DNA from: Phocaeicola coprophilus DSM 18228 = JCM 13818
GTDB lineage: Bacteria; Bacteroidota; Bacteroidia; Bacteroidales; Bacteroidaceae
Assembly: GCF_000157915.1 (NCBI RefSeq)
Contig: NZ_EQ973643.1
Span: 299,771-363,770, forward strand
Length of the DNA: 64,000 nt
Direction of reading: 5' to 3'
This document shows positions 1-64,000 of the stretch, piece by piece. Within the stretch, counting starts at the first letter, position 1. Every line of letters begins with the position of its first letter. Position numbers and translations under genes: made by a program. The notes under the pieces were generated by a model, which did not search any database, was not told the origin of the DNA, and saw nothing but the letters and a program-made list of their open reading frames with translations.

Positions 1-2
1 TT

Positions 3-746
3 TATACGGAACGAGGCGACCTGGTCACCTGTTCCGATTGCGGCAAGGTGATGCTCCTGCCGTATGGAGCGGATAAATGTCCCGCCTGCAAGAAAGAAGG
101 TTGCCTGGTATGGACGGACGAAAGCTTGCGGGAAGCCGACATCGACTCCCTGCTCGAGAGGCACTGTAACCTGCACCAGAAGAGCGAACTGCAACCGGAG
201 GAGTATCTTTCACTTTCCATACTGGTGACCGAGTATATTCCATATCTGGCCGATAAACCGCAGACAGCGCGTGAAACCCTGTTCCTACTCCTTGAAACCG
301 GCTCTCTTTTCGAGAAATACTGGCGGGATACAAGATGCTTCCAATCCGAAAATATCTACACGCCCGCCATCAAGACACTGCTTGACAAACTGGACGTGAA
401 ACTGCGAGAGGGCGACACGATTCCGGTAGAATACCAGGATTGCCGCTCCCTGGAGGACTTCTTCAGGGTCGTTGCCGGCGAGCGTCCGGCAAAGGAAGAG
501 GTATCGTTTTCTTCAGATAAGGAGGGAAACTATTATTTCAACGGACGCAAGGTCAAGGTGGAAAATTCTGACGAGTACGCCTACCGCCTGCTGAAAACCA
601 AAATACAGACGAGCTACCGGCGTCCGGTAGATTTTTACTTCCGCTTCCTTGCCCGTTTCGGACCATACGGAACTTATGGCAACGTGTATTACCCGAGTAT
701 CACGGACCTGATATGCAGGCGTTACCTGCCTGAAACCGCAAAATGA
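3..746 (+). CDS. Zinc-ribbon protein of mobile element, 5' partial
   Basis: The reading frame is open to the left edge, so the true start is outside the window. The visible 247 residues begin with a four-cysteine zinc ribbon (C10-x2-C13-x12-C26-x2-C29, numbered from the first complete codon). A mostly helical, acidic region with no motif I recognise follows. GTG at 48 and ATG at 51 are possible internal starts, but they would cut the zinc ribbon in half, so I treat the gene as truncated by the window. It is the first of a long co-directional series of accessory genes. Function unknown; zinc binding is inferred from cysteine spacing only. Confidence 0.75.
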   Translation, partial: YTERGDLVTCSDCGKVMLLPYGADKCPACKKEGCLVWTDESLREADIDSLLERHCNLHQKSELQPEEYLSLSILVTEYIPYLADKPQTARETLFLLLETGSLFEKYWRDTRCFQSENIYTPAIKTLLDKLDVKLREGDTIPVEYQDCRSLEDFFRVVAGERPAKEEVSFSSDKEGNYYFNGRKVKVENSDEYAYRLLKTKIQTSYRRPVDFYFRFLARFGPYGTYGNVYYPSITDLICRRYLPETAK

Positions 747-752
747 ATTCCG

Positions 753-784
753 GAAAGGCGATGGACAACGGTTCACCGCCTTTC
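753..784 (+). terminator. Hairpin after the zinc-ribbon gene
   Basis: Arms GAAAGGCG (753-760) and CGCCTTTC (777-784) pair over 8 bp just after the stop at 746. The T-rich tail is weak (TTATTGT), so this may be a partial terminator or an RNA-processing hairpin. Confidence 0.45.
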
Positions 785-815
785 TTATTGTATAACTTTT
801 TTAATATCAATCATT

Positions 816-1715
816 ATGGCAACAGCATTAGCAACAACGGCCGCCCCCGTGCAGTTCGATTTCCAGAACAACAACGTCGAGGTGATGACGCTCGACACGC
901 TCCGGCGCACACACAAGGAAAATGACATCTATGGCAACCCGCTCAAGGGAATCTACCATTACGAGGTGATAGAGCGCATGGCGGACATCTGCCAGAAACA
1001 CAACCTGAATTACGAGGTGGAGGAAATCTTCGCCGCCCAGAACAAGAACAAGGCACAGCCCGGCGTGGTCGTCCTGCCCCAGGTGGAACAAAAGTACGGG
1101 GCGATGGCCGTCGAGGCGCATATCCTGCGCCGCGTTTATACGACCATCCGCATTAAGGAATGGGAAACGGACGAGCTGACCACGACGCTTGTCATCGCCT
1201 TCCATCAGGACGGCATCCAGGCGGCCATCGGCCCGTGCGTCAGGGTGTGCCACAACCAGTGCATCCTCTCCCCCGAACGCAGTGTGTCGAACTACGGGAA
1301 AGACAAAGTCACCACCGAAGAGCTTTTCGGTCGTGTAGACGAGTGGCTCTCGAACTTCGAGGTACAGATGAACGAGGACAGGGAACGCATCCGCCGCCTG
1401 AAAGCGAAAGTAATTACCCCGGTGGAGATGTACGCCTACATCGGATTGCTGACAGCATTGCGCGTATCGCATGACAGTTCCGACAAGCGTCTTTCGTCCA
1501 AGGTGGAGACCTATCCCCTGAACCAGTCCCAGATTTCCATCTTCACCGAGGACCTGCTCAAACTCACCGAAGAGAAGAAGACGCTCACGGCGTGGGATAT
1601 CTATAACGTGGCAACCGAAATCTACAAGCCCGGACGTACGGACATTCCGGCCATGATTCCCCAGAACGGGGCGCTGGCCGAGCTGATGCTCTCGGAAGGG
1701 TTGCCGGAATCTTAA
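816..1715 (+). CDS. DUF3871-like protein
   Basis: A 299-residue soluble protein without signal peptide or membrane segment. From memory it resembles the DUF3871 family found in Bacteroidetes mobile elements, which is distantly like the plasmid/phage DUF932 proteins. Supporting features are an Ala/Thr-rich N terminus, a conserved central region around 'IGPCVRVCHNQC' (about residues 138-149) and a helical C terminus. The biochemical role of the family is not established. The ATG at 816 is preceded by a 69-bp spacer containing a hairpin. The recombinase gene begins 11 bp after its stop, so the two are probably cotranscribed. Family assignment is moderately sure. Confidence 0.75.
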   Translation: MATALATTAAPVQFDFQNNNVEVMTLDTLRRTHKENDIYGNPLKGIYHYEVIERMADICQKHNLNYEVEEIFAAQNKNKAQPGVVVLPQVEQKYGAMAVEAHILRRVYTTIRIKEWETDELTTTLVIAFHQDGIQAAIGPCVRVCHNQCILSPERSVSNYGKDKVTTEELFGRVDEWLSNFEVQMNEDRERIRRLKAKVITPVEMYAYIGLLTALRVSHDSSDKRLSSKVETYPLNQSQISIFTEDLLKLTEEKKTLTAWDIYNVATEIYKPGRTDIPAMIPQNGALAELMLSEGLPES

Positions 1716-1726
1716 AAGGCTGCCAC

Positions 1727-2317
1727 GTGACAAGAATCAAGGGACAACTGACGACAGCCGACTACCTGCCCATAGCGGAATATAACAGGCTGGTCCGCGG
1801 GCTTGAGAAGGACGGCGAGTACCTGTGGGAGACCTACTGCTGGCTGTCGTTCTGCACGGCATGCAGGGCCTCCGACGTGAGGACCCTGCGCTGGAAAGAC
1901 ATCTTAGGAAAAAGCACCATGACCCGCATCGAGCAGAAAACAAAGAAAAACCGCCTGATCAAGTTCAACAGGGACGTGCAGGAGAAGAACCGTTTCCTGT
2001 ACGAGATGCTCGGACAACCCGCCCCCGAACAGTACATCTTTCTCAGCCCGCGTACCGGGAAACCTTACTCGCTGGAATACATCAACAGGCTGCTCAAGGT
2101 ATTCAAGGTAAGGTACAGGCTGCCGATCAGGGCATTCTCCACACATACCTTCCGCAAGACTTTCGGGCGCTATGTCTACGAGCTGATGGGACGCTCGGCC
2201 GAGGGCCTGATCCTGCTCAACCAGATATTCCGCCATTCCAACCTGGAAACCACCCGGCGCTACATCGGGCTGGCGCAGGAGGACATCGACAAAGTGTTCG
2301 ATTCCATACGTCTATGA
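1727..2317 (+). CDS. Minimal tyrosine recombinase (catalytic domain only)
   Basis: Site-specific recombinase of the phage-integrase family. The catalytic set is visible: Arg47 (ACRASDVRTLRW), a lysine near 71-73, His140-x-x-Arg143 (HTFRKTFG), His170 (FRHSN) and nucleophile Tyr179 (RRYIGL). At 196 residues it is much shorter than usual integrases (300-420), because the arm-binding and core-binding N-terminal domains are absent. The start is GTG at 1727, 11 bp after the DUF3871-like stop. It sits inside the accessory region and not at an element end, so it may serve resolution, inversion or an internal cassette; that is inference. All catalytic residues are present, so it could be active. Confidence 0.85.
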   Translation: MTRIKGQLTTADYLPIAEYNRLVRGLEKDGEYLWETYCWLSFCTACRASDVRTLRWKDILGKSTMTRIEQKTKKNRLIKFNRDVQEKNRFLYEMLGQPAPEQYIFLSPRTGKPYSLEYINRLLKVFKVRYRLPIRAFSTHTFRKTFGRYVYELMGRSAEGLILLNQIFRHSNLETTRRYIGLAQEDIDKVFDSIRL

Positions 2318-2333
2318 GAATATTTTCAACGAT

Positions 2334-2362
2334 GCCCGGAACCCGAGCGGGAGGTTCCGGGC
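2334..2362 (+). terminator. Perfect hairpin after recombinase gene
   Basis: Arms GCCCGGAACC (2334-2343) and GGTTCCGGGC (2353-2362) pair perfectly over 10 bp with a 9-nt loop, 16 bp after the recombinase stop. The downstream sequence (TATGCTTTATAT) has no long T-run, so termination strength is uncertain. Confidence 0.55.
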
Positions 2363-2398
2363 TATGCTTTATATAACATATCAAAATCAGAACTGTAA

Positions 2399-3067
2399 AT
2401 GGACACACCGATATATATCGACACATACTTCCGCGTCGAGTCCGGCTATGACGGCGGTCGCATGCCGGAAGAGAAAGCCGGACGCTTCTTCGACGAGGTA
2501 AAGCGCCTTTTCACGGAAACAGGGTTCAGCATCAAGGAAAACAAATACAAAGACGGTTGTCCCGAGGTGTATCTCGGAAAGACATGCCTGTACTGTCATC
2601 CCCAATCGTTATCGGGCCCTGTTCTTAAAGAGCACATGGAGCTTATCGAGAAGATTCTGGCACAAGGAACGACCTTCCGGTACCTACGTACTGACACTTA
2701 CGGCGAGATTCTCGACCTGACGGAGGAGGAAGAACTCGCGTATTACCACAAGACTCATGACATGACTATCGGGGGTGTCTTTCTCGACGCCTTCCGCACC
2801 AAGCGCCGGAACCTGTACAAGAGCCGGGAGCAGGTGCTGGAAATACTCGTCGAAAAGCTGCGTGTCAAGACACTCCGTGGGAAGTCCGTTTATTCGAACA
2901 CCTCCCCGGCATACCGTTATATCAGGGAAATGTACGGGAAAATGGTGTCTGAAGGACGGCTCGTCGAGGGATGCAAGCAAACCGCTTCCGGGAAACTGCC
3001 GCTCTGCCGCACGGCAACCGGCAGGGAACTGAAAATGAAAAGACGGGAAGACGACAGGACGGAATGA
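2399..3067 (+). CDS. Hypothetical mobile-element protein
   Basis: 222 residues, mixed alpha/beta, with a very basic C-terminal tail. I do not recognise the family. No signal peptide, membrane helix or catalytic motif is visible. A positively charged region (about 130-165, 'FRTKRRNLYKSREQV' and following) and the Lys/Arg-rich end could contact nucleic acid, but that is only a composition argument. The gene follows the recombinase hairpin and is separated from the next gene by 130 bp in which I see no clear element. Confidence 0.65.
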   Translation: MDTPIYIDTYFRVESGYDGGRMPEEKAGRFFDEVKRLFTETGFSIKENKYKDGCPEVYLGKTCLYCHPQSLSGPVLKEHMELIEKILAQGTTFRYLRTDTYGEILDLTEEEELAYYHKTHDMTIGGVFLDAFRTKRRNLYKSREQVLEILVEKLRVKTLRGKSVYSNTSPAYRYIREMYGKMVSEGRLVEGCKQTASGKLPLCRTATGRELKMKRREDDRTE

Positions 3068-3197
3068 CACGCGGTTCCGTACCGGACATGGCCGGATACC
3101 AGTCCGAAGACTTCTGTAAATCATAATTTTCAAGCCGGACTGTCAATCGAAAGAAGGACGACCCGGCTATACTTCAACAACAAGAGATAGCACTATT

Positions 3198-3788
3198 ATG
3201 AGCATACAAATCGGAAAACTGTTGCCGGACGGCAGTGTCCGGCACATCAAGGCGCTCCATGAGACGCTTTCAAAAGACCTTGTGAGGAAACTCCGGGTGT
3301 TCTATCCCAATGACAGACGGGTAGATGCCCTGCTGTCGCTGGGCGACATACAAAAACTGGGACCGTCACCCTATGGAAAATGGACAGGAACCGGCGATAC
3401 CGTCCACTGTTTTTCAAAGATCCGTGACGGACGGGAAACACCGCGGCAATCCGCATCACGCATCGCGGACAACGCAGACATTTTCGGCCGCATGGAGGAC
3501 ACGTGCCTCCTGTTCGATAACGGCAGATGGCATGTCATGGACAAGGGAGAATACTGTGAACAGCCGCTCTTCGTCGAAGATACGCCCTCCCATGACAGCA
3601 TGAAACCGATCACGGTATATGTGAACAACCATGTCCGACTCGAAAAGATAAATACACCGCAGCACTGGCAGGGACTTGAGGAACTCGCCGAACGGGAATC
3701 CAGGATACTCTATGTCTACCGGGGGTGCCGCCTTGTGAGAATCGTCCGTTCGTCCAACCTTAAAAAGAAACTGTATGCGGCACAATAA
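3198..3788 (+). CDS. Hypothetical mobile-element protein
   Basis: 196 residues, soluble, family not recognised. The last 14 bp overlap the start of the long repeat protein downstream, which implies translational coupling. The C terminus (about 165-196) is strongly basic. No cysteine cluster or nucleotide-binding motif is present. Confidence 0.65.
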   Translation: MSIQIGKLLPDGSVRHIKALHETLSKDLVRKLRVFYPNDRRVDALLSLGDIQKLGPSPYGKWTGTGDTVHCFSKIRDGRETPRQSASRIADNADIFGRMEDTCLLFDNGRWHVMDKGEYCEQPLFVEDTPSHDSMKPITVYVNNHVRLEKINTPQHWQGLEELAERESRILYVYRGCRLVRIVRSSNLKKKLYAAQ

Positions 3789-5679
3789 CATCGTATCGGC
3801 CATAGAATGGCTGCCGGAACACCTGTTCACGGAAGAGATCGTGGAAGCAGCCGTCGAAAGCAAGGAAATAGAGGTGCTGAGCCATATTCCGGGACGTTTC
3901 CTCACACCCGGACGTATAGAACGAATCATCGCGGGCAGCACGGAGAGCTGGCACAGCTTCGAGCTGCGCAATATTCCGGAGGCGTACCGTTCGGGAGCAG
4001 TCTGTGACTACGCCATGCGCAAAAAACCGAAGAATATCACGGCCGTTCCCGAAGCAATGGTTACCCGAGAAATGGCAGAAGCGGTCATCCGAAACGGACG
4101 CGGGGATTTCGACATTCTCGCCTTCATACCTGAACGCCTTTGGGATGCGCAACTGGCATACCTGGCCTTGCGCAGCTATATTTACGACCCGTATTACACG
4201 GACAGCAGGACAGACGCCGTCATGAAAACGGGGCTTATCCTCGGATATGTCCCCGTTGAGGTAAAGACTCAAGAGTTCTATTACGGGATGCTCGACGGGA
4301 TGAAAATATTGAGCACGGTTACCGATGCCGTCGTGCCGTCCCGTTTCAAGACTGCGGCATACTACCGCAAGATGGCGGAACATGACCTCTCGCTTGTTCC
4401 CGCCCGGTTCTATTCCTATGAGATTCTCCATGCGGCTGTCTGTTCGACCGAAGGAAAAAACTTCATCACAGACCCCCAGTTTTTCAAGCCGTTGTCGGTA
4501 TATCTGGACGACATGCTGGCGGACCGGCTGATGGAGAAACACCCTTACATGTTCGGGGAGTTGCCGAAGCGGTTCAAGACACCGGAAAGACTGGTCATTG
4601 CCATCGATAACAGCAAACGGGAGACGAACTGCTATATCGACGAGGAAACTGAACAATCCCTGCTCTCGGTGGAAGTGTGCAAGGCATTCATCCGAAGAAA
4701 CGGCAACTGTCCCGAATTTCCTGAAAATGTATGGACGCGGGAATTTGTCGACTACTGCATGGAGCACGGGACGAGTTTCCGCTGGTTCCGCCAGATGCCC
4801 AAAAAGTTCCAGAGCTCCGCGAACACGCAGGCGGCGTATGATTACGGTCATTACCATATCTGTGACTTTGCCAAACGGTTCATCACTCCGCAAATGGCGA
4901 AGGAGTGCTACCAGGAGCGCAGTTATGCACATGCCATCCCCGGACATTTCCTCACGGAGTTCTGCCGACAGACCGGACTGCCCGAGAAGTTCTACGGCGG
5001 GGAAACCACGATGCTGTCGCTGAAAAACAGCCGTGACGACTATACTTACTGCAAAGTCGGCAATACCTGTCTGGCCTTTTACCTGAAAGAACAATACGAG
5101 CCGTCCTCGGCACATCTGATGATGACGCGGTCGGATTCAAAATACTGCACGCCGGAGAAGGTGTTCGACGTGCCTGTCGGAACCTTCCACCGCACGTGGC
5201 TGGAAAAGATCGTGGCGGAAAACGACCCCCGCTTTGTCAAACCCCGTGTGGACAAAGCGTTGAAAGCCGTACAGGCGGTCTGCTATTACGGTGTCGAGAA
5301 GTTGAAGGACCTGAACCGTACGGAAATCTTCCGCAACACCTTCATGGGTGAGACCATCGGTTACTGCGCCCGCCGCAGGGACCTGACCTACCACAGCGAC
5401 AACTGCGGGACCCTTATCGAGGGCTTGAAGTTCAAGATCCGGGGAATGGCTGTCCCCGTAACCTTGGCGGAAGACATGACTCCTTATACGGCCGACATGC
5501 TGCACCGGAAGTTCGGCTTCTGCTATATCGGAATGACGGCATTCGCCACGGACTACGGCCTGGACATGGAGAAGGCATACACCTTTGCACAGATGCGCCA
5601 GATCGTAAGGGAGAAAGGGCACAAGCCGTCATTGAGAAACTACAAACGTGAACTGAAACAAATAAACATCATACAATGA
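3775..5679 (+). CDS. Solenoid-like repeat protein (~12 copies of a ~25-residue unit)
   Basis: 634 residues. Residues 10-400 are built from a short repeat with the core [I/V/L/F/M]-P-x-x-[F/L/V]-x-[S/T] followed by a helix such as 'TREMAEAVI' or 'SYEILHAAV'. Anchors fall at prolines 14, 39, 68, 92, 119, 160, 188, 209, 264, 316, 342 and 389, usually 21-29 residues apart. This resembles the helical DUF4116-type repeats, which probably form an alpha-solenoid binding surface. Residues 405-634 form a separate C-terminal region. No enzyme motif is visible. It overlaps the upstream gene by 14 bp and the downstream DpnD/PcfM-like gene by 4 bp (ATGA), so the three form one translational unit. The family call is from memory; the repeat pattern is seen directly. 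Confidence 0.8.
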   Translation: MRHNNIVSAIEWLPEHLFTEEIVEAAVESKEIEVLSHIPGRFLTPGRIERIIAGSTESWHSFELRNIPEAYRSGAVCDYAMRKKPKNITAVPEAMVTREMAEAVIRNGRGDFDILAFIPERLWDAQLAYLALRSYIYDPYYTDSRTDAVMKTGLILGYVPVEVKTQEFYYGMLDGMKILSTVTDAVVPSRFKTAAYYRKMAEHDLSLVPARFYSYEILHAAVCSTEGKNFITDPQFFKPLSVYLDDMLADRLMEKHPYMFGELPKRFKTPERLVIAIDNSKRETNCYIDEETEQSLLSVEVCKAFIRRNGNCPEFPENVWTREFVDYCMEHGTSFRWFRQMPKKFQSSANTQAAYDYGHYHICDFAKRFITPQMAKECYQERSYAHAIPGHFLTEFCRQTGLPEKFYGGETTMLSLKNSRDDYTYCKVGNTCLAFYLKEQYEPSSAHLMMTRSDSKYCTPEKVFDVPVGTFHRTWLEKIVAENDPRFVKPRVDKALKAVQAVCYYGVEKLKDLNRTEIFRNTFMGETIGYCARRRDLTYHSDNCGTLIEGLKFKIRGMAVPVTLAEDMTPYTADMLHRKFGFCYIGMTAFATDYGLDMEKAYTFAQMRQIVREKGHKPSLRNYKRELKQINIIQ

Positions 5680-6548
5680 AAAAATACCGGATAGCTATCG
5701 AAGAGACGCTCCGTAAGGTCGTGGAGATCGAGGCAGAAACGCCCGGTCTGGCCGTCTGCAGGGCGGAAGACGAATACAATGAAGAGAAACACGTGCTGTC
5801 AGCCGACAATTTCGCAGGAGCTGACATCGCGCTCTCGACTGATGACAGCACGGTCATGGAGACTCTGGAAGACGTGGATTTCATCGGATACGTGCAACGC
5901 CGTTTCGAGGAATGCCGGGAGTCCATATCCGTCGAAGACAAAGTCCGGCTGGCATTCGGAAGTTTCGACAACGCCCTGTATGAGTTCGGCGAATACCGTA
6001 AGGAGGCGGCCCGGAACCGCCCGCAGGTCTACCTGCTGTACCGGAGCGATGCCTGGCACAACCGTTCTTCCATGGAGCTCATAGCCCCGTTCTCCTCCCT
6101 CGAAAACATGATGGAGTACCTGCGGCGTAAGAAGAAGGAATTCCGCCTGACGGAAAGTGATCTGGAAGAGTTCAAGAACAACCGGCAGACGAAGGGGCGC
6201 GACGAAAACTACCTGTACGAGTCGGATTATTTGGATGTGCTGCCGGAACAGGAACCCGAACTGCCGCCGAAAGATGACGCTTTCTATGACAAGGTTTTCA
6301 CCTGCGGGCAATCCGAGCTGTCACGCAGGGAGTTGGAATCTCTGCCGGAGCCGTTCGATACCTACCATGTTACGGACGAAGAAATGGAACAGATTGTGTA
6401 CGAAACGGAAATGGAGACACGGGACCGGCTGCGGCTCGGTAAAAGAAAGCCCATAGATTTTGACAATGACCGCCATAGTGAAATCTGGTGGGAAGAAATG
6501 GAAAAAGCAGTGGTAAGGCACGGCGTACCGTACTACGAGGCCGAATAA
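5676..6548 (+). CDS. DpnD/PcfM-like protein
   Basis: 290 residues. The first ~50 residues (KKYRIAIEETLRKVVEIEA, then an E/A-rich helix and 'LSADNFAGADIAL') match my memory of the DpnD/PcfM family, small domains found in plasmids and conjugative elements and of unknown role. The rest is an acidic, helical extension not found in the short family members. ATGA overlap with the repeat protein (5676-5679) indicates translational coupling. A good hairpin terminator follows at 6591-6624, so this gene closes the 3198-6548 unit. Confidence 0.7.
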   Translation: MKKYRIAIEETLRKVVEIEAETPGLAVCRAEDEYNEEKHVLSADNFAGADIALSTDDSTVMETLEDVDFIGYVQRRFEECRESISVEDKVRLAFGSFDNALYEFGEYRKEAARNRPQVYLLYRSDAWHNRSSMELIAPFSSLENMMEYLRRKKKEFRLTESDLEEFKNNRQTKGRDENYLYESDYLDVLPEQEPELPPKDDAFYDKVFTCGQSELSRRELESLPEPFDTYHVTDEEMEQIVYETEMETRDRLRLGKRKPIDFDNDRHSEIWWEEMEKAVVRHGVPYYEAE

Positions 6549-6590
6549 CGAAAATAGAACCTGTTCATCACATGCCATAATGATGACGGG

Positions 6591-6624
6591 CCGTCGCGGC
6601 TACGGCTGCGGCGGTCTTTTTTTT
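6591..6624 (+). terminator. Rho-independent terminator with TACG loop
   Basis: A ten-pair stem (CCGTCGCGGC at 6591-6600 with GCTGCGGCGG at 6605-6614, two G-U wobbles in RNA) is closed by a UACG tetraloop and followed by TC and eight Ts. It separates the DpnD/PcfM-like unit from the next group of small genes. Confidence 0.8.
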
Positions 6625-6688
6625 CAAAACGAGGTGAGTATTCCACCCCTTATACAAAACGATTACCTACTCTTAAAAAAACGGATTT

Positions 6689-7360
6689 ATGAAACAGACA
6701 AGACAGGATTTCTTCACGGCGAACGGGGAAGGAATCAAAATCATGACATTTACGGAGTTCGCCCGGCATATCCTGCGTATGGAATGCGGGGAAAGTCTGG
6801 AACTGTATGCCGTTGTGAACCGGCAGACACGGGAATGCTCCCGGCCGCTCTCTGTCAGAAAGGAACAATGGAACGGTACGCCCTTTTACCTGCTCGGCGG
6901 GCACGGGCAGGAAGTCCGTACCATCAATTTTGCGGGTCGTCCGAAAGAGGAGTTTGAAACGACCTGCCATGATGTCTTGGACAGCTACGATGCCGTGGAA
7001 AGTATCGGGGCGGTCGTGTCAAGACTGCGTGAATTATCTCCTGAAGAACTGCATAAGCGGATTGCGGAAGAGATGAAGACCGGCTGTAAATACCTGTTGG
7101 TCTACCGCAGCGAGGAGGAGATGACGGCCGCACTCGACGGCAAGATATACGCCATCAGCGATACGGACGGCAAATTCCTTTGCGACCTGTATCAGCCGGA
7201 TTATCTCCATCTGGAAAACGGGGGCGATATTGTGGACACCGCATCCATTCCGGACATGCATTTCCATTCCGATTGGGCAATCGCCAACCCCACGGTACGC
7301 GACAAGGTGCTCTCCTCCCGGATGGTGATTATATATACCCACGAAACGGTAACGCTATGA
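6689..7360 (+). CDS. Hypothetical mobile-element protein
   Basis: 223 residues, soluble, not recognised. It is the first gene after the terminator at 6591-6624, so a promoter should lie in 6625-6688; I see no convincing consensus match there. Its stop overlaps the next start (ATGA at 7357-7360), coupling the two genes. Confidence 0.65.
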   Translation: MKQTRQDFFTANGEGIKIMTFTEFARHILRMECGESLELYAVVNRQTRECSRPLSVRKEQWNGTPFYLLGGHGQEVRTINFAGRPKEEFETTCHDVLDSYDAVESIGAVVSRLRELSPEELHKRIAEEMKTGCKYLLVYRSEEEMTAALDGKIYAISDTDGKFLCDLYQPDYLHLENGGDIVDTASIPDMHFHSDWAIANPTVRDKVLSSRMVIIYTHETVTL

Positions 7361-7707
7361 TAGAGATTGGCAACAGGATAGAAACGCCGGAAGGTGTGTT
7401 CTATGAACTGGAATACGGAGGGGAAGGAAACATCTACAAGAACGAGGATGCCTTTCTCAACCGCCCCGATGAAGTGTGCTATGTACCTGAATACGCGGCA
7501 GAAGACCGTGAGGACTGGCGTGTGTCGGAGAGCAGTGACGGCTGTTTCACGCATAACTCACTGCTCGCCCTGTGCAAGGGTAATGAAGAGGTGTGCCAGG
7601 ATCTGTTTTACAGCCTTGAATGGACGTACCCGACCACCTTGCTGGAAGAATGGGACTCGAACGGCTATTTCGATGAGATCGAGGGCTGGTATGACAGTAA
7701 CGATTAA
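7357..7707 (+). CDS. Hypothetical small acidic protein
   Basis: 116 residues, very acidic (Glu/Asp-rich), not recognised. I chose ATG 7357 rather than an upstream in-frame ATG at 7180 because it gives a standard 4-bp ATGA overlap with the preceding gene and avoids a 180-bp overlap. The acidic character recurs in many small proteins of this region. Confidence 0.65.
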   Translation: MIEIGNRIETPEGVFYELEYGGEGNIYKNEDAFLNRPDEVCYVPEYAAEDREDWRVSESSDGCFTHNSLLALCKGNEEVCQDLFYSLEWTYPTTLLEEWDSNGYFDEIEGWYDSND

Positions 7708-8028
7708 ATGGAACGGCATATCATGGACAGGAAATACAAAATCACATACTCGGGAAAAATCACGGGCAAGACCCCGAACTACATATTGAGCCTGCGGGCG
7801 CATCTGAAAGGCATCTTCCCTGAAATGGAACGGTATGGTAAGGAAGAATTCGACCACGTGCTTCATTGCATCAGCTCGTTCATTGATGATTTTACCTTCA
7901 AGGTACGCAATTCCCGATACCGGGGAGACATCCTGAAAAGGACTATCAGTAACGACTGCCTGAAAGTGTTCAACCTGGGTGACGAGAAAGTGATACTGAC
8001 CGTCTCCTTCACCCCGCTGGAAACATGA
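7708..8028 (+). CDS. Hypothetical small protein
   Basis: 106 residues, mixed alpha/beta, not recognised. The ATG follows the previous stop directly (TAA at 7705-7707, ATG at 7708); an in-frame ATG at 7723 (MDRKYKITY) is an equally plausible start. Confidence 0.6.
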   Translation: MERHIMDRKYKITYSGKITGKTPNYILSLRAHLKGIFPEMERYGKEEFDHVLHCISSFIDDFTFKVRNSRYRGDILKRTISNDCLKVFNLGDEKVILTVSFTPLET

Positions 8029-8038
8029 AACCAACAAT

Positions 8039-8467
8039 ATGACAGATATGGATAAAATACAGAAAGACAATGCGGAGCCGGGCAAAGCCCCGGACAAAAT
8101 GAGCGCCGACAAGCTGCATCTGTTCGCCACCCAGTACGCCTTTATCGACGGACGGCTGCACGAGGCCGAGCAAGCCATGCTGAAATTCATGCTGGAGTTC
8201 CTGGCACAATATGGCCGCGTATCACTCGGCCTTACAGAAGAGGAGGAACTCGATGACAACAACTTCCCCGTCACGACAACCTTGTACGGGAAGCACGACA
8301 CGCCCCGTATCAAGCTTACCGATGTCTACCTGACGGATGACGGGGAATATCTCCTTGCTGACGGAATAGATGCGGAGACCGGGGAAAAACGGGACGGATT
8401 CTATATCTACAGCGAACAATACGCCGATATCTTCCAGTTCGTCGGCCACGCTTCGGAGATGAACTGA
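8039..8467 (+). CDS. Hypothetical small acidic protein
   Basis: 142 residues, not recognised. A helical first half (about 20-60) is followed by a beta-rich acidic second half. It lies 10 bp after the preceding gene, so it is probably cotranscribed. Confidence 0.6.
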   Translation: MTDMDKIQKDNAEPGKAPDKMSADKLHLFATQYAFIDGRLHEAEQAMLKFMLEFLAQYGRVSLGLTEEEELDDNNFPVTTTLYGKHDTPRIKLTDVYLTDDGEYLLADGIDAETGEKRDGFYIYSEQYADIFQFVGHASEMN

Positions 8468-8499
8468 CGAATGAGGAACAACCATAAAACGAAATATCA

Positions 8500-9018
8500 A
8501 TGGACTGTATCAAAGATTTACAAGACGCCATCCGCAACATTCTCGTGAACAACGGCCTTACGGAACTCTGTCTGGGAGAGCCTGACGAACTGGACGATCC
8601 CACCTATATCATCTGGTATGACAGGCACTGTGAGCCTCACGAAGACCCGGTATTGAAGGTTTACCTTGAAAATGAGGGCATTGCCGTTGAGGTCGAAGCC
8701 CGCAGTTTCGGGAACACGATAACCGTCTACGATTATGACATAGACCGTATTGAATGGTGGAAAGGCATTCATGCCAATATTCTGGAAGTGCTGGAGCGTG
8801 ACGGCAAGCGCCGGTGTCCGGCCTGTGGCAGGACGGTCAAGGGGAAGCAGCGGTATTGCGGTGCCGGATGCCGTGATTTCATGACTCCCGGACCGACAGT
8901 GGAGCAGGTCGCGGAAAAAGCCAACCGGAATATCCGCAAACTGGCAAGCCTTGCCGCCGGAAAAGACAAGGCGTACCGGAAGCGGCTGATAGAGAAATAT
9001 ACCGTCGGTCCGTCATAA
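8500..9018 (+). CDS. Protein with C-terminal four-cysteine zinc motif
   Basis: 172 residues. The first 100 residues are acidic and beta-rich. Residues 106-124 form a compact zinc-binding motif (C106-x2-C109-x10-C120-x3-C124), followed by a basic helical tail (about 138-172). That arrangement is often used for nucleic-acid or protein contact, but no specific family was recognised. It is 32 bp downstream of the previous gene. Confidence 0.65.
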   Translation: MDCIKDLQDAIRNILVNNGLTELCLGEPDELDDPTYIIWYDRHCEPHEDPVLKVYLENEGIAVEVEARSFGNTITVYDYDIDRIEWWKGIHANILEVLERDGKRRCPACGRTVKGKQRYCGAGCRDFMTPGPTVEQVAEKANRNIRKLASLAAGKDKAYRKRLIEKYTVGPS

Positions 9019-9040
9019 GCCGGCTTTGTTACACTAAAAA

Positions 9041-9232
9041 ATGTATGATATTATGGCAACAAGAACCATTTACCTGACCGTACGGCTCGATATCGACAAC
9101 CCGAAGGCTGATGAAATAACGGACGAAGAGGTTGACGAAATTATCAGCGAAGTGGACTATGAATTCAAAAATTACGGGGACTATGAAATCGACACGGAAA
9201 TCTGCGGGAAAAATGACGAAGGTGGTCTTTAG
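9041..9232 (+). CDS. Hypothetical small protein
   Basis: 63 residues, highly acidic, not recognised. ATG at 9053 (MATRTIYLTV) is an alternative start. It overlaps the next gene by 20 bp. Confidence 0.5.
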   Translation: MYDIMATRTIYLTVRLDIDNPKADEITDEEVDEIISEVDYEFKNYGDYEIDTEICGKNDEGGL

Positions 9233-9476
9233 ACGCTATCCCGACGGACAGGTCATCGCCCTGTTCCCGGACATACCGTGGAGCGGACGGCGGGGTGAAA
9301 TAACCTCCTACATGCATGTCGGCCAGCATGGCGCAGCCGACTATGCGGGCGTGATCGCCATGACACGGCCAGCCCATGAAAAGGAGTACCGCAACCCGCT
9401 TTCCGAACTGAGAGCCATCGGTTACGATGACCTACACATCATGCGGCGTGCAAGACCGAAATTCATAAACAGCTAA
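9213..9476 (+). CDS. Hypothetical small basic protein
   Basis: 87 residues, beginning MTKVVFRRYPDG, not recognised. ATG 9213 was chosen over an upstream in-frame start at 9132 because the latter would lie almost wholly inside the previous gene. The pattern 'VIALFPDIPW' then 'DDLHIMRRA' is characteristic of a small protein I believe recurs in Bacteroidetes elements, but I cannot assign a function. Confidence 0.55.
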   Translation: MTKVVFRRYPDGQVIALFPDIPWSGRRGEITSYMHVGQHGAADYAGVIAMTRPAHEKEYRNPLSELRAIGYDDLHIMRRARPKFINS

Positions 9477-9487
9477 AAACAAATCTT

Positions 9488-9991
9488 ATGTCTCATAAAC
9501 CGAATGCCGTTCCTGTCTTGCAGGAGGGAACGGTCTATACAATTATACTTGACAACGGACGAAAGGTCCACGACGTAATCTATCATGCCTGTGTCGCCTC
9601 CGGCAAGTCGTATTTCGCCAAAGGCGATAAGACCTATCCCGCCGAAAAGGTGCGGAACCATTCAATCACCGGACATGCCGCATCGGACGGCTCTAGAAGG
9701 AACGGCACACCCAATCCCGACCGCTTCGCCATCACGGATGAAGTGTGCGAGGTCGTTGATGTAGTTACCACGCCGGAAACCAATCCGGAAATGTTCCGGT
9801 GTCGTGTCAAATGCCTGATGTATTCAGGCCTGTCACAAGCCGAGGCTGAGAAAGTCATCGCTTCAACGCCACTAAAGCTGGAACTCTTCTACGACGTAGG
9901 CCGTGGCAGTTTCGCTATTGACGCCGAGGCAGTTGGCAACACACCGCTGTATAATCCTTACACGGGAAAGGAAATCCCGGATGAAACCTAA
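9488..9991 (+). CDS. Hypothetical mobile-element protein
   Basis: 167 residues, soluble, not recognised. It starts 11 bp after the previous gene and ends 17 bp before the radical SAM gene, so it is probably in the same transcript. No catalytic motif is visible. Confidence 0.6.
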   Translation: MSHKPNAVPVLQEGTVYTIILDNGRKVHDVIYHACVASGKSYFAKGDKTYPAEKVRNHSITGHAASDGSRRNGTPNPDRFAITDEVCEVVDVVTTPETNPEMFRCRVKCLMYSGLSQAEAEKVIASTPLKLELFYDVGRGSFAIDAEAVGNTPLYNPYTGKEIPDET

Positions 9992-10008
9992 GCCGAACTA
10001 CATCGAAT

Positions 10009-10713
10009 ATGAGAGAACTATATATCAAGAATCTCTGCATCGAGATTACCCGACGTTGCAACATGCGCTGTACCCATTGCATGCGGGGAGATGCCGAATC
10101 CGTGGATATCCCTTTGAAACATATAAGCAACCTGCTGCGGCATGTCAGGCATATTCACCATTTCAACATCACGGGCGGCGAGCCGTCGCTTAACGTCCGG
10201 GCCATCCGCCATATCCTCGAACGGGTACGCGCCTACGGTATTACTGTCAATGACTTTTATATCGTAACCAACGGCTCTGCCACATCCCGTTCGGAGGAAT
10301 TCATAGAAGCCTGCGCCGCACTGTACGAGTACCAGGAGGAAAAGGAACAGGACTCCGGCCACATGCTCGAAATGAGCGACGACCGCTTCCATGATCCGGC
10401 AGAGCATGCCGCCACGCTCGCGGCACTTTCCCCGTATCCCTTTTTCGGAGTCCGGGGACAGGCCGAGCGTATCTTCCTTTTCCGGGAAGGCCGCAGCACG
10501 GAGGGGTTTCCGAACCCTGTTCATGGGATTTATCTTACGGAGGAGAACTACGTTTACGGCGACCTCTGTCTCAATGCTGAAGGCATGGTTCTCTCCAACG
10601 GGGACCTGAGTTATGCCCGCCAACGGGAACATGCCCTGTGTCCCTGCGGGAAACTGATGCAATATCTCCGGATGACCTTGAAAAAGCGTCAAAAAGAAAG
10701 ATTGTACGAATAA
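10009..10713 (+). CDS. Short radical SAM protein
   Basis: 234 residues. The iron-sulfur/SAM motif C17-x3-C21-x2-C24 (ITRRCNMRCTHC) and the GGEP motif at 56-59 (NITGGEPSL) identify a radical S-adenosylmethionine enzyme. The protein is shorter than most family members (300-450), and the central barrel is interrupted by an acidic insert (about 104-125). Additional cysteines near the C terminus ('YGDLCLNAEG' and 'LCPCG') could hold a second cluster or zinc. No peptide substrate or obvious partner gene is adjacent; the next gene carries zinc knuckles. The reaction cannot be inferred. It lies inside a mobile element, which is unusual cargo. Confidence 0.85.
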   Translation: MRELYIKNLCIEITRRCNMRCTHCMRGDAESVDIPLKHISNLLRHVRHIHHFNITGGEPSLNVRAIRHILERVRAYGITVNDFYIVTNGSATSRSEEFIEACAALYEYQEEKEQDSGHMLEMSDDRFHDPAEHAATLAALSPYPFFGVRGQAERIFLFREGRSTEGFPNPVHGIYLTEENYVYGDLCLNAEGMVLSNGDLSYARQREHALCPCGKLMQYLRMTLKKRQKERLYE

Positions 10714-10733
10714 ATACACAAATCAAAAAACTT

Positions 10734-11636
10734 ATGTCAATCGTATGCAGTATCTGCGGCGGCACTGGAGTGAAATGTACCGCCGTCATCGACCCGAACA
10801 CCAGACAGTTCCTCGAATTTACCCGCAACGCCTTGTCGGACGGCCGGTGCAGCCAGTGCGGCAACGTTGCCCTGACCGACCCTGACGAAGTAAAAGCCGG
10901 GCTGGACAAGCTTTGGACGGAATATACGGCGCGGCATCGTGCCGCCCCCAACTACACCTGCTGCGACATTGTCCGGCATGGTGATTACGACGGGTGTGAA
11001 AAGGCGTATATCCGCATCGGAGGCCCGTCAGACGTGGTCGAGAAGTATCCGGTCGTGGCCGTGTGCCGCGACCTCGAAGAGCTCAAATCACTTGCGCTCC
11101 CTGACCCGACGCGAGAATTTACCCTCATGGGAATTCAAGGGTTCGAGTTCCACGACGTGTTGGAAAACAAGACCTACGAGATCGGGGTGGACGACCTGAA
11201 AATTCCCGTCACGACGAAAGAGGTGCTGGACTTTTACCCGGCGGAACATCGGCTGAAAGAAACGGACATCGAACAATATGCCGCGGCTTACACGGCCCGT
11301 ATCAAGGCGTACAGGGAGTATACCCGTCAGCTCGACGCCACACTCGTGCGGCGGCTTCTCGACAAAGAGCGGCTGATGAAAGTCGGCGAGAGCGACGGTT
11401 TCCGCTTGAAACTCCATTTCGACTGGTTTGTCATTTTAAAGCGGGAGAACGAAAGGATGTACGCGCCTTTCAAATACGCTGTAAATGCTTATTGTCTGGA
11501 TAATATCCAAACTTTCGACCGTCGTTATGTCACGCTCGAAGATGCCTTGCTCCACTGCCTGAACGGTTTCAACGAGAACGCGAACATTCCTAACCGTTAC
11601 AAGTCCATCGGGCATTACCTGTCGGGGAAATCCTGA
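10734..11636 (+). CDS. Protein with N-terminal zinc knuckles
   Basis: 300 residues. The N terminus has cysteine pairs at C5/C8, C15 and C39/C42 (CSICGG, then CSQCGN), fitting one or two structural zinc sites. The remainder is mixed alpha/beta with no recognised family. ATG 10734 was preferred to an upstream start at 10638, which lies inside the radical SAM gene and would add a low-complexity Lys/Arg stretch. The 20-bp gap suggests cotranscription with the radical SAM gene, so the two could act together; that is inference. Confidence 0.65.
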   Translation: MSIVCSICGGTGVKCTAVIDPNTRQFLEFTRNALSDGRCSQCGNVALTDPDEVKAGLDKLWTEYTARHRAAPNYTCCDIVRHGDYDGCEKAYIRIGGPSDVVEKYPVVAVCRDLEELKSLALPDPTREFTLMGIQGFEFHDVLENKTYEIGVDDLKIPVTTKEVLDFYPAEHRLKETDIEQYAAAYTARIKAYREYTRQLDATLVRRLLDKERLMKVGESDGFRLKLHFDWFVILKRENERMYAPFKYAVNAYCLDNIQTFDRRYVTLEDALLHCLNGFNENANIPNRYKSIGHYLSGKS

Positions 11637-11737
11637 CGACGGGCAGTGTATCGACGGGTTACCGGAGGCCACGGGTGCTTTCCCCTTGACCGGAATACCG
11701 TCGGAACAAGTAACAATGTAACCAAAGAATAAAAAAT

Positions 11738-12214
11738 ATGATGAATGATTATAAAATCAAGAACATTCTCGAATCCCTGAAAGAGGAGGTCGAGAACGGG
11801 AAGGTATCCCTGCGGGAAGCTGCTGTCGAACTTCATAAAGCCGGCTGGACGAATTTCATCGACATCGACGCCACGAGGAACCTACTGAAGACCCGGAATG
11901 TAACGGGGAACGGAAATGTCCCGGGAGTTTCCGACATGATGGGAAAATACCGCGAGATGAAAGCGGCGCACCCGGATGCCCTGTACATTTTCCGAAACGG
12001 GGAATCTTGTGAATTGTATGAGGATGATGCCATCGCCGCTTCCGGCATTTTGGGCATTGCCACCGCCGAACGCGTCGACGGGCAAGGGAAAGGCGTCAAG
12101 GAACTGCGGTTTTCTTTTCGTGACCTGGACGTGTATCTCCCCAAACTGATACGCGCCGGAAACCGGGTGGCTGTCTGCGAACCGAATCAAACCGGTTCGG
12201 GCAAACGAGTTTGA
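11738..12214 (+). CDS. Stand-alone MutS domain-I-like protein (first copy)
   Basis: 158 residues. Residues 1-60 are a helical leader. Residues ~66-150 align by eye with the mismatch-recognition domain I of MutS: 'MMGKYREMKAAHPDAL', then FRNGE, then CELYEDDA, then a closing 'LIRAGNRVAVCEPN' that parallels the MutS strand ending 'G.KVAICEQ'. In MutS the loop reads G-D-F-Y-E; here it is G88-E-S90-C-E92. The Phe that stacks on a mismatched base is therefore replaced by Ser, while the Glu is kept. None of the clamp or ATPase domains of MutS is present. Role unknown: it could be a DNA-binding accessory, a decoy for host repair or a repurposed fold. A second copy lies at 15,715. Confidence 0.7.
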   Translation: MMNDYKIKNILESLKEEVENGKVSLREAAVELHKAGWTNFIDIDATRNLLKTRNVTGNGNVPGVSDMMGKYREMKAAHPDALYIFRNGESCELYEDDAIAASGILGIATAERVDGQGKGVKELRFSFRDLDVYLPKLIRAGNRVAVCEPNQTGSGKRV

Positions 12215-12252
12215 TAACCATTAAATAACAAATATTCAAAACCCAAAGACAC

Positions 12253-12699
12253 ATGATAAAGATAACAACGATTTTCGGCGAGGACGCCGTACGGGAATAT
12301 GAAGAGAACAATGAACTGCCTTCTGAAGAATGGCTGGCGGATAACGGGGGCGTCGTGGACGAGAAAGAGTTCGAGACTGAGGCGGAGTACAATGCCTACA
12401 TCGCCGGGGTAAACGATGCCGACGGATGGAGTGATTATCATATCATACGCCACCGGTCGGAAGAGGCGGACACCTCGAGAGAGGAAAATCTCTGGCTACG
12501 TCTCGGAATTAGCGTCCGGGGCAGCCGGGAGGACATCGAAAGGATTCTAAACGGGGACACCGAAACCCTTCGGAAACTGCTCGATGCCGGACGTTATGGG
12601 ATTGGCGGAGAGACCTATGTCCCTGGTTCGACCGTCGAGGGGTACAACGAGGACCACGACACGGAGTTCGAGGAGGAAGACGTGGAGTTCCATTTATAA
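12253..12699 (+). CDS. Hypothetical acidic protein, tandem paralog A
   Basis: 148 residues, strongly acidic. Its first ~65 residues are paralogous to the next gene: both have a hydrophobic beta start (MIKITTIFGEDAV / MITVKVLLGKDTV), then 'FETEAEYNAY' / 'FETEAEYKAY', then V-x-D-x-DG-x-x-D. The C-terminal halves differ. Function unknown; this reads as a shared N-terminal domain attached to different tails. Confidence 0.65.
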   Translation: MIKITTIFGEDAVREYEENNELPSEEWLADNGGVVDEKEFETEAEYNAYIAGVNDADGWSDYHIIRHRSEEADTSREENLWLRLGISVRGSREDIERILNGDTETLRKLLDAGRYGIGGETYVPGSTVEGYNEDHDTEFEEEDVEFHL

Positions 12700-12721
12700 T
12701 AAAACCACACCATCTGCAATA

Positions 12722-13228
12722 ATGATAACAGTAAAAGTTCTACTCGGTAAGGATACTGTAAGCATATACAGGAAAACCGGGGATATCTCGTCGGTGGAGA
12801 GCACGGCCGAATCCGGGGGATATGTGATAACCAGACATTTCGAGACCGAAGCTGAATACAAAGCCTACGCAATGGCTGTGGAAGACCTGGACGGACATGA
12901 AGACTGGCAGATGCTGGCTCCTGCCGTTACGCCGGAAGCTCCGTTCCGCAAAGGGGAATTTGTCCGGCTGACAGACGATGCAATTAAGCGGATACGTGAA
13001 AGTTTCGGGGACGGACCGGCTGACTACAGAAAGGAAATGATTTTGGAGGTGATTGCCTGGTGCCGCTATGAAGGCACATGGATCATTGAAGTCCGAGATA
13101 TCCGTGAAGACGATACTCAGGAGTTCGATGCCGTTTTTCTGCGCCCCTTGACGGCACGGGATCTCGTGGCTATTTCCGCACCCCGACACCCGCTATCCAC
13201 TGCGATATATCCTATTCACATCCGATAA
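12722..13228 (+). CDS. Hypothetical protein, tandem paralog B
   Basis: 168 residues. The N-terminal domain (about 1-65) duplicates that of the gene immediately upstream (shared FETEAEY and DG motifs). The second half (about 75-150) is different, with 'FRKGEFVRLTDDAIKRI', then 'AWCRYEGTWIIEV' and 'RPLTARDLV', which may be a small SH3-like barrel. ATG 12722 was chosen because the longer frame from 12584 runs through paralog A. Confidence 0.65.
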   Translation: MITVKVLLGKDTVSIYRKTGDISSVESTAESGGYVITRHFETEAEYKAYAMAVEDLDGHEDWQMLAPAVTPEAPFRKGEFVRLTDDAIKRIRESFGDGPADYRKEMILEVIAWCRYEGTWIIEVRDIREDDTQEFDAVFLRPLTARDLVAISAPRHPLSTAIYPIHIR

Positions 13229-13240
13229 CTTAAATGATGC

Positions 13241-13834
13241 ATGATGGAAAATATATTCATACTGCCCGGAAACGAACAGGAACTGTTTAACCGGTATTTA
13301 GATAACAACGAATACGGCCCTCTGAAAGAACGGCTGGAACTGGTCAGGAAAGCCTTGAGCAACAAGCTTTCCCCGGATGAACGCAATAAGCACGGGCTGA
13401 ACGTGGGTGTGCATGAACTGTCCATGGAACGTAAGGAACTGGAAAGAAAGATATTCCAAATGGCACTCAAATCCTTTGCAGAACGGGTTTGTGACGAGCA
13501 ACGCGCTCTTTGCGAACAGGGGTTCTGGCAGGCACCGTGCGGCAAAGAGGCGGAATATATCTCCTCCGCTCCGGTTCCGGACCTTGTAACGGACGTGAAG
13601 CAGTACAAGACCATTTGCCGCTGGTGGGAGAAGCTGTCCGATACCAGGAGGCTGAAGGTAGCGGCGATGTTTGCAAACGAACTGGGACCGATATACGGGC
13701 ACGACACCGAAACGCTGGAACGGATTTATAGCCGCTGGTTTCTACTCTCCTTAGATGGCAAACAACGCATCTACCATTCATGGACCACAAACGAAAAACA
13801 GACTTCACTATGCCATACAAAAGCTCGGGAATAA
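13241..13834 (+). CDS. Hypothetical helical protein
   Basis: 197 residues, mostly helical, not recognised. Two consecutive ATGs (13241, 13244) are equally likely starts. It overlaps the next gene by 25 or 55 bp depending on that gene's start. Confidence 0.6.
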   Translation: MMENIFILPGNEQELFNRYLDNNEYGPLKERLELVRKALSNKLSPDERNKHGLNVGVHELSMERKELERKIFQMALKSFAERVCDEQRALCEQGFWQAPCGKEAEYISSAPVPDLVTDVKQYKTICRWWEKLSDTRRLKVAAMFANELGPIYGHDTETLERIYSRWFLLSLDGKQRIYHSWTTNEKQTSLCHTKARE

Positions 13835-14145
13835 TCATCAGCGGGACACAATATGACCGCAGGCAGAAGCTCACTCCTTTTCAGAAGGCTGAAATTTTCC
13901 ACCGTTACATGACAGAAGCTGTCAGCCAGCGCCAGCTTGCCCGGGAATACGGTGTCAGCCGCAGGCTGATAACCTTCATTGTGAACCCAGAAAGCGAAGA
14001 GCGGAACAAGGAACTGCTGAGAGAGAACAAGGCAAAAGGCTTGTATAAATATGACCGGAAGAAACATACCGAAAATATACGCAACCACCGTCGTTACAAA
14101 CAGAGATTATTTCAAGAAGGTAAAATCATACTAAAAGATGGATAG
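13780..14145 (+). CDS. Small helix-turn-helix protein
   Basis: 121 residues. Residues 31-70 form a clear homeodomain-like helix-turn-helix: 'LTPFQKAEIFHRY', then 'SQRQLAREYGVSRRLITFIV', where the A-R-E-Y-G-V-S turn precedes the recognition helix. This resembles the HTH of resolvases and of phage small terminase-like proteins. The tail (about 75-121) is very rich in Lys/Arg. Likely a DNA-binding regulator or accessory factor of the element. ATG 13810 (MPYKSSGI) is a good alternative start with a shorter overlap. Confidence 0.75.
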   Translation: MDHKRKTDFTMPYKSSGIIISGTQYDRRQKLTPFQKAEIFHRYMTEAVSQRQLAREYGVSRRLITFIVNPESEERNKELLRENKAKGLYKYDRKKHTENIRNHRRYKQRLFQEGKIILKDG

Positions 14146-14148
14146 ACA

Positions 14149-14805
14149 ATGAGAATACAGGAGAAACAAAAAGCGTTGGAACAGGAAGTTATAGCCAACC
14201 TGTGTGCGATACCGAAAATGCCGGAAAATATGTTGCCCCATACGGTATATGTCGAGGAGGAAGGGGAAGACGGGTATGGGCACGGGATACCGGTATACAC
14301 CATGTACCGGTTGGAGGAGATACGCACGGACGGAAGCTGCACGCTTTACAACGCGGAAAGCCGGGAGCGTTTCACCTGCCGCCACCTGCATGAGATTAAC
14401 ATGGACTGGCTGGTGACAGTCTGGGAACGTTATCTGGAACTCTGTGTCGAGCAGGATATCTGGAAAGGGAATGCCGTTGCATTCCTGAAAGACCGTACCG
14501 GCAAACCGGAAGAGGAAATCATTTCATTCGTGGAAACCTCGTGGGACAAATGCCAGGCTTATACAGACAACCTCAAGGCGTTTCTTGGGGAAGATAAAGA
14601 CCGGGAAATATGGATATTCTCTTTCCCGCTGGACGAATTTGAACGTGACGTTCCGGCCGGGAAAATCATCGTTGATTACGAAAATAACCCCGCAACGCGG
14701 GTTGAGAAGATGATACCGCTGGAATTTACGGCCAACATCAATGATGAATGTTTTGATGACCGGAACAATTGGGTAAGAGCCATTGAACTTCCCAAGCAGG
14801 AATAA
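14149..14805 (+). CDS. Hypothetical mobile-element protein
   Basis: 218 residues, acidic, not recognised. It begins 3 bp after the HTH gene stop. No signal peptide, membrane helix or known motif. Confidence 0.6.
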   Translation: MRIQEKQKALEQEVIANLCAIPKMPENMLPHTVYVEEEGEDGYGHGIPVYTMYRLEEIRTDGSCTLYNAESRERFTCRHLHEINMDWLVTVWERYLELCVEQDIWKGNAVAFLKDRTGKPEEEIISFVETSWDKCQAYTDNLKAFLGEDKDREIWIFSFPLDEFERDVPAGKIIVDYENNPATRVEKMIPLEFTANINDECFDDRNNWVRAIELPKQE

Positions 14806-14827
14806 TAAACTATTTGAATCAATAAAT

Positions 14828-15136
14828 ATGATTACAAAAGAAAACATTGGCAACGAGACCTTTGAGTCTATGACCATCAATGACACGCCTGCATTGTTTA
14901 CGGATATGCGGATTGACCGGAATGCCGTTCCGGAGGGACTGTACGCATACGATATCCGGGAGTCGGATGACGGGGACCGTCTGGCGACCATCGAACCGAC
15001 GGTGATGGTAAATCATGGCGGAACCATCCTGACCAGGAAAGAGTTTATCACGGAAAAGGACGGCTATGTACAGATTGACGAATACGGTTTCGAGGACTCC
15101 ATGACACTGGAAGAGTGGCTTGAGGAAAACAATTAA
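14828..15136 (+). CDS. LPD28-like small protein
   Basis: 102 residues. The pattern 'INDTPALFTDMRIDR', then VPEGLYAYDIR, then VNHGGTIL matches my memory of LPD28, one of the small domains first described within large polyvalent proteins of phages and conjugative elements. These are delivered with element DNA and are thought to support establishment in the recipient; that is family-level knowledge, not shown here. It is a free-standing version. ATG 14828 was chosen because the upstream in-frame start (14783) overlaps the previous gene. Confidence 0.75.
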   Translation: MITKENIGNETFESMTINDTPALFTDMRIDRNAVPEGLYAYDIRESDDGDRLATIEPTVMVNHGGTILTRKEFITEKDGYVQIDEYGFEDSMTLEEWLEENN

Positions 15137-15149
15137 ATGTATAAAGGAT

Positions 15150-15560
15150 ATGGATATTAAGGAACTGACAGAAAGGTATCGGGATCGTTTCGATGCCCAT
15201 TACCTGCAAGACGATAACGGAACCGGCAGAAAAGGTCGGAAACGGAAAAAGGAAGTTGAGACCCCGAATTTTCTCAAGGATGTCATCCGGCCGATCCTGG
15301 ACACTTTGCCGGACTTGTTGCCGGAGTACGGGTTCACCAAAACTACGGATGATTACGCCATGTACGGCGAGTATTACCGTATCAAGGCGGGTATCGTCCT
15401 CGTGGGAGGTTTTTCCATCGATGAGGATTTTAACCTGTACTTCACGCCATTGTTCCATGGCAAAGCCTGCGGTAAGAGTCAAAAAATCGACAGCATCGGA
15501 CAACTCGTTGAAATCATCCGCGAACAATTTGAAAGAAGGGAGGTGAAGATGAAAGGATAG
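15150..15560 (+). CDS. Hypothetical small protein
   Basis: 136 residues. A basic stretch (about 24-35) precedes a predicted alpha/beta domain. Not recognised. ATG 15150 starts 13 bp after the LPD28-like stop and just after AAAGGAT, a weak ribosome-binding match. Confidence 0.6.
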   Translation: MDIKELTERYRDRFDAHYLQDDNGTGRKGRKRKKEVETPNFLKDVIRPILDTLPDLLPEYGFTKTTDDYAMYGEYYRIKAGIVLVGGFSIDEDFNLYFTPLFHGKACGKSQKIDSIGQLVEIIREQFERREVKMKG

Positions 15561-15598
15561 TTTCATGCAATAGACATGGGTCGTTCCGTAATTTATTG

Positions 15599-15606
15599 TA
15601 TATTTG
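15599..15606 (+). promoter_or_regulatory. Possible -7 box TATATTTG
   Basis: Matches TAnnTTTG in the 154-bp gap between 15,560 and 15,715, but no TTTG lies at the right upstream distance. May drive the second MutS-like gene. Confidence 0.35.
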
Positions 15607-15714
15607 TCAGATGAAGAAAGTCTGTATATGTATTTCGGACGAAAGCCCGGCAGTTGAACGGATTACAGGCACTTTCATGTTTGGCTGACATCAAACCTAA
15701 TATATCTATTTGAT

Positions 15715-16038
15715 ATGAAAAAGGAAGAGATTATTCGCCGCTGTTACGGCGGCATGAAGGAAAGGCATGGCGTGGAAACCATCATCCTTTTCCATGTCGG
15801 AGATTCATTCGAGGCGTATTTTGATGATGCCGAAACGATTACCCGGATCACGGAAGTGCCCCGGTTCAAGATGACGGCGGCGGGTATACCTGCCATCAGG
15901 ATTTCCGACGCCGCCTTGGAAGAATGTAGAAACCGGTTGCTGGATGCAGGATGCAAGGTATGCGTGTCCGAGGTCCGGGGGGTATCCGGCCGCCACATTC
16001 TCAAAATCAATGAAACAAATACGGAAACGGGCCGATGA
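15715..16038 (+). CDS. Stand-alone MutS domain-I-like protein (second copy)
   Basis: 107 residues, essentially just the domain: 'ETIILFHVGDSFEAYFDDAE', a middle region with 'AAGIPAIRI', and a closing 'LLDAGCKVCVSEV'. By eye it aligns with MutS domain I and with the 11,738 protein. The key loop is G29-D-S31-F-E33, so the mismatch-stacking Phe is Ser here too, while the Glu is kept. The same substitution in both copies points to a subfamily selected for something other than mismatch recognition. The last 29 bp overlap the downstream membrane protein. Function unknown. Confidence 0.7.
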   Translation: MKKEEIIRRCYGGMKERHGVETIILFHVGDSFEAYFDDAETITRITEVPRFKMTAAGIPAIRISDAALEECRNRLLDAGCKVCVSEVRGVSGRHILKINETNTETGR

Positions 16039-16666
16039 ATTGGTATTGATAGCGGCAGCAATAGGTCCTTGGACACTGTTGGTGGTAGCGGTATTAATCA
16101 TCGGAACGCTGAAATGCTGTCTGACCACGGACTCGGACAGCATTGACGAAAGTATCAACAAATCACCGGGGATAGTCGCGCATGTCATGGTACTGGACAG
16201 TACGGATAATGGTTTTCGGGTGGTTTATGCGACGGCTGAGCCGGTAACGGATGAAAGGTTTGCCGAGATATGCGACAGGCCGGGTATTCTGGAGGGGTTC
16301 GAGAACCTGAAACGGAAAGCTCCCGAACACTTTGGCGGCAACCTGCTGGAAACCGACATCTGTGACTTCGCGTTGTACGCCTACCGGTTTCCTATCGATA
16401 AGGACGTACGGATACACAATATCTTTGTCGCCGGTAAAGAGAAAATGGACTTCTATGTCCGGAACAACCCGGACCTGCCCGGGTGCGCTACATGGATGCA
16501 CCACGGTACGGAACAAGGGAACCAATATCTGAATGCTGACGATATAAATCACTGTATACCCAACGGAAGGCGGATTTACCGTTATTGGAAATGCCGTTAT
16601 CTACTGCAAACTTCTGATACTGACGAGCGTTTCAGTCATTTTACAGAGGAGGAAAGGCTGTACTGA
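16010..16666 (+). CDS. Single-pass membrane protein of unknown function
   Basis: 218 residues. ATG 16010 gives a short basic N terminus, then one hydrophobic segment (about residues 11-33, LVLIAAAIGPWTLLVVAVLI) followed by CC and an acidic soluble domain, so it is probably anchored in the inner membrane with the domain on one side. An upstream in-frame start (15944) would lie within the MutS-like gene and disrupt this layout. Not recognised. Confidence 0.6.
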   Translation: MKQIRKRADELVLIAAAIGPWTLLVVAVLIIGTLKCCLTTDSDSIDESINKSPGIVAHVMVLDSTDNGFRVVYATAEPVTDERFAEICDRPGILEGFENLKRKAPEHFGGNLLETDICDFALYAYRFPIDKDVRIHNIFVAGKEKMDFYVRNNPDLPGCATWMHHGTEQGNQYLNADDINHCIPNGRRIYRYWKCRYLLQTSDTDERFSHFTEEERLY

Positions 16667-16679
16667 ATGCAGCCTTTTC
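16652..16679 (+). terminator. Terminator overlapping the 16,666 stop
   Basis: AAAGGCTG (16653-16660) pairs with CAGCCTTT (16670-16677), loop TACTGAATG, followed by TCTC. It includes the stop codon of the preceding gene and sits just before a strong promoter, marking a transcription-unit boundary. Confidence 0.6.
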
Positions 16680-16726
16680 TCTATATATATTACACATAAC
16701 CATCTGAAAATTAATAACTAAAACGT

Positions 16727-16757
16727 TTTGTTGGCGTGAAAAATTGGCATATATTTG
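16727..16757 (+). promoter_or_regulatory. Consensus Bacteroidetes promoter
   Basis: TTTG (16727-16730), a 19-bp spacer, and TATATTTG (16750-16757) match TTTG-N19-TAnnTTTG exactly. Expected transcription start is near 16764, 65 bp before the first gene of the RNase H group. Confidence 0.75.
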
Positions 16758-16828
16758 TATGGAAAAGTGACCCATTGAAAACAGATTGTCAATTGAAAGC
16801 AATAGATTGAATATGAAAGAACAGTAAT

Positions 16829-17359
16829 ATGACATCGGAAAAATCGCAACTGAAGTTTGCGAGATCGGAAGAGACGGGCGAACTGATAGGGTTCGTTTCG
16901 CGCCATTCCAAGACACGTAAATTGATGGGAGTCCGTGAAGACTCAAGATTCGGCAAGCAGATTTGTGTCCTTTCGGAAGACCTGAAAGGAACTCTCGAGC
17001 CAAACATACTATACTCGGTAGAGTTGAAACCCATGCACAAAGCCAACGGGTATGTAGTCGTTGCCGCTACCCCCGTGTTATTTCAGGCGCATGTGGAAAC
17101 AGTGATCGTCCCGAAGACATTGTATCAAGTAACTGTGACGTTCGGCAACAAAAAGATTTTCTTCGACCCGAAAGACGGCAAGAGCGTAATGAGCCGCACA
17201 ATAGACGGTGTGCTGGAAATCCTCAAGGGACGCAAGGATATCAAGTACAAGGAAGGTGTCATCACCGACTATCTGAATCAGGCGCGTGCTCTGGTACGAC
17301 GTATGGAATCCGACGGGTTCATCTATACGGGAGACAGACATCAGGGAGGAATTCAATGA
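16829..17359 (+). CDS. Hypothetical protein upstream of RNase H
   Basis: 176 residues, basic, beta-rich, not recognised. It is the first gene behind a consensus promoter, and its stop overlaps the RNase HI-like start (17356-17359, ATGA). The tight coupling suggests a common task, perhaps RNA or R-loop handling during element replication; that is inference. Confidence 0.65.
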   Translation: MTSEKSQLKFARSEETGELIGFVSRHSKTRKLMGVREDSRFGKQICVLSEDLKGTLEPNILYSVELKPMHKANGYVVVAATPVLFQAHVETVIVPKTLYQVTVTFGNKKIFFDPKDGKSVMSRTIDGVLEILKGRKDIKYKEGVITDYLNQARALVRRMESDGFIYTGDRHQGGIQ

Positions 17360-17754
17360 AAGAAAAACCGGTCGTGGGTATTGCGACCGACGGTGCCCAT
17401 TCTGCAAAAGAGAGGTTGACACGCTTCCGGGCTGTCGACCTCTCTTCAGGAAAAGAACTCTTTTCCAAAGCTATCGGTAACTGGACGAACAATATCGGGG
17501 AGTTTCTCGGCATTGTCGAGGCGGTCAGATATGTCATGGAACATCCGGAAAGTCCGCGAACAATCTACTCGGACAGCATTACAGCCATCACGTGGTATTG
17601 TAACAAACAGACAGCCTCTTCACGCAGATGCCCGGCATTGCAGAAAGCGGAGATATTCCTCAAAGTGATGGAGGCAAGAATCAAGGACATCGAAGTGCTG
17701 CACTGGGACAACCGCCTGTGGGGTGAGATTCCTGCCGACTTCGGAAACAAATAA
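17356..17754 (+). CDS. RNase HI-like nuclease
   Basis: 132 residues with the four acidic residues of the RNase H active site in the right order: Asp12 (IATDGA), Glu49 (NNIGEFLGI), Asp73 (YSDSITAI) and Asp128 near the end (EIPADFG). The family cuts the RNA strand of RNA:DNA hybrids. The protein is a little shorter than E. coli RnhA (155). The start at 17356 gives a 4-bp ATGA overlap and follows AGGGAGGA. As element cargo it could remove primers or R-loops during element replication. Confidence 0.85.
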   Translation: MKEKPVVGIATDGAHSAKERLTRFRAVDLSSGKELFSKAIGNWTNNIGEFLGIVEAVRYVMEHPESPRTIYSDSITAITWYCNKQTASSRRCPALQKAEIFLKVMEARIKDIEVLHWDNRLWGEIPADFGNK

Positions 17755-17764
17755 CAACATCAAT

Positions 17765-17968
17765 ATGGCAAAATTAAAATCACAGTCACAGAAATATGTT
17801 GAGCTGAAGGAGGAAGACTACCTGCTGCTCATCGAGAATACCATCAAGATGGAAGCCCTGAAGATTGCCGGTATCGAAAAGATGCCCATATACAAGGCTA
17901 TGGAACATATCCTTGAACACGAGCACATCGACCTGCTCGTCAAACCCGTTTCAAGGAGATATTCTTGA
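17765..17968 (+). CDS. Hypothetical small helical protein
   Basis: 67 residues, helical, with a Lys/Gln-rich start (MAKLKSQSQKY). Not recognised. It lies 10 bp after the RNase H gene and is the last gene of the mobile-element region. Confidence 0.6.
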   Translation: MAKLKSQSQKYVELKEEDYLLLIENTIKMEALKIAGIEKMPIYKAMEHILEHEHIDLLVKPVSRRYS

Positions 17969-18003
17969 TTTTTTTAGGTGGACAATAATACACCCCACAA
18001 GCA

Positions 18004-18070
18004 AAATCAATGCTTATCAGTACCAAATGATAGTATATAATAACAATTAATGTAAATCAATGCAAATCAG
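18004..18070 (+). repeat. Spaced 17-bp direct repeat
   Basis: AAATCAATGCTTATCAG (18004-18020) and AAATCAATGCAAATCAG (18054-18070) differ at two positions and start 50 bp apart. They lie in the 456-bp gap where the mobile-element genes end. They could be recombinase arm sites or a regulator's sites. Confidence 0.6.
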
Positions 18071-18079
18071 ATGATTAAG

Positions 18080-18126
18080 AAAGTGGCGCATGTACGGAAT
18101 TATCTATACCATACATGCGCCACTTT
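18080..18126 (+). terminator. Long perfect dyad, likely bidirectional terminator
   Basis: AAAGTGGCGCATGTA (18080-18094) and TACATGCGCCACTTT (18112-18126) are perfect 15-bp complements with a 17-nt loop. No long T-run follows directly (GCTCTATACACTTTTTG). It may terminate the element's last operon or mark its end. Confidence 0.55.
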
Positions 18127-18203
18127 GCTCTATACACTTTTTGATTTCCTTGATTGATAAAAGAAGGTTCTTTTCCAGTGTTTTACAATCCGACTTTTTT
18201 ATA

Positions 18204-18211
18204 TACTTTTG
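18204..18211 (+). promoter_or_regulatory. Possible -7 box TACTTTTG
   Basis: Matches TAnnTTTG; transcription would enter the non-coding stretch before 18,425. No open frame of note follows, so it could give a leader or small RNA. Confidence 0.35.
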
Positions 18212-18326
18212 TCTTCAGTATCAGTTGGTTATTGAAACCCTCTATGTATGCTTATAAGTAGAGATTAGCTTTTTTAAGCGAAACTAACTACTGGTTATCA
18301 ATCAATTATCAAACAAAAAAAGTTTG

Positions 18327-18380
18327 CCGGCTGACATGCCCTTTTTTTATTCATGAAAAAAGATTCATAAAATCAGCCGG
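18327..18380. repeat. Inverted repeat upstream of lipoprotein gene
   Basis: CCGGCTGA (18327-18334) and TCAGCCGG (18373-18380) enclose a 38-nt A/T-rich loop with a run of seven Ts. It may be a terminator of incoming transcription. Confidence 0.4.
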
Positions 18381-18397
18381 TTCACCAAAAAATTGTG

Positions 18398-18405
18398 TAC
18401 TTTCG
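18398..18405 (+). promoter_or_regulatory. Possible -7 box TACTTTCG
   Basis: Near-match to TAnnTTTG, 19 bp before ATG 18425. The -33 element is not clear. Confidence 0.4.
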
Positions 18406-18424
18406 CAAAAAACAAATCGGAACA

Positions 18425-19423
18425 ATGAAAGGACGCCATTCGCTATTGTTGATACTAGCTCTTACTCTGCTTCTTCCCGCCTGCCGGAAAGAAGTCAAAT
18501 TTGAACTGACAGGAGAACTCACCGGTCTGCAGACAGACAGACTGTTAGTCATCTATGACGATCCGGTAGCCAGACTGGACACAATCTTTCCGAAAAACGG
18601 AACATTTACCTATACATTTATTCCTGATACATTCACCAATTTCCGACTGGTGAACGACTCTGGTATGTACATCCCGATATTTGCAGGAAAAGGCTGGGAA
18701 GTCAGGCTGAAAGGAAGCTTCCGCCACCCTGAGACAGAAGGTGACGGGCCCAACTCCGACTACCGTGATTTCCTGAGCAGCATCAGCGGCCATGAGAATG
18801 ATACAGCCTTCCTCCGCAAGCAAGCTGAAACCTTTATCCAGAGCCATCCGGAATCCTTCGCCTCGGCCTATGTGCTGGAACAATACTTCATCCGTACAGC
18901 CAACCCCGACCGCGACCGGATCAGCCGTCTGATGGAGCCTCTGACAGGCAGGGTGAAAGACTGCCGGGTACTTGCCCCCGCCACTGCCCTGCCGGGTGAA
19001 AAGAAGAACGACAGCCGGTTTGTCAGCTATTTCTCCTGCAAGGACCGCAACGGGAAATACCTTTCCTGGAACAGCGGCAAGGAAGCATACACGCTGATCA
19101 GTTTCTGGGCCAGCTGGGATGCAGCCAGCATCAGCGAACGCGATTCGCTCTTCAGCCTGCTCAGCGATTTTCCTGAAGAAAAATTCAGGGTGCTGAATTT
19201 CTCGCTCGACACCAGCCGCGAAGACTGGCTCAAGGCCTGCCGCGAAGACAGCAAGCAATGGATGGAGACCTGCGACTTCAAGGGATGGGACAACCAGCTT
19301 GTCAGGCAGAACTCCGTCGCCCGCCTGCCGGCCAACCTGCTGATTGACCACAGCCGCAGAATCCTCGGCACCGGCCTTCACGGAGAAGCCCTCAAGGCGA
19401 AACTGAAGGAACTCATCAAATAA
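18425..19423 (+). CDS. Thioredoxin-like lipoprotein lacking CxxC
   Basis: 332 residues. Signal peptide with lipobox (LLLPAC), so a lipidated envelope protein. The N-terminal half (about 25-110) looks like the DUF4369 beta domain that precedes many Bacteroidetes TlpA-type proteins. The C-terminal half (about 205-332) is a thioredoxin fold: 'ISFWASWDAAS' stands where redox-active members have FWASWCxxC, and 'ARLPANLLID' is the cis-proline segment. Both active cysteines are absent, so it cannot act as a thiol oxidoreductase and may be structural or binding. ATG 18425 was chosen over 18395 because it gives the signal peptide directly. It precedes comM by 32 bp. Confidence 0.85.
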   Translation: MKGRHSLLLILALTLLLPACRKEVKFELTGELTGLQTDRLLVIYDDPVARLDTIFPKNGTFTYTFIPDTFTNFRLVNDSGMYIPIFAGKGWEVRLKGSFRHPETEGDGPNSDYRDFLSSISGHENDTAFLRKQAETFIQSHPESFASAYVLEQYFIRTANPDRDRISRLMEPLTGRVKDCRVLAPATALPGEKKNDSRFVSYFSCKDRNGKYLSWNSGKEAYTLISFWASWDAASISERDSLFSLLSDFPEEKFRVLNFSLDTSREDWLKACREDSKQWMETCDFKGWDNQLVRQNSVARLPANLLIDHSRRILGTGLHGEALKAKLKELIK

Positions 19424-19455
19424 CCGGAAAAACATACAATAAAGAAAAACACACC

Positions 19456-20994
19456 ATGCTGGTCAAAACATTCGGTGCCGCCGTACAAGGTATCGACGCC
19501 ACCCCCGTCACCATCGAAGTCAACAGTTCCCGCGGCATCCGCTTCTTTCTGGTCGGCCTGCCCGACTCGGCCGTCAGGGAAAGTCATGAACGCATCGTAT
19601 CAGCCCTCCAGGTAAACGGCTACCCGTTTCCCGCCTGCCAGCTGGTGGTCAATATGGCACCGGCCGATATCCGCAAGGAAGGATCGGCCTACGACCTTCC
19701 GCTGGCCGCCGGCATTCTGGCTGCAACCGGCGGAATCCGCAGCGACCGGCTTCCGCACCTGATGCTGACGGGAGAGCTCGGGCTCGACGGAAGTCTGCAG
19801 CCCGTCCGCGGTGCCCTGCCCATTGCGCTGGCCGCACGCCGCCAGGGGCTGGAAGGACTGATCCTTCCCCGCCGGAATGCCTGCGAAGCTGCCGTGGTGG
19901 AAGGCATTGACATATATGGAGCTGACAACATCGGCCAGGTGATCCGCTTCCTCAACGGAGAAGAAGACCTGCCGGTCACGCATACGGACATCCGGGAGAT
20001 ATTTGCCCGCGGACAGGAAACAGCCGGCCCGGACTTTGCCGACGTGAAAGGACAGGAAAGCGTAAAGCGTGCCCTGGAAGTGGCAGCGGCAGGCGGCCAC
20101 AACATCCTGATGATCGGGCCTCCCGGAAGCGGGAAGTCCATGATGGCCCGCCGCCTGCCCGGCATTCTGCCGCCGCTGACCCTTGAGGAAAGTCTGGAAA
20201 CAACCAAGATCCATTCCGTAGCCGGAACACTGGGAAAAGATACCCCGCTCATCACCGTGCGTCCCTTCCGGAGCCCGCATCACACCATCTCACAGGTGGC
20301 CATGACAGGAGGAGGTGCCAGCCCGCAGCCCGGCGAGGTGAGCCTGGCCACGGGCGGTGTGCTCTTTCTGGACGAGCTGCCCGAATTCAGCCGCAGCGTG
20401 CTTGAAGTGCTCCGCCAGCCGCTCGAAGACCGCCACATCACGGTGTCGCGCGCCCGCTACACCGTTGACTATCCGGCCGGCTTCATGCTGGTGGCCTCCA
20501 TGAATCCCTGCCCGTGCGGATATCACAATCATCCGACACGCCCCTGCGTGTGTACACCGGGACAGGTGCAGCGCTATCTCAGCCGCATCTCCGGGCCGCT
20601 TCTCGACCGCATTGACATGCAGGTGGAAATCACCCCTCTCCCCTTCGAGAAGATGTCCGACGCCCGTCCTTCCGAACCGAGCGCCGTCATCCGGGAGCGC
20701 GTGGTCCGTGCCCGCCGGCTACAGGAAGAGCGGTTTGCCGCCTATCCGGGCATCCACTGCAATGCCCGGATGACCTCCCGCCTGCTCGCCCGCTACGCCC
20801 GTCCGGACGAAACCGGCCTGCGCCTGCTGCAGACTGCCATGGAGCGGCTCAGCCTCTCGGCACGCGCCTACGACCGTATCCTGAAGGTGGCGCGCACCAT
20901 TGCCGATCTGGAAGGAAGCCCTTCCATCCTGCCCGCCCATCTGGCCGAAGCCATCGGCTACCGCAGCCTGGACCGTGCCGACTGGGCAGGATGA
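19456..20994 (+). CDS. comM: ComM/YifB family Mg-chelatase-like AAA+ ATPase
   Basis: 512 residues, the usual length. It has an N-terminal ChlI-like domain (about 20-165) with the Lon-protease-like fold, then a AAA+ module with Walker A GPPGSGKS (221-228), Walker B VLFLDE (302-307), and a C-terminal helical domain. A cysteine group '[10 protein letters not shown]' (about 352-361) with 'RPCVC' is characteristic of the family and may bind zinc. Homologs such as Vibrio ComM are hexameric helicases that promote branch migration during natural transformation; in Bacteroidales the role is untested. It ends 4 bp from the convergent ABC ATPase gene. Confidence 0.93.
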
Positions 20995-20998
20995 TCCG

Positions 20999-21673
20999 TC
21001 ATTCCACCTGCCGCCCATCGAAGAAACGGATCGTGCGCGAAGTCTGGCGTGCCTGTTCCTCATTGTGCGTCACCATGACGATGGTCCGTCCGTCTTCCCG
21101 GTTCAGCCGGTGGAGGATATCCATCACCTCCGCCCCCATCCGGGAGTCCAGGTTACCCGTCGGCTCGTCGGCCAGCAGGATCTCCGGATTGCCGATGATG
21201 GCACGGGCGATGGCCACACGCTGGCACTGCCCGCCCGAAAGCTGGCCGGGGAAATGGCGCATGCGGTGGCTCAGTCCCACCCGTTCGAGCACTTCCTGCG
21301 CCAGACGGAGGCGTTCCGACGATCCCGTTCCGCGGTAGAGCAGAGGAAGCTGCACATTGTCGATCACATTCAGCGAGCCGATCAGATGGAACGACTGGAA
21401 GACAAACCCCAGTGTCCGGTTGCGGAACTCTGCCAGCCGGCGGTCGCCCATGGCAGGGGTGATCACATTCCCGTTCAGCTCCAGCGTTCCGCTCGTCGGA
21501 GCATCCAGCAGGCCGATGATGTTCAGCAGCGTCGACTTGCCGCAGCCCGAAGGCCCCATCACGCTGAGAAATTCTCCCTTTTCCACTTCCAGGTTCACAT
21601 TCTCCAGAGCCTGGGTTTCAATCTCATTCACCCGGTAGATCTTATTGATCCCGGTCAGTCTGATTATTGCCAT
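20999..21673 (-). CDS. ABC transporter ATPase, MacB/LolD type
   Basis: 224 residues, a complete nucleotide-binding domain: Walker [10 protein letters not shown] (40-48), Q-loop FVFQSF (about 90-95), signature LSGGQ (145-149), Walker B ILLADE (165-170) and switch His in MVTHNEE. The short stand-alone form is typical of LolD/MacB-class exporters, which move substrates from the inner membrane or periplasm outward instead of importing. It is the last gene of the minus-strand series adaptor, permease, permease, ATPase (25,643 to 20,999), presumably transcribed from the sigma-54 promoter at 25,713-25,728. Confidence 0.93.
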
Positions 21674-21708
21674 ATTGCATTTGTTTTTTTAACTTGTTCA
21701 TACCATAC

Positions 21709-23031
21709 TTATTCATCACGCAGTGCGTCGGCCGGTTCCTCGCGGGCGATACGGCTCACGGGGATCAGCGTGCTGACGAGGGAAACCGCTGCCAGCAGGA
21801 CGTATACGACACTGCTCACCACCAGGAAATGGGCCAGCGGACGGTTCTGCCAATAGAAAGTATCAAGCCCGTCCGAACGGAAAGATTCTTCGGGCAGGTC
21901 TGCCATGCCGGAAGTCACGACATACTGTGCCACTGCCACAAGCCCGATCAGGAAGGCCACCGTAACCAGCAGCCAGGCTTCAACCAGAAAGCGCTTCCGT
22001 ACGTCACGTTTCGTCGCACCCAGACTGCGCATCAGGCCGATCTCCCCACGGCGGGCATCGCAGCGCACCCAGAAAGTGCCGGTCATGCCCAGGAAGATGC
22101 AGAGCAGGGCGAATCCGGCCAGAGCATACTGCACACGCAGTTTGTTCACTGTACCGCTATTTTCCAGTGCGTCCCGGATCTGCCGGTTGAACGAAATCAG
22201 TTCCGGATAGCAGAAATTGCCGATCTGAAGCTGCGGAGCCACTTCCTCGCGGAACCGCTTCTCGAAAGCCCGGGCATCCACGCCGTCCTTCAACCGGAAA
22301 ACGACAGTCCATTGCCAATTGATATAGGAACTCGGCTTAATCTCTGACATCGGAAAAACGACCAGCGGAAAGGGCAGCCTGTAATCGCGGTGCTTGAACT
22401 CACCGAACACGCCGGCCACTTCATACGGCTTGCCGCTCATAAAGAATTTCTTTCCCCGGACATCCGTTGTTCCGTAAAAGCGGCGGGCCAGTGTGGCCGA
22501 AACAAATGCCTTATCGCCGTTCAAACAGTCTTCCGGAATCTCGATGTCCCGTCCGGTAATTGCCTCGCGCACGCCGTAGGTGCGGAACAGGTTGCCACCA
22601 TCGCGGACATAAAACTCATAATACTGAGCCGACAGCTTCCGTGTCTGTGCGTTGTCAAGCGTGTCCGTGGTCAAGGTATTGCCGCTCCAGGACATGCAAT
22701 TGGGGAATGAATAAGGTCTCACGATGGTCAGATCCGCCACTTCCGGACACCGGCGGATCAGACCGGCAATGCGCAGGAGATTGTCCCGCTGGGCGGTGTC
22801 GGTCACCTCTTTCCGGTAACGCACATCGTTGGGCTCATAAGCCTCAAGGGTGAGCACATACCGTCCCTCGGATTCAAACCCGGGAGCAATCAGCCGGTTG
22901 CCCGTCAGCACACAGACGGGATCAATCACCGTCCACAAAAAGAAAGTCACTGCGATCAGCTCCAGCAGAATCCATCCGTTCTGTCTCCGCTGATTCCATA
23001 ATTGGTGTAGAATATTCTGAAACATAGTCAT
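21709..23031 (-). CDS. FtsX/MacB-type ABC transporter permease
   Basis: 440 residues. One N-terminal membrane helix (about 18-40), a large periplasmic domain (about 45-290) of the MacB_PCD type, then three membrane helices: about 302-322 (VQYALAGFALLCIFLGMTGT), about 350-370 and about 400-425. A 'RRGEIGLMRSLGATKRDVRKRF' motif lies between the first two, as is characteristic of FtsX-like permeases. It is paired with the second permease 6 bp upstream, implying a heterodimer. Substrate unknown. Confidence 0.88.
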   Translation of the reverse strand: MTMFQNILHQLWNQRRQNGWILLELIAVTFFLWTVIDPVCVLTGNRLIAPGFESEGRYVLTLEAYEPNDVRYRKEVTDTAQRDNLLRIAGLIRRCPEVADLTIVRPYSFPNCMSWSGNTLTTDTLDNAQTRKLSAQYYEFYVRDGGNLFRTYGVREAITGRDIEIPEDCLNGDKAFVSATLARRFYGTTDVRGKKFFMSGKPYEVAGVFGEFKHRDYRLPFPLVVFPMSEIKPSSYINWQWTVVFRLKDGVDARAFEKRFREEVAPQLQIGNFCYPELISFNRQIRDALENSGTVNKLRVQYALAGFALLCIFLGMTGTFWVRCDARRGEIGLMRSLGATKRDVRKRFLVEAWLLVTVAFLIGLVAVAQYVVTSGMADLPEESFRSDGLDTFYWQNRPLAHFLVVSSVVYVLLAAVSLVSTLIPVSRIAREEPADALRDE

Positions 23032-23037
23032 TGGTTT

Positions 23038-24348
23038 TTATCGCTGTGCATGAAGTGAATTGACAATGGAGTGACGCAACGCCCACAGGGCAGGTATCAG
23101 CGCCGAAAGCACATTCAGGAAAAGACAGACCAGAAAGGCCGTTGCGAAAACATAGGGATTGAAAAGCACCTCCGGTCCCAGGAAGAGAGACGCATCGGAG
23201 TATGCTCCCCTCATCCAGTTGGCTGCTCCCAGACTCAGGATCCATCCCCGGGCGGACAGAAGGATGGCCCACGACACCAGCATTCCGGCAACTCCGCCGA
23301 GGAAGGTCAGCAACAGGTTCTCCCACAGTACCTGGTTCACCAGCATCCGGCTGGTGGCTCCATACGCCCGCCGGACTCCCAGTTCGCCCAGGCGCCGGTC
23401 CATCCGTGAAGAAATCAGTCCGCCCAGATTCAGAGCCGGAATGAAAAGCAAGGCCAGCAGAATGTAAGCCAGCTGCCGGACGGTCTGCTTCACATCAGGC
23501 GCCCCCATGCAGTCCGTACGCAGCGAACTTTTCCAATAGTCGTCCGGCTGTTCCATCAGATCGCTGACATAGGGATGATCCTGCGCGTTATAACGCCGGA
23601 AAGCATCCTGCACTTCCGCCCGCAACTGCTTCTTTTCCGCCCGGGTCGGTGCCGTCAGATAGATCCAGAAAGCGCCGAGCAGCCTCCCGTCGGGGTCTTT
23701 GTCATCGAACCCCGGATAACGCGTCATGGGCATCCACAGGTCGGCGACCGTTGTGGGGGTTGCGTACGACACATCCTTCACCACTCCGCAGACCCGTATC
23801 CTCTCCGCATTCACGCTCAGATACTTCCCTGTCGCATCGGTCGTGGCAAACAGTTTCCGGGCCAGACTCTCGGAGATGACAGCCACGGGAAGACGGGAAT
23901 CCACATCAGCCTGTACAAAAGGCTTTCCCGAGAGAAAGCGGAAGGAAAACATGCTCCAGAACCCACAGTCCACGTAGCCAGGCAGGATTTCCTGGCTTCC
24001 CTGGTTGCCGGGCAGGTCTACCCGCATCTTGCTCCATCCGCCGCCTTGAAACACGGCAATCTGATCCAGATGGGGAAGATCCTTCAGCAGCGTCTTCGCC
24101 ACGAAATAAGAGACTCCGGTATTGCAGGATGTTCCATTCGAACCCTTATCCTGCGATTTCATCGTTTTGATCACCAGCATGCGGTCCCGGTTGTATTCCG
24201 GATAAACCGGTCCGGCCTTCACATAATAAATGACAAACAGAACCATCACCAGAGCAATGGAAAGTCCCGTTCCCACAATGTAAACCGACGAGAACAGCCG
24301 GTTCTGTTTCAGCATGATCCATGCTTGTCTGAAATAAACCCGTATCAT
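23038..24348 (-). CDS. FtsX/MacB-type ABC transporter permease
   Basis: 436 residues with the same architecture as its neighbour: N-terminal helix (about 18-42), extended periplasmic domain, and three C-terminal helices with 'RMDRRLGELGVRRAYGATSRML' between the first two, where the FtsX family usually has R-x-x-E-I-G-x-x-R-A-x-G-A. Sequence divergence from the partner suggests an old duplication and a heterodimeric transporter. It is 38 bp downstream of the adaptor gene. Confidence 0.88.
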   Translation of the reverse strand: MIRVYFRQAWIMLKQNRLFSSVYIVGTGLSIALVMVLFVIYYVKAGPVYPEYNRDRMLVIKTMKSQDKGSNGTSCNTGVSYFVAKTLLKDLPHLDQIAVFQGGGWSKMRVDLPGNQGSQEILPGYVDCGFWSMFSFRFLSGKPFVQADVDSRLPVAVISESLARKLFATTDATGKYLSVNAERIRVCGVVKDVSYATPTTVADLWMPMTRYPGFDDKDPDGRLLGAFWIYLTAPTRAEKKQLRAEVQDAFRRYNAQDHPYVSDLMEQPDDYWKSSLRTDCMGAPDVKQTVRQLAYILLALLFIPALNLGGLISSRMDRRLGELGVRRAYGATSRMLVNQVLWENLLLTFLGGVAGMLVSWAILLSARGWILSLGAANWMRGAYSDASLFLGPEVLFNPYVFATAFLVCLFLNVLSALIPALWALRHSIVNSLHAQR

Positions 24349-24386
24349 ATCTTTTGTCTTTTTTGTTGATTTCCTGTTTTATTTTC

Positions 24387-25643
24387 TCATTCCTTTTCTT
24401 TCAGTTTGATCTGTGTCCGGCTCTGATACATACTCATATCGCTCACCACCACGCAGTCACCTTCCTTCAGGCCGTCCAGCACTTCCACCTGGTCGTAGCT
24501 GCATGCTCCCAGACGGACCTTGCGCTTCACCAGCCGGCCACTGCCTTCTTTCACGAAAAGCTCGTACTCGCCGGCACCCACATAAAACGACCCGTTGCTG
24601 ATGCGAAGGGCCTCTTCCCTCACCGCATTGATGACATAAATATCAACTTTCAGTCCGGAACGCAGACGGCGGTTGCTGCTGTCATCCAGCTGCACCGTAA
24701 AGGACATGATTCCGTCACGGCTCAGCGGTGTCACGCTGCTCACCATCCCTTCCAGCCTTTCATGCCCGACGAGAACCATCGCCCTGGCACCGGCAGCAAT
24801 CCGGTCACTGTATGATTCGGCTGCCTCTCCATCTACCCGGAAATGACTCAGATCGGATACCACCGCCACCTGGCTCCCGGGCGCTACCTGCGATCCTACC
24901 TGCGTATTGATGGAAGTCAGGATGGCCTTACGCGGCGAACGCAGCTGAGCATCTTCCAGCGTACGCCGGGTTTCCGACAGACTCTTGCGGAAAATATCCA
25001 GTTCAAGCTGCTTCACTTTCAGATCAGCCTCCTTCACTTTCTGCTCGTTGGCATATTGCTGACGCAGCTGTTCCAGTTCCAGACATCCGGTATTATAAGC
25101 AAGTTCCGCCTGACGTACCCTGTCTGTAGTCCCCGATCCGAGGCTGTCCAGATAGCGTTCGTTGCGCAAATCAGCTTCCATGCGTCCCACCTTCATGGCC
25201 TGTACCTTCACCTTCATGGCCAGATCGCCAAGATAAGTTTCATTATTCATCCGCAACTGATCCAGCTGAAGCTGTTTCATCCGTTCCTCATCCAGCTGCT
25301 TGTGGTACTCGGTTTCCGTACTCTGAAGATCAAGCTTCAGCAACGGAGTCCCTGCCTCCACGCTGTCTCCGCTCCGGCGGTACACTTCCACAATACGTGC
25401 GCTGACCGGCGAGGTAATGATCTCCTCAACTGCCGGAACTATTTTTCCGGAAGCACTGACACTCACTTCCAGCGTACCGCGGTCCACGACACTGAAAAGC
25501 AGGTCCTTCTCATTCACGCGGCTCTGCATCAGTGAAGGAATCCAGGTGATGCCGCCAATCAGTAACAGTCCGGCCATTCCATAACCCAGCCACCGCTTCC
25601 GGCGTTCACGCTGCAATGTTTTCTTTGGTATTTCTCTATCCAT
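24387..25643 (-). CDS. HlyD/MacA-type periplasmic adaptor
   Basis: 418 residues. A basic N terminus (KRERRKRW-type) precedes one membrane helix (about 18-36). Then come the first half of the lipoyl domain (SGKIVPAVEEIITSPV), a long coiled-coil hairpin (about 105-245), the second lipoyl half (LRSPRKAILTSINTQVGSQV), and beta-barrel and membrane-proximal domains. Such adaptors connect an inner-membrane transporter to a TolC-type channel. It is the first gene of the four-gene export operon and divergent from the tolC-like gene, with two sigma-54 promoters between. Confidence 0.92.
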   Translation of the reverse strand: MDREIPKKTLQRERRKRWLGYGMAGLLLIGGITWIPSLMQSRVNEKDLLFSVVDRGTLEVSVSASGKIVPAVEEIITSPVSARIVEVYRRSGDSVEAGTPLLKLDLQSTETEYHKQLDEERMKQLQLDQLRMNNETYLGDLAMKVKVQAMKVGRMEADLRNERYLDSLGSGTTDRVRQAELAYNTGCLELEQLRQQYANEQKVKEADLKVKQLELDIFRKSLSETRRTLEDAQLRSPRKAILTSINTQVGSQVAPGSQVAVVSDLSHFRVDGEAAESYSDRIAAGARAMVLVGHERLEGMVSSVTPLSRDGIMSFTVQLDDSSNRRLRSGLKVDIYVINAVREEALRISNGSFYVGAGEYELFVKEGSGRLVKRKVRLGACSYDQVEVLDGLKEGDCVVVSDMSMYQSRTQIKLKEKE

Positions 25644-25712
25644 GATTATTTGAATTTTCCTTGTCCGTTTTCATACATATTCAAATCCGTTTTCAACGGT
25701 ACCCTTCCTGAA

Positions 25713-25728
25713 ACAATTTGCGTGCCAG
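25713..25728 (-). promoter_or_regulatory. Sigma-54 promoter for the efflux operon
   Basis: On the minus strand the sequence reads CTGGCACGCAAATTGT, close to the sigma-54 (RpoN) consensus TGGCACG-N4-TTGC, with the -24 GG and a -12 GT in place of GC. The expected start lies about 60 bp before the adaptor ATG. It is a mirror image of the promoter at 25,870-25,885. Confidence 0.7.
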
Positions 25729-25771
25729 AATCCTAACTGCCTGATTATCTGCAATACTTTATCTCCCCGAG

Positions 25772-25829
25772 TGTCCGAAAACGGACAGTCTTCCGCTACA
25801 GAATCAGAAAGTGTCCATTTCCGGACACT
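25772..25829. promoter_or_regulatory. Paired TGTCC-N6-GGACA dyads (shared upstream activator sites)
   Basis: Two dyads with the same half-sites and spacing: TGTCC (25772-25776)/GGACA (25783-25787) and TGTCC (25812-25816)/GGACA (25823-25827). They are 40 bp apart, nearly four helical turns, and centred at 25,799.5, the midpoint between the two sigma-54 promoters. The position (about 70-130 bp upstream of each start) is typical for enhancer sites of NtrC-type activators. The best candidate binder is the regulator encoded at 32,120. Confidence 0.7.
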
Positions 25830-25869
25830 CACTGGAAGAGCTATATCTGATAATCAACGACTTGCGATT

Positions 25870-25885
25870 CTGGCACTGGATTTGT
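25870..25885 (+). promoter_or_regulatory. Sigma-54 promoter for the TolC-type gene
   Basis: CTGGCACTGGATTTGT matches TGGCAC-N5-TTG with -24 GG (25872-25873) and -12 GT (25884-25885), the same deviation from GC as the divergent promoter. The expected start is near 25,897, which would leave a leader of about 210 nt. Confidence 0.7.
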
Positions 25886-25910
25886 GTATTTCTTTCCGAA
25901 CGGACAAAAC

Positions 25911-26100
25911 AGAACAGCCACCTTGCAAATACAGAACAAAAAACGGAAAAATCCGCGATACAAAACAGAAAAAAGACCGAAAAGCCCGAGAAAAGACCGG
26001 AAAGTCCGAAAACAAACCGGAAGACCCGAAAAAGCAAGCAAGCCGGAAGCCCGAGAAAACGGGCAAACCGGAAACCAGAACCATAAAAATAAAACAACAA
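25911..26100 (+). other. T-depleted, purine-rich leader of the TolC-type gene
   Basis: By my count only 8 of 190 bases are T. The stretch is A-rich with repeated short units such as GACCGAAAAG, CCCGAGAAAAG and ACCGGAAAG. The resulting RNA would be nearly U-free and largely unstructured. The tolC frame is open through it back to 25,884, coding a Lys/Arg-rich stretch unlike any export signal, so I treat it as untranslated leader. Confidence 0.5.
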
Positions 26101-26105
26101 GCCAT

Positions 26106-27608
26106 ATGAACCGAAAAACAATGAAACAGATCCTTCTAGCATGGGGGATGAGCCTTCTGCCCCTGCTTCCCCAGGCAGGCACGGCACAAACCGCCAGACG
26201 CAGCATCACACTCGATGAAGCCATCCTTCTGGCACGGGTGCAAAGCGTAGATGCAGCAGTGGCCCTCAACAAACTGAAAACAGCTTACTGGGAGTACCGC
26301 ACCTTCCAGGCCAACCTGCTGCCGGAAATCAGCTTCACGGCCACGCTTCCGAGCTATAACAAGAAATACAACTCCTACCAGCAGGACAACGGAGCCTATA
26401 CCTACGTGCGCAATGACTATATGAATCTGTCCGGATCGATCTCCATCGACCAGAGCATCTGGCTGACCGGAGGTACGCTGTCGCTCACGACCTCACTGGA
26501 CTACCTGAGCCAGCTCAGCGGAAACAAATCCCGCCAGTTCATGTCCGTTCCGGTGGCGCTGACCCTCAACCAGCCCATCTTCAGCGTCAACAATGTGAAG
26601 TGGAACCGCCGCATCGAGCCGGTACGCTATGAGGAAGCCAAAGCGGCCTTCCTGAGTGCCACGGAAAACGTTACGCTGAACACCATCAACCATTTCTTCA
26701 ATCTGCTGCTGGCACGCGAACGGGTAAACATCTCCAGCCAGAACCTGGAAAATGCCCGCAAGCTGTACGAAGTGGCCAAGGTCAAACGCCGCATGGGAAA
26801 GATCAGCGAAAACGACCTGCTCCAGCTGCAGCTGAACATGCTGAATGCCGAATCGGCCCTGACCGACAACGAAAGTTCCCTGAAGAATGCCATGTTCACC
26901 CTCCGCTCGTTCCTGGCCCTGGAAGGACAGGAGGAACTGGACCCCGTCCTGCCTGACTCCATTCCCGGAGGACTGCTCAACTATCAGGACGTGCTGGAAA
27001 AAGCCCTGGCCAACAACTCCTTCGCCCGCAACATCCGTCGGCGCCAGCTGGAAGCCGACTACGAAGTGGCCAAAGCCAGGGGAAATCTCCGGGAAATCAC
27101 CCTGTTCGCCCAGGTGGGATATACGGGCACCGACCACAGCTTCCGTTCCTCCTACCAGCACCTGAAAGACAATCAGGTGGTGGAAGTCGGAATCAGAATC
27201 CCCCTGCTCGACTGGGGAAAACGGCGCGGACAGGTCCGTGTGGCCGAAAGCAACCGTCAGGTGACTGAAAGCAAGCTGCGCCAGGAGACCATGGACTTCA
27301 ACCAGAACCTCTTCATCCTGACCGAACAGTTCAACAACCAGAAACGCCAGCTGAAGATTGCCGGAGAAGCCGACCGGATTGCCCGCAAACGCTATCACAC
27401 CAATGTCGAAACCTTCATGGTGGGACAGATCAGCACCCTCGACCTGAACGACGCCCAGGTCAGCAAGGACGAAGCCCGCCAGAAACACATCAACGAGCTG
27501 TTCTATTACTGGTACTACTACTATCAGCTGCGCAGCCTCACGCTCTGGGATTTCGACCGGAACACCGGGATCGATGCAGACTTCGAGGAGATCATCCGCA
27601 GAGAATAG
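26106..27608 (+). CDS. TolC-type outer-membrane efflux protein
   Basis: 500 residues. A signal peptide (about 1-27, ending PQAGTAQ) is followed by 'ITLDEAILLAR', the classic start of OEP/TolC proteins, and two repeats of long coiled-coil helices with short outer-membrane strands. 'VGIRIPLLDWGKRRGQVRVAE' marks the second repeat. It forms the outer-membrane exit duct for the divergently encoded ABC exporter and adaptor. ATG 26106 was chosen because the frame upstream lacks a signal sequence. Expression probably depends on sigma-54 (25,870-25,885). Confidence 0.92.
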   Translation: MNRKTMKQILLAWGMSLLPLLPQAGTAQTARRSITLDEAILLARVQSVDAAVALNKLKTAYWEYRTFQANLLPEISFTATLPSYNKKYNSYQQDNGAYTYVRNDYMNLSGSISIDQSIWLTGGTLSLTTSLDYLSQLSGNKSRQFMSVPVALTLNQPIFSVNNVKWNRRIEPVRYEEAKAAFLSATENVTLNTINHFFNLLLARERVNISSQNLENARKLYEVAKVKRRMGKISENDLLQLQLNMLNAESALTDNESSLKNAMFTLRSFLALEGQEELDPVLPDSIPGGLLNYQDVLEKALANNSFARNIRRRQLEADYEVAKARGNLREITLFAQVGYTGTDHSFRSSYQHLKDNQVVEVGIRIPLLDWGKRRGQVRVAESNRQVTESKLRQETMDFNQNLFILTEQFNNQKRQLKIAGEADRIARKRYHTNVETFMVGQISTLDLNDAQVSKDEARQKHINELFYYWYYYYQLRSLTLWDFDRNTGIDADFEEIIRRE

Positions 27609-27625
27609 GCAGAACCGGTGCAGCC

Positions 27626-30184
27626 CTACAGACGGGCCTTTTCGCTCTGACCGGCTCCGGTACCCTTATATTTGCTCTTAGTGGCATTGAACTTATACGA
27701 AAGCTGGATCCCCACACGCTGCCAGTCGCGGTAGATACGGTTCCCGTTGTAGGAATCGATCCCATAGACATTGAAATGATAATACCCGGTACGGAGTATA
27801 TCATCCGCAGTCAGCGACAACGTCAGCGCATCGTCCTTCAGGAACGACTTGCTGACACGGGCATTCAGCCGGCCCTCCAGACGGTTCACCATGAATCCCA
27901 TCCGTGCGGCGGTCTGCAGACTGCCCTGTACGTTCAGAAACCAGCCCTGCGGCAACGTAAAGCTGTTGTCCCATCCGAAATTAAACAGCGGCTGCCGGCG
28001 CCAGACCTCAATCCCCAGGTTACGGCCGTCGGGAGCAGCATATACCCCGCTAATACTGAACTGCGGCTGCCAGACACCGATCCGCGGAGCAGCGCTCAGA
28101 TTGATGATGCAGCTTGAACCCGGTGCCAGATTGGCCGAAGTGAACAGCAGGATTCCCGGATGGGTTTCCTCATTGTAAGGCATGGTAATGTTCGTGAGCA
28201 AATTTCTGGTACGCCCATACTGCACATAGGCAAACAGCCATTTGTAAGCCAGGTTCAGCGACAGGATGCTGGCCTGCGACGGTTCCAGTCCCGGATTCCC
28301 CGTCGTATACGAATACTGGGTCCGGTAGCTGACGGCATTGGTCAGCAAGGCATACGAAGGATTGGTCCGCATCGTCTTCCAGGCAAGTGCCAGACTGAGA
28401 TCCCGGTCCGACCAGCTGACAGACGCCGTGGGAATCAGCTCATCATACACCGGACTCTGTTCCTCCACCCGGACCCCCTGATCCCAATAATCCGTGGCAC
28501 GGTGCTCATAGCGCAGCCCCGCATTCGCCCGCCATTTTCCCCAGGAAGCCGAATACCCGGCAAAGACCGCAAAGGCACGCTGGCGGATGAAATTGTCCGC
28601 ATCGGCCGAGAAGCCGCTTTGCGTGAAAAGATCCTTCCGCTCCGTCAGCGTTCCTTCCGACCCGAACGACAGCTGCCCTTTTCCCAGCTTCACGCCTGCC
28701 TGAAGCCGGGCCGCATAAAGCCGGCTTTCCGAGTCGGACACACTGCTGATGTCCGCCTCGCTTCCGTCCTCCGCATACTGGCTGCTCTTCATGCGGTTGT
28801 CCAGATAATCCGCATTCAGATCCAGCGTCCACCGGCCGGCCTCGCCCACATAATACGCATTGACCGCATGATTGATCCCGTCGCGGGGACAGGAACGCAT
28901 CACGAAGTCCGCCCGTTCCACCTCAGTCCCGTTGCAGGAAGTGACCGTTTCCCCCCACGACCGCTGGAGGGCAGTGCCCAGTGTTCCCCCCGGCGTATAC
29001 TTCACTCCGAACGAATGATGCTCGTTCACCTCACAGTTGAAGCCCGCCTCGGCCGAGAACCTCTGCGACCGCGACGTCTGCACATCACCGGCCACCGTCT
29101 CCCACACATCCTTTCCCTCCGTGCGGATCACGGCCTCCGTCTCTCCGTATGAATTCTTTTCGCTGACATAGCCCTTCACAAAAAAGTCCAGCCCTCCGGT
29201 GCGGAAATTCAGGGCCACCTGCTGGTCGCCGTTCGCCCACCGTCCCTGGTTGTAGCCCAGGTTCACGCTTCCGCTCCAGCCTTCCCCCCGCTGGCGGAGC
29301 GTACGGATGCGGATGACCGCAGGCACGTCGGCAGCATACTCCGGGCCGGGCGCCGTGATCACCTCCGCCGACAGGATCTCCGAAGCCCGGAGCCGGTCGA
29401 GTTCCCCCATGTCGCGCACCTTCCGGCTGTTGATGTAGATTTCCGGCGTACCGCTTCCCAGCACCGAAAGACTTCCGTTGCGGCTGGTGACAAAAGGCAG
29501 GTGAGCCAGCATCTCCCCCGCCGTACCCATCCGTGCCAGCGACGTACCGGCCACGTTCGCCTTCACCCCGCCGGCCGAAGGCTCTATCAGTCTGCGGCGG
29601 CCCGTCACGGTCACCTCCTCCAGCATCTGTGCGTCGGGAGCCAGCCGGATCCGGTTGCCGGCAGCCGCAGACTGCACCACGGTCGCATACCCCACCGACG
29701 ACACCTTCAGCAGATACGCCTTCCCCTCTTCCGCCGTCATCAGGAACGAGCCGTCCTCACGGCTGACGCATCCGTTCACAAACACCGAATCGGGCGTAAG
29801 CAGTAGCACGTTGCTGTACGGGAGCGGACGGTCCGCCTCGTCAGTCACCCTGCCCCGCACGGCAACCGGCAGCCTGTGCACACTGTCCGGCAGGACGATG
29901 AGATACTCCTCCCCCCTGCGCACCGAGGTGAGCGGTTTACCCTCAAGCAGCTTCTTCACCGCTTGTTCCACCGCCATATCGCGGATGGAAGCCGTCACCC
30001 GGTAAGGCTGTACATCGCTGTAAGTAAACAGAATGCTGCATCCCGAAGCCTGTTCCAGCTTCTTCAGGGCAGCCGACAGAGGCACCTCCTTCAGCTCTGC
30101 GCTGACCGGGCGTCCCGTCTGAGCCGGCAGGGTCAGGACCGCCCCCGTCCATGCCAGCAGCAAAAAGATCATTTTCGTTTTCAT
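27626..30184 (-). CDS. TonB-dependent receptor with STN domain
   Basis: 852 residues. Signal peptide (1-~22), then a secretin/TonB short N-terminal (STN) domain (about 30-85, 'VPLSAALKKLEQASGCSILFTYSDV') used for signalling to FecR. A carboxypeptidase-like beta sandwich (about 108-185) ends near 'MLEEVTVTGRR', a TonB-box-like motif, followed by plug and a barrel of the 'outer membrane beta-barrel family' type, not SusC type. With the FecR and ECF genes directly upstream on the same strand it makes a cell-surface signalling system. No SusD partner lies next to it. Substrate unknown. Confidence 0.88.
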   Translation of the reverse strand: MKTKMIFLLLAWTGAVLTLPAQTGRPVSAELKEVPLSAALKKLEQASGCSILFTYSDVQPYRVTASIRDMAVEQAVKKLLEGKPLTSVRRGEEYLIVLPDSVHRLPVAVRGRVTDEADRPLPYSNVLLLTPDSVFVNGCVSREDGSFLMTAEEGKAYLLKVSSVGYATVVQSAAAGNRIRLAPDAQMLEEVTVTGRRRLIEPSAGGVKANVAGTSLARMGTAGEMLAHLPFVTSRNGSLSVLGSGTPEIYINSRKVRDMGELDRLRASEILSAEVITAPGPEYAADVPAVIRIRTLRQRGEGWSGSVNLGYNQGRWANGDQQVALNFRTGGLDFFVKGYVSEKNSYGETEAVIRTEGKDVWETVAGDVQTSRSQRFSAEAGFNCEVNEHHSFGVKYTPGGTLGTALQRSWGETVTSCNGTEVERADFVMRSCPRDGINHAVNAYYVGEAGRWTLDLNADYLDNRMKSSQYAEDGSEADISSVSDSESRLYAARLQAGVKLGKGQLSFGSEGTLTERKDLFTQSGFSADADNFIRQRAFAVFAGYSASWGKWRANAGLRYEHRATDYWDQGVRVEEQSPVYDELIPTASVSWSDRDLSLALAWKTMRTNPSYALLTNAVSYRTQYSYTTGNPGLEPSQASILSLNLAYKWLFAYVQYGRTRNLLTNITMPYNEETHPGILLFTSANLAPGSSCIINLSAAPRIGVWQPQFSISGVYAAPDGRNLGIEVWRRQPLFNFGWDNSFTLPQGWFLNVQGSLQTAARMGFMVNRLEGRLNARVSKSFLKDDALTLSLTADDILRTGYYHFNVYGIDSYNGNRIYRDWQRVGIQLSYKFNATKSKYKGTGAGQSEKARL

Positions 30185-30273
30185 GGTTCAAAATTCTGAC
30201 TGATTCTGCTTCTGTTACGGAGAGCATGCCCGATCGGGTACCGGAAAAGCACATTTTTTTCAGAAAAAAAATT

Positions 30274-31335
30274 TCAGATGCCCACCACCACCCGGCCGTC
30301 CTCGATCCGGGCCCTGACCTTGCGCAGGCAGTTCAGCAGCTCCAGCACCTGCTCCAGCGAATCCTTCCGGTCCGCCCGGAAATGCAGGCGTTCCTGCATC
30401 ACCTCCCTGTCGGTGAACACGATATCCACGTTATACCACCGCCCCAGCTCGCGCATGATCTCCACCAGCGGAGCATCATCAAAGGCAAACCGGCCGTCGG
30501 TCCACGCACGGCAGTCCTCCGCATCGTCCACGGTCTTCCTGCCCAGGCTGCAGTCCGTTCCTTCCCCCGGTCTGAGCAGCAGTTCCCCCCGGTGCCTGTC
30601 GCTCACCTTCACGCTTCCCCGGAGCAGGGTCACCCGCGTATCCTCCGGCGAATAGGCCCTCACGTTGAACGAAGTGCCCAGCACCTGCGTCTGCAGGGCC
30701 GCCGTCTCCACCACAAAGGGATGCAGGCTGTCGGGCGCCACCTCAAAGTAGGCCTCCCCCTGCAGCGTCACCTCGCGCCGTTCCCTTCCGCCGAAGCTCC
30801 CGGGATAGCTGAGCGAGCTTTCCGCATTGAGCCACACCCGCGACCCGTCCGGCAGCACCAGCCGGCGGCTCATGCCCCGGGGAATGCGGACCGTACGGAT
30901 ACCGCCGCACACTTCCTCCTTCACCTCCCCTCCGGCAGGTCCGGCCCTGAACACCGTATATTCCCTGCGTCCCGTCAGGGGCAGCATCATCAGCAGGGCC
31001 AGCGAAGCCGCCACTGCCAGCGCCGTCCACCAGGCCGCCCTGCGCATCCGCTTCCTGCCGCGGGCAGCACCGGCAGCATCCGGATGGCGGCGGCAGAAAG
31101 CCTCCCACTGTCCGTCCACATTGGGAGCTGCGGCATGACGGCGTGCCAGCGCCTCGCGGCAGTCAAGCAGGTCGCGGCAGGCTGCCACACACTCCCTGTC
31201 GGCCAGCAGTTCCTCCAGTTCTTCCTTGGTGAAGCGCCCGGGATGCTCCAGGGCATCCAGCGTACGCCCCATCCTGTCTTCGTTCTCTTTCATATCCATC
31301 GGTCGATCGTTTTCTGTATTCCAATTACGTTTCAT
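30274..31335 (-). CDS. FecR-type anti-sigma factor
   Basis: 353 residues. An N-terminal cytoplasmic region (about 1-98), one membrane helix (about 104-121, WWTALAVAASLALLMMLPL), then a periplasmic FecR domain: 'IPRGMSRRLVLPDGSRVWLN', then 'GEAYFEVAPDSLHPFVVET' and 'LGTSFNVRAY'. The C-terminal part (about 280-353) is a DUF4974-like domain expected to touch the receptor STN domain. It overlaps the ECF sigma gene by 11 bp, so the two are translated together. Confidence 0.92.
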   Translation of the reverse strand: MKRNWNTENDRPMDMKENEDRMGRTLDALEHPGRFTKEELEELLADRECVAACRDLLDCREALARRHAAAPNVDGQWEAFCRRHPDAAGAARGRKRMRRAAWWTALAVAASLALLMMLPLTGRREYTVFRAGPAGGEVKEEVCGGIRTVRIPRGMSRRLVLPDGSRVWLNAESSLSYPGSFGGRERREVTLQGEAYFEVAPDSLHPFVVETAALQTQVLGTSFNVRAYSPEDTRVTLLRGSVKVSDRHRGELLLRPGEGTDCSLGRKTVDDAEDCRAWTDGRFAFDDAPLVEIMRELGRWYNVDIVFTDREVMQERLHFRADRKDSLEQVLELLNCLRKVRARIEDGRVVVGI

Positions 31336-31855
31336 CCGTCTTTCCGGGTACCTTCCCCCGCCGTTTTTCTCCGCATCCCAGTTCTTCCCGCAGCATCCGC
31401 AGGGCCTTCACGATGTGTTTCTTCACCCCGTCGGGCGTGATGCCCCTCTCCTCGGCCACCTCGCGGTATTTCTTCCCGTCGTAGTAACACTGCTTCACAA
31501 TGCTCCGGGTGGGATCGGTCATCCGCTCCAGACAGCGCTCCATGCGCCTCACCCGCTCCTCGCGCTCCCCGGGAGGGATGGACGGATCCTCCGAAGTGAG
31601 GGTACGGAGGAAGGTGGCGTACTGCTGTTCCACCTGTCTGTGGCGCAGATAGTCTATGCAACGGTTACGGGTACGAGTGTAAAGGCAAGCTACGGCCGTT
31701 GCTTCCTGCAATTGTTCCCGATCCTTCCAGGCCTGTTCGAAAACATCGTTGACAATGTCACGGCAAGCCTCTTCGTCAGCAACAAAGCGGAAAGCATAAT
31801 AGTACAGACGGGCATAATTCCCCCGATAAAGCTGTTCAAAATGGTCTGTTTTCAC
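31325..31855 (-). CDS. ECF-type RNA polymerase sigma factor
   Basis: 176 residues with sigma region 2 ('FEQLYRGNYARLYYYAFRFV', 'ACRDIVNDVFEQAWKDRE') and region 4 helix-turn-helix ('KKYREVAEERGITPDGVKKHI'). It is the Bacteroidetes FecI-like type, held inactive by the FecR-type protein whose gene overlaps its end. It likely directs transcription of the TonB receptor operon and possibly itself. Its 264-bp upstream region is shared with the divergent NtrC-type regulator. Confidence 0.93.
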   Translation of the reverse strand: MKTDHFEQLYRGNYARLYYYAFRFVADEEACRDIVNDVFEQAWKDREQLQEATAVACLYTRTRNRCIDYLRHRQVEQQYATFLRTLTSEDPSIPPGEREERVRRMERCLERMTDPTRSIVKQCYYDGKKYREVAEERGITPDGVKKHIVKALRMLREELGCGEKRRGKVPGKTDET

Positions 31856-32082
31856 ACTCTTATTTTCTCTGGAACTTATTTACTTTCTGTCATCCACTCT
31901 CCAAATACAAACATGCGTCAAAAGGAGAATGAAGAAATTCGGGCGGCAAATGTAATGGATTCCGGAAAGAATTGCAAACATTTCATTCCTAACCGTTGCT
32001 TTGGCAACATCAGCCAGTCCCTCAGAAATCATTCCCTGAAGTAAACAATTTGCCAGTGTGAAAAAAATTTGCCAAAAAGAAG

Positions 32083-32090
32083 TATCTTTG
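32083..32090 (+). promoter_or_regulatory. -7 box TATCTTTG for the two-component genes
   Basis: Perfect TAnnTTTG match 29 bp before ATG 32120, so a housekeeping-type promoter for the regulator and kinase. The -33 element is unclear. AATTTGCCA is repeated at 32047-32055 and 32066-32074 just upstream. Confidence 0.6.
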
Positions 32091-32119
32091 CAGTAACTCA
32101 ACAATACAAACAGACCTTT

Positions 32120-33487
32120 ATGATTCTTATCATTGACGACGACAGTGCCATCCGGTCCTCCCTCAGCTTTATGCTGAAACGGGCCAAATACGAGGTAGAA
32201 ACAGCTTCCGGCCCCAAAGAGGCTATCGAAATTATCCGCAGGACTGCTCCGCAGCTGATCCTGATGGACATGAACTTCACGCTTTCCACCAGCGGAGAAG
32301 AAGGACTGACCCTGCTCCGGCAGACCCGTATTTTCCGGCCGGATGTTCCGGTTATCCTGATGACTGCATGGGGAAGTATCCGTCTGGCCGTACAAGGCAT
32401 GCAGGCAGGAGCTTTTGATTTCATTACCAAACCCTGGAACAATGCCGCACTCATGCAACGCATTGAAACAGCTCTGGAACTGACTGCCCCGCAAAAGGAA
32501 ACGCCCGGATCTGCAGACCAGAAGCACGCCGGATTCGACCGCCACCGGATCATCGGCAAGAGCAGAGCCCTGAACGAAGTGCTCGATACACTCTGCCGGA
32601 TTGCTCCAACCAACGCACCGGTCCTGATCACAGGAGAAAGCGGTACGGGTAAGGAACTGATTGCCGAAGCCCTGCACGTCAACAGCCGGAGGGCCTCGGG
32701 CCCCTTCGTCAAGGTCAATCTGGGAGGAATCTCACAAAGCCTGTTTGAAAGTGAAATGTTCGGTCACCGGAAAGGAGCCTTTACGGATGCTGTTACAGAC
32801 CGCATCGGCCGGTTTGAAATGGCCGACCGGGGAACGATCTTCCTGGATGAGATCGGAGAGCTGGATCTCAGTTGCCAGGTAAAACTGTTGCGCGTTCTGC
32901 AGGACCAGACCTTCGAAGTGCTGGGGGACAGCCGTCCGAGAAAAGTGGATATCCGCGTCGTATGTGCCACCAATGCAGATCTTCCGCAAATGGTCCGTGA
33001 ACATACTTTCCGCGAAGACCTGTTCTACCGCATCAACCTGATCACCGTTCATCTGCCTGCCCTGCGCGAACGGCGGGAGGATATTCCGTTGCTGGCACGC
33101 CATTTTGCCGACCGCCAGTGTGAACAAAACCAGTTACCACCCGTAGATTTTACAAGTGATGCACTTGATTTCCTGTCGTCACTTCCCTATCCCGGCAATA
33201 TCCGTGAGCTCAAGAATCTGGTGGAGCGTACCCTGCTGGTCAGCGGAAAGACCAGACTGACAGAAGCAGACTTCCGGCTATGTTATCAACAGCCTGTTCA
33301 TAACTCTGCCGCAAAGCTACAAGTGCCTCAAGGCATGACACTGGAAGAGATCGAAAAACAAACCATTCTGCAGGCTATGAAAGAATGTGGCAACAACCTA
33401 TCACAGGTAGCTGCTTTACTGGGTATCAGCCGGGGAGCTCTGTACCGCCGGCTGGAAAAATACAACCTGCCTGTCGGCAATTCCTGA
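32120..33487 (+). CDS. NtrC-type sigma-54 response regulator
   Basis: 455 residues in three parts. Receiver (1-~118) with acidic pocket Asp6-8, phospho-acceptor Asp50 (LILMDMNF) and Lys104 (FITKPW). AAA+ domain (about 143-375) with Walker A GESGTGKE (172-179), the sigma-54 contact loop GAFTDA (219-224, Asp where many have Gly, as I recall from other Bacteroidetes members), Walker B FLDEIG (241-246) and an arginine finger region ('FREDLFYRINL'). Fis-type helix-turn-helix at the end ('NLSQVAALLGISRGALYRRL'). It needs RpoN; the only good sigma-54 promoters I found in the window are the divergent pair at the efflux genes. ATG 32120 was chosen because it starts the receiver exactly. Confidence 0.94.
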   Translation: MILIIDDDSAIRSSLSFMLKRAKYEVETASGPKEAIEIIRRTAPQLILMDMNFTLSTSGEEGLTLLRQTRIFRPDVPVILMTAWGSIRLAVQGMQAGAFDFITKPWNNAALMQRIETALELTAPQKETPGSADQKHAGFDRHRIIGKSRALNEVLDTLCRIAPTNAPVLITGESGTGKELIAEALHVNSRRASGPFVKVNLGGISQSLFESEMFGHRKGAFTDAVTDRIGRFEMADRGTIFLDEIGELDLSCQVKLLRVLQDQTFEVLGDSRPRKVDIRVVCATNADLPQMVREHTFREDLFYRINLITVHLPALRERREDIPLLARHFADRQCEQNQLPPVDFTSDALDFLSSLPYPGNIRELKNLVERTLLVSGKTRLTEADFRLCYQQPVHNSAAKLQVPQGMTLEEIEKQTILQAMKECGNNLSQVAALLGISRGALYRRLEKYNLPVGNS

Positions 33488-33505
33488 TCCCTAAACTTCA
33501 CCGGT

Positions 33506-34831
33506 ATGAAAATAAGAACTCAGTTCCTCATTCTCGCCTTCCTGCTGCTGACAGCAGGCTGCCTGATTTCAGCTCTTATCCTGAAGGATCGGGGTTTGTT
33601 GTTTTATCTGACAGAAGGAGTAATCCTGGTCACACTCCTCTTCCTTATTTATTTTTATCAGAAGGTAGTGAAACCGATCCGAAGTATCGGAAACGGAATG
33701 GAACTGCTGCGCGAACAGGACTTCAGCAGCCGGCTTTCGCCTGTAGGACAAAAGGATGCCGACCGCATCGTACAAGTGTTCAACCGCATGATGGAACAAC
33801 TGAAAGACGAACGTCTCCGCCTGCGTGAACAGAATCATTTCCTGGATCTGCTGATCAGCGCTTCTCCCATGGGAGTGATCATCCTGGATTTCGATGATCA
33901 CATTTCCATGCTCAATCAGGCCGCTGTCCGGTTTATGGGTTATACCGCTCCGGAAGAACTGACCGGAAAAAAGATTGAAGAACTGAATTCTCCTCTGGCT
34001 GAGGAACTGAACCGCATTGCCCGTAACAAGACAGAAACCATACGTCTGAGCGATTCCATGATCTACCGCTGCTCCCGACTCTCTTTTGTCGACCGGGGAT
34101 TTGCCCACCCGTTCATCCTCATCGAAAGCCTGACCTCCGAAGTTGTAAAAGCTGAAAAGAAAGCCTACGAGAAAGTAATCCGCATGATTGCACACGAAGT
34201 AAACAATACCGTAGCAGGCATTACATCTACCCTGGAGTCCGTGAGCGATGCCCTGCAGGATACGGAAGACTCTGATGACTTGCGCGAAGTGATGCAGGTA
34301 TGCGTGGAACGGTGTTACAGCATGAGCCGGTTTATCACCAACTTTGCAGATGTGGTCAAGATCCCTGATGCCCAGCTCCAGACTGTCTATCTGAACGAAC
34401 GGGTAACAGCCTGCAAACGCTTCATGGAGAACATTTGCCGGAACAAGGATATCCAGCTTCATATCAGCCTGTGTGAAGAAAATCCACAAGTGCAGATGGA
34501 CACGACTCTCTTTGAACAGGTAATCGTAAATATTCTCAAGAATGCAGCCGAAAGTATCGAGGTTCACGGAAATATCTATATACAGACAACCTCCAGTCCG
34601 GTGACACTGGAAATAGCCGATACGGGAGCAGGTATCAGCCGCGAAGTAGAAGCCCGGTTATTCAGCCCGTTCTTCTCCACCAAGCCCAACGGACAAGGGA
34701 TCGGCCTCATCTTTATCCGTGACGTACTGATCAAACACGGATGTACTTTCTCTCTGCGTACATGGCCTGACGGTCTGACACGTTTCCTCATCCGCTTTCC
34801 TCACAACGACCGCACGATTCAGCCCGATTGA
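33506..34831 (+). CDS. Membrane histidine kinase with PAS domain
   Basis: 441 residues. Two membrane helices (about 6-26 and 33-51) are separated by only ~6 residues, so there is no real periplasmic sensor; stimulus is probably read in or at the membrane, or by the cytoplasmic parts. Then HAMP (about 52-104), a PAS domain (about 109-205), a dimerisation/phosphoacceptor helix with His230 (MIAHEVNNTVAG), and an ATPase domain with N-box Asn346 (NILKNAAES), G1 'DTGAGIS' and G2 'GQGIGL'. It lies 18 bp after the response regulator, its obvious partner. The 22-bp repeats begin within its last codons. Confidence 0.93.
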   Translation: MKIRTQFLILAFLLLTAGCLISALILKDRGLLFYLTEGVILVTLLFLIYFYQKVVKPIRSIGNGMELLREQDFSSRLSPVGQKDADRIVQVFNRMMEQLKDERLRLREQNHFLDLLISASPMGVIILDFDDHISMLNQAAVRFMGYTAPEELTGKKIEELNSPLAEELNRIARNKTETIRLSDSMIYRCSRLSFVDRGFAHPFILIESLTSEVVKAEKKAYEKVIRMIAHEVNNTVAGITSTLESVSDALQDTEDSDDLREVMQVCVERCYSMSRFITNFADVVKIPDAQLQTVYLNERVTACKRFMENICRNKDIQLHISLCEENPQVQMDTTLFEQVIVNILKNAAESIEVHGNIYIQTTSSPVTLEIADTGAGISREVEARLFSPFFSTKPNGQGIGLIFIRDVLIKHGCTFSLRTWPDGLTRFLIRFPHNDRTIQPD

Positions 34832-34883
34832 CCGCACGATCCGGCTCCAACGACCGCACGATTCAGCCTTAACGACCGCACGA
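34808..34883. repeat. Four-copy 22-bp direct repeat
   Basis: GACCGCACGA occurs at 34808, 34830, 34852 and 34874, exactly 22 bp apart, with partly conserved flanks (copies 1 and 3 continue TTCAGCC). The array begins in the last codons of the kinase gene and ends ~110 bp before the next gene. A period of 22 bp, about two helical turns, puts all copies on one DNA face. Confidence 0.75.
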
Positions 34884-34932
34884 ATGAACCGGCATATGCA
34901 GAGCCATTCTTTCAGTAACAATTTCTTCACAA

Positions 34933-34956
34933 CTGCGTAACCTGCATGTTACGCAG
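34933..34956. promoter_or_regulatory. Perfect palindrome at the SusCD-operon promoter
   Basis: CTGCGTAAC (34933-34941) and GTTACGCAG (34948-34956) are perfect complements around a 6-bp centre. They cover the -33 region of the promoter whose -7 box is at 34963-34970, the classic position for a repressor operator. Confidence 0.65.
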
Positions 34957-34962
34957 CAGGGG

Positions 34963-34970
34963 TATTTTTG
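34963..34970 (+). promoter_or_regulatory. -7 box TATTTTTG of the SusCD operon
   Basis: Perfect TAnnTTTG match 24 bp before ATG 34995. The -33 position falls inside the palindrome. Confidence 0.6.
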
Positions 34971-34994
34971 CAGCGTCAAAAAATACTTCAAGAC

Positions 34995-35543
34995 ATGAAA
35001 AAAAGTTTAATCCTGGCTTGTGCATTTTTATGCATGAACGCTATGAATGCCTCTGCAGCAACCCGTTATGCCGCAGACGATGAAAAGAAAGAGAACGTTA
35101 CTTCTGTAAGTGAAACCGCAGGTACAGACATGACCTGGGAATTCTATTCTGCTTACGGAGATCCTACTGCCGAAGACCTGGCTGCTGTATCCGGTTCATC
35201 CAGGTTCGGGAAAAAAGCTGCCTATTTTTACGGTCTGTTCAAGGACACTTATGTAACCAAAGAAGAGGTTGTACCGGGAGATCCTACCAGACGTACCGTC
35301 ATCCGGAAACCGGAAATCTACAACGCGGTAAAGAATATTGAAAAAGCACTTGGCAAGGCACTCAAAAAACATGAAATCACTCCGGAAGAATCCGAAAAGC
35401 AGTTCTGCCATGTACTGAAAGTATCACTGGCTGCCATCGATTCGGATACAAGTACCTTTGAGAAATCATTGGACGAAAACCGCAAGGACAGCCAGGCATT
35501 GCTCGCCATCTTCCAGAGAGTGGATCTGAAGAATCTTTACTGA
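34995..35543 (+). CDS. Small exported protein heading the SusCD operon
   Basis: 182 residues. A signal peptide (about 1-22, ending NASAA) without lipobox cysteine indicates a periplasmic or secreted protein. The mature part is helical and charged; no family recognised. ATG 34995 was chosen because the upstream in-frame start (34968) overlaps the promoter. It lies 47 bp before susC and is probably the first gene of the operon, so it may assist binding or processing of the transported substrate. Confidence 0.75.
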   Translation: MKKSLILACAFLCMNAMNASAATRYAADDEKKENVTSVSETAGTDMTWEFYSAYGDPTAEDLAAVSGSSRFGKKAAYFYGLFKDTYVTKEEVVPGDPTRRTVIRKPEIYNAVKNIEKALGKALKKHEITPEESEKQFCHVLKVSLAAIDSDTSTFEKSLDENRKDSQALLAIFQRVDLKNLY

Positions 35544-35590
35544 TTCTGCTTCTTACATCCGACTCACATATTCAGATTTATAACCAAAGT

Positions 35591-38500
35591 ATGAAAGCAA
35601 CATTAGGTATTGTTTTTCTGTGCCTGCTGTCGTCTCTGAACGCATGGGCACAGAATATTAAGGTAACAGGTGTCGTAACCGACAAGGAAGGAACCCTGAT
35701 CGGAGCTACGGTAACCGTAAAAGGTAATTCAGGAACAGGAACCGTAACCGATCTGGACGGACGCTATGAAATTAATGTCCCGGCAGACGGAACCCTGGTA
35801 TATTCGTATATCGGATATAATACGGTGGAAAAGCCCGTTAAAGGGCAGAAAGTCATCAATGTACAGATGACAGACGAAATTCAGGCTATCGACGAAGTTG
35901 TGGTCACAGCCATCGGTATCAAACAGCAGAAAAAGAAAATCGGTTATACCACCCAGCAAGTCAATACCGAAGCACTCGACCAGCCGGGTACAGTAAACGT
36001 AGGTAACGCTTTGTCCGGACAAGTGGCCGGTCTGACCGTGAACAACCCGACCGGTATTTTCCAGGCACCGACCTTTACCCTGCGCGGAAAAACTCCGCTG
36101 ATGGTGATCGACGGTGTTCCCGTAGAATCAGATTTGTTTGATGTTTCTCCGGAAAACATCCAGAGCATCAACGTGCTGAAAGGTACGGCTGCTGCCGCCC
36201 TGTACGGTTCCAGAGGTAAGGACGGAGCCATTCTGATCACCACCAAACTGGCAGACAAGGAAGGACTGACCGTAAAGGCAGGACTTTCCAGCATGGTAAC
36301 AGCCGGATTTACCGTATTCCCGGAAACACAAACAGAATTCGGTTCCGGTTCTAACGGACAGTACGCATTCTGGGATGGTGCCGACGGCGGTATCTCCGAC
36401 GGTGACATGACCTGGGGCCCCCGTTTCGAGGGACAAAAGATCGCACAATGGAACAGTCCCATCCGCAACAAGGAAACCGGAGAGGTGATTCCCTGGTGGG
36501 GAGATGTCAGCGGCACAATTTATGATGACCAGTCCAAATATGAGCGTGTTCCTATCACCTGGGAAGCGCATGACAACCTGAAAGACTTCCTTCAGACCGG
36601 AATCATCACCAAGGCTACTTTCTCGGTTGCCAGCAAGAGCAAAAAGGCCAACTACAACTTCAACGGTGACTTTTCTCATCAGAAAGGTCAGGTACCCAAT
36701 ACAGCAGTATACACCGGAGGCCTGAACTTCAACAGCATGTACAACTTGAGTGATGCCGTCACTCTGTCAGCCAACCTTTCTTATAATAAAGTCTATTCAC
36801 CCAACTATCCGCGCTACGGATATGGACCGAAAAACCACATGTACACCATTCTGCTGTGGATGGGTAACGATGTCAACGGAAAAGAACTGGCCGCCCACCA
36901 CTGGCGTCCGGACGCAGAAGGCGAACGGCAGGCCAACTACAACTATGCCTGGTATAACAACCCGTATTTCGCCACTTACGAACTGACTCAGGTACACGAC
37001 CGTAATGTAACCAACGGTCAGGTAAAACTGAACTGGGACATCATGCCGGGACTGAGCATACAGGGTCGTGCAGCAGGACGTCTGGAAGATACCTTCGAAG
37101 ACATGAAATCACCGAAATCCTACATGAACTACGGTGACTCCCGCAACGGTGACTACAAGACCTGGAACACAGACCAGCTGGATATCAATACCGACGTACT
37201 GGTAACCTATACCCGTGCCTTCAACAAAAACTTCGCGCTGACCGTTAATGCCGGTTCTTCACTCTACTACCGTCAGATTCGCAGCGAATATCAGGCAACC
37301 GACGGACTGATCGTACCGGGTGTATACAACATGGGTAACAGTCTGAATCCTGTTTCAGCAACCAACTCCATGAACGAAAAAGCGATCGAGAGTGTATACG
37401 GTTCTGTCAATCTGGATCTGTTCGATGGTGTCTATCTGACTCTGACCGGACGTAACGACTGGTCGTCAACCATCATCAAAGGAAACAATTCCTACTTCTA
37501 TCCTTCTGTTTCACTGAGTGCGATGCTTGACCAGTATATCAGTCTTCCATCCTGGATGGACTATCTGAAAATAAACGGTGCATGGGCACAGGTATCCAGC
37601 GACCTTGATCCGTATTCTTTGTATGCAACCTACTCCAAGGGCATTCTTTACGGAAGTACTCCTTCGGTTACTTACCAGTCAGACCTGCTGAATGCCAATA
37701 TCCTGCCACAAAAAACGACCTCGTACGAAATCGGTCTTTCAACCTCTTTCCTGCGTAACCGTCTCGGCCTGGATGTTACTTACTATCACATGATCGACAA
37801 GAACAGTATCATTCAGCTTCCGATCTCCGTCGCATCAGGTTTCAACAACCGCTATGTCAACGGAAATACCTATACGACCAACGGAGCAGAATTAATTATC
37901 ACAGCAACTCCGATCCAGAGCAAGAAATTTACCTGGAACCTGTCCACCAACTGGAGTACCAACATCCGCAAGCTGACTGAAATCTACGGAGGTCAGGAGA
38001 AATACGGCGATCTGAAGCTCGGTGACCGGGCAGATGCCATGTACGCTACCGAATGGGAAAAGACTCCCGACGGCCAGCTGATCCTCGACAGCAACGGTAT
38101 GCCTACCCAGAGTGCTTTCAAAAGCTACATCGGCAATCAGGATCCGGATGTCCGCTTCGGTTTGCAGAACACTTTCAAGTTCGATCATTTTACAGTCAAC
38201 GTGGACATGGACGGAGCTATCGGAGGTACATTGATCTCAACTACAACCCAGAAAATGTGGTGGGGCGGAAAACATCCGAAATCAACCATGTACCGTCAGG
38301 AAGAATATGAAAACGGAGGAAAGCCCATCTATGTTCCGGAAGGTGTCAATATCGTAAGCGGTGAAGTAACCTACGATGTCAACGGAAATATCATCAGCGA
38401 TACCCGTGTATACAAGAAAAACGAAACAGCAGTCAACATTCAGACCTGGGCACAAAACTACCCGTACCGTGCTGTCGTACGTACCAGCGAAAGCGAGCTG

Positions 38501-38737
38501 TTCGCCAATACATTCAGCCGCTCTTTCCTGAAACTGAGACGTGTGGCCGTATCTTATGATTTCAGCCATCTGATCCACTCCAACTCCATCAAAGGACTGG
38601 AAGTGACTCTCTACGGAAACAACCTGGCCGTACTGAAGAAAACTCCTTATCTGGATCCTGACTTCGGTACTTCCGACAGCGATCTTCAGGACCCGTCTGC
38701 ACGATACATCGGTGTAAGCGCCAACATTACTTTCTAA
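35591..38737 (+). CDS. SusC/RagA-type TonB-dependent transporter
   Basis: 1048 residues. Signal peptide (1-20), carboxypeptidase-like domain (about 24-98, 'VTGVVTDKEGTLIGATVTVKG'), TonB box region 'IDEVVVTAIG', plug domain with 'LRGKTPLMVIDGVPVESD' and 'INVLKGTAAAALYGSRGKDGAILITTK', then a large barrel ending in an aromatic residue ('VSANITF'). It forms the outer-membrane pore that works with the SusD-type lipoprotein. The substrate is not fixed by sequence; the two phosphatase-type enzymes downstream suggest a phosphorylated compound. Confidence 0.95.
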   Translation: MKATLGIVFLCLLSSLNAWAQNIKVTGVVTDKEGTLIGATVTVKGNSGTGTVTDLDGRYEINVPADGTLVYSYIGYNTVEKPVKGQKVINVQMTDEIQAIDEVVVTAIGIKQQKKKIGYTTQQVNTEALDQPGTVNVGNALSGQVAGLTVNNPTGIFQAPTFTLRGKTPLMVIDGVPVESDLFDVSPENIQSINVLKGTAAAALYGSRGKDGAILITTKLADKEGLTVKAGLSSMVTAGFTVFPETQTEFGSGSNGQYAFWDGADGGISDGDMTWGPRFEGQKIAQWNSPIRNKETGEVIPWWGDVSGTIYDDQSKYERVPITWEAHDNLKDFLQTGIITKATFSVASKSKKANYNFNGDFSHQKGQVPNTAVYTGGLNFNSMYNLSDAVTLSANLSYNKVYSPNYPRYGYGPKNHMYTILLWMGNDVNGKELAAHHWRPDAEGERQANYNYAWYNNPYFATYELTQVHDRNVTNGQVKLNWDIMPGLSIQGRAAGRLEDTFEDMKSPKSYMNYGDSRNGDYKTWNTDQLDINTDVLVTYTRAFNKNFALTVNAGSSLYYRQIRSEYQATDGLIVPGVYNMGNSLNPVSATNSMNEKAIESVYGSVNLDLFDGVYLTLTGRNDWSSTIIKGNNSYFYPSVSLSAMLDQYISLPSWMDYLKINGAWAQVSSDLDPYSLYATYSKGILYGSTPSVTYQSDLLNANILPQKTTSYEIGLSTSFLRNRLGLDVTYYHMIDKNSIIQLPISVASGFNNRYVNGNTYTTNGAELIITATPIQSKKFTWNLSTNWSTNIRKLTEIYGGQEKYGDLKLGDRADAMYATEWEKTPDGQLILDSNGMPTQSAFKSYIGNQDPDVRFGLQNTFKFDHFTVNVDMDGAIGGTLISTTTQKMWWGGKHPKSTMYRQEEYENGGKPIYVPEGVNIVSGEVTYDVNGNIISDTRVYKKNETAVNIQTWAQNYPYRAVVRTSESELFANTFSRSFLKLRRVAVSYDFSHLIHSNSIKGLEVTLYGNNLAVLKKTPYLDPDFGTSDSDLQDPSARYIGVSANITF

Positions 38738-38761
38738 CAACCAACTGCTAAATTCACGAAC

Positions 38762-40246
38762 ATGAAAAGAAAATCTATCACTTATATTGCCTCCTTATTG
38801 CTGGCATCCAGCCTCTGCGCTTCATGCATCGACCTGGAGGAGCTGAACGTAGATCCCAACAATCCGACGACGACCCAGCCGTCACTGCTGCTGACAGGTA
38901 TTGCCTATACAGCCTTTAATAAGACCAGTTCTGATGCCTGCCACGCTACCAAGCAGCTGATCCTGACTTCCGGAGAAAGTGCCTATCAGGTGTACAAGTG
39001 GACACGAGGAGACTTCGACTATTACAATAATCTGCGCGATGTCACCAAAATGATGGAAGTATCCGAAAACGGAAGTGCCTATCAGGCTCTGGCACATTTC
39101 TTCCGTGCCAACTACTTCTACCAGCTGACCATGGACTTCGGGGCTATTCCTTACAGTGATGCACTGAAAGGAGAAACCGATGCAGTCTACCAGCCTCAAT
39201 ATGACAGTCAGGAGAAAGTACTGGAAGGTATTCTCAACGAACTGGCAGAAGCGGACAACCTGCTGAAAGACAACAATGAGATCATCAGTGGCGACATTAT
39301 CTACAACGGTAACCTCCTGCAATGGAGAAAACTGATCAATGCCTATCGCCTGCGCATCCTGATGTCCTTGTCAAACAAAACTCAGGTAGGCAGCATCAAT
39401 ATTCCTGCAACTTTTGCAGAGATTGTCAGCAACTGCCCGCTGATGGAAAGTGCAGCCGACAACGGACAGCTGGTATACCTGGATCAGGCCAGCAACCGCT
39501 ATCCCTATTTCAACGACAGTGACTTCGGTTCCGGACGTTTCATGGACTCTACTTACGTGGCAGCCTTCGTTACACGCAAAGACCCCCGTCTGTTCGCCAT
39601 TGCAACCCAGACTCCCAAAGCAGAACAGGAAGGCAAGGCAATCGATGACTTTACAGCATACGATGGAGGTGATCCCGCCGTGCCTTACAGTCTGGTCAAC
39701 GACAAAGCCACAGCCGGCCTCTGCTCCAAGCCGACCGAACGTTACTATAAAAATGCAACCAACGAACCGATGATCCTGATGGGGTATACCGAACAACAGC
39801 TGATCCTGGCCGAAGGAGTTGTCAGAGGATGGATCAACGGCGATGACAAGACATATTACGAATCGGCAGTTAAGGCATCTTTCGAATTCTACCGCACATA
39901 CGCTACCGATGTAGCTGCTTATCTGAGCGAAGACGCTGCCGAAACTTATCTACAAGGAAGTGAAGTGGTTTATGATTCCACACTTTCCACTGAACAGAAG
40001 ATCGAACGGATCGCCATGCAGAAATACCTGCCGACCTTCCTGCAGGGAGGTGTCTGGTTGCCCTATTATGAAGCACTCCGGACCGGATATCCTGATTTCC
40101 GCAGAGCTTCCGGTGTACAACTGCCTTACCGGTGGATGTATCCGCAAAGTGAATACAACAACAATGCTGCAAACGTACAGGCAGCTTTGGACAGCCAATT
40201 CGGAGGAGGAGACAAAACTACAGACAAACCCTGGTGGTTACAGTAA
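38762..40246 (+). CDS. SusD/RagB-type surface lipoprotein
   Basis: 494 residues. Signal peptide with lipobox (SLCASC, Cys22) followed by Asp/Glu-rich residues, the usual surface-export signal of Bacteroidetes lipoproteins. 'NVDPNNPTTTQPSLLLTGI', TPR-like helices and a C-terminal 'RIAMQKYLPTFLQGGVWLPYYEALRTGYP' are typical of the SusD-like type that caps a SusC channel and binds the ligand. It starts 24 bp after susC, the normal pairing. Confidence 0.93.
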   Translation: MKRKSITYIASLLLASSLCASCIDLEELNVDPNNPTTTQPSLLLTGIAYTAFNKTSSDACHATKQLILTSGESAYQVYKWTRGDFDYYNNLRDVTKMMEVSENGSAYQALAHFFRANYFYQLTMDFGAIPYSDALKGETDAVYQPQYDSQEKVLEGILNELAEADNLLKDNNEIISGDIIYNGNLLQWRKLINAYRLRILMSLSNKTQVGSINIPATFAEIVSNCPLMESAADNGQLVYLDQASNRYPYFNDSDFGSGRFMDSTYVAAFVTRKDPRLFAIATQTPKAEQEGKAIDDFTAYDGGDPAVPYSLVNDKATAGLCSKPTERYYKNATNEPMILMGYTEQQLILAEGVVRGWINGDDKTYYESAVKASFEFYRTYATDVAAYLSEDAAETYLQGSEVVYDSTLSTEQKIERIAMQKYLPTFLQGGVWLPYYEALRTGYPDFRRASGVQLPYRWMYPQSEYNNNAANVQAALDSQFGGGDKTTDKPWWLQ

Positions 40247-40266
40247 TAATCCTTAAACAAGAAATA

Positions 40267-41325
40267 ATGAAAAAGACTCTGATTTTATTAGCGGCACTGT
40301 TATTCTCTACCATGTACACTTCTGCCCGGCGTGTGGTATTCGTCACTGTTGACGGATACCGCTGGCAAGAGTTATTCAGTGGTGCAGATTCTCTGCTGAT
40401 CGGGAATAATGAACAACTCAAGGCAAATTATTGGAAAACAACAGCCGAAGAACGCAGAAGCCTGCTGATGCCTTTTACCTGGTCAGAAATCGCCCGTAAC
40501 GGACTGATGATCGGTAACCGCTGGAAAGGTTGCCGCATGCAGGTGAAAAACAAAATGCAGTTTTCTTATCCGGGATACAACGAACTCCTTTGCGGACATC
40601 CAGACGATGAACAGATCAATACCAACAATCCGGTATGGAATCCAAATGTTTCCATCCTGGAAATTGCCAACAACACAGACCGTTATAAAGGGAAAGTTCT
40701 TATATTTACAAGTTGGGACCGGTTCATTCACATTTTGAATGAACAACGAAGCCACCTGGAAATAAACACAGGATACCGGCATTCTCTTTCTCCCAATCCG
40801 ACAGAAAGAGAACGTCTGGTTGAAAAGATGCAGGATGCAGCTCCCAGATTCTGGGAACATGAACGTGCAGATGTGTTTACTCATGAATATGCCATCGAAG
40901 CCATGAAAAGCCGGAAACCGGAATTGATTTACATCGGTTACGGAGATATTGACGAACTGGCTCACATGGGTGATTACCGCCTGTATCTGGAAGGTGCACG
41001 CACCTTTGATAACTTCCTGAAAGAGATATGGGAGTATATCCAGTCTGATCCCTTTTACAAAGACCAGACCACTCTCATTATTACTTGTGACCACGGACGC
41101 GGATGCGGAAAAGTAAAAGCTGATGACTGGCGTGATCATGGAACGGATACAACCGGATCAGGTGAAACCTGGTTCATGGCTATAGGAAAAGACATACCCG
41201 CCCTGGGAGAGATATCCGGTGACAGACAGTATTACAACAATCAGGTTGCAGCAACTATTGCCGATTTCCTGCAAATCCCTTTTGCGCCCAAACACCCACA
41301 GGCTGGAAAGAAAATGGAATTCTAA
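40267..41325 (+). CDS. Exported alkaline-phosphatase-superfamily enzyme
   Basis: 352 residues. Signal peptide (about 1-20). Metal-binding features of the alkaline phosphatase superfamily are visible: 'VVFVTVDGYRWQELF' (Asp29), a probable nucleophile in 'FSYPGYNELL' (about residue 104), 'GYGDIDELAHMGD' (Asp/His pair) and 'ITCDHGRG' with 'RDHGTD'. Such enzymes are phosphatases, phosphodiesterases or sulfatases; the lack of the C/S-x-P-x-R sulfatase signature argues against sulfatase. ATG 40267 gives the signal peptide. It is part of the SusCD operon and probably acts in the periplasm on the imported compound. Confidence 0.83.
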   Translation: MKKTLILLAALLFSTMYTSARRVVFVTVDGYRWQELFSGADSLLIGNNEQLKANYWKTTAEERRSLLMPFTWSEIARNGLMIGNRWKGCRMQVKNKMQFSYPGYNELLCGHPDDEQINTNNPVWNPNVSILEIANNTDRYKGKVLIFTSWDRFIHILNEQRSHLEINTGYRHSLSPNPTERERLVEKMQDAAPRFWEHERADVFTHEYAIEAMKSRKPELIYIGYGDIDELAHMGDYRLYLEGARTFDNFLKEIWEYIQSDPFYKDQTTLIITCDHGRGCGKVKADDWRDHGTDTTGSGETWFMAIGKDIPALGEISGDRQYYNNQVAATIADFLQIPFAPKHPQAGKKMEF

Positions 41326-41342
41326 TACAAAAACAAGAACCG

Positions 41343-42335
41343 ATGAAAAAGATAATCATGGCTGCCACACTTCTCTGCATGGGAATATTTGGCATGCAAG
41401 CACAGACGCTGAAATTCAACAGCAATAAAAAATTTAAGATCGTCCAGTTTACAGATATACACTGGGTACCCGGGAATCCGGCTTCGGAAGAAGCTGCCAA
41501 ACGCATGAACGAAGTGCTGGACGCAGAAAAACCGGACCTGGTCATTTATACCGGCGACCTGATCTTTGCCAAACCCGCAGCAGAAGGACTGGACAAAGCA
41601 CTTGAACCTGCGATATCCCGCCACATCCCGTTTGCTGTTACCTGGGGCAACCATGATGACGAACAGGACATGAACCGCAAGGAATTGTCGGACTACATAG
41701 AGAAAAAAGCCGGCTGCCTGAACACACGGACTGAAGGCATCTCCGGAGTCACCAATTTCATCCTGCCCGTCAATGCATCTGCCGGAAACAACGAAGCTGC
41801 CGTTCTGTATATATTCGACAGCAACGCCTATTCACCGCTGAAACAAATCAAAGGCTATGACTGGATCAAGGCAGACCAGGTAGAATGGTACCGCAAGGAA
41901 AGTGCGGCATTCACTGCCCGCAACAATGGCAAACCGTTGCCGGCACTGGCCTTCTTCCACATTCCTTTCCCGGAATACAATCAGGCAGCCCAAAATGAGA
42001 ATGCACTGCTGATCGGAACGCGCAAGGAAAAAGCCTGTGCTCCGGCCATCAATACCGGTCTGTATGCTGCCATGCTGAATGCCGGAGACGTGATGGGTAC
42101 TTTCGTCGGACACGATCATGTCAATGACTATGTAGTCAACTGGAACAACATCCTGCTATGCTACGGACGGTTCACCGGAGGCAAGACAGTTTATCACGAC
42201 ATTCCGGGAGGCAACGGCGCCCGTGTCATTGAACTGACCGAAGGAGAAAGAAGTTTCAAGACCTGGATCCGTCTGAAAGACGGTCAGGTAACCAACCTTG
42301 TTACTTATCCGGAAGATTTTGTAAAAGCAGAATAA
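41343..42335 (+). CDS. Exported calcineurin-like phosphoesterase
   Basis: 330 residues. Signal peptide (about 1-20) and the full metallophosphoesterase motif set: D38-x-H40 (FTDIHW), GD 71-72 (YTGDL), GNHD 102-105, a His in 'FFHIPF', and 'GHDHVND' near residue 258. It resembles purple-acid-phosphatase-like or cyclic phosphodiesterase-like Bacteroidetes enzymes. Last gene of the SusCD operon, 17 bp after the alkaline-phosphatase-type gene and followed by a strong terminator. The two hydrolases presumably act in sequence on one phosphorylated nutrient. Confidence 0.88.
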   Translation: MKKIIMAATLLCMGIFGMQAQTLKFNSNKKFKIVQFTDIHWVPGNPASEEAAKRMNEVLDAEKPDLVIYTGDLIFAKPAAEGLDKALEPAISRHIPFAVTWGNHDDEQDMNRKELSDYIEKKAGCLNTRTEGISGVTNFILPVNASAGNNEAAVLYIFDSNAYSPLKQIKGYDWIKADQVEWYRKESAAFTARNNGKPLPALAFFHIPFPEYNQAAQNENALLIGTRKEKACAPAINTGLYAAMLNAGDVMGTFVGHDHVNDYVVNWNNILLCYGRFTGGKTVYHDIPGGNGARVIELTEGERSFKTWIRLKDGQVTNLVTYPEDFVKAE

Positions 42336-42358
42336 ACACACACTTCTTTTTTATCCGG

Positions 42359-42399
42359 AACAGGGACACGGAACGTTTTCCGTGTCCCTGTTGTTTTTA
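42359..42399 (+). terminator. Strong rho-independent terminator
   Basis: AACAGGGACACGGAA (42359-42373) and its perfect complement (42378-42392) form a 15-bp stem with a CGTT loop, then GTTTTTAT. It ends the SusCD/phosphatase operon. Confidence 0.88.
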
Positions 42400-42403
42400 T
42401 GAA

Positions 42404-42432
42404 TTGAATGAACAAAAAAATCACTATCTTTG
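42404..42432 (+). promoter_or_regulatory. metG promoter
   Basis: TTG (42404-42406), 18-bp spacer, and TATCTTTG (42425-42432) match the Bacteroidetes consensus. Expected start near 42,440, about 35 nt before metG. Confidence 0.7.
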
Positions 42433-42451
42433 CAGAGGTGAAAGATAGTGA
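42421..42451. promoter_or_regulatory. 11-bp inverted repeat across the metG promoter
   Basis: TCACTATCTTT (42421-42431) and AAAGATAGTGA (42441-42451) are perfect complements separated by 9 bp. The left arm contains the -7 box and the right arm lies at the transcription start, so this may be an operator. Confidence 0.6.
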
Positions 42452-42474
42452 CTCAAAACAATAACGATACATAT

Positions 42475-44517
42475 ATGGAAAAAAAATTCAAACGAACAAC
42501 CGTCACATCGGCTCTGCCGTATGCCAACGGACCGGTACACATCGGCCATCTGGCAGGAGTCTATGTCCCGGCTGACATCTACGTACGCTACCTGCGTCTG
42601 AAAAAAGAAGATGTGATCTTTATCGGAGGTTCTGATGAACACGGAGTGCCCATCACCATCCGTGCCAAAAAAGAAGGCATTACTCCACAAGACGTAGTAG
42701 ACCGTTACCATACCCTGATCAGAGACTCATTCAAGGAATTCGGTATCTCTTTTGACGTATACGGACGAACCAGCTCAAAAATCCATCATGACACAGCTTC
42801 CGATTTCTTCCGTAAACTGTACGACAAAGGCGAATTCATTGAAAAGACCTCAGAACAATATTACGACGAAGAAGCTCATACCTTCCTGGCTGACCGTTAT
42901 ATCACCGGAGAATGCCCCCGCTGCCACGCAGAAGGTGCATACGGTGACCAGTGCGAAAAATGCGGAAGCACTCTGTCTCCTACCGAACTGATCAATCCCA
43001 AAAGTGCCATCAGCGGAAGCAAACCGGTTATGAAGGAAACCAAACACTGGTATCTGCCGCTTGACAAACACGAAGGCTGGCTCCGCCAGTGGATTCTGGA
43101 AGAACACAAGGAATGGCGTCCGAATGTATACGGACAGTGCAAGAGCTGGCTGGATATGGGTCTGCAGCCCCGCGCCGTGAGCCGTGACCTTGACTGGGGT
43201 ATTCCTGTCCCGGTAGAAGGTGCTGACGGAAAAGTTCTGTATGTATGGTTCGATGCTCCGATCGGCTATATCTCAAATACCAAGGAACTCCTGCCCGACT
43301 CCTGGGAAAAATGGTGGAAAGATCCCGAAACACGCCTGATCCACTTCATCGGAAAAGACAACATCGTATTCCATTGCATTGTATTCCCCGCCATGCTGAA
43401 AGCAGAAGGAAGTTACATCCTGCCGGACAATGTGCCGAGCAACGAATTCCTGAATCTGGAAGGTGACAAGATTTCTACTTCACGCAACTGGGCTGTATGG
43501 TTGCATGAATACCTGCAGGATTTCCCCGGCAAACAGGACGTACTGCGTTACGTACTGACTGCCAACGCTCCGGAAACCAAAGACAACGACTTTACATGGA
43601 AAGATTTCCAGGCACGCAACAACAATGAACTGGTAGCCGTTTACGGTAACTTTGTGAACCGTGCCCTGGTACTGACCCACAAATATTTTGACGGCAAAGT
43701 GCCTGCCTGCGGTGAACTGACAGACTACGACAAGGAAACACTGAAAGAATTTGCAGATGTAAAGGCTGAGGTGGAAAAACTTCTGGACGTATTCAAGTTC
43801 CGCGATGCACAGAAAGAAGCCATGAACCTGGCACGTATCGGAAACAAATACCTTGCTGACACCGAACCGTGGAAACTGGCCAAGACAGACATGGGACGCG
43901 TAGCAACCATCCTGAACATCGCACTTCAGCTGGTAGCCAACCTGGCCATCGCCTTCGAACCCTTCCTGCCGTTCAGCAGCGAAAAACTCCGCAAAATGCT
44001 GAACATGCAATCTTTCGAATGGGAACAGCTGGGACGTACAGACCTGCTGGAAGCCGGACATGAGCTGAACAAGGCAGAACTGCTGTTCGAAAAGATCGAG
44101 GACGATACCATCCAGGCTCAGGTGGACAAGCTGCTGGCTACCAAGAAAGCCAATGAGGAAGCCAATTACAAGGCTAATCCCATCAAGCCGGTCATTCCTT
44201 TTGAAGACTTTGAGAAACTGGATATCCGTGTAGGAACCGTACTGGAATGTGAAGTCGTTCCCAAGATGAAGAAACTGCTGAAGTTCAAGATTGCCGACGG
44301 CCTGGAAAACCGTACCATTGTAAGCGGTATTGCCCAGCATTATCGTCCGGAAGAACTGATCGGCAAACAGGTGCTGTTCATTGCCAACCTGGCACCCCGC
44401 CAGTTCAAGAACGGCCTGGTCAGCGAAGGCATGATCCTGAGCGCCGAAAACTTCGACGGATCACTGGCTGTAACTTCCGTTCTGAAAGAAGTCAAACCGG
44501 GAAGCGAAGTCAAATAA
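42475..44517 (+). CDS. metG: Methionyl-tRNA synthetase
   Basis: 680 residues. Class I synthetase with the HIGH motif (NGPVHIGHL, about 20-28) and the KMSKS counterpart 'DKISTSRN' (about 340). The connective-peptide zinc knuckle (CPRCHAEG...CEKC), the tRNA anticodon-binding helical domain and a C-terminal tRNA-binding (EMAP-like) domain ('[14 protein letters not shown]', about 575-680) are also present. The four-cysteine long form is normal for Bacteroidetes. ATG 42475 was chosen over GTG 42448, which lies in the promoter repeat. It is a housekeeping gene at the left edge of the glycan cluster, separated from it by a terminator. Confidence 0.97.
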
Positions 44518-44550
44518 ACTCCTTCTCCGGAATTTAACCATACTTTACTC

Positions 44551-44610
44551 CTTACAGATGGACGCAAGTATTTCCGTATCCGGGACTTGCTCCATCTGTA
44601 AGCTGTTTTT
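44551..44610 (+). terminator. metG terminator
   Basis: CTTACAGATGGA (44551-44562) pairs with TCCATCTGTAAG (44591-44602), extended by GCAAGT/ACTTGC, then CTGTTTTTAG. It separates metG from the flippase gene 12 bp downstream. Confidence 0.8.
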
Positions 44611-44622
44611 AGATCCAAACGA

Positions 44623-46077
44623 ATGCCCGAACACTCACTCAAAGAAAAAACGGCCAAAGGACTGCTCTGGGGAGGTATCAACAACGGAGCCATGCAGGTG
44701 CTGAATCTGATTTTCGGCATCATCACCGCACGCATCCTGAACGACAGCGACTACGGAATGGTAGGCATGCTGAGTATTTTCTCACTCATTGCGGGCTCTC
44801 TGCAGGAAAGCGGTTTCACAGCCGCCCTCGCCAACAAGCAGGAAGCACGCCATGAAGACTACAACGCCGTCTTCTGGTTCTGCAGCGGACTAAGCCTGTG
44901 CCTTTATCTGATTCTGGCAGGCTGCGCTCCCCTGATTGCCGACTTCTATCACAACGAAGCACTGATACCACTGGCCCGCTATTCTTTTCTGGGATTCTTC
45001 ATTGCCAGTCTCGGCATTCCCCACAGTGCATACCTGTTCCGCAACCTGATGGTCAAACAGAAAGCCCTCTCGTGCATCATCGCTCTGATTGTTTCAGGCT
45101 GCGTGGGAGTTACCATGGCCTTGCTGGGCTATTCATACTGGGGGATCGCTACCCAAAGTATCGTCTACGTCAGTGTGATCAATCTCTGCTACCTGCATTT
45201 TTCCCCCTGGAGACCGACTCTCCCCGTCAGCTTCAAGCCCCTCCGGAGCATGGTGGGTTTCAGCAGCAAGCTGCTTCTGACCAACATTTTCAACCATATC
45301 AACAACAATCTGTTTTCCATCATCCTGGGACGGTATTATTCCGAACGGGAAGTAGGACAGTTCAATCAGGCCAACAAATGGAATCTCATGGGACACTCTC
45401 TCATCACGGGTATGGTCAGCAGCGTAGCCCTGCCCGTCCTGCGTGAAGTTTCCGACGACAGCGAACGGCAGTGCCACGTATTCCGCAAGATGCTCCGTTT
45501 CACAGCATTCATTTCTTTCCCGACCATGCTGGGCCTCTCGCTGGTCGCCCCGGAAATGATTACCCTGACTATCGGCAGCAAATGGTTACCCAGTGCCCGC
45601 ATCCTGCAGATGCTGGCTGTCGGCGGTGCATTTATTCCCGTCACAAACCTATATACCAACCTGCTCATCAGCAAAGGAAAATCGAACATTTATCTGTGGA
45701 ATACAGTCGTGCAGGGAACAACCCAGCTCATCGTCATGTATCTGCTTTATCCCTACGGCATCCGGCAGATGATCCTCGTATATGTCTGCATCAATACAGC
45801 CTGGCTGCTGATATGGCACTGGCTGGTATGGCGTGAGATCCGTCTCAGTTTCCTGGCCGCAGCCAGGGATGTTCTGTCATTCGGTCTTATAGCAGGTTTT
45901 GTTATGGCAGTGACCGGGCTCGCAACTTCTTTTATCACCAGCCTCTGGCTGCTGTTCCCGGTCAAAATCATACTGGCGGCTTCCCTTTACGGACTGATCA
46001 TGTGGGTGAGCGGTTCCGTAACTTTCAAGGAAAGCCTGAATTATCTCCTCAAACGCAAAAAAACATCCGCTTCATGA
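44623..46077 (+). CDS. Polysaccharide flippase (Wzx/MOP family)
   Basis: 484 residues, strongly hydrophobic with about 12 membrane helices. The start 'KEKTAKGLLWGGINNGAMQVLNLIFGIITARIL' region and the 'YGMVGMLSIFSLIAGSLQESGF' motif are typical of the lipopolysaccharide-type MOP exporters that flip lipid-linked oligosaccharides across the inner membrane. It overlaps the next gene by ATGA (46074-46077). First gene of the glycan cluster, so this locus probably makes a lipid-linked repeat unit or LPS glycan. Confidence 0.92.
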   Translation: MPEHSLKEKTAKGLLWGGINNGAMQVLNLIFGIITARILNDSDYGMVGMLSIFSLIAGSLQESGFTAALANKQEARHEDYNAVFWFCSGLSLCLYLILAGCAPLIADFYHNEALIPLARYSFLGFFIASLGIPHSAYLFRNLMVKQKALSCIIALIVSGCVGVTMALLGYSYWGIATQSIVYVSVINLCYLHFSPWRPTLPVSFKPLRSMVGFSSKLLLTNIFNHINNNLFSIILGRYYSEREVGQFNQANKWNLMGHSLITGMVSSVALPVLREVSDDSERQCHVFRKMLRFTAFISFPTMLGLSLVAPEMITLTIGSKWLPSARILQMLAVGGAFIPVTNLYTNLLISKGKSNIYLWNTVVQGTTQLIVMYLLYPYGIRQMILVYVCINTAWLLIWHWLVWREIRLSFLAAARDVLSFGLIAGFVMAVTGLATSFITSLWLLFPVKIILAASLYGLIMWVSGSVTFKESLNYLLKRKKTSAS

Positions 46078-47036
46078 AAACCGTATCCATCGTCATGTGT
46101 ACCTATAACGGAGAACAGTTTCTCCGTGAGCAGCTGGACTCTATTCTGGCACAGACCTATCCCATCCATGAACTGATCATTCAAGACGACTGCTCCACTG
46201 ACCATACAGCCGACATCGTCCGCGAATATGCCCGGCAATATCCCTTCATCCGCTTTTATGCCAATATTTCCAACCTGGGATTCAACCGCAATTTTCAGGA
46301 TGCCTTATCCAAGGCGGAAGGAGATTATATCGCCATTGCCGACCAGGATGATATCTGGTATGAAGAAAAAATCGCCGCACAGATGGAAGCCATCGGCGAC
46401 AACGACCTGTGCGTTTCCGCCTATCACACCGGTACAGTTTACCGCTCCGACCGGAACATAAAGGTTACACATCCTTCCTGTCAGCTGGAGTATCTGCTGT
46501 TTTATGACAGTACACCGGGACACAGCATGCTGATCCGCAAAGATTTTATCCGGAAAATCTTCCAGGAATGGGACGGACACATCCTGTATGACTGGTGGAT
46601 TGCCGTCAATGCACATCTGAACCACGGACTGACCTGCGTAGACCAGCCGCTCAACTGGCACCGTCCGCACGAAGGATCGGCCATTCATCAGCTCAACCGG
46701 AAATACGGAGCACACATCCGGCAGAATCCTACCTGGGAACCCTACATCTATGGCTTCAGGGATTACCGCCGGCAACAACGGCTGGAAACCTGGCAGTTCT
46801 TTTACGGATATATCTGCCGGAAAACAGCCGGACAGCCCCGCCTGGCCCTGAGTCACCGCCTGAGCCGACTTCTGACCCGAAAAGACCCGGTCAGCCTGTT
46901 CCGGCTCTGCCTGACCTGCATGCTGCATAAACAGACCATTTACTACAATCCCCGGCAGAAAGGCCTGATCAGCTGGGTACGCGCCTTCTTCTATCCCATG
47001 ATCCGTGCCTACGGCAACACCTACTTCCGGCTATAA
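46074..47036 (+). CDS. Family 2 glycosyltransferase
   Basis: 320 residues. GT-A fold: 'SIVMCTYNGEQFLREQLDSIL' at the start, 'IIQDDCSTDHTADIV', and the metal/sugar motif 'IAIADQDDIWYEEKI' (D-Q-D-D-I-W, about 90-98). This D-Q-D-D form is common in rhamnosyl- and related transferases of LPS loci. ATG 46074 overlaps the flippase stop. Sugar unknown. Confidence 0.92.
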   Translation: MKTVSIVMCTYNGEQFLREQLDSILAQTYPIHELIIQDDCSTDHTADIVREYARQYPFIRFYANISNLGFNRNFQDALSKAEGDYIAIADQDDIWYEEKIAAQMEAIGDNDLCVSAYHTGTVYRSDRNIKVTHPSCQLEYLLFYDSTPGHSMLIRKDFIRKIFQEWDGHILYDWWIAVNAHLNHGLTCVDQPLNWHRPHEGSAIHQLNRKYGAHIRQNPTWEPYIYGFRDYRRQQRLETWQFFYGYICRKTAGQPRLALSHRLSRLLTRKDPVSLFRLCLTCMLHKQTIYYNPRQKGLISWVRAFFYPMIRAYGNTYFRL

Positions 47037-47113
47037 TCCCAGGCTTTCCGGCAGAAGCCCGGCGGTTTCCACATTCCTGCTCCCAAAGTGCATGTCCTTT
47101 CGTTTCTTTGTAT

Positions 47114-47121
47114 TATCTTTG
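47114..47121 (+). promoter_or_regulatory. -7 box TATCTTTG within the glycan cluster
   Basis: Perfect TAnnTTTG match 28 bp before ATG 47150, in the 113-bp gap between the first glycosyltransferase and the cytidylyltransferase/SDR fusion. A second transcript may start here. Confidence 0.55.
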
Positions 47122-47149
47122 TAAACTAGAAAACTACATGTACGGAAAG

Positions 47150-48520
47150 ATGAAAAAAAACATAGCAGTCATATTAGCCGGAGGAGTAGGAAGCCGTCTG
47201 GGACTCTCCACACCGAAACAATTCTTCAAAGTAGCCGGCAAGATGGTGGTCGAACATACCGTGGAAGCCTTTGAGCGCAACAGCCACATTGACGAAATCG
47301 CCATCGTTTCCAACCCTTTCTACATTGCTGAATTTGAGAACATGACCATCCGCAACGGCTGGAAAAAAGTCAAGAAGATTCTGCAGGGAGGAAAGGAACG
47401 CTATCATTCCAGTCTGTCAGCCATCGAATCGTATGCCGGAACGGAATGCAATCTGATCTTCCACGACGCCGTACGCCCTCTGGTCAGCCAGCGTATCATC
47501 AACGATGTGGTGACGGCACTGGATACCTATCAGGCCATCGACGTAGCCCTTCCGTCGGCCGATACCATTATTGAAGTAGAAGGGGACTTCATCTGCCAGA
47601 TCCCGGACCGTTCCCGGCTGAGACGCGGCCAGACCCCGCAGGCATTCGATCTGGAAACAATCCGGAAAGCTTACGAAATCGCATTGAAAGACCCGAACTT
47701 CAAGGTGACGGACGACTGCGGTGTTGTCCGGAAATACTTGCCTGAAGTTCCCATTTATGTGGTACTGGGTGAAGAAAGCAATATGAAACTGACCTACAAG
47801 GAAGACACTTACCTGCTCGACAAATTCTTCCAGCTGCGCAAAAGTGAACTGAATCACGAAGACGGCAGCAGAGAAAACTTCCAGGGAAAAGTAGCTGTCC
47901 TTTTCGGAGGAAGCTACGGAATCGGAGCAGAAACCGCCGATCTGCTGGAACAGAAAGGAGCCAAGGTTTACCGCTTCTCACGCAGCCTCAACCGGGTGGA
48001 TGTAGGAAACCGTCAGGAAGTGGCCGAAGCCCTGCGCAGCGTCTTTGAACTGGAAAAACGGATTGACTTCGTAGTCAATACAGCAGGCATTCTCAACAAA
48101 GAACCGCTGATCACGACTGACTACGAAACCATTACCCGGGCCGTACAGACCAATTACATGGGAACCGTGAATGTGGCTTTGGAAGCCTTCCCTTACCTGA
48201 AAGAAAGCAAGGGCAAGCTGATCTTCTTCACCTCCAGTTCCTATACACGGGGAAGAGCTTTCTACAGCATTTATTCTTCTACCAAAGCAGCCATTGTCAA
48301 CTTCGTACAGGCCATCGCACAGGAATGGGACAGTTTCGGCATCCGCATCAACTGTATCAACCCCGAACGCACCAAAACACCGATGCGCGTACATAATTTC
48401 GGAATTGAGCCGGAAAATACCCTGCTTTCAGCCCGGCAAGTGGCCGAAGCAACCCTGCTGACCCTGGCATCCGACTATACCGGACAAGTCATTGACGTCA
48501 AACGAGACCACACGTTATGA
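47150..48520 (+). CDS. Bifunctional cytidylyltransferase/short-chain dehydrogenase (CDP-ribitol synthase-like)
   Basis: 456 residues, two enzymes in one chain. Residues 1-~232 are an IspD/TarI-type cytidylyltransferase with 'VILAGGVGSRLG' (7-18) and 'FHDAVRPLV' (104-112). Residues ~246-456 are a short-chain dehydrogenase with nucleotide motif GGSYGIG (253-259), NTAG (310-313), catalytic Ser (SSS, 362-364) and Tyr375-x3-Lys379. The same fusion occurs in Haemophilus Bcs1 and equals separate TarI and TarJ of Gram-positives, which reduce ribulose 5-phosphate to ribitol 5-phosphate and charge it to CDP-ribitol. The LicD-type gene overlapping its stop would transfer the product. Start at 47150 fits the IspD-type N terminus; 47138 is an alternative. 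Confidence 0.87.
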   Translation: MKKNIAVILAGGVGSRLGLSTPKQFFKVAGKMVVEHTVEAFERNSHIDEIAIVSNPFYIAEFENMTIRNGWKKVKKILQGGKERYHSSLSAIESYAGTECNLIFHDAVRPLVSQRIINDVVTALDTYQAIDVALPSADTIIEVEGDFICQIPDRSRLRRGQTPQAFDLETIRKAYEIALKDPNFKVTDDCGVVRKYLPEVPIYVVLGEESNMKLTYKEDTYLLDKFFQLRKSELNHEDGSRENFQGKVAVLFGGSYGIGAETADLLEQKGAKVYRFSRSLNRVDVGNRQEVAEALRSVFELEKRIDFVVNTAGILNKEPLITTDYETITRAVQTNYMGTVNVALEAFPYLKESKGKLIFFTSSSYTRGRAFYSIYSSTKAAIVNFVQAIAQEWDSFGIRINCINPERTKTPMRVHNFGIEPENTLLSARQVAEATLLTLASDYTGQVIDVKRDHTL

Positions 48521-49338
48521 GAAATTCCTATTTCGACCGCTACCTGAAGCAGAACCTGAGAACCTGCCAGCTGAAGCAACTCTCCATTCTGGAAGAGACA
48601 GACCGCATCTGCCGCAAGCACAACATTCCTTACTGGCTTGACGGAGGCAGCCTGCTGGGAGCCATGCGCCACGGAGGATTCATCCCCTGGGACGATGACA
48701 TTGACATTGCCATGCGCAAGGAAGATCTGAAACGCTTCATCGCCGTAGCCCCTTCGGAACTGCGGCCGGGACTCTTCATGCAGACTCCGGAAAGCGATCC
48801 CGAACATACAGATCCCATCTATAAGATCCGCGATCTGAATTCACTGTATCTGGAAAGCGGAGACAACCTTCAGGCAAATTATCAGAAAGGGCTGTATATC
48901 GATATCTTTCCGTTCATCGATTATCCCAGTCTGCCGAAAAAATGGGTAAAGAAACTGAGCAAAGGTATCTCTACCAGCTACTCCATTCTGCATAAAGCGC
49001 ATTATTATTCCCTGCGCTCTTTCGTCGAGTTCTTCTGGTTCGGTGCGAAATATCATCTGTTCCGCGCAATATGGTGCATACTTTCGGCCATTTATCCCAA
49101 AGACACCTACCTGTCGAATGTCCTGATCAACAACGGATACGGCATCATGCACCGCAAAGACTCCGTGTTCCCGCTCGGAGAAATCGAATTTGAAGGCAAG
49201 CACTTCAGTGCTCCCTGCAATCCGGATGCCTATCTGAAGGATCTGTACAGAAACTACATGGATGTCCCGCCGGAAAACAAGCGGAAGATTCATGCCATTT
49301 ACCTCCATCCGGAACTGATCCGGGAACAACAACCCTAA
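48517..49338 (+). CDS. LicD-family phosphotransferase
   Basis: 273 residues. The LicD signature is clear: 'IPYWLDGGSLLGAMRHGGFIPWDDDIDIAM' region (38-66) with the metal-binding acidic run Asp59-Asp60-Asp61-x-Asp63. The family, which includes fukutin and FKRP of animals, moves phosphocholine or ribitol phosphate from a CDP donor to a sugar. The gene overlaps the CDP-ribitol synthase-like gene by ATGA, so ribitol phosphate is the most likely cargo. No choline kinase-like gene is near. Confidence 0.9.
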   Translation: MRNSYFDRYLKQNLRTCQLKQLSILEETDRICRKHNIPYWLDGGSLLGAMRHGGFIPWDDDIDIAMRKEDLKRFIAVAPSELRPGLFMQTPESDPEHTDPIYKIRDLNSLYLESGDNLQANYQKGLYIDIFPFIDYPSLPKKWVKKLSKGISTSYSILHKAHYYSLRSFVEFFWFGAKYHLFRAIWCILSAIYPKDTYLSNVLINNGYGIMHRKDSVFPLGEIEFEGKHFSAPCNPDAYLKDLYRNYMDVPPENKRKIHAIYLHPELIREQQP

Positions 49339-49351
49339 ACATACAGCCGTT

Positions 49352-50368
49352 ATGAAATCAGCACTTGTAGATGTAGCCGTTCTTATTCTGTTCTTCAACC
49401 GCCCCAGACAGCTGGCGCAGGTGTTCGAACAAGTCAAAAAGGCACGCCCGTCGCGTCTTTTCCTCTATCAGGACGGCCCGCGCGGAGAGAAAGACCTGCC
49501 AGGCATTGAAGCCTGCCGGCAGGTAGTAGCCGACATTGACTGGGAATGCGAAGTTCACCAGCTCTACCAGAAAAAGAACTACGGCTGCGATCCTTCGGAA
49601 TATATTTCCCAAAAATGGGCTTTCTCGCACGCAGACAAATGCATTGTGCTGGAAGACGACGATGTCCCGTCAGTCAGTTTCTTCCGCTTCTGCAAAGAAA
49701 TGCTGGACCGTTACGAGAACGATACCCGCATCAGCATGATTGCCGGATTCAACAACGAAGAAATTACCCCCGATGTTCCCTATGACTACTTCTTCGCCAC
49801 AACCTTCTCCATCTGGGGATGGGCCAGCTGGAAACGGGTTGTCGACCAGTGGGACGAACATTACACCTTCCTCGACGACACGTTCAACATGCAGCAACTG
49901 AAGAACCTCATCCGGGAACGGAAATACCGGAACGATTTCATCTACATGTGCCAGCGTCACCGGGAACACGGGAAAGCCTACTACGAAACCATTTTCCATG
50001 CTTCCATCCTGTTCAACTCCGGACTGAGCATCGTTCCGACACGCAACCTGATCAATAATCTGGGAGCAACCGCAGACTCCGTACATTTCGGAGGCTCGCT
50101 CCGCACCCTGCCCCGCGGCTACCGGCGCATCTTCACCATGAAACGCTATGAGCTGGAATTCCCGCTCAAGCATCCGCGTTATGTCATCGAACATACGGCC
50201 TATAAGGAAAGCGTGTACCGCATCATGGGATGGAGACACCCGTGGATCAAGATCGGCCGCTCGTTTGAAGAACTCTTCCTCAACCTGCGCTACGGCAACT
50301 TCCGCATCATCGGACAAGCCATCGTAAACCGGGTCAACAAATGGCTCGGGAGAAACAAATGTCATTAA
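49352..50368 (+). CDS. Glycosyltransferase (GT-A, HlpA-like)
   Basis: 338 residues. 'AVLILFFNRPRQLAQVFEQVKKARPSRLFLYQDGPR' region at the start and 'CIVLEDDDVPSVSFFRFC' (D-D-D motif, about 107-124) place it with the nucleotide-sugar transferases annotated as HlpA-like/GT-A. 'SIWGWASWKRVVDQWDEHY' is also common in this group. Product unknown; it follows the LicD-type gene by 13 bp. Confidence 0.85.
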   Translation: MKSALVDVAVLILFFNRPRQLAQVFEQVKKARPSRLFLYQDGPRGEKDLPGIEACRQVVADIDWECEVHQLYQKKNYGCDPSEYISQKWAFSHADKCIVLEDDDVPSVSFFRFCKEMLDRYENDTRISMIAGFNNEEITPDVPYDYFFATTFSIWGWASWKRVVDQWDEHYTFLDDTFNMQQLKNLIRERKYRNDFIYMCQRHREHGKAYYETIFHASILFNSGLSIVPTRNLINNLGATADSVHFGGSLRTLPRGYRRIFTMKRYELEFPLKHPRYVIEHTAYKESVYRIMGWRHPWIKIGRSFEELFLNLRYGNFRIIGQAIVNRVNKWLGRNKCH

Positions 50369-50377
50369 TCCCTGCTT

Positions 50378-51214
50378 ATGAAACTGCTACTCGAAAAAAT
50401 AAAACTCAGCTTCCAGAAACGTTCAGGCGTAACTCAGAACAAGAAAAGCTATGCTCAATGGGCCGCCAAAGGCTATCACGCAGAAACCGAAGTGAGTGTC
50501 ATCATCCAATCACATAACAAGAGCTTACAGATTTGCCACATACTTCCCAAACTACGGCAGTATCCCGGTCTGGAAATCATTGTCATTGACGACGGTTCCG
50601 ACCTGGAACACACCCAAAGACTCGCCGCTGCCCTGACAGGAGCCAATGAGTTTCTGATCCGAAGCAACGATCTTTACGAGAACATCACGTACGACAAATC
50701 CATCCGTTTCGCCAACGGACGCTACATTGCCCTGCTGCAGGATGATGACGATTTCGACGGAACAGCCTGGATTGAACGCGCAGTCAATCTTTTCCGCCAA
50801 CACCCCCGAATGGTCATTCTGGGAGGCAAAAACGGACTTGACATCGCATTCGAAGATGCCGACCGCTATGCACACGGAGGCCCTTCGATGCAGCAAGGGG
50901 ACTTCAGTTTCGTAACCTCTGTCAACCGGGCTCCGATGTGGATTCACAAGGAACTGTTTCGCCAGCACCTTCACCACATCGATTTCAGTTTTGCCCCCTT
51001 CCAGTTTGACGACTATGAACTCTGTGCCCGAGCCTGGCTCAACGGTCTGCAAGTGGGATGGTACGATGCCGGTTTCCGTTCACTGAGCGTGGGAGGCATG
51101 CGCTTATGGAATAACAGTTTCACAACAGAGCAGAGCCAGAAGAACGGCCGGAAACTCTACGAACTCTACCGTAACAAGATCGAGGAAATCCACCGGCGAA
51201 TTGCAGAATGTTGA
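50378..51214 (+). CDS. Family 2 glycosyltransferase
   Basis: 278 residues. 'VSVIIQSHNKSLQICHIL', 'LEIIVIDDGSDLEHT' and 'IALLQDDDDFDGTAWIERA' (DDDD acceptor/metal motif, about 117-120) are standard GT-A features. It starts 9 bp after the previous gene. The family-2 core is complete, but the C-terminal part is short. Confidence 0.88.
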   Translation: MKLLLEKIKLSFQKRSGVTQNKKSYAQWAAKGYHAETEVSVIIQSHNKSLQICHILPKLRQYPGLEIIVIDDGSDLEHTQRLAAALTGANEFLIRSNDLYENITYDKSIRFANGRYIALLQDDDDFDGTAWIERAVNLFRQHPRMVILGGKNGLDIAFEDADRYAHGGPSMQQGDFSFVTSVNRAPMWIHKELFRQHLHHIDFSFAPFQFDDYELCARAWLNGLQVGWYDAGFRSLSVGGMRLWNNSFTTEQSQKNGRKLYELYRNKIEEIHRRIAEC

Positions 51215-51224
51215 AAAAAAGACC

Positions 51225-51232
51225 TAACTTTG
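51225..51232 (+). promoter_or_regulatory. -7 box TAACTTTG
   Basis: Perfect TAnnTTTG match 26 bp before the GT4 gene with a TTG about 21 bp upstream. Probable internal promoter of the cluster. Confidence 0.5.
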
Positions 51233-51257
51233 CAGACATCAAACAGAGATTCCGAAC

Positions 51258-52520
51258 ATGAGAGTACTTATCATCAATACAGCAGAACGAATCGGCGGGG
51301 CGGCCATTGCGGCCAGCCGACTGATGGACGCATTGAGAAACAACGGTATCAAGGCTAAAATGCTGGTCCGCAACAAGCAAACCGAACGCGTCACTGTCGT
51401 TTCGCTCAAGAAATCATGGTGGAGAATCTGGCAGTTCCTCTGGGAACGCCTCGTGATCCTGACAGCCAACCGCTTCAGCAAACACAATCTCTTTGCCGTT
51501 GACATTGCCAATACCGGGACGGATATCACTTCCCTTCCCGAATTCCGGCAGGCTGACGTGATTCATCTGCACTGGATCAACCAGGGTATGCTCTCACTGA
51601 CAGATATACGCAAGATTCTGGAATCAGGCAAACCTGTCGTATGGACGCTGCATGACATGTGGCCCTTTACCGGCATCTGTCACTATGCAGGCAACTGCGA
51701 CAAATACAAAACCCAGTGCCAGCAATGCGAGCAATTGCTTCACCCGCACCGGAAAGACCTGTCCGCACGCGTATTCCATAAGAAACAGAAACTCTTCGCA
51801 CACTCACATATTACGTTTGTGGCTTGCAGCCGGTGGCTGGAAGCGATGGCACGCGAAAGTTCCCTGCTCACGGGACACACCATTACCAATATTCCTAATG
51901 CCATCAACACCAATCTGTTCCGTCCGCGCCCCAAGACAACTGCCCGTGAACGCCTTCATCTGCCTGCCGACAAGAAACTGCTGCTGTTCGGCTCCATGAA
52001 GATCACTGACGAACGGAAAGGAATCGCCTACCTCATCGAAGCCTGTCAGCTGCTGGCACAGAAAGAACCCGAATTCAGCCGCCAGCTGGGAGTCGTCGTG
52101 CTGGGAAGCCGTTCCGAACAATGTGCATCCCTGTTCCCCTTCCCTATCTACAACATGAATTATGTGAGCAACGAAAAGGAACTGGTGGACATTTACAACG
52201 CAGTCGACCTTTACGTGACTCCTTCCCTGCAGGACAACCTGCCGAACACCATTGTGGAAGCCATGGCCTGCGGTATTCCCTGCGTAGGATTCAATGTGGG
52301 CGGTATTCCGCAGATGATCGACCACCTGCACAACGGCTATGTCGCCCGATACAAATCGGCTGAAGATCTGGCCAACGGCATCCGCTGGGCCCTCACAGAA
52401 GGAGACTACGAAACCCTCAGTGCCGAAGCCAACCGGAAGGCCCTGAATACCTATTCTGAAACAACCGTAGCCCAACAATACATCAAGATTTATAATCAGA
52501 TAACCGGAAGCAATGCATAA
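51258..52520 (+). CDS. Family 4 glycosyltransferase (GT-B)
   Basis: 420 residues. N-terminal 'RIGGAAIAASRLMDAL' glycine loop and a C-terminal nucleotide-sugar domain with 'VTPSLQDNLPNTIVEAMACGIPCVGFNVGGIPQMI', including the E-x7-E-type motif of retaining GT4 enzymes. A Cys/His-rich region (about 138-160, 'CHYAGNCDKYKTQCQQC') is seen in a subset of Bacteroidetes GT4 proteins and may bind zinc. The last 8 bp overlap the next gene. Confidence 0.92.
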   Translation: MRVLIINTAERIGGAAIAASRLMDALRNNGIKAKMLVRNKQTERVTVVSLKKSWWRIWQFLWERLVILTANRFSKHNLFAVDIANTGTDITSLPEFRQADVIHLHWINQGMLSLTDIRKILESGKPVVWTLHDMWPFTGICHYAGNCDKYKTQCQQCEQLLHPHRKDLSARVFHKKQKLFAHSHITFVACSRWLEAMARESSLLTGHTITNIPNAINTNLFRPRPKTTARERLHLPADKKLLLFGSMKITDERKGIAYLIEACQLLAQKEPEFSRQLGVVVLGSRSEQCASLFPFPIYNMNYVSNEKELVDIYNAVDLYVTPSLQDNLPNTIVEAMACGIPCVGFNVGGIPQMIDHLHNGYVARYKSAEDLANGIRWALTEGDYETLSAEANRKALNTYSETTVAQQYIKIYNQITGSNA

Positions 52521-53259
52521 CCACGTTCATCCCAAGTTTTCCATCATCACCGTGACGTACAACGCCGGTGCCGTGCTGGAAGACACCATCCAGAGTGTCA
52601 TTACCCAGACCTACCGGAATGTGGAATACATCATTGTAGACGGAGGTTCCAAAGACCACACTCTGGACATCATCAACCGTTACCGCGAGCACATCCATAC
52701 CCTGGTCAGCGAACCGGACAAAGGCCTGTATGATGCCATGAACAAGGGAATCCGCCTGGCTACGGGCGACTATCTCTGTTTTCTCAATGCCGGCGATGAA
52801 CTTCACGAAGACGATACCCTGCAACTGATGGTACACTCCATCACCGGAACCGAGCTTCCCGATGTACTCTACGGCGAAACGGCCATTGTAGACGAAGAAG
52901 GACATTTCCTCCGCATGCGCCGCCTATCCGCTCCCGAAAACCTGAACTGGAAAAGCTTCAAGGACGGAATGCTCGTGTGCCACCAGGCCTTTTTCCCCCG
53001 CCGGGAACTGGCCGAACCCTACGATCTGCGCTACCGGTTCTCTGCCGATTTCGACTGGTGCATCCGCATCATGAAAAAAAGCCATACGCTTCACAATACC
53101 CATCTCACCCTGATCGACTACCTGAACGAAGGCATGACCACCCGCAACCACCGCGCTTCCCTTCACGAACGGTTCCGCATCATGTGCCGTCACTACGGCT
53201 ATCTGTCCACCCTTGCGCGCCATGCGTGGTTTGCCCTGCGCCTGTTGCTCAAGAAGTGA
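52513..53259 (+). CDS. Family 2 glycosyltransferase
   Basis: 248 residues. 'KFSIITVTYNAGAVLEDTIQSVITQTY', 'YIIVDGGSKDHTLDII' and 'YLCFLNAGDELHEDDTL' define a WcaA/WbdN-like GT-A enzyme, with NAGD replacing the usual DxD as is normal in this subfamily. It overlaps the GT4 gene by 8 bp and is the last gene of the cluster, 4 bp from the convergent AraC-type gene. Confidence 0.92.
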   Translation: MHNHVHPKFSIITVTYNAGAVLEDTIQSVITQTYRNVEYIIVDGGSKDHTLDIINRYREHIHTLVSEPDKGLYDAMNKGIRLATGDYLCFLNAGDELHEDDTLQLMVHSITGTELPDVLYGETAIVDEEGHFLRMRRLSAPENLNWKSFKDGMLVCHQAFFPRRELAEPYDLRYRFSADFDWCIRIMKKSHTLHNTHLTLIDYLNEGMTTRNHRASLHERFRIMCRHYGYLSTLARHAWFALRLLLKK

Positions 53260-53263
53260 CCCA

Positions 53264-54088
53264 TCACACGGTTTCGTCTTCCTGACAGCTCCGCAGGTAA
53301 TTCTTGGGCGACTGTCCCGTCACCTGCCGGAACACACGGTTGAAATGATTCGAATTATTAAAGCCTACGGCATAGGCTATCTCCTGCATCGTCCTACCAC
53401 CATCCGTCATCAGTTCAATGGCCCGCATAATCCGCAGGCGGTTCACATAGCTGCTGAAATGGATGTTCGACTCCTGAAACAGACGGCTGAGATTACGCGT
53501 CGACAAGTTATACCGCAATGCAACCTCGTCCATCCGCAGTTCCTCCTGCACATGATCCGTAAGATATCTCAGGATAGGATAAAGCCTGGAATCGTCCGGA
53601 ATCACCAGCGACTTGAGCAGCAACTCCTTTCCCGGAGACATCTGCGGAAGCAGATTGAAAAAGCCCAGTGCAAAATGATATAAGTCCGGCTGTTCCTGCT
53701 TCTCAATCATCTTCCCCTTCGAAGCAATAAACTTCAGGTTCTCCCCGATCAGCCGGTTGGCCGTATAGATGGCAAACTCCCCCTTCGGGTCATCCTTTCC
53801 TTCCGGTCTCAGACTGACATAAAAAATTACCATCGAAACCTGACGGCTGTTGCTCGACAGCTTATGCTCCGCCCCCTGAGGAATCCACGCAATATGCTTT
53901 TCCGGAACAAAATAACTCTCCGAACCGATCTCCACATGCAACGTTCCTGCCAGCGTATAAATAATCTGACATTTTCCGTGTACATGTCCCGGCAAGTTCA
54001 CTTCCTTCCAGCCGGTCTTCTTGATGAGAATCACCTCCTCAGCCGACTGATTGATTATTCCGATATACTCTCGCTGTTCCGCATTCAT
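53264..54088 (-). CDS. AraC-family transcriptional regulator
   Basis: 274 residues. N-terminal cupin sensor domain (about 20-110, 'VNLPGHVHGKCQIIYTLAGTLHVEIG') and C-terminal double helix-turn-helix (about 175-270) with 'LSRLFQESNIHFSSYVNRLRI' and 'IAYAVGFNNSNHFNRVFRQVTGQSPKNY'. The cupin suggests binding of a small sugar or organic ligand. It has a consensus promoter of its own (54,137-54,167). The target is not evident; the fimbrial operon and glycan cluster are its neighbours. Confidence 0.94.
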   Translation of the reverse strand: MNAEQREYIGIINQSAEEVILIKKTGWKEVNLPGHVHGKCQIIYTLAGTLHVEIGSESYFVPEKHIAWIPQGAEHKLSSNSRQVSMVIFYVSLRPEGKDDPKGEFAIYTANRLIGENLKFIASKGKMIEKQEQPDLYHFALGFFNLLPQMSPGKELLLKSLVIPDDSRLYPILRYLTDHVQEELRMDEVALRYNLSTRNLSRLFQESNIHFSSYVNRLRIMRAIELMTDGGRTMQEIAYAVGFNNSNHFNRVFRQVTGQSPKNYLRSCQEDETV

Positions 54089-54136
54089 CCTCGTTCAGAC
54101 TCTTTTCCAATCCTATCTTATGTTCTTAAATCCCTA

Positions 54137-54167
54137 CAAATTTATAACCTTATTCTGAGAAATCAAA
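54137..54167 (-). promoter_or_regulatory. Consensus promoter for the AraC-type gene
   Basis: On the minus strand TTTG (54167-54164), 19-bp spacer, TAAATTTG (54144-54137), exactly TTTG-N19-TAnnTTTG. Expected start near 54,130, about 40 nt before the ATG. Confidence 0.75.
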
Positions 54168-54220
54168 GTTCCCTCTTTCATCTCCGCCCAAAGGCTTCCG
54201 GCCATTGAAAAAACGTGCCC

Positions 54221-54285
54221 GGCTTTTCAAAAAAGACTTCGGGCTTTGCAGTCAGACGCCGAAACGTTTTGATGAAAAGCCCGAA
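54221..54285. repeat. Three-part overlapping inverted repeats
   Basis: The segment at 54273-54285 (TGAAAAGCCCGAA) can pair with GGCTTTTCA (54221-54229) or with TTCGGGCTTT (54238-54247), but not both. It lies upstream of the AraC-type promoter and downstream of the fimbrial terminator. Confidence 0.45.
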
Positions 54286-54299
54286 ACATTTTTTGCAAG

Positions 54300-54331
54300 A
54301 AAAAAACCACACTGCAGGAAGCAGTGTGGTT
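54300..54331 (-). terminator. Terminator of the fimbrial operon
   Basis: On the minus strand AACCACACTGC/GCAGTGTGGTT (11-bp perfect stem, 5-nt loop, 54305-54331) is followed by a run of Ts (54306-54300). Smaller hairpins lie at 54368-54391 and 54398-54415, nearer the last gene. Confidence 0.8.
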
Positions 54332-54440
54332 CTCAACCAAAAAATGTTTATTGTAAAAAAATAAGCACCCCTCCGCTACGCTAAGCGAAGGGCAGGAATT
54401 CGCTTCACAGCGAATATTTCTTCATAAAACTTGAACTCTC

Positions 54441-55406
54441 TCACTTCACGGCAAGGCCCAGCACTTCACGGATCTGACCCAGCGGTGCATCCTTCAGCAA
54501 CACCCGCTTCTGTCCGTCCAGCAGATAAAGCGACGGCATCGCTTTCAGGTCATACAGAGCCTCTTCCTTCACCTTCTGACGGTCGGTTCCGATGATCCAT
54601 CCTTCCGGCATATCAGCCAGTCCCTTTCGCCAGGCTTCCTGATTGCCTTCAGTATATACGGCCAGCACTGTTACGCGTCCCGCCTTCACAGCTTTGGCCA
54701 GTGATGCATCAGCCGTCATCTCGCGAAGTACCTCGTGGCACGACTCGCATTCTGGATCATAGAACACCAGCAGCAGGCGATTCCCCCTGGCGGAGGTCGC
54801 TGCCAGCGATTTCTTCTGTCCGTCCGGCAGGTAATAGGTAAAGTCTGTTGCCTTATCCCCCACCTTGTTACGCTGTAGCAGCCTCAGCTTGAAATCAAAC
54901 GACGATCTCCGGGCATCTTCTTCAGGCAACACCTCCAGCATCGTCTCCAAATACACTCCATACAACCCCTCGTTGTAGAATGGTGAATTGGGATTGTACA
55001 GATAATCGTCGGCCAGCTGCATCATCACCTGTCGTGCCTGCGCTTCCGGCATGAACCGCGAACACCAGTTCTTCAGGCTTTCCCGAATCACCTTCTCAGG
55101 CGTCGCCCCGTCGGCCAGCAGGGAAATCTGGTTGACAAAGCCCTGTTCCGTCACCTCCCGGTTGTTGACCAGCGCCGTGTCTGCAAAACTGAACCGATCC
55201 CAGTAATGCTCCAGCAAGTAAGCTTTCCGCTCCTCCGGCTGCGTGAGCATGGCGGGGATTTCGGGGAAAGGGAAGCTTGCTTCCGTTCGAGAACTTTCTA
55301 TCGAATCAGATAAGGTACTTACAACCTCTACTTTCTTGCGTTCACTACAACTTTCACAAGCTAATAATAATCCAATAATTCCTAGCAGAAATATAAACTT
55401 ATTCAT
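54441..55406 (-). CDS. DUF5106/thioredoxin-like lipoprotein with CxxC
   Basis: 321 residues. Signal peptide with lipobox (LACESC region). The N-terminal half (about 45-180) resembles DUF5106. The C-terminal half is a thioredoxin fold with an intact redox motif Cys-Glu-Ser-Cys ('FYDPECESCHEVLREM', about 217-232) and cis-proline 'KAMPSLYLLD'. It is therefore likely a periplasmic thiol-disulfide enzyme, in contrast to the cysteine-less relative at 18,425. It lies 19 bp after the last fimbrial gene on the same strand. GC is higher than in the fimbrial genes, so it may belong to the older chromosome. Confidence 0.85.
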   Translation of the reverse strand: MNKFIFLLGIIGLLLACESCSERKKVEVVSTLSDSIESSRTEASFPFPEIPAMLTQPEERKAYLLEHYWDRFSFADTALVNNREVTEQGFVNQISLLADGATPEKVIRESLKNWCSRFMPEAQARQVMMQLADDYLYNPNSPFYNEGLYGVYLETMLEVLPEEDARRSSFDFKLRLLQRNKVGDKATDFTYYLPDGQKKSLAATSARGNRLLLVFYDPECESCHEVLREMTADASLAKAVKAGRVTVLAVYTEGNQEAWRKGLADMPEGWIIGTDRQKVKEEALYDLKAMPSLYLLDGQKRVLLKDAPLGQIREVLGLAVK

Positions 55407-55425
55407 AAATCCGATAATATCAATA

Positions 55426-57750
55426 TTATTTCTGCATCAAAGAAACTGTTACTAACTTATTATCTCCTCCTCCTTTCTCAATTAACTCTCTTACACTCAT
55501 CTCACCACGATAACTTGTTTTTCCATCCTGATAAAGGAAATACAACATATTTTCAAGCTGATAACCAGCAAAAGAACGCATAATAGTTTTTCCACTGGAT
55601 ATTGGAGTAAGGTCAGCAATAAAATTCTGATAATAAGCATCATCGTACACTTTGACTATTTTCCCATCTGGAACAACACCTGATGGTATAGTAAATTGTA
55701 CATTTACCCATGGATTAGTATAACTGATCAAAGCCGGTTCATAATTCTCAGAGAACAACTCCATTGTTTCAGCAGCTATATAATCCTTAGTACGAAAGTT
55801 TATGAATTGTTGTCCACTAGCTTTCGGTGTGTATATATACCCATTTAAAGCTCCCACACTATTATACACAGGTTCTAAGTTTCCTGTTGTGGAAGTCGGC
55901 AGTTCCAAATAACGTACATAAATTGTAACTGGACTTTGGTCATTCATATTAAACTTTAAGTTTGCTGCCTGATTCTCACCAAAAGGAACAGTGATTCGGT
56001 TACTGCCATTTACAAGTATGTCATTTAAATAGATAGAACTAAATGATTTTGTATCTGCATTTACAAAGCTAACAGGATCAGTTGGTTCAAAATAAGAGCC
56101 ACTCACCTGAACAGTAGTTGCACTTTGTGCTGCGTTCGTAAGGAAATGACAATACTGCGTACGATTTTGACGATAAGAGTTATAATCCACTACAAAATCA
56201 TAAGTGTAATCCTTAGGATTAGTAACATTCACAGGTAAATGATTTTTGCTGCTATTAGGATATAATGTATTTGCCCCCATATCAATTGTGAGATTCAATG
56301 GGAAAGCAGCCGTTGGCAACCCCATCGGCAACTCCATAATTACCACAAATTCGGATTTCTGTACCGCTTTTACTTTTCTTTGACAGTCAATTGATACAAA
56401 CTTAAAAGGCTCATGCACACGCACTGTGATATGACGAGACAGTCCACTTTCTGTAGCCACAATAATCTCCTGATTTTCCAAAACACTAGGCAGTGCAATA
56501 GGAGTCAATTTTATAAATCCAGGCTCTGATGTATCAATCTTCGAGAAAATCTTACTATTCAATTCATAGCTGACTTTTACTTTATTAGCATTTGCTGTTT
56601 GATCTACACTTCCTTCATAATACTGATAAGTAAGAACCAACTCCTCTTGCTTCACAATTAGAGTATCAATTGAACTAACCTCAAGTGTATTATGTCCATC
56701 TGTAATTTTTTTAACCTTACTTACTTGGACTGATGCCGCCAAGTTATTAGAAGCAGCTGCATTCATCGCTTCTTCAGCAGTTGCATATCCAGCAGACTTT
56801 ACACCATTAATTGTAATTTTATATTCAAAATTACGAAGCAAATTATAAGTCACAGTCTGATATGTATCAGACATAAATTGCACAATATCCAGTTTATAGT
56901 AATAATTTCCCTCTGCACCGTTTCCTCCATTATAATGAGCCTTTACAATCAAAGCAGTAGGAATATCACTATTATCCTGATTACGTTCATATACATAATA
57001 AGACTCAGCTATTGTTTTCCAACTATCCTCCGGTTCTAATTCGTTAACTTGAATATCACCCATTGTAGTTGCATGGTAATCTGGATTTTTTTGTTTAAAA
57101 TCCTCATATGGATTCGCATCACTTACATTAATAAAATCAGCAAAGGTTCCCTTTTGAGGATTAAATGGAGCAACTAATCCTTCCGAAGCCTTATTATATA
57201 CCGTATAACTAATAACCTCAAGTCCCTCGGCTACCGAATTCAATGAGATTTTTGCAAAGTTTCGAATCAGTTCTACTGGTTTATCCAGTGTCAATCCATT
57301 TGCTGGTATGTTTTCTACTTCCACCATACCCCAATATGCATCCTGGTTGTTACCAGTAACCATGCTTCCTATTACGCTACTCTCTGTGTCAATAGAAGAA
57401 TAAGTTTTATAGTCAGTATAATTTGCAACAAAATGCAATCTACATTTTCTATTTGAAACAGGAAGATCAGCTGTACACTTCCCAGCCATTGGAGTTTGTT
57501 CTGACACAGTTGCTTTCGCATTAGCTAAAAAGAATCCCTGCTCATTAAAAACCAAAATATGCAGATTCTCTATAGGCTGAGAGCCAGCTTCTCCCAAATC
57601 AGCTCTTGAAGCAACAACAGGCTCAGGCAAAGAGAAAGTGAAAAGGCTTTCTCCTTCCTGCAATGTTGCCTTACTCCCAAAATCATCCTCTTGGCATGCA
57701 GTAAACAAGGCCAAGATGAAACAAGTTAATATGAAGTATATCTTTTTCAT
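55426..57750 (-). CDS. Fimbrillin-like surface lipoprotein (probable tip or adhesin)
   Basis: 774 residues. Lipoprotein signal (LFTACQ). The N-terminal part ('NLHILVFNEQGFFLANAKA', 'CRLHFVANYTDY', 'LIRNFAKISLN') follows the FimA/Mfa pattern, in which processed type V pilins have two beta domains. A long beta-rich C terminus has internal Ig-like segments, such as 'RHITVRVHEPFKFVSID'. Length well above a pilin (300-450) suggests a tip or adhesive subunit. AT-rich compared with the flanking chromosome. Confidence 0.78.
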   Translation of the reverse strand: MKKIYFILTCFILALFTACQEDDFGSKATLQEGESLFTFSLPEPVVASRADLGEAGSQPIENLHILVFNEQGFFLANAKATVSEQTPMAGKCTADLPVSNRKCRLHFVANYTDYKTYSSIDTESSVIGSMVTGNNQDAYWGMVEVENIPANGLTLDKPVELIRNFAKISLNSVAEGLEVISYTVYNKASEGLVAPFNPQKGTFADFINVSDANPYEDFKQKNPDYHATTMGDIQVNELEPEDSWKTIAESYYVYERNQDNSDIPTALIVKAHYNGGNGAEGNYYYKLDIVQFMSDTYQTVTYNLLRNFEYKITINGVKSAGYATAEEAMNAAASNNLAASVQVSKVKKITDGHNTLEVSSIDTLIVKQEELVLTYQYYEGSVDQTANANKVKVSYELNSKIFSKIDTSEPGFIKLTPIALPSVLENQEIIVATESGLSRHITVRVHEPFKFVSIDCQRKVKAVQKSEFVVIMELPMGLPTAAFPLNLTIDMGANTLYPNSSKNHLPVNVTNPKDYTYDFVVDYNSYRQNRTQYCHFLTNAAQSATTVQVSGSYFEPTDPVSFVNADTKSFSSIYLNDILVNGSNRITVPFGENQAANLKFNMNDQSPVTIYVRYLELPTSTTGNLEPVYNSVGALNGYIYTPKASGQQFINFRTKDYIAAETMELFSENYEPALISYTNPWVNVQFTIPSGVVPDGKIVKVYDDAYYQNFIADLTPISSGKTIMRSFAGYQLENMLYFLYQDGKTSYRGEMSVRELIEKGGGDNKLVTVSLMQK

Positions 57751-57780
57751 AACTCTATTATTTCATGTGACATAATCAAT

Positions 57781-59967
57781 TTAATTTGCCGGACGTATCG
57801 GATCTGTATCTCCCCAAGTAAATACATTTCGTTTAACAATCTTATCATCACCCCAATACCATACATCATAAATACAACGAACAGCATGAGAACCATTCTT
57901 ATCAGGATTATTACTAAACCCACTACCGCTGCGATAATACCTACCAGAAGAAGCATAGTAATCTCCATCGAACAGTTCCGGGATGTAACCATCATCAGAT
58001 AGTCCAATTACAAATTGTATTTCAGCTTCCGTCGGTATTCTCCATCTACCTGCAGGATAACCATTCTCTTGATATGCAGCGCAACGCTTTTGTAGTTGGC
58101 TATAGCTTGTAGAAGTTGTTTGTCCCCAAGAGGATGCAATTTTAAACGCTGGAGCAATCATATTTCGTACTTCATCTCCATCTTTTGTGGGATAATAATT
58201 CAGAAGTCCACTGGGGTTACCATATTTATTAAGAGCAGATAAAGAAGTTGGCTGACTCACCCTCGGATCTCCAATCACATATTGACTTGCTTCGTCTAAC
58301 ACCGTTGCATAAATGGTATATTGGTTCGGGTTATGATTAGAACCACTCTCATAATGAGCAACTGAACCTATCCCCTTCCTGTTATCATCGCTAATGCTAC
58401 CTTCAGTCTTTGAATTATAGACAAAACGATTACTTCCGCCATCATCTTTGTTACTCTCACCTTCAATATAAATAGGAGGATATTGCACCAAAGTCAATGT
58501 TTCAGTCAAGCCGTCTGCATTAGTTACTTCTATAATATATGTATATGGAACTCGTACATCAGAAGCCAATACATGTTCAAATGTCAATGTCTGTCCATAA
58601 ATACTCAATGTATATTCCTGATTACCAAAATATTTAGACCATTCTTCATACTTCTGCACAGTTTCATTATATTTTGCTAAATCTTTTTCGTATTTATCCA
58701 TTGCTGCCCAATAATCCCACCACTGATCATAATCATTTCTATTAGGTTTTGTCGGAGGATTACCTGATGGCTTCTCCGGCTCTTCATTCGTTACAATATT
58801 TGTATAAAAATCAGTTACAGAATAATCAGGGAAACTCACCTCCACAATCTTTGCTGTAGCCTCTGTACTACTAGAGAAACCAATATCCACTCTATTTTCA
58901 TTTTTCATCTCCTGGAAATTGGTTTCTAACTCCAAATATGCATAACGATTAATATCGGCAGGAATATCAACTGTTTTCCAATCTAAGATCTCATAAGAGG
59001 CATCCACCTTTACAGTCTCTTCAGGATTAATACTTCCCAAAAGTTCTATATCAGCAGTAATACGATAAAGCTTATTACTCTCCAACTTACCAGAACCAAT
59101 GGCAACACGATAATAATAATTAGCACTCAGCTGTGTACCATTTTTCGTATAATACCAAGGAATACAGAAATTCAAATAAGCTTCGGTTGCACCTTCTTTA
59201 TTCGCCCATTCATTCGGATAAGAATATAATGGTACATGCACATAATTTTCCCCATCAATTTCTTTACCATAGCTACGATTTATAGCTGGAATAAATTCCT
59301 GAGTAATTCCTTCGGGAAGTTCTCCTCCATTCAATACTGCTTTTTTGGCAACATTTACCAACTCCACTGTCATTTTTGTCAAATCTGGGGTATAAGTAAT
59401 CCCACCAGATTCAATAGAGCTAGCCACATTAGGTTGTAATACAATTTTTGAGGCAACTCTCTTTAGCAAAACCGTACCTCCATCACCCCCATTCGTTATT
59501 TTTATAGCATTCTCGGTCAACCCATGCATTACAAAAAATGGTTCTATGGCATCATCAGTTTTAAAGTCCGTAGAAATCACCACCTTCTGAATTTGGGCTA
59601 AAGTCATCTTCTTCAATTCGTCAAGTGATAGCTCACTTGTATAATTTGCCACGACATAAACCTTACAAGTTTTATCTACAACTTCAGGAGCTAAATCAAC
59701 CTTTAACTTTTTATCGTCTCCCACACGTAAGTTACGCTTTAAATATATGCATGGTTTTGTTACATCTTCAAAGAAAAAGACACTAACATTATTTATAGCA
59801 TTTTCATTAAGATCTTCGACCCCATTTTCAGTCTGTTCACCAGCGCTCAGCTCCATAGTCAACGCACGTGAGTTTGCTTCCCCCACCTGCTCAAATTCCT
59901 CACTACATGAAGTAAATATCCATGAGCAAAAAATATAAACAAACAAAATAAAATTATACTTTTTCAT
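57781..59967 (-). CDS. Fimbrillin-like lipoprotein with lectin-like C terminus
   Basis: 728 residues. Lipobox Cys21 (IFTSC). Residues ~35-330 follow the fimbrillin pattern ('NNVSVFFFEDVT', 'CKVYVVANYT', 'VLLKRVASKIVL'). Residues 411-447 form a Trp/Tyr/Lys-rich helical insert ('YDQWWDYWAAMDKYEKDL' region), possibly a coiled coil. Residues ~600-715 ('RWRIPTEAEIQFVIGL', 'GSHAVRCIYDVWYWGDD') resemble the C-type-lectin/FGE-like fold seen in adhesins and in Fibrobacter-type paralog domains. Most likely the adhesive tip of the fimbria; the ligand is unknown. Confidence 0.78.
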   Translation of the reverse strand: MKKYNFILFVYIFCSWIFTSCSEEFEQVGEANSRALTMELSAGEQTENGVEDLNENAINNVSVFFFEDVTKPCIYLKRNLRVGDDKKLKVDLAPEVVDKTCKVYVVANYTSELSLDELKKMTLAQIQKVVISTDFKTDDAIEPFFVMHGLTENAIKITNGGDGGTVLLKRVASKIVLQPNVASSIESGGITYTPDLTKMTVELVNVAKKAVLNGGELPEGITQEFIPAINRSYGKEIDGENYVHVPLYSYPNEWANKEGATEAYLNFCIPWYYTKNGTQLSANYYYRVAIGSGKLESNKLYRITADIELLGSINPEETVKVDASYEILDWKTVDIPADINRYAYLELETNFQEMKNENRVDIGFSSSTEATAKIVEVSFPDYSVTDFYTNIVTNEEPEKPSGNPPTKPNRNDYDQWWDYWAAMDKYEKDLAKYNETVQKYEEWSKYFGNQEYTLSIYGQTLTFEHVLASDVRVPYTYIIEVTNADGLTETLTLVQYPPIYIEGESNKDDGGSNRFVYNSKTEGSISDDNRKGIGSVAHYESGSNHNPNQYTIYATVLDEASQYVIGDPRVSQPTSLSALNKYGNPSGLLNYYPTKDGDEVRNMIAPAFKIASSWGQTTSTSYSQLQKRCAAYQENGYPAGRWRIPTEAEIQFVIGLSDDGYIPELFDGDYYASSGRYYRSGSGFSNNPDKNGSHAVRCIYDVWYWGDDKIVKRNVFTWGDTDPIRPAN

Positions 59968-59969
59968 AC

Positions 59970-61334
59970 TTACTGGTCTCCACGTCTAATTATAAATCGA
60001 TTTACTTCTCCCTCTCCTGGTCCTGTATGATCCCTGTTATCTGTAAGATCTATCTCATACTGATTTCCTCCCACAATTGCATATACATGAAGAGTCGTTT
60101 GTACATTTCGTTCACCATCAGGCGGTAATGAAATTTTAATAGACTGCTGATATGCTATAGGCTTTCCATCCGCATCAACACCAAATATATCTTCATTCTT
60201 ACCTTCTGGAGTTAATAATGTAAAGTTCTGATTATCATCCAACACAGCTACCCATGATACAGTATTAGGCGATTCTAGCATAAACTGCAGTTCTGCCTCC
60301 GTATCAGGAATCAACTGTATCACGTTTTCATCTCGAGCGGCAATCGTACCAGGTTTCCAACCATCACTACTATATACAAGTGTATTATTAAAATCCTGAT
60401 TATATTCCTCCACATCCCAAGGAGTCACTTCACACTGCAATTCCCAGCCACTTGCATTCGCAATGGCATTTATCTTCAAGATTGTATTACGTTTTATTTC
60501 CTTAATTGGTGTTTTACTTGCATCATAAATTTGAGTTAAAGGAAATTCGGGACTTTCATTTAAACCTACTTTATAAACACCTTCCTCATTAGAACATGAT
60601 TCATATAAATAATACGTAAAGACATTGCTTTTCTCATTTTCAATCGTTTCTGATTCAACAAAGTCTTTCTCAGTATATTGTACAGAAGCATCTGATTGGG
60701 AAAATAAAAAACCACTCGTCGGGAAAAACTCCCCAAAAGATACTTTGCTCACATTTAAATCTGCACCAGTCTTATTATTTATATTCAAATCGATGCGTGC
60801 CACAGCACGTGTAACTTTTATCATAACCTCATCACCATCAGATAAAGAAGGTTTAGTTTCACATCCCACCATTGGCAACCCGTTAGCAGAGTTAAAACTA
60901 GAGTAAGCTATTAGCTGAACTTGAGAAAATGCAGGCCCATCAAATGTTGTGCCTACTTTAAAATCTGATTCAAAATTCTTGTTCACATTAGCTTCATTTA
61001 CCACTGCATAAAAATCGGTAGCGGCTTTATTCACACCGACAATCCGGATGCCCTGCTCCAACAATTTTTGTCCATCGGGTGCAGTAAAACTATGCTTTGA
61101 GTTGCTGACCACTTTCCCGTTCTGCACTAAAATCAGACGGATGGTCTTGATATCTTCATTAGCTAAAACTTCACTATTATCGTCATCAACCTCACCAGAA
61201 CGTGAACTAATATTCACCGTAATATTAGCTGTTCCTGCTTCGGTTGCAGCAATATCATCTTTTATACAGGAAGTAACTACTCCTATCAGGAGTAATAATC
61301 CAATTGCACCTAAATACCTTCCTAATTTTTTCAT
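59970..61334 (-). CDS. FimA/Mfa-type fimbrial lipoprotein
   Basis: 454 residues. Lipobox (GVVTSC) and fimbrillin pattern ('DIKTIRLILVQNGKVVSNS', 'DFYAVVNEANV', 'KVTRAVARIDLNINN'). ATG 61334 was chosen over 61340 because a rare strong Shine-Dalgarno, AAGGAGGA (61348-61341), then lies 6 nt upstream of it. Probably an accessory shaft or tip-adaptor subunit between the anchor gene upstream and the two long adhesin-like genes downstream. Confidence 0.8.
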   Translation of the reverse strand: MKKLGRYLGAIGLLLLIGVVTSCIKDDIAATEAGTANITVNISSRSGEVDDDNSEVLANEDIKTIRLILVQNGKVVSNSKHSFTAPDGQKLLEQGIRIVGVNKAATDFYAVVNEANVNKNFESDFKVGTTFDGPAFSQVQLIAYSSFNSANGLPMVGCETKPSLSDGDEVMIKVTRAVARIDLNINNKTGADLNVSKVSFGEFFPTSGFLFSQSDASVQYTEKDFVESETIENEKSNVFTYYLYESCSNEEGVYKVGLNESPEFPLTQIYDASKTPIKEIKRNTILKINAIANASGWELQCEVTPWDVEEYNQDFNNTLVYSSDGWKPGTIAARDENVIQLIPDTEAELQFMLESPNTVSWVAVLDDNQNFTLLTPEGKNEDIFGVDADGKPIAYQQSIKISLPPDGERNVQTTLHVYAIVGGNQYEIDLTDNRDHTGPGEGEVNRFIIRRGDQ

Positions 61335-61340
61335 AAGCAT

Positions 61341-61348
61341 TCCTCCTT
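61341..61348 (-). promoter_or_regulatory. Strong Shine-Dalgarno AAGGAGGA
   Basis: Unusual for this organism, in which most genes lack one. It touches ATG 61340 and lies 6 nt before ATG 61334, so it supports the latter start of the third fimbrial gene. Confidence 0.65.
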
Positions 61349-61352
61349 AAGG

Positions 61353-62306
61353 TTAATTCCATTCAGGTTTACCATCTACAATCACCCAATCAGGAAGTTT
61401 GATCTCAGCATTCACTCCATTAAACTCAATAGCAATGGGAAGTTCTGCTTCCTGCTTGGTAACATCAATGGCATCTGCATTACGCACCAGATAATTATAT
61501 ATATTTCCACGAATAAGTTCCTGCCCCGTATTCTTATCAGTCAAAACCAATATATGTTCGCAACAATCAGAACTTAGTTCGCCATTAGAGTCCATACGAA
61601 ATAAAGCTAAGTTCTGTGTACGATAACATTGATTCTCACTATCATAAATCAAATCGGGATAAATAGTACCTTTTTCGTCTAAGTTGATTTCATTTTCAAA
61701 AGAAACCTGAGCATTCGAGTTCTCGAAACTCAGCTGATAAGGAACTCCTGCATCCTGACGTGAAGCCTCCGGAACCGGAAGTCCATGAATTTCCACGTCC
61801 ACCTTCACATGTGAACTGTAAAGAGTTACTGTATCACGATACATCACTCCTTCCTGATCAGGCATTACAAACTCTTTCTGCCCTAAGTAATTATAATCAT
61901 GATTGGTTACAGGTATATCCGGATCACTCCATGCCGGATCCTGAAGATAGATATTTGCAAAGTCTGTTTCAGTTGCATAGTTTACCACCTCTGTGTGGTC
62001 ATAAGCATTACCTACAGCCACAACTTTATAACGCTGTCCCGGACGTAGTTTAAACGACGGTACAGCTTCGAACTTAGTTAATTCGTCCTGATTATATGAG
62101 CCGACTCCCAGTATATGTCCATTTGAATCAAAAACATACAGGTCTACCTTGCTCATATACTGGTATAATACGTCCTTATCGCCGTCGGCGAGATACTGGA
62201 AGTAAATGGTTACGTTATCGCAGTCATCCAGATCATCTTTAATACAACCGGTCGTCAGGACGGTAGCGACCAGCGCCATTAATATATATCTTATTGATTT
62301 CATCAT
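61353..62306 (-). CDS. Mfa2/FimB-type fimbrial anchor lipoprotein
   Basis: 317 residues. Lipobox (LTTGC) followed by 'IKDDLDDCDNVTIYFQYLADGDKDVLYQYMSKVDLYVFD' region, the characteristic start of Mfa2/FimB proteins, which cap the base of type V fimbriae and hold them to the outer membrane. The second half has 'YSSHVKVDVEIHGLP' and a C terminus 'LPDWVIVDGKPEWN'. It follows the major pilin after an 82-bp gap holding a palindrome, the usual Mfa1-Mfa2 order. Confidence 0.88.
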   Translation of the reverse strand: MMKSIRYILMALVATVLTTGCIKDDLDDCDNVTIYFQYLADGDKDVLYQYMSKVDLYVFDSNGHILGVGSYNQDELTKFEAVPSFKLRPGQRYKVVAVGNAYDHTEVVNYATETDFANIYLQDPAWSDPDIPVTNHDYNYLGQKEFVMPDQEGVMYRDTVTLYSSHVKVDVEIHGLPVPEASRQDAGVPYQLSFENSNAQVSFENEINLDEKGTIYPDLIYDSENQCYRTQNLALFRMDSNGELSSDCCEHILVLTDKNTGQELIRGNIYNYLVRNADAIDVTKQEAELPIAIEFNGVNAEIKLPDWVIVDGKPEWN

Positions 62307-62342
62307 TCTTTATTAAGGTTTTTGTTTTCTGTATGTTCGGAA

Positions 62343-62372
62343 TATTTTGGCGGAGAATTCTCCGCCAAAATA
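62343..62372 (-). terminator. Perfect 30-nt palindrome between pilin and anchor genes
   Basis: TATTTTGGCGGAGAA and its exact complement meet at GAATTC, 17 bp after the pilin stop. On the transcribed strand the stem ends in CCAAAATA. It is probably a leaky terminator or 3'-stabilising hairpin that keeps pilin mRNA more abundant than the downstream genes. Confidence 0.7.
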
Positions 62373-62388
62373 AAACTCTATAAAACAA

Positions 62389-63480
62389 TTAATTCCATTC
62401 TACTGTGCCTTCAGCTATTGTCCAAGGACTAACAGAAACTACAGCTATTACATGAATATCTTCACCACCTTGCCAGCCTGAGCCAATAGCTTCGTCAGGA
62501 ATTTCAAGAGATTTTACCTGATAAATGTAACCTGCCGGAAATTTTGTAATATTTCCCTCGCCATTAACACCGAAAGCAGTTTCATATGATTCTGAATCAT
62601 CTGCTAATTTATAATTTTTCACTGTTGCATAACCCAGCTTATGAATTGGCCATACAATTCCACTATATTCAGTAGCATCAGTATTAATTTCAATATTACT
62701 GAAACAAACTTTCAAAATAGGAAGACTAGTTTCTACAGGAGCAATATTATAGGCATAGCATTTTCCATTTTCCGGCCATGAAGGAGTCCAACCTGCATCA
62801 ACAGAACCCGTAGCCTCAGTAAAAGCCTGACCAATAGCATTACTCATCAAATTACTTGCATCCCAAGCCTCAACCTGATCAACGCCGGTAACTTCATCCA
62901 AAATTATACCGTCAATAGTAATATTTTTGAACATACAAGGATCTTTAGTATCGACATGAGCGATACCACCAAATTCCAAACGAGCCATTGTATGTGCAGG
63001 TGTCAGGGTTACTTTATACTCATTAATACCATCCTCATCTGTATCACCTTGATCTACAAAAGTAGTCGAAGATGCATATAAAGGTTCTGCTAATCCTGCA
63101 TTCATGTATTCTACAGGAGTCCATCCAGATGCCTTTTCTGTATTGATATAAACTTCCATCTTTGACGGGTTACGAACACCCTCAAATTCGGTTGAGTTTA
63201 CAGCTTCTAACAAAGCTGCACGGTCATCATAATCTGACAAATTAAAAGTCTTTGTAGCTCCACCTGTTTGAGCTGTCAAAACCAACTTAATGGTATTCAA
63301 TGTTACCTCAGTTCCAGTTCCAGAAGTATAATCCACAACTGCGCGGCTCAAAGCAGGATCACTAATCTTCACGCTAATAGAAGCTTCACCCTGAACGCCA
63401 TTCTCAGTTACATCTTCATTAGAGCATGCGAACAAACCCAAGCCCGCAAATGCCAGAAATAAACTCTTAGAAATTTTCAT
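62389..63480 (-). CDS. Major fimbrial subunit, Mfa1-like
   Basis: 363 residues. Lipoprotein signal (GLFACSN) and the features of type V pilins. 'EASISVKISDPALSRAVVDY' (about 33-52) has an Arg (about 46) where Rgp-type proteases cut related pilins to free the donor strand. A core with 'TLNTIKLVLTAQTGG' and 'LTPAHTMARLEFGGI' follows. The C terminus ends 'VSPWTIAEGTVEWN', the strand that swaps into the next subunit. It is the first pilin gene after the DUF3868 protein and precedes the Mfa2-type anchor, as in the Porphyromonas mfa locus. Confidence 0.85.
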   Translation of the reverse strand: MKISKSLFLAFAGLGLFACSNEDVTENGVQGEASISVKISDPALSRAVVDYTSGTGTEVTLNTIKLVLTAQTGGATKTFNLSDYDDRAALLEAVNSTEFEGVRNPSKMEVYINTEKASGWTPVEYMNAGLAEPLYASSTTFVDQGDTDEDGINEYKVTLTPAHTMARLEFGGIAHVDTKDPCMFKNITIDGIILDEVTGVDQVEAWDASNLMSNAIGQAFTEATGSVDAGWTPSWPENGKCYAYNIAPVETSLPILKVCFSNIEINTDATEYSGIVWPIHKLGYATVKNYKLADDSESYETAFGVNGEGNITKFPAGYIYQVKSLEIPDEAIGSGWQGGEDIHVIAVVSVSPWTIAEGTVEWN

Positions 63481-63523
63481 AACAATAAATTTTAAAATTA
63501 AACACTTCTATTTTAGTCTCTAT

Positions 63524-64000
63524 TTATTCAGCCATATATTCTGCATATTTCTTCAACTGTGTAAGGTTCTCACCGGCAGGCGTATATCCTTTGGCCTGTG
63601 CTGCAGAAAATGCTTTCTCTGCCTGTTCATAATCCCCCAACTTGGAATAGGCAACTCCCTTCAGGTTCAGCAGTTCGCCTGCTTGCGGTGCATTGTCCAG
63701 CAGACGGATGGCTTCGTCCGTACGGTCGGCTTCCATCAGGGCCAGTGCCGCATTATTGACTGCGGTCACATCATTCGGATAAGCCTTGGCTCCGCGCATC
63801 AGACAATCCACATATTCCGGACTGCCTTTGCCGTAACTGTCAGCAACCTGCTGGATCTCGCTTACGCTCATCAGATCCGGACGGGTCTTGATCATCTGTC
63901 TGCCTTCTTCCAGACTGAAGTGACGCACATTATATTCCACCCGGTATTCGTTGCGACGGATCGGACCGTACATTTCATTCAGCAGACGCTGGTAGATTTC
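63524..64000 (-). CDS. DUF3868-like fimbrial-locus protein, 5' partial
   Basis: The frame is open to the right edge of the window (159 codons seen including stop), so the start is outside. 'MYGPIRRNEYRVEYNVRHFSLEEGRQMI' region and the C-terminal TPR-like helices ('AVNNAALALMEADRTDEAIRLL', 'GVAYSKLGDYEQAEKAFSAA') match my memory of DUF3868 proteins. These commonly begin Bacteroidetes fimbrial operons and have an OmpA-like part upstream. GC is higher than in the pilin genes. It lies 43 bp before the pilin gene. Confidence 0.8.
   Translation of the reverse strand, partial: EIYQRLLNEMYGPIRRNEYRVEYNVRHFSLEEGRQMIKTRPDLMSVSEIQQVADSYGKGSPEYVDCLMRGAKAYPNDVTAVNNAALALMEADRTDEAIRLLDNAPQAGELLNLKGVAYSKLGDYEQAEKAFSAAQAKGYTPAGENLTQLKKYAEYMAE

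Follow-up and report, generated by a model that had tools for sequence, protein, structure and literature searches.

Two probable sigma-54 promoter modules placed back to back between the adaptor and TolC genes of a predicted tripartite pump

We considered it likely that the gap between an adaptor gene and a TolC-type gene is occupied by two full sigma-54 promoter modules placed back to back, through which one regulator would co-activate both halves of a tripartite pump, with the activator dyads perhaps shared. The locus lies in a 64-kb stretch of DNA, here called the window, from a genome of 4.04 Mb, here called the window genome. On the minus strand, the genes were those of a HlyD/MacA-like periplasmic adaptor (24387-25643; Pfam HlyD_3, HlyD_D23), two FtsX/MacB_PCD permeases (23038-24348 and 21709-23031; Pfam) and an ABC ATPase (20999-21673; Pfam ABC_tran). 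On the plus strand, a TolC-type outer membrane efflux protein was encoded at 26106-27608 (Pfam OEP, two stretches). All MacAB-TolC parts were thus present by Pfam. In MacB proper, the ATPase is fused to the permease. The set of adaptor, MacB_PCD/FtsX permease, ABC ATPase and TolC resembled the MacA-MacB-TolC pump as given in the available part of PMC5985334, and differed from it in that the ATPase and permease were separate genes and there were two permeases. The proposed activator, an NtrC-type response-regulator bEBP, was encoded at 32120-33487 (+), and its proposed partner, a PAS-HAMP histidine kinase (Pfam), at 33506-34831 (+).

From left to right, the gap carried a sigma-54 box on the minus strand, an IHF-like site, two dyads, a second IHF-like site and a sigma-54 box on the plus strand. 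The pair of activator dyads was therefore placed between the two boxes, with an IHF-like match between dyad and box on both sides. The box of the HlyD-FtsX-FtsX-ABC genes (25713-25727, -) read TGGCACG-CAAA-TTGT and scored highest in the window with a box matrix derived from relatives (rank 1 of 127,970 positions). The box of the TolC gene (25871-25885, +) read TGGCACT-GGAT-TTGT. Both fitted the sigma-54 rule of GG at -24, GC or GT at -12 and 10 bp between. The putative activator dyads were TGTCCGAAAACGGACA on the HlyD side (25772-25787, centre 25779.5) and TGTCCATTTCCGGACA on the TolC side (25812-25827, centre 25819.5). The candidate IHF-like site of the adaptor module, AATCAGGCAGTTA (25734-25746, -), was an exact WATCARNNNNTTR, and that of the TolC module, AATCAACGACTTG (25852-25864, +), was an exact WATCAANNNNTTR; each lay 19 bp upstream of the TGG of its -24 element. 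The distance from dyad start to box was 59-60 bp in the two modules. It was 59 bp on the TolC side, 1 bp outside the usual 60/61 bp of the relatives. The preliminary description had claimed two RpoN-type boxes with GG-N10-GT, a pair of TGTCC-N6-GGACA dyads 40 bp apart around 25799.5, and mirror symmetry of the promoters about that midpoint. These claims were borne out. The boxes were confirmed at 25727-25713 (-) and 25871-25885 (+), both dyads were exact with their common centre at 25799.5, and the boxes, like the whole gap, were symmetric about this point to about 1 bp. The IHF-like sites on both sides were an addition to the elements described before.

The predicted +1 of the adaptor unit would lie near 25701 (-), with a leader of 58 nt. 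That of the TolC unit would lie near 25897 (+), with a leader of about 209 nt, the TolC start being set at 26106 and an open GTG frame at 25884 not being chosen. The TolC leader (25886-26105) consisted of 49% A and 7% T and held about nine repeats of the CCGAAAA/CCGGAA type. It was in frame without a stop from a GTG upstream of the expected start.

The module was conserved in relatives. The search for adaptor homologs gave 31 positive genomes out of 61 in the genus and 19 out of 295 in the order, with the window genome counted in both. There were 48 adaptor matches in relatives (30 genus, 18 order). Of these, 47 were read, the omitted one being G051, a fragment located at the end of a contig. 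Loss of the dyads in relatives that keep the operon, which would have refuted the preliminary description, was not the pattern seen: the module preceded the adaptor gene at 40 of the 47 loci with at most four mismatches. The distance from dyad to box in these 40 was 61 bp in 24, 60 bp in 14, 58 bp in 1 and 62 bp in 1. Seven loci failed the four-mismatch cut. Among them, L042 was at a contig end, L064 and L065 had TolC directly upstream on the same strand, and L068 and L069 were homologs with 29-31% identity. The remaining two, L060 and L061, belong to more distant relatives and show a tandem-dyad form of the module: a pair of dyads spaced by about 21 bp and located about 70 and 91 bp from the box. 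Twelve loci came from named genomes, at least two of them repeating records already read. The adaptor module was present with at most three mismatches in nine (L070-L074, L078-L081). In L075 and L076, the dyad was perfect and the best-scoring box was four mismatches off, and L077 had too little upstream DNA.

The TolC gene had its own module at 16 of 30 relative loci, all 16 with a distance of 60 or 61 bp. At 12 of the 14 loci lacking one, TolC was located less than 100 bp behind the preceding pump-gene match, the exceptions being L085 and L107. Taking both classes together, the spacing was 60/61 bp in 54 of 56 relative modules. The boxes of these modules had GG in 55 of 56, and the -12 element was GC in 37, GT in 17 and GA in 2. 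The consensus of the module consisted of TGTCCGATATCGGACAC, about 20 bp, TTGATAATCAG-N4-TTA, and TTTTGGCACGG-N-TTTTGCT. Its middle element fitted WATCARxxxxTTR, which is quoted as the IHF consensus in the accessible part of PMC3897727. With the window included, 28 of 58 modules had an exact IHF-like WATCARNNNNTTR, which in 26 of them lay exactly 19 bp before the TGG. Exact matches on the reverse strand were found in 7 of 58, and the mean in mononucleotide shuffles was 0.17. By class, the exact site occurred in 27 of 41 adaptor modules, and among the 17 TolC modules only that of the window had it; for relatives only, the values were 26 of 40 and 0 of 16. As the modules stem from related genomes, none of these conservation counts are independent.

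Statistics were calculated for the elements alone and in combination. With at most one mismatch allowed, the dyad pattern alone was present 3 times in the window against an expectation of 1.85, and so is no rarity there. The 4.04 Mb genome contained the exact palindrome TGTCC-N6-GGACA four times, twice in the gap and twice inside ORFs. When the dyad was combined with the box (dyad-N38-52-TGGCA), 60 matches were obtained in the 61 genus genomes compared to 9 for the reversed-pattern control. In the window genome, the numbers were 2 and 0. This composite was present in 27 of 31 adaptor-bearing genus genomes and in 3 of 30 adaptor-less ones. A sequence model, R1, was built from 73 related promoter modules with the window excluded. 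It gave full-length matches at 25787-25713 (-) for the adaptor-side module (E 4.9e-12) and at 25812-25884 (+) for the TolC-side module (E 1.2e-8), and no further full-length match within the 64-kb window. The two modules were ranked first and second in the 4.04 Mb genome. The TolC box by itself was undistinctive, with rank 19 of the 127,970 positions by the box matrix, and the case for it depends on the composite. Module presence at E 1e-9 agreed with adaptor presence in 61 of 61 genomes, an agreement that is partly by construction, for adaptor and TolC alike, because R1 was trained on modules upstream of these genes. Two genomes without the adaptor, G004 (2.0e-9) and G049 (1.9e-9), were just outside this cut.

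As predicted from the sequence, activation would proceed as follows. The kinase (33506-34831) would probably phosphorylate the NtrC-type regulator (32120-33487), which would occupy the TGTCC-N6-GGACA dyad of each module, some 60 bp upstream from its -24 box. A protein of the IHF/HU type would introduce a bend at the WATCAR-N4-TTR site, and the sigma-54 polymerase complex would be opened by the activator. Transcription would thereby start together in both directions, leftward into the adaptor-permease-ATPase genes and rightward into the TolC gene. In the least certain step, the partner dyad might act as the second site of each promoter, and the two dyads might form one shared enhancer.

This last step was considered in light of a second, weaker site that was common in relatives. 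The best candidate for such a site upstream was placed exactly 19 bp behind the dyad in 26 of 40 relative adaptor modules, and 17 of these 26 exceeded the 95% shuffle quantile; at any distance, 25 of 40 exceeded it. For the best second site of the TolC modules, the distance was 19 bp in 11 of 16 and 20 bp in 3 of 16. On both sides of the window gap, the site at 19 bp was absent (scores -31 and -43). The partner dyad, 40 bp away, scored 18 and 24 and stood 21 bp further out, about two helical turns. These data suggested a mutual enhancer, where the primary dyad of the partner takes over from the missing secondary site and one activator assembly fires both pump halves. We hold this reading tentatively, at slightly below an even chance. 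If it is true, the whole tripartite pump would respond as one, and its regulon would be one that in relatives includes DUF2807/DUF3836-type genes as well. The other serious reading, which we place somewhat below an even chance, is that the modules are insulated. Each promoter would use its own dyad only, the 40-bp neighbourhood would be a by-product of rearrangement, and co-expression would come from the common activator. This agrees with the perfect own dyad that each promoter keeps at 59-60 bp, and with the adaptor and TolC modules of relatives, which are kilobases apart. Moreover, in 15 of the 40 relative adaptor modules nothing upstream scored above the 95% shuffle quantile as a second site, and such a site may therefore be dispensable. 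Insulation is harder to reconcile with the absence on both sides of a second site that is usual at 19 bp in relatives of either class, and with a perfect dyad standing 21 bp beyond the missing place. The face-to-face arrangement allows one to ask, as an experiment of nature, whether enhancers that come to lie side by side are shared.

The regulator was examined as the candidate activator of the two modules. It had the NtrC-type bEBP domains by Pfam, namely a receiver, an AAA+ sigma-54 interaction domain and a Fis-type HTH. Its loop was GAFTDA in place of GAFTGA, a point against the proposed activation, and GAFTDA was also found at 28 of 30 relative TolC loci, the other two giving no motif. In the accessible part of PMC4641369, GAFTDA is among the loop variants that would keep activity and is also given for DVU2106. 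The window genome encoded one RpoN and also DNABII proteins, the latter counted at family level with IHF and HU together. In the 61 genus genomes, regulator and adaptor were both present in 29 and both absent in 29, with the regulator only in 1 and the adaptor only in 2 (Fisher 6e-14, a p value that is indicative since the genomes are related). Adaptor and TolC were both present in 30, with the adaptor only in 1, TolC only in 0 and neither in 30. The NtrC-type regulator directly followed TolC on the same strand at 29 of 30 relative TolC loci, and the kinase was next at 28 of 30.

In the window genome, the bEBP gene was 4.5 kb from the TolC end, beyond an inserted ECF/FecR/outer-membrane gene set. 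This set consisted of outer-membrane beta-barrel, FecR and ECF sigma genes (27626-31855, -), and it was absent in the 29 relative loci where the TolC-regulator junction was read. The Bacteroides vegetative -7 motif is TAnnTTTG. The regulator gene was preceded by its own box of this type, TATCTTTG, at 32083. Based on the inserted gene set and this box, the window genome may have uncoupled the positive loop that is expected where, as in relatives, TolC is followed by the regulator.

The protein that binds the dyads could instead be a different activator encoded in this genome, or a transcription factor of an unrelated kind, which we regard as improbable. Seven further strong bEBP matches were present in the genome, and the regulator gene was not adjacent to the gap. 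Against this, the orthologs of the 32120 regulator stood directly downstream of TolC in nearly all relative loci and co-occurred with both the pump and the module, and a paralogous bEBP gene of the same genome stood beside a different dyad, TGTGCG-N4-CGCACA. The latter was observed in a parallel system, L013 (G000:C69:222426-222506), the third best R1 match in the genome, where the paralogous gene was divergent from another TolC-like gene. L013 carried TGTGCGTATCCGCACA and, 21 bp before, TGTGCGTATTCGCACC, two TGTGCG-type dyads of which one was exact and one had its last base changed; a sigma-54-like box was also present. The difference in dyad letters between paralogous regulators fits the local regulator as the reader of TGTCCG. 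Very improbable, finally, is that the dyads are transcript hairpins (terminators) or chance and the pump is under ordinary vegetative promoters: TGTCCG-AAAA-CGGACA is able to form a short hairpin and GT at -12 is rarer than GC, but the fixed 60/61-bp spacing in relatives, the 17 GT boxes among the 56, and an exact TAnnTTTG box that precedes the regulator gene and was not found in the adaptor-TolC gap argue against it.

The proposal that a single activator acts through the mirror arrangement was supported in part. Sigma-54 use, a single activator and co-control of the pump were well supported by the conservation at fixed spacing, the bEBP co-occurrence and the RpoN gene. The mirror arrangement as the basis of co-control is not required, because TolC has its own separate module at 16 of 30 relative loci and each promoter here keeps its own dyad, at a distance close to the ancestral one. 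Sharing of the dyad pair by the promoters is plausible, the only evidence, which is indirect, being the missing secondary sites and the position of the partner dyad.

The origin of the facing arrangement was investigated by gene order. Adaptor and TolC were on the same strand on 20 of 20 genus contigs carrying both, 4.8 to 16.2 kb apart by matches, and among the genomes read they were divergent only in the window genome. A second genome with facing modules was not found among the 60 composite matches in 61 genomes. None was found elsewhere at E ≤1e-9 (14 places, 344 genomes), a cut that also misses the TolC module of the window, nor in another genome among the R1 matches listed. Judged from these sequences, the back-to-back order is the product of a rearrangement, because the two genes share a strand in relatives and TolC often has its own module there. 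The coordinated sigma-54 control of the pump looks ancestral, based on the module conservation, the regulator co-occurrence and the same-strand order in relatives, with only the facing arrangement peculiar to the window genome. The TolC half may be an old TolC module that was moved here, a copy of the adaptor module in inverted orientation, or a combination of the two. In the spacer, the halves had a likeness of 61% (shuffle p 0.0015), which 5.6% of adaptor-TolC module pairs from other loci also reached. A classifier that was correct on 37 of 40 adaptor and 14 of 15 TolC relatives gave +17.4 for the adaptor half (adaptor-like) and -6.9 for the TolC half (mildly TolC-like), which is in favour of separate old modules. 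An inverted copy is favoured by the exact IHF-like site of the TolC half, an adaptor-module feature, and by its best single matches, which were adaptor modules. A simple in-place inversion was rejected, since the locus flanks did not match the relatives' stretches read; the flanking genes showed no synteny to those stretches.

Activator sites are shared in the spacers of E. coli hycA/hypA and zraP/zraSR. According to part of PMC8743547, RpoN holoenzyme binds these spacers, which lie between divergent units. The arrangement is comparable to the one predicted here; the genes are unrelated to those of the pump. The closest system was orp1/orp2 of Desulfovibrio vulgaris. Parts of PMC3897727 and PMC4641369 describe divergent operons that are both sigma-54 dependent, with one bEBP and palindromic sites, IHF-type sites (WATCARxxxxTTR) between promoters and dyads, an activator, DVU2106, with the loop GAFTDA, and a sigma-70 promoter for the regulator gene. 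In contrast to our locus, the genes and the kind of organism are different, the orp activator sites are at -131 and -88 and the sides are not mirror images, and DVU2106 is a single-component regulator, whereas here it is a response regulator with a kinase. In Bacteroidia, sigma-54 promoters are predicted to be enriched before ABC-type antimicrobial-peptide permeases (FtsX-type, COG0577), as given in part of PMC12316311, and the window pump has FtsX-type permeases of that kind. In the part available, that source names neither an activator nor a site for one, and describes no IHF-like site and no divergent arrangement; 'divergent' and 'TolC' have 0 occurrences in its main text. The literature search returned no recognised description of the module or the regulator in Bacteroidales and little on sigma-54 control in gut Bacteroidales. 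As far as the searches show, the module anatomy, the likely activator and the facing arrangement are new. A module of dyad, IHF-like site and sigma-54 box at fixed spacing, together with its likely cognate two-component activator, is now defined and directly testable, and comparable switches occur singly in many related gut bacteria.

The remaining composite matches were pointing to a regulon wider than the pump, including, by sequence, DUF3836-like and DUF2807-like genes. In 20 other matches, the first downstream gene was DUF2807-like in 5, DUF3836-like in 3, an FtsX permease in 4 and an ABC ATPase in 4, with Pfam run on one each of the DUF2807-like, DUF3836-like and FtsX permease types and the rest assigned by likeness. 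The candidate regulon would consist of MacB/FtsX pumps and further proteins. Two composite matches, L117 and L119, were likely due to chance and were excluded from the alignment. L122 reached into the beginning of a long frame that precedes permease genes, and L126 ended with its contig. The module was observed before DUF3836-like or DUF2807-like (head GIN domain) genes of genus genomes at L112, L113, L114, L115, L120, L127, L130 and L131, with Pfam on L112 and L113.
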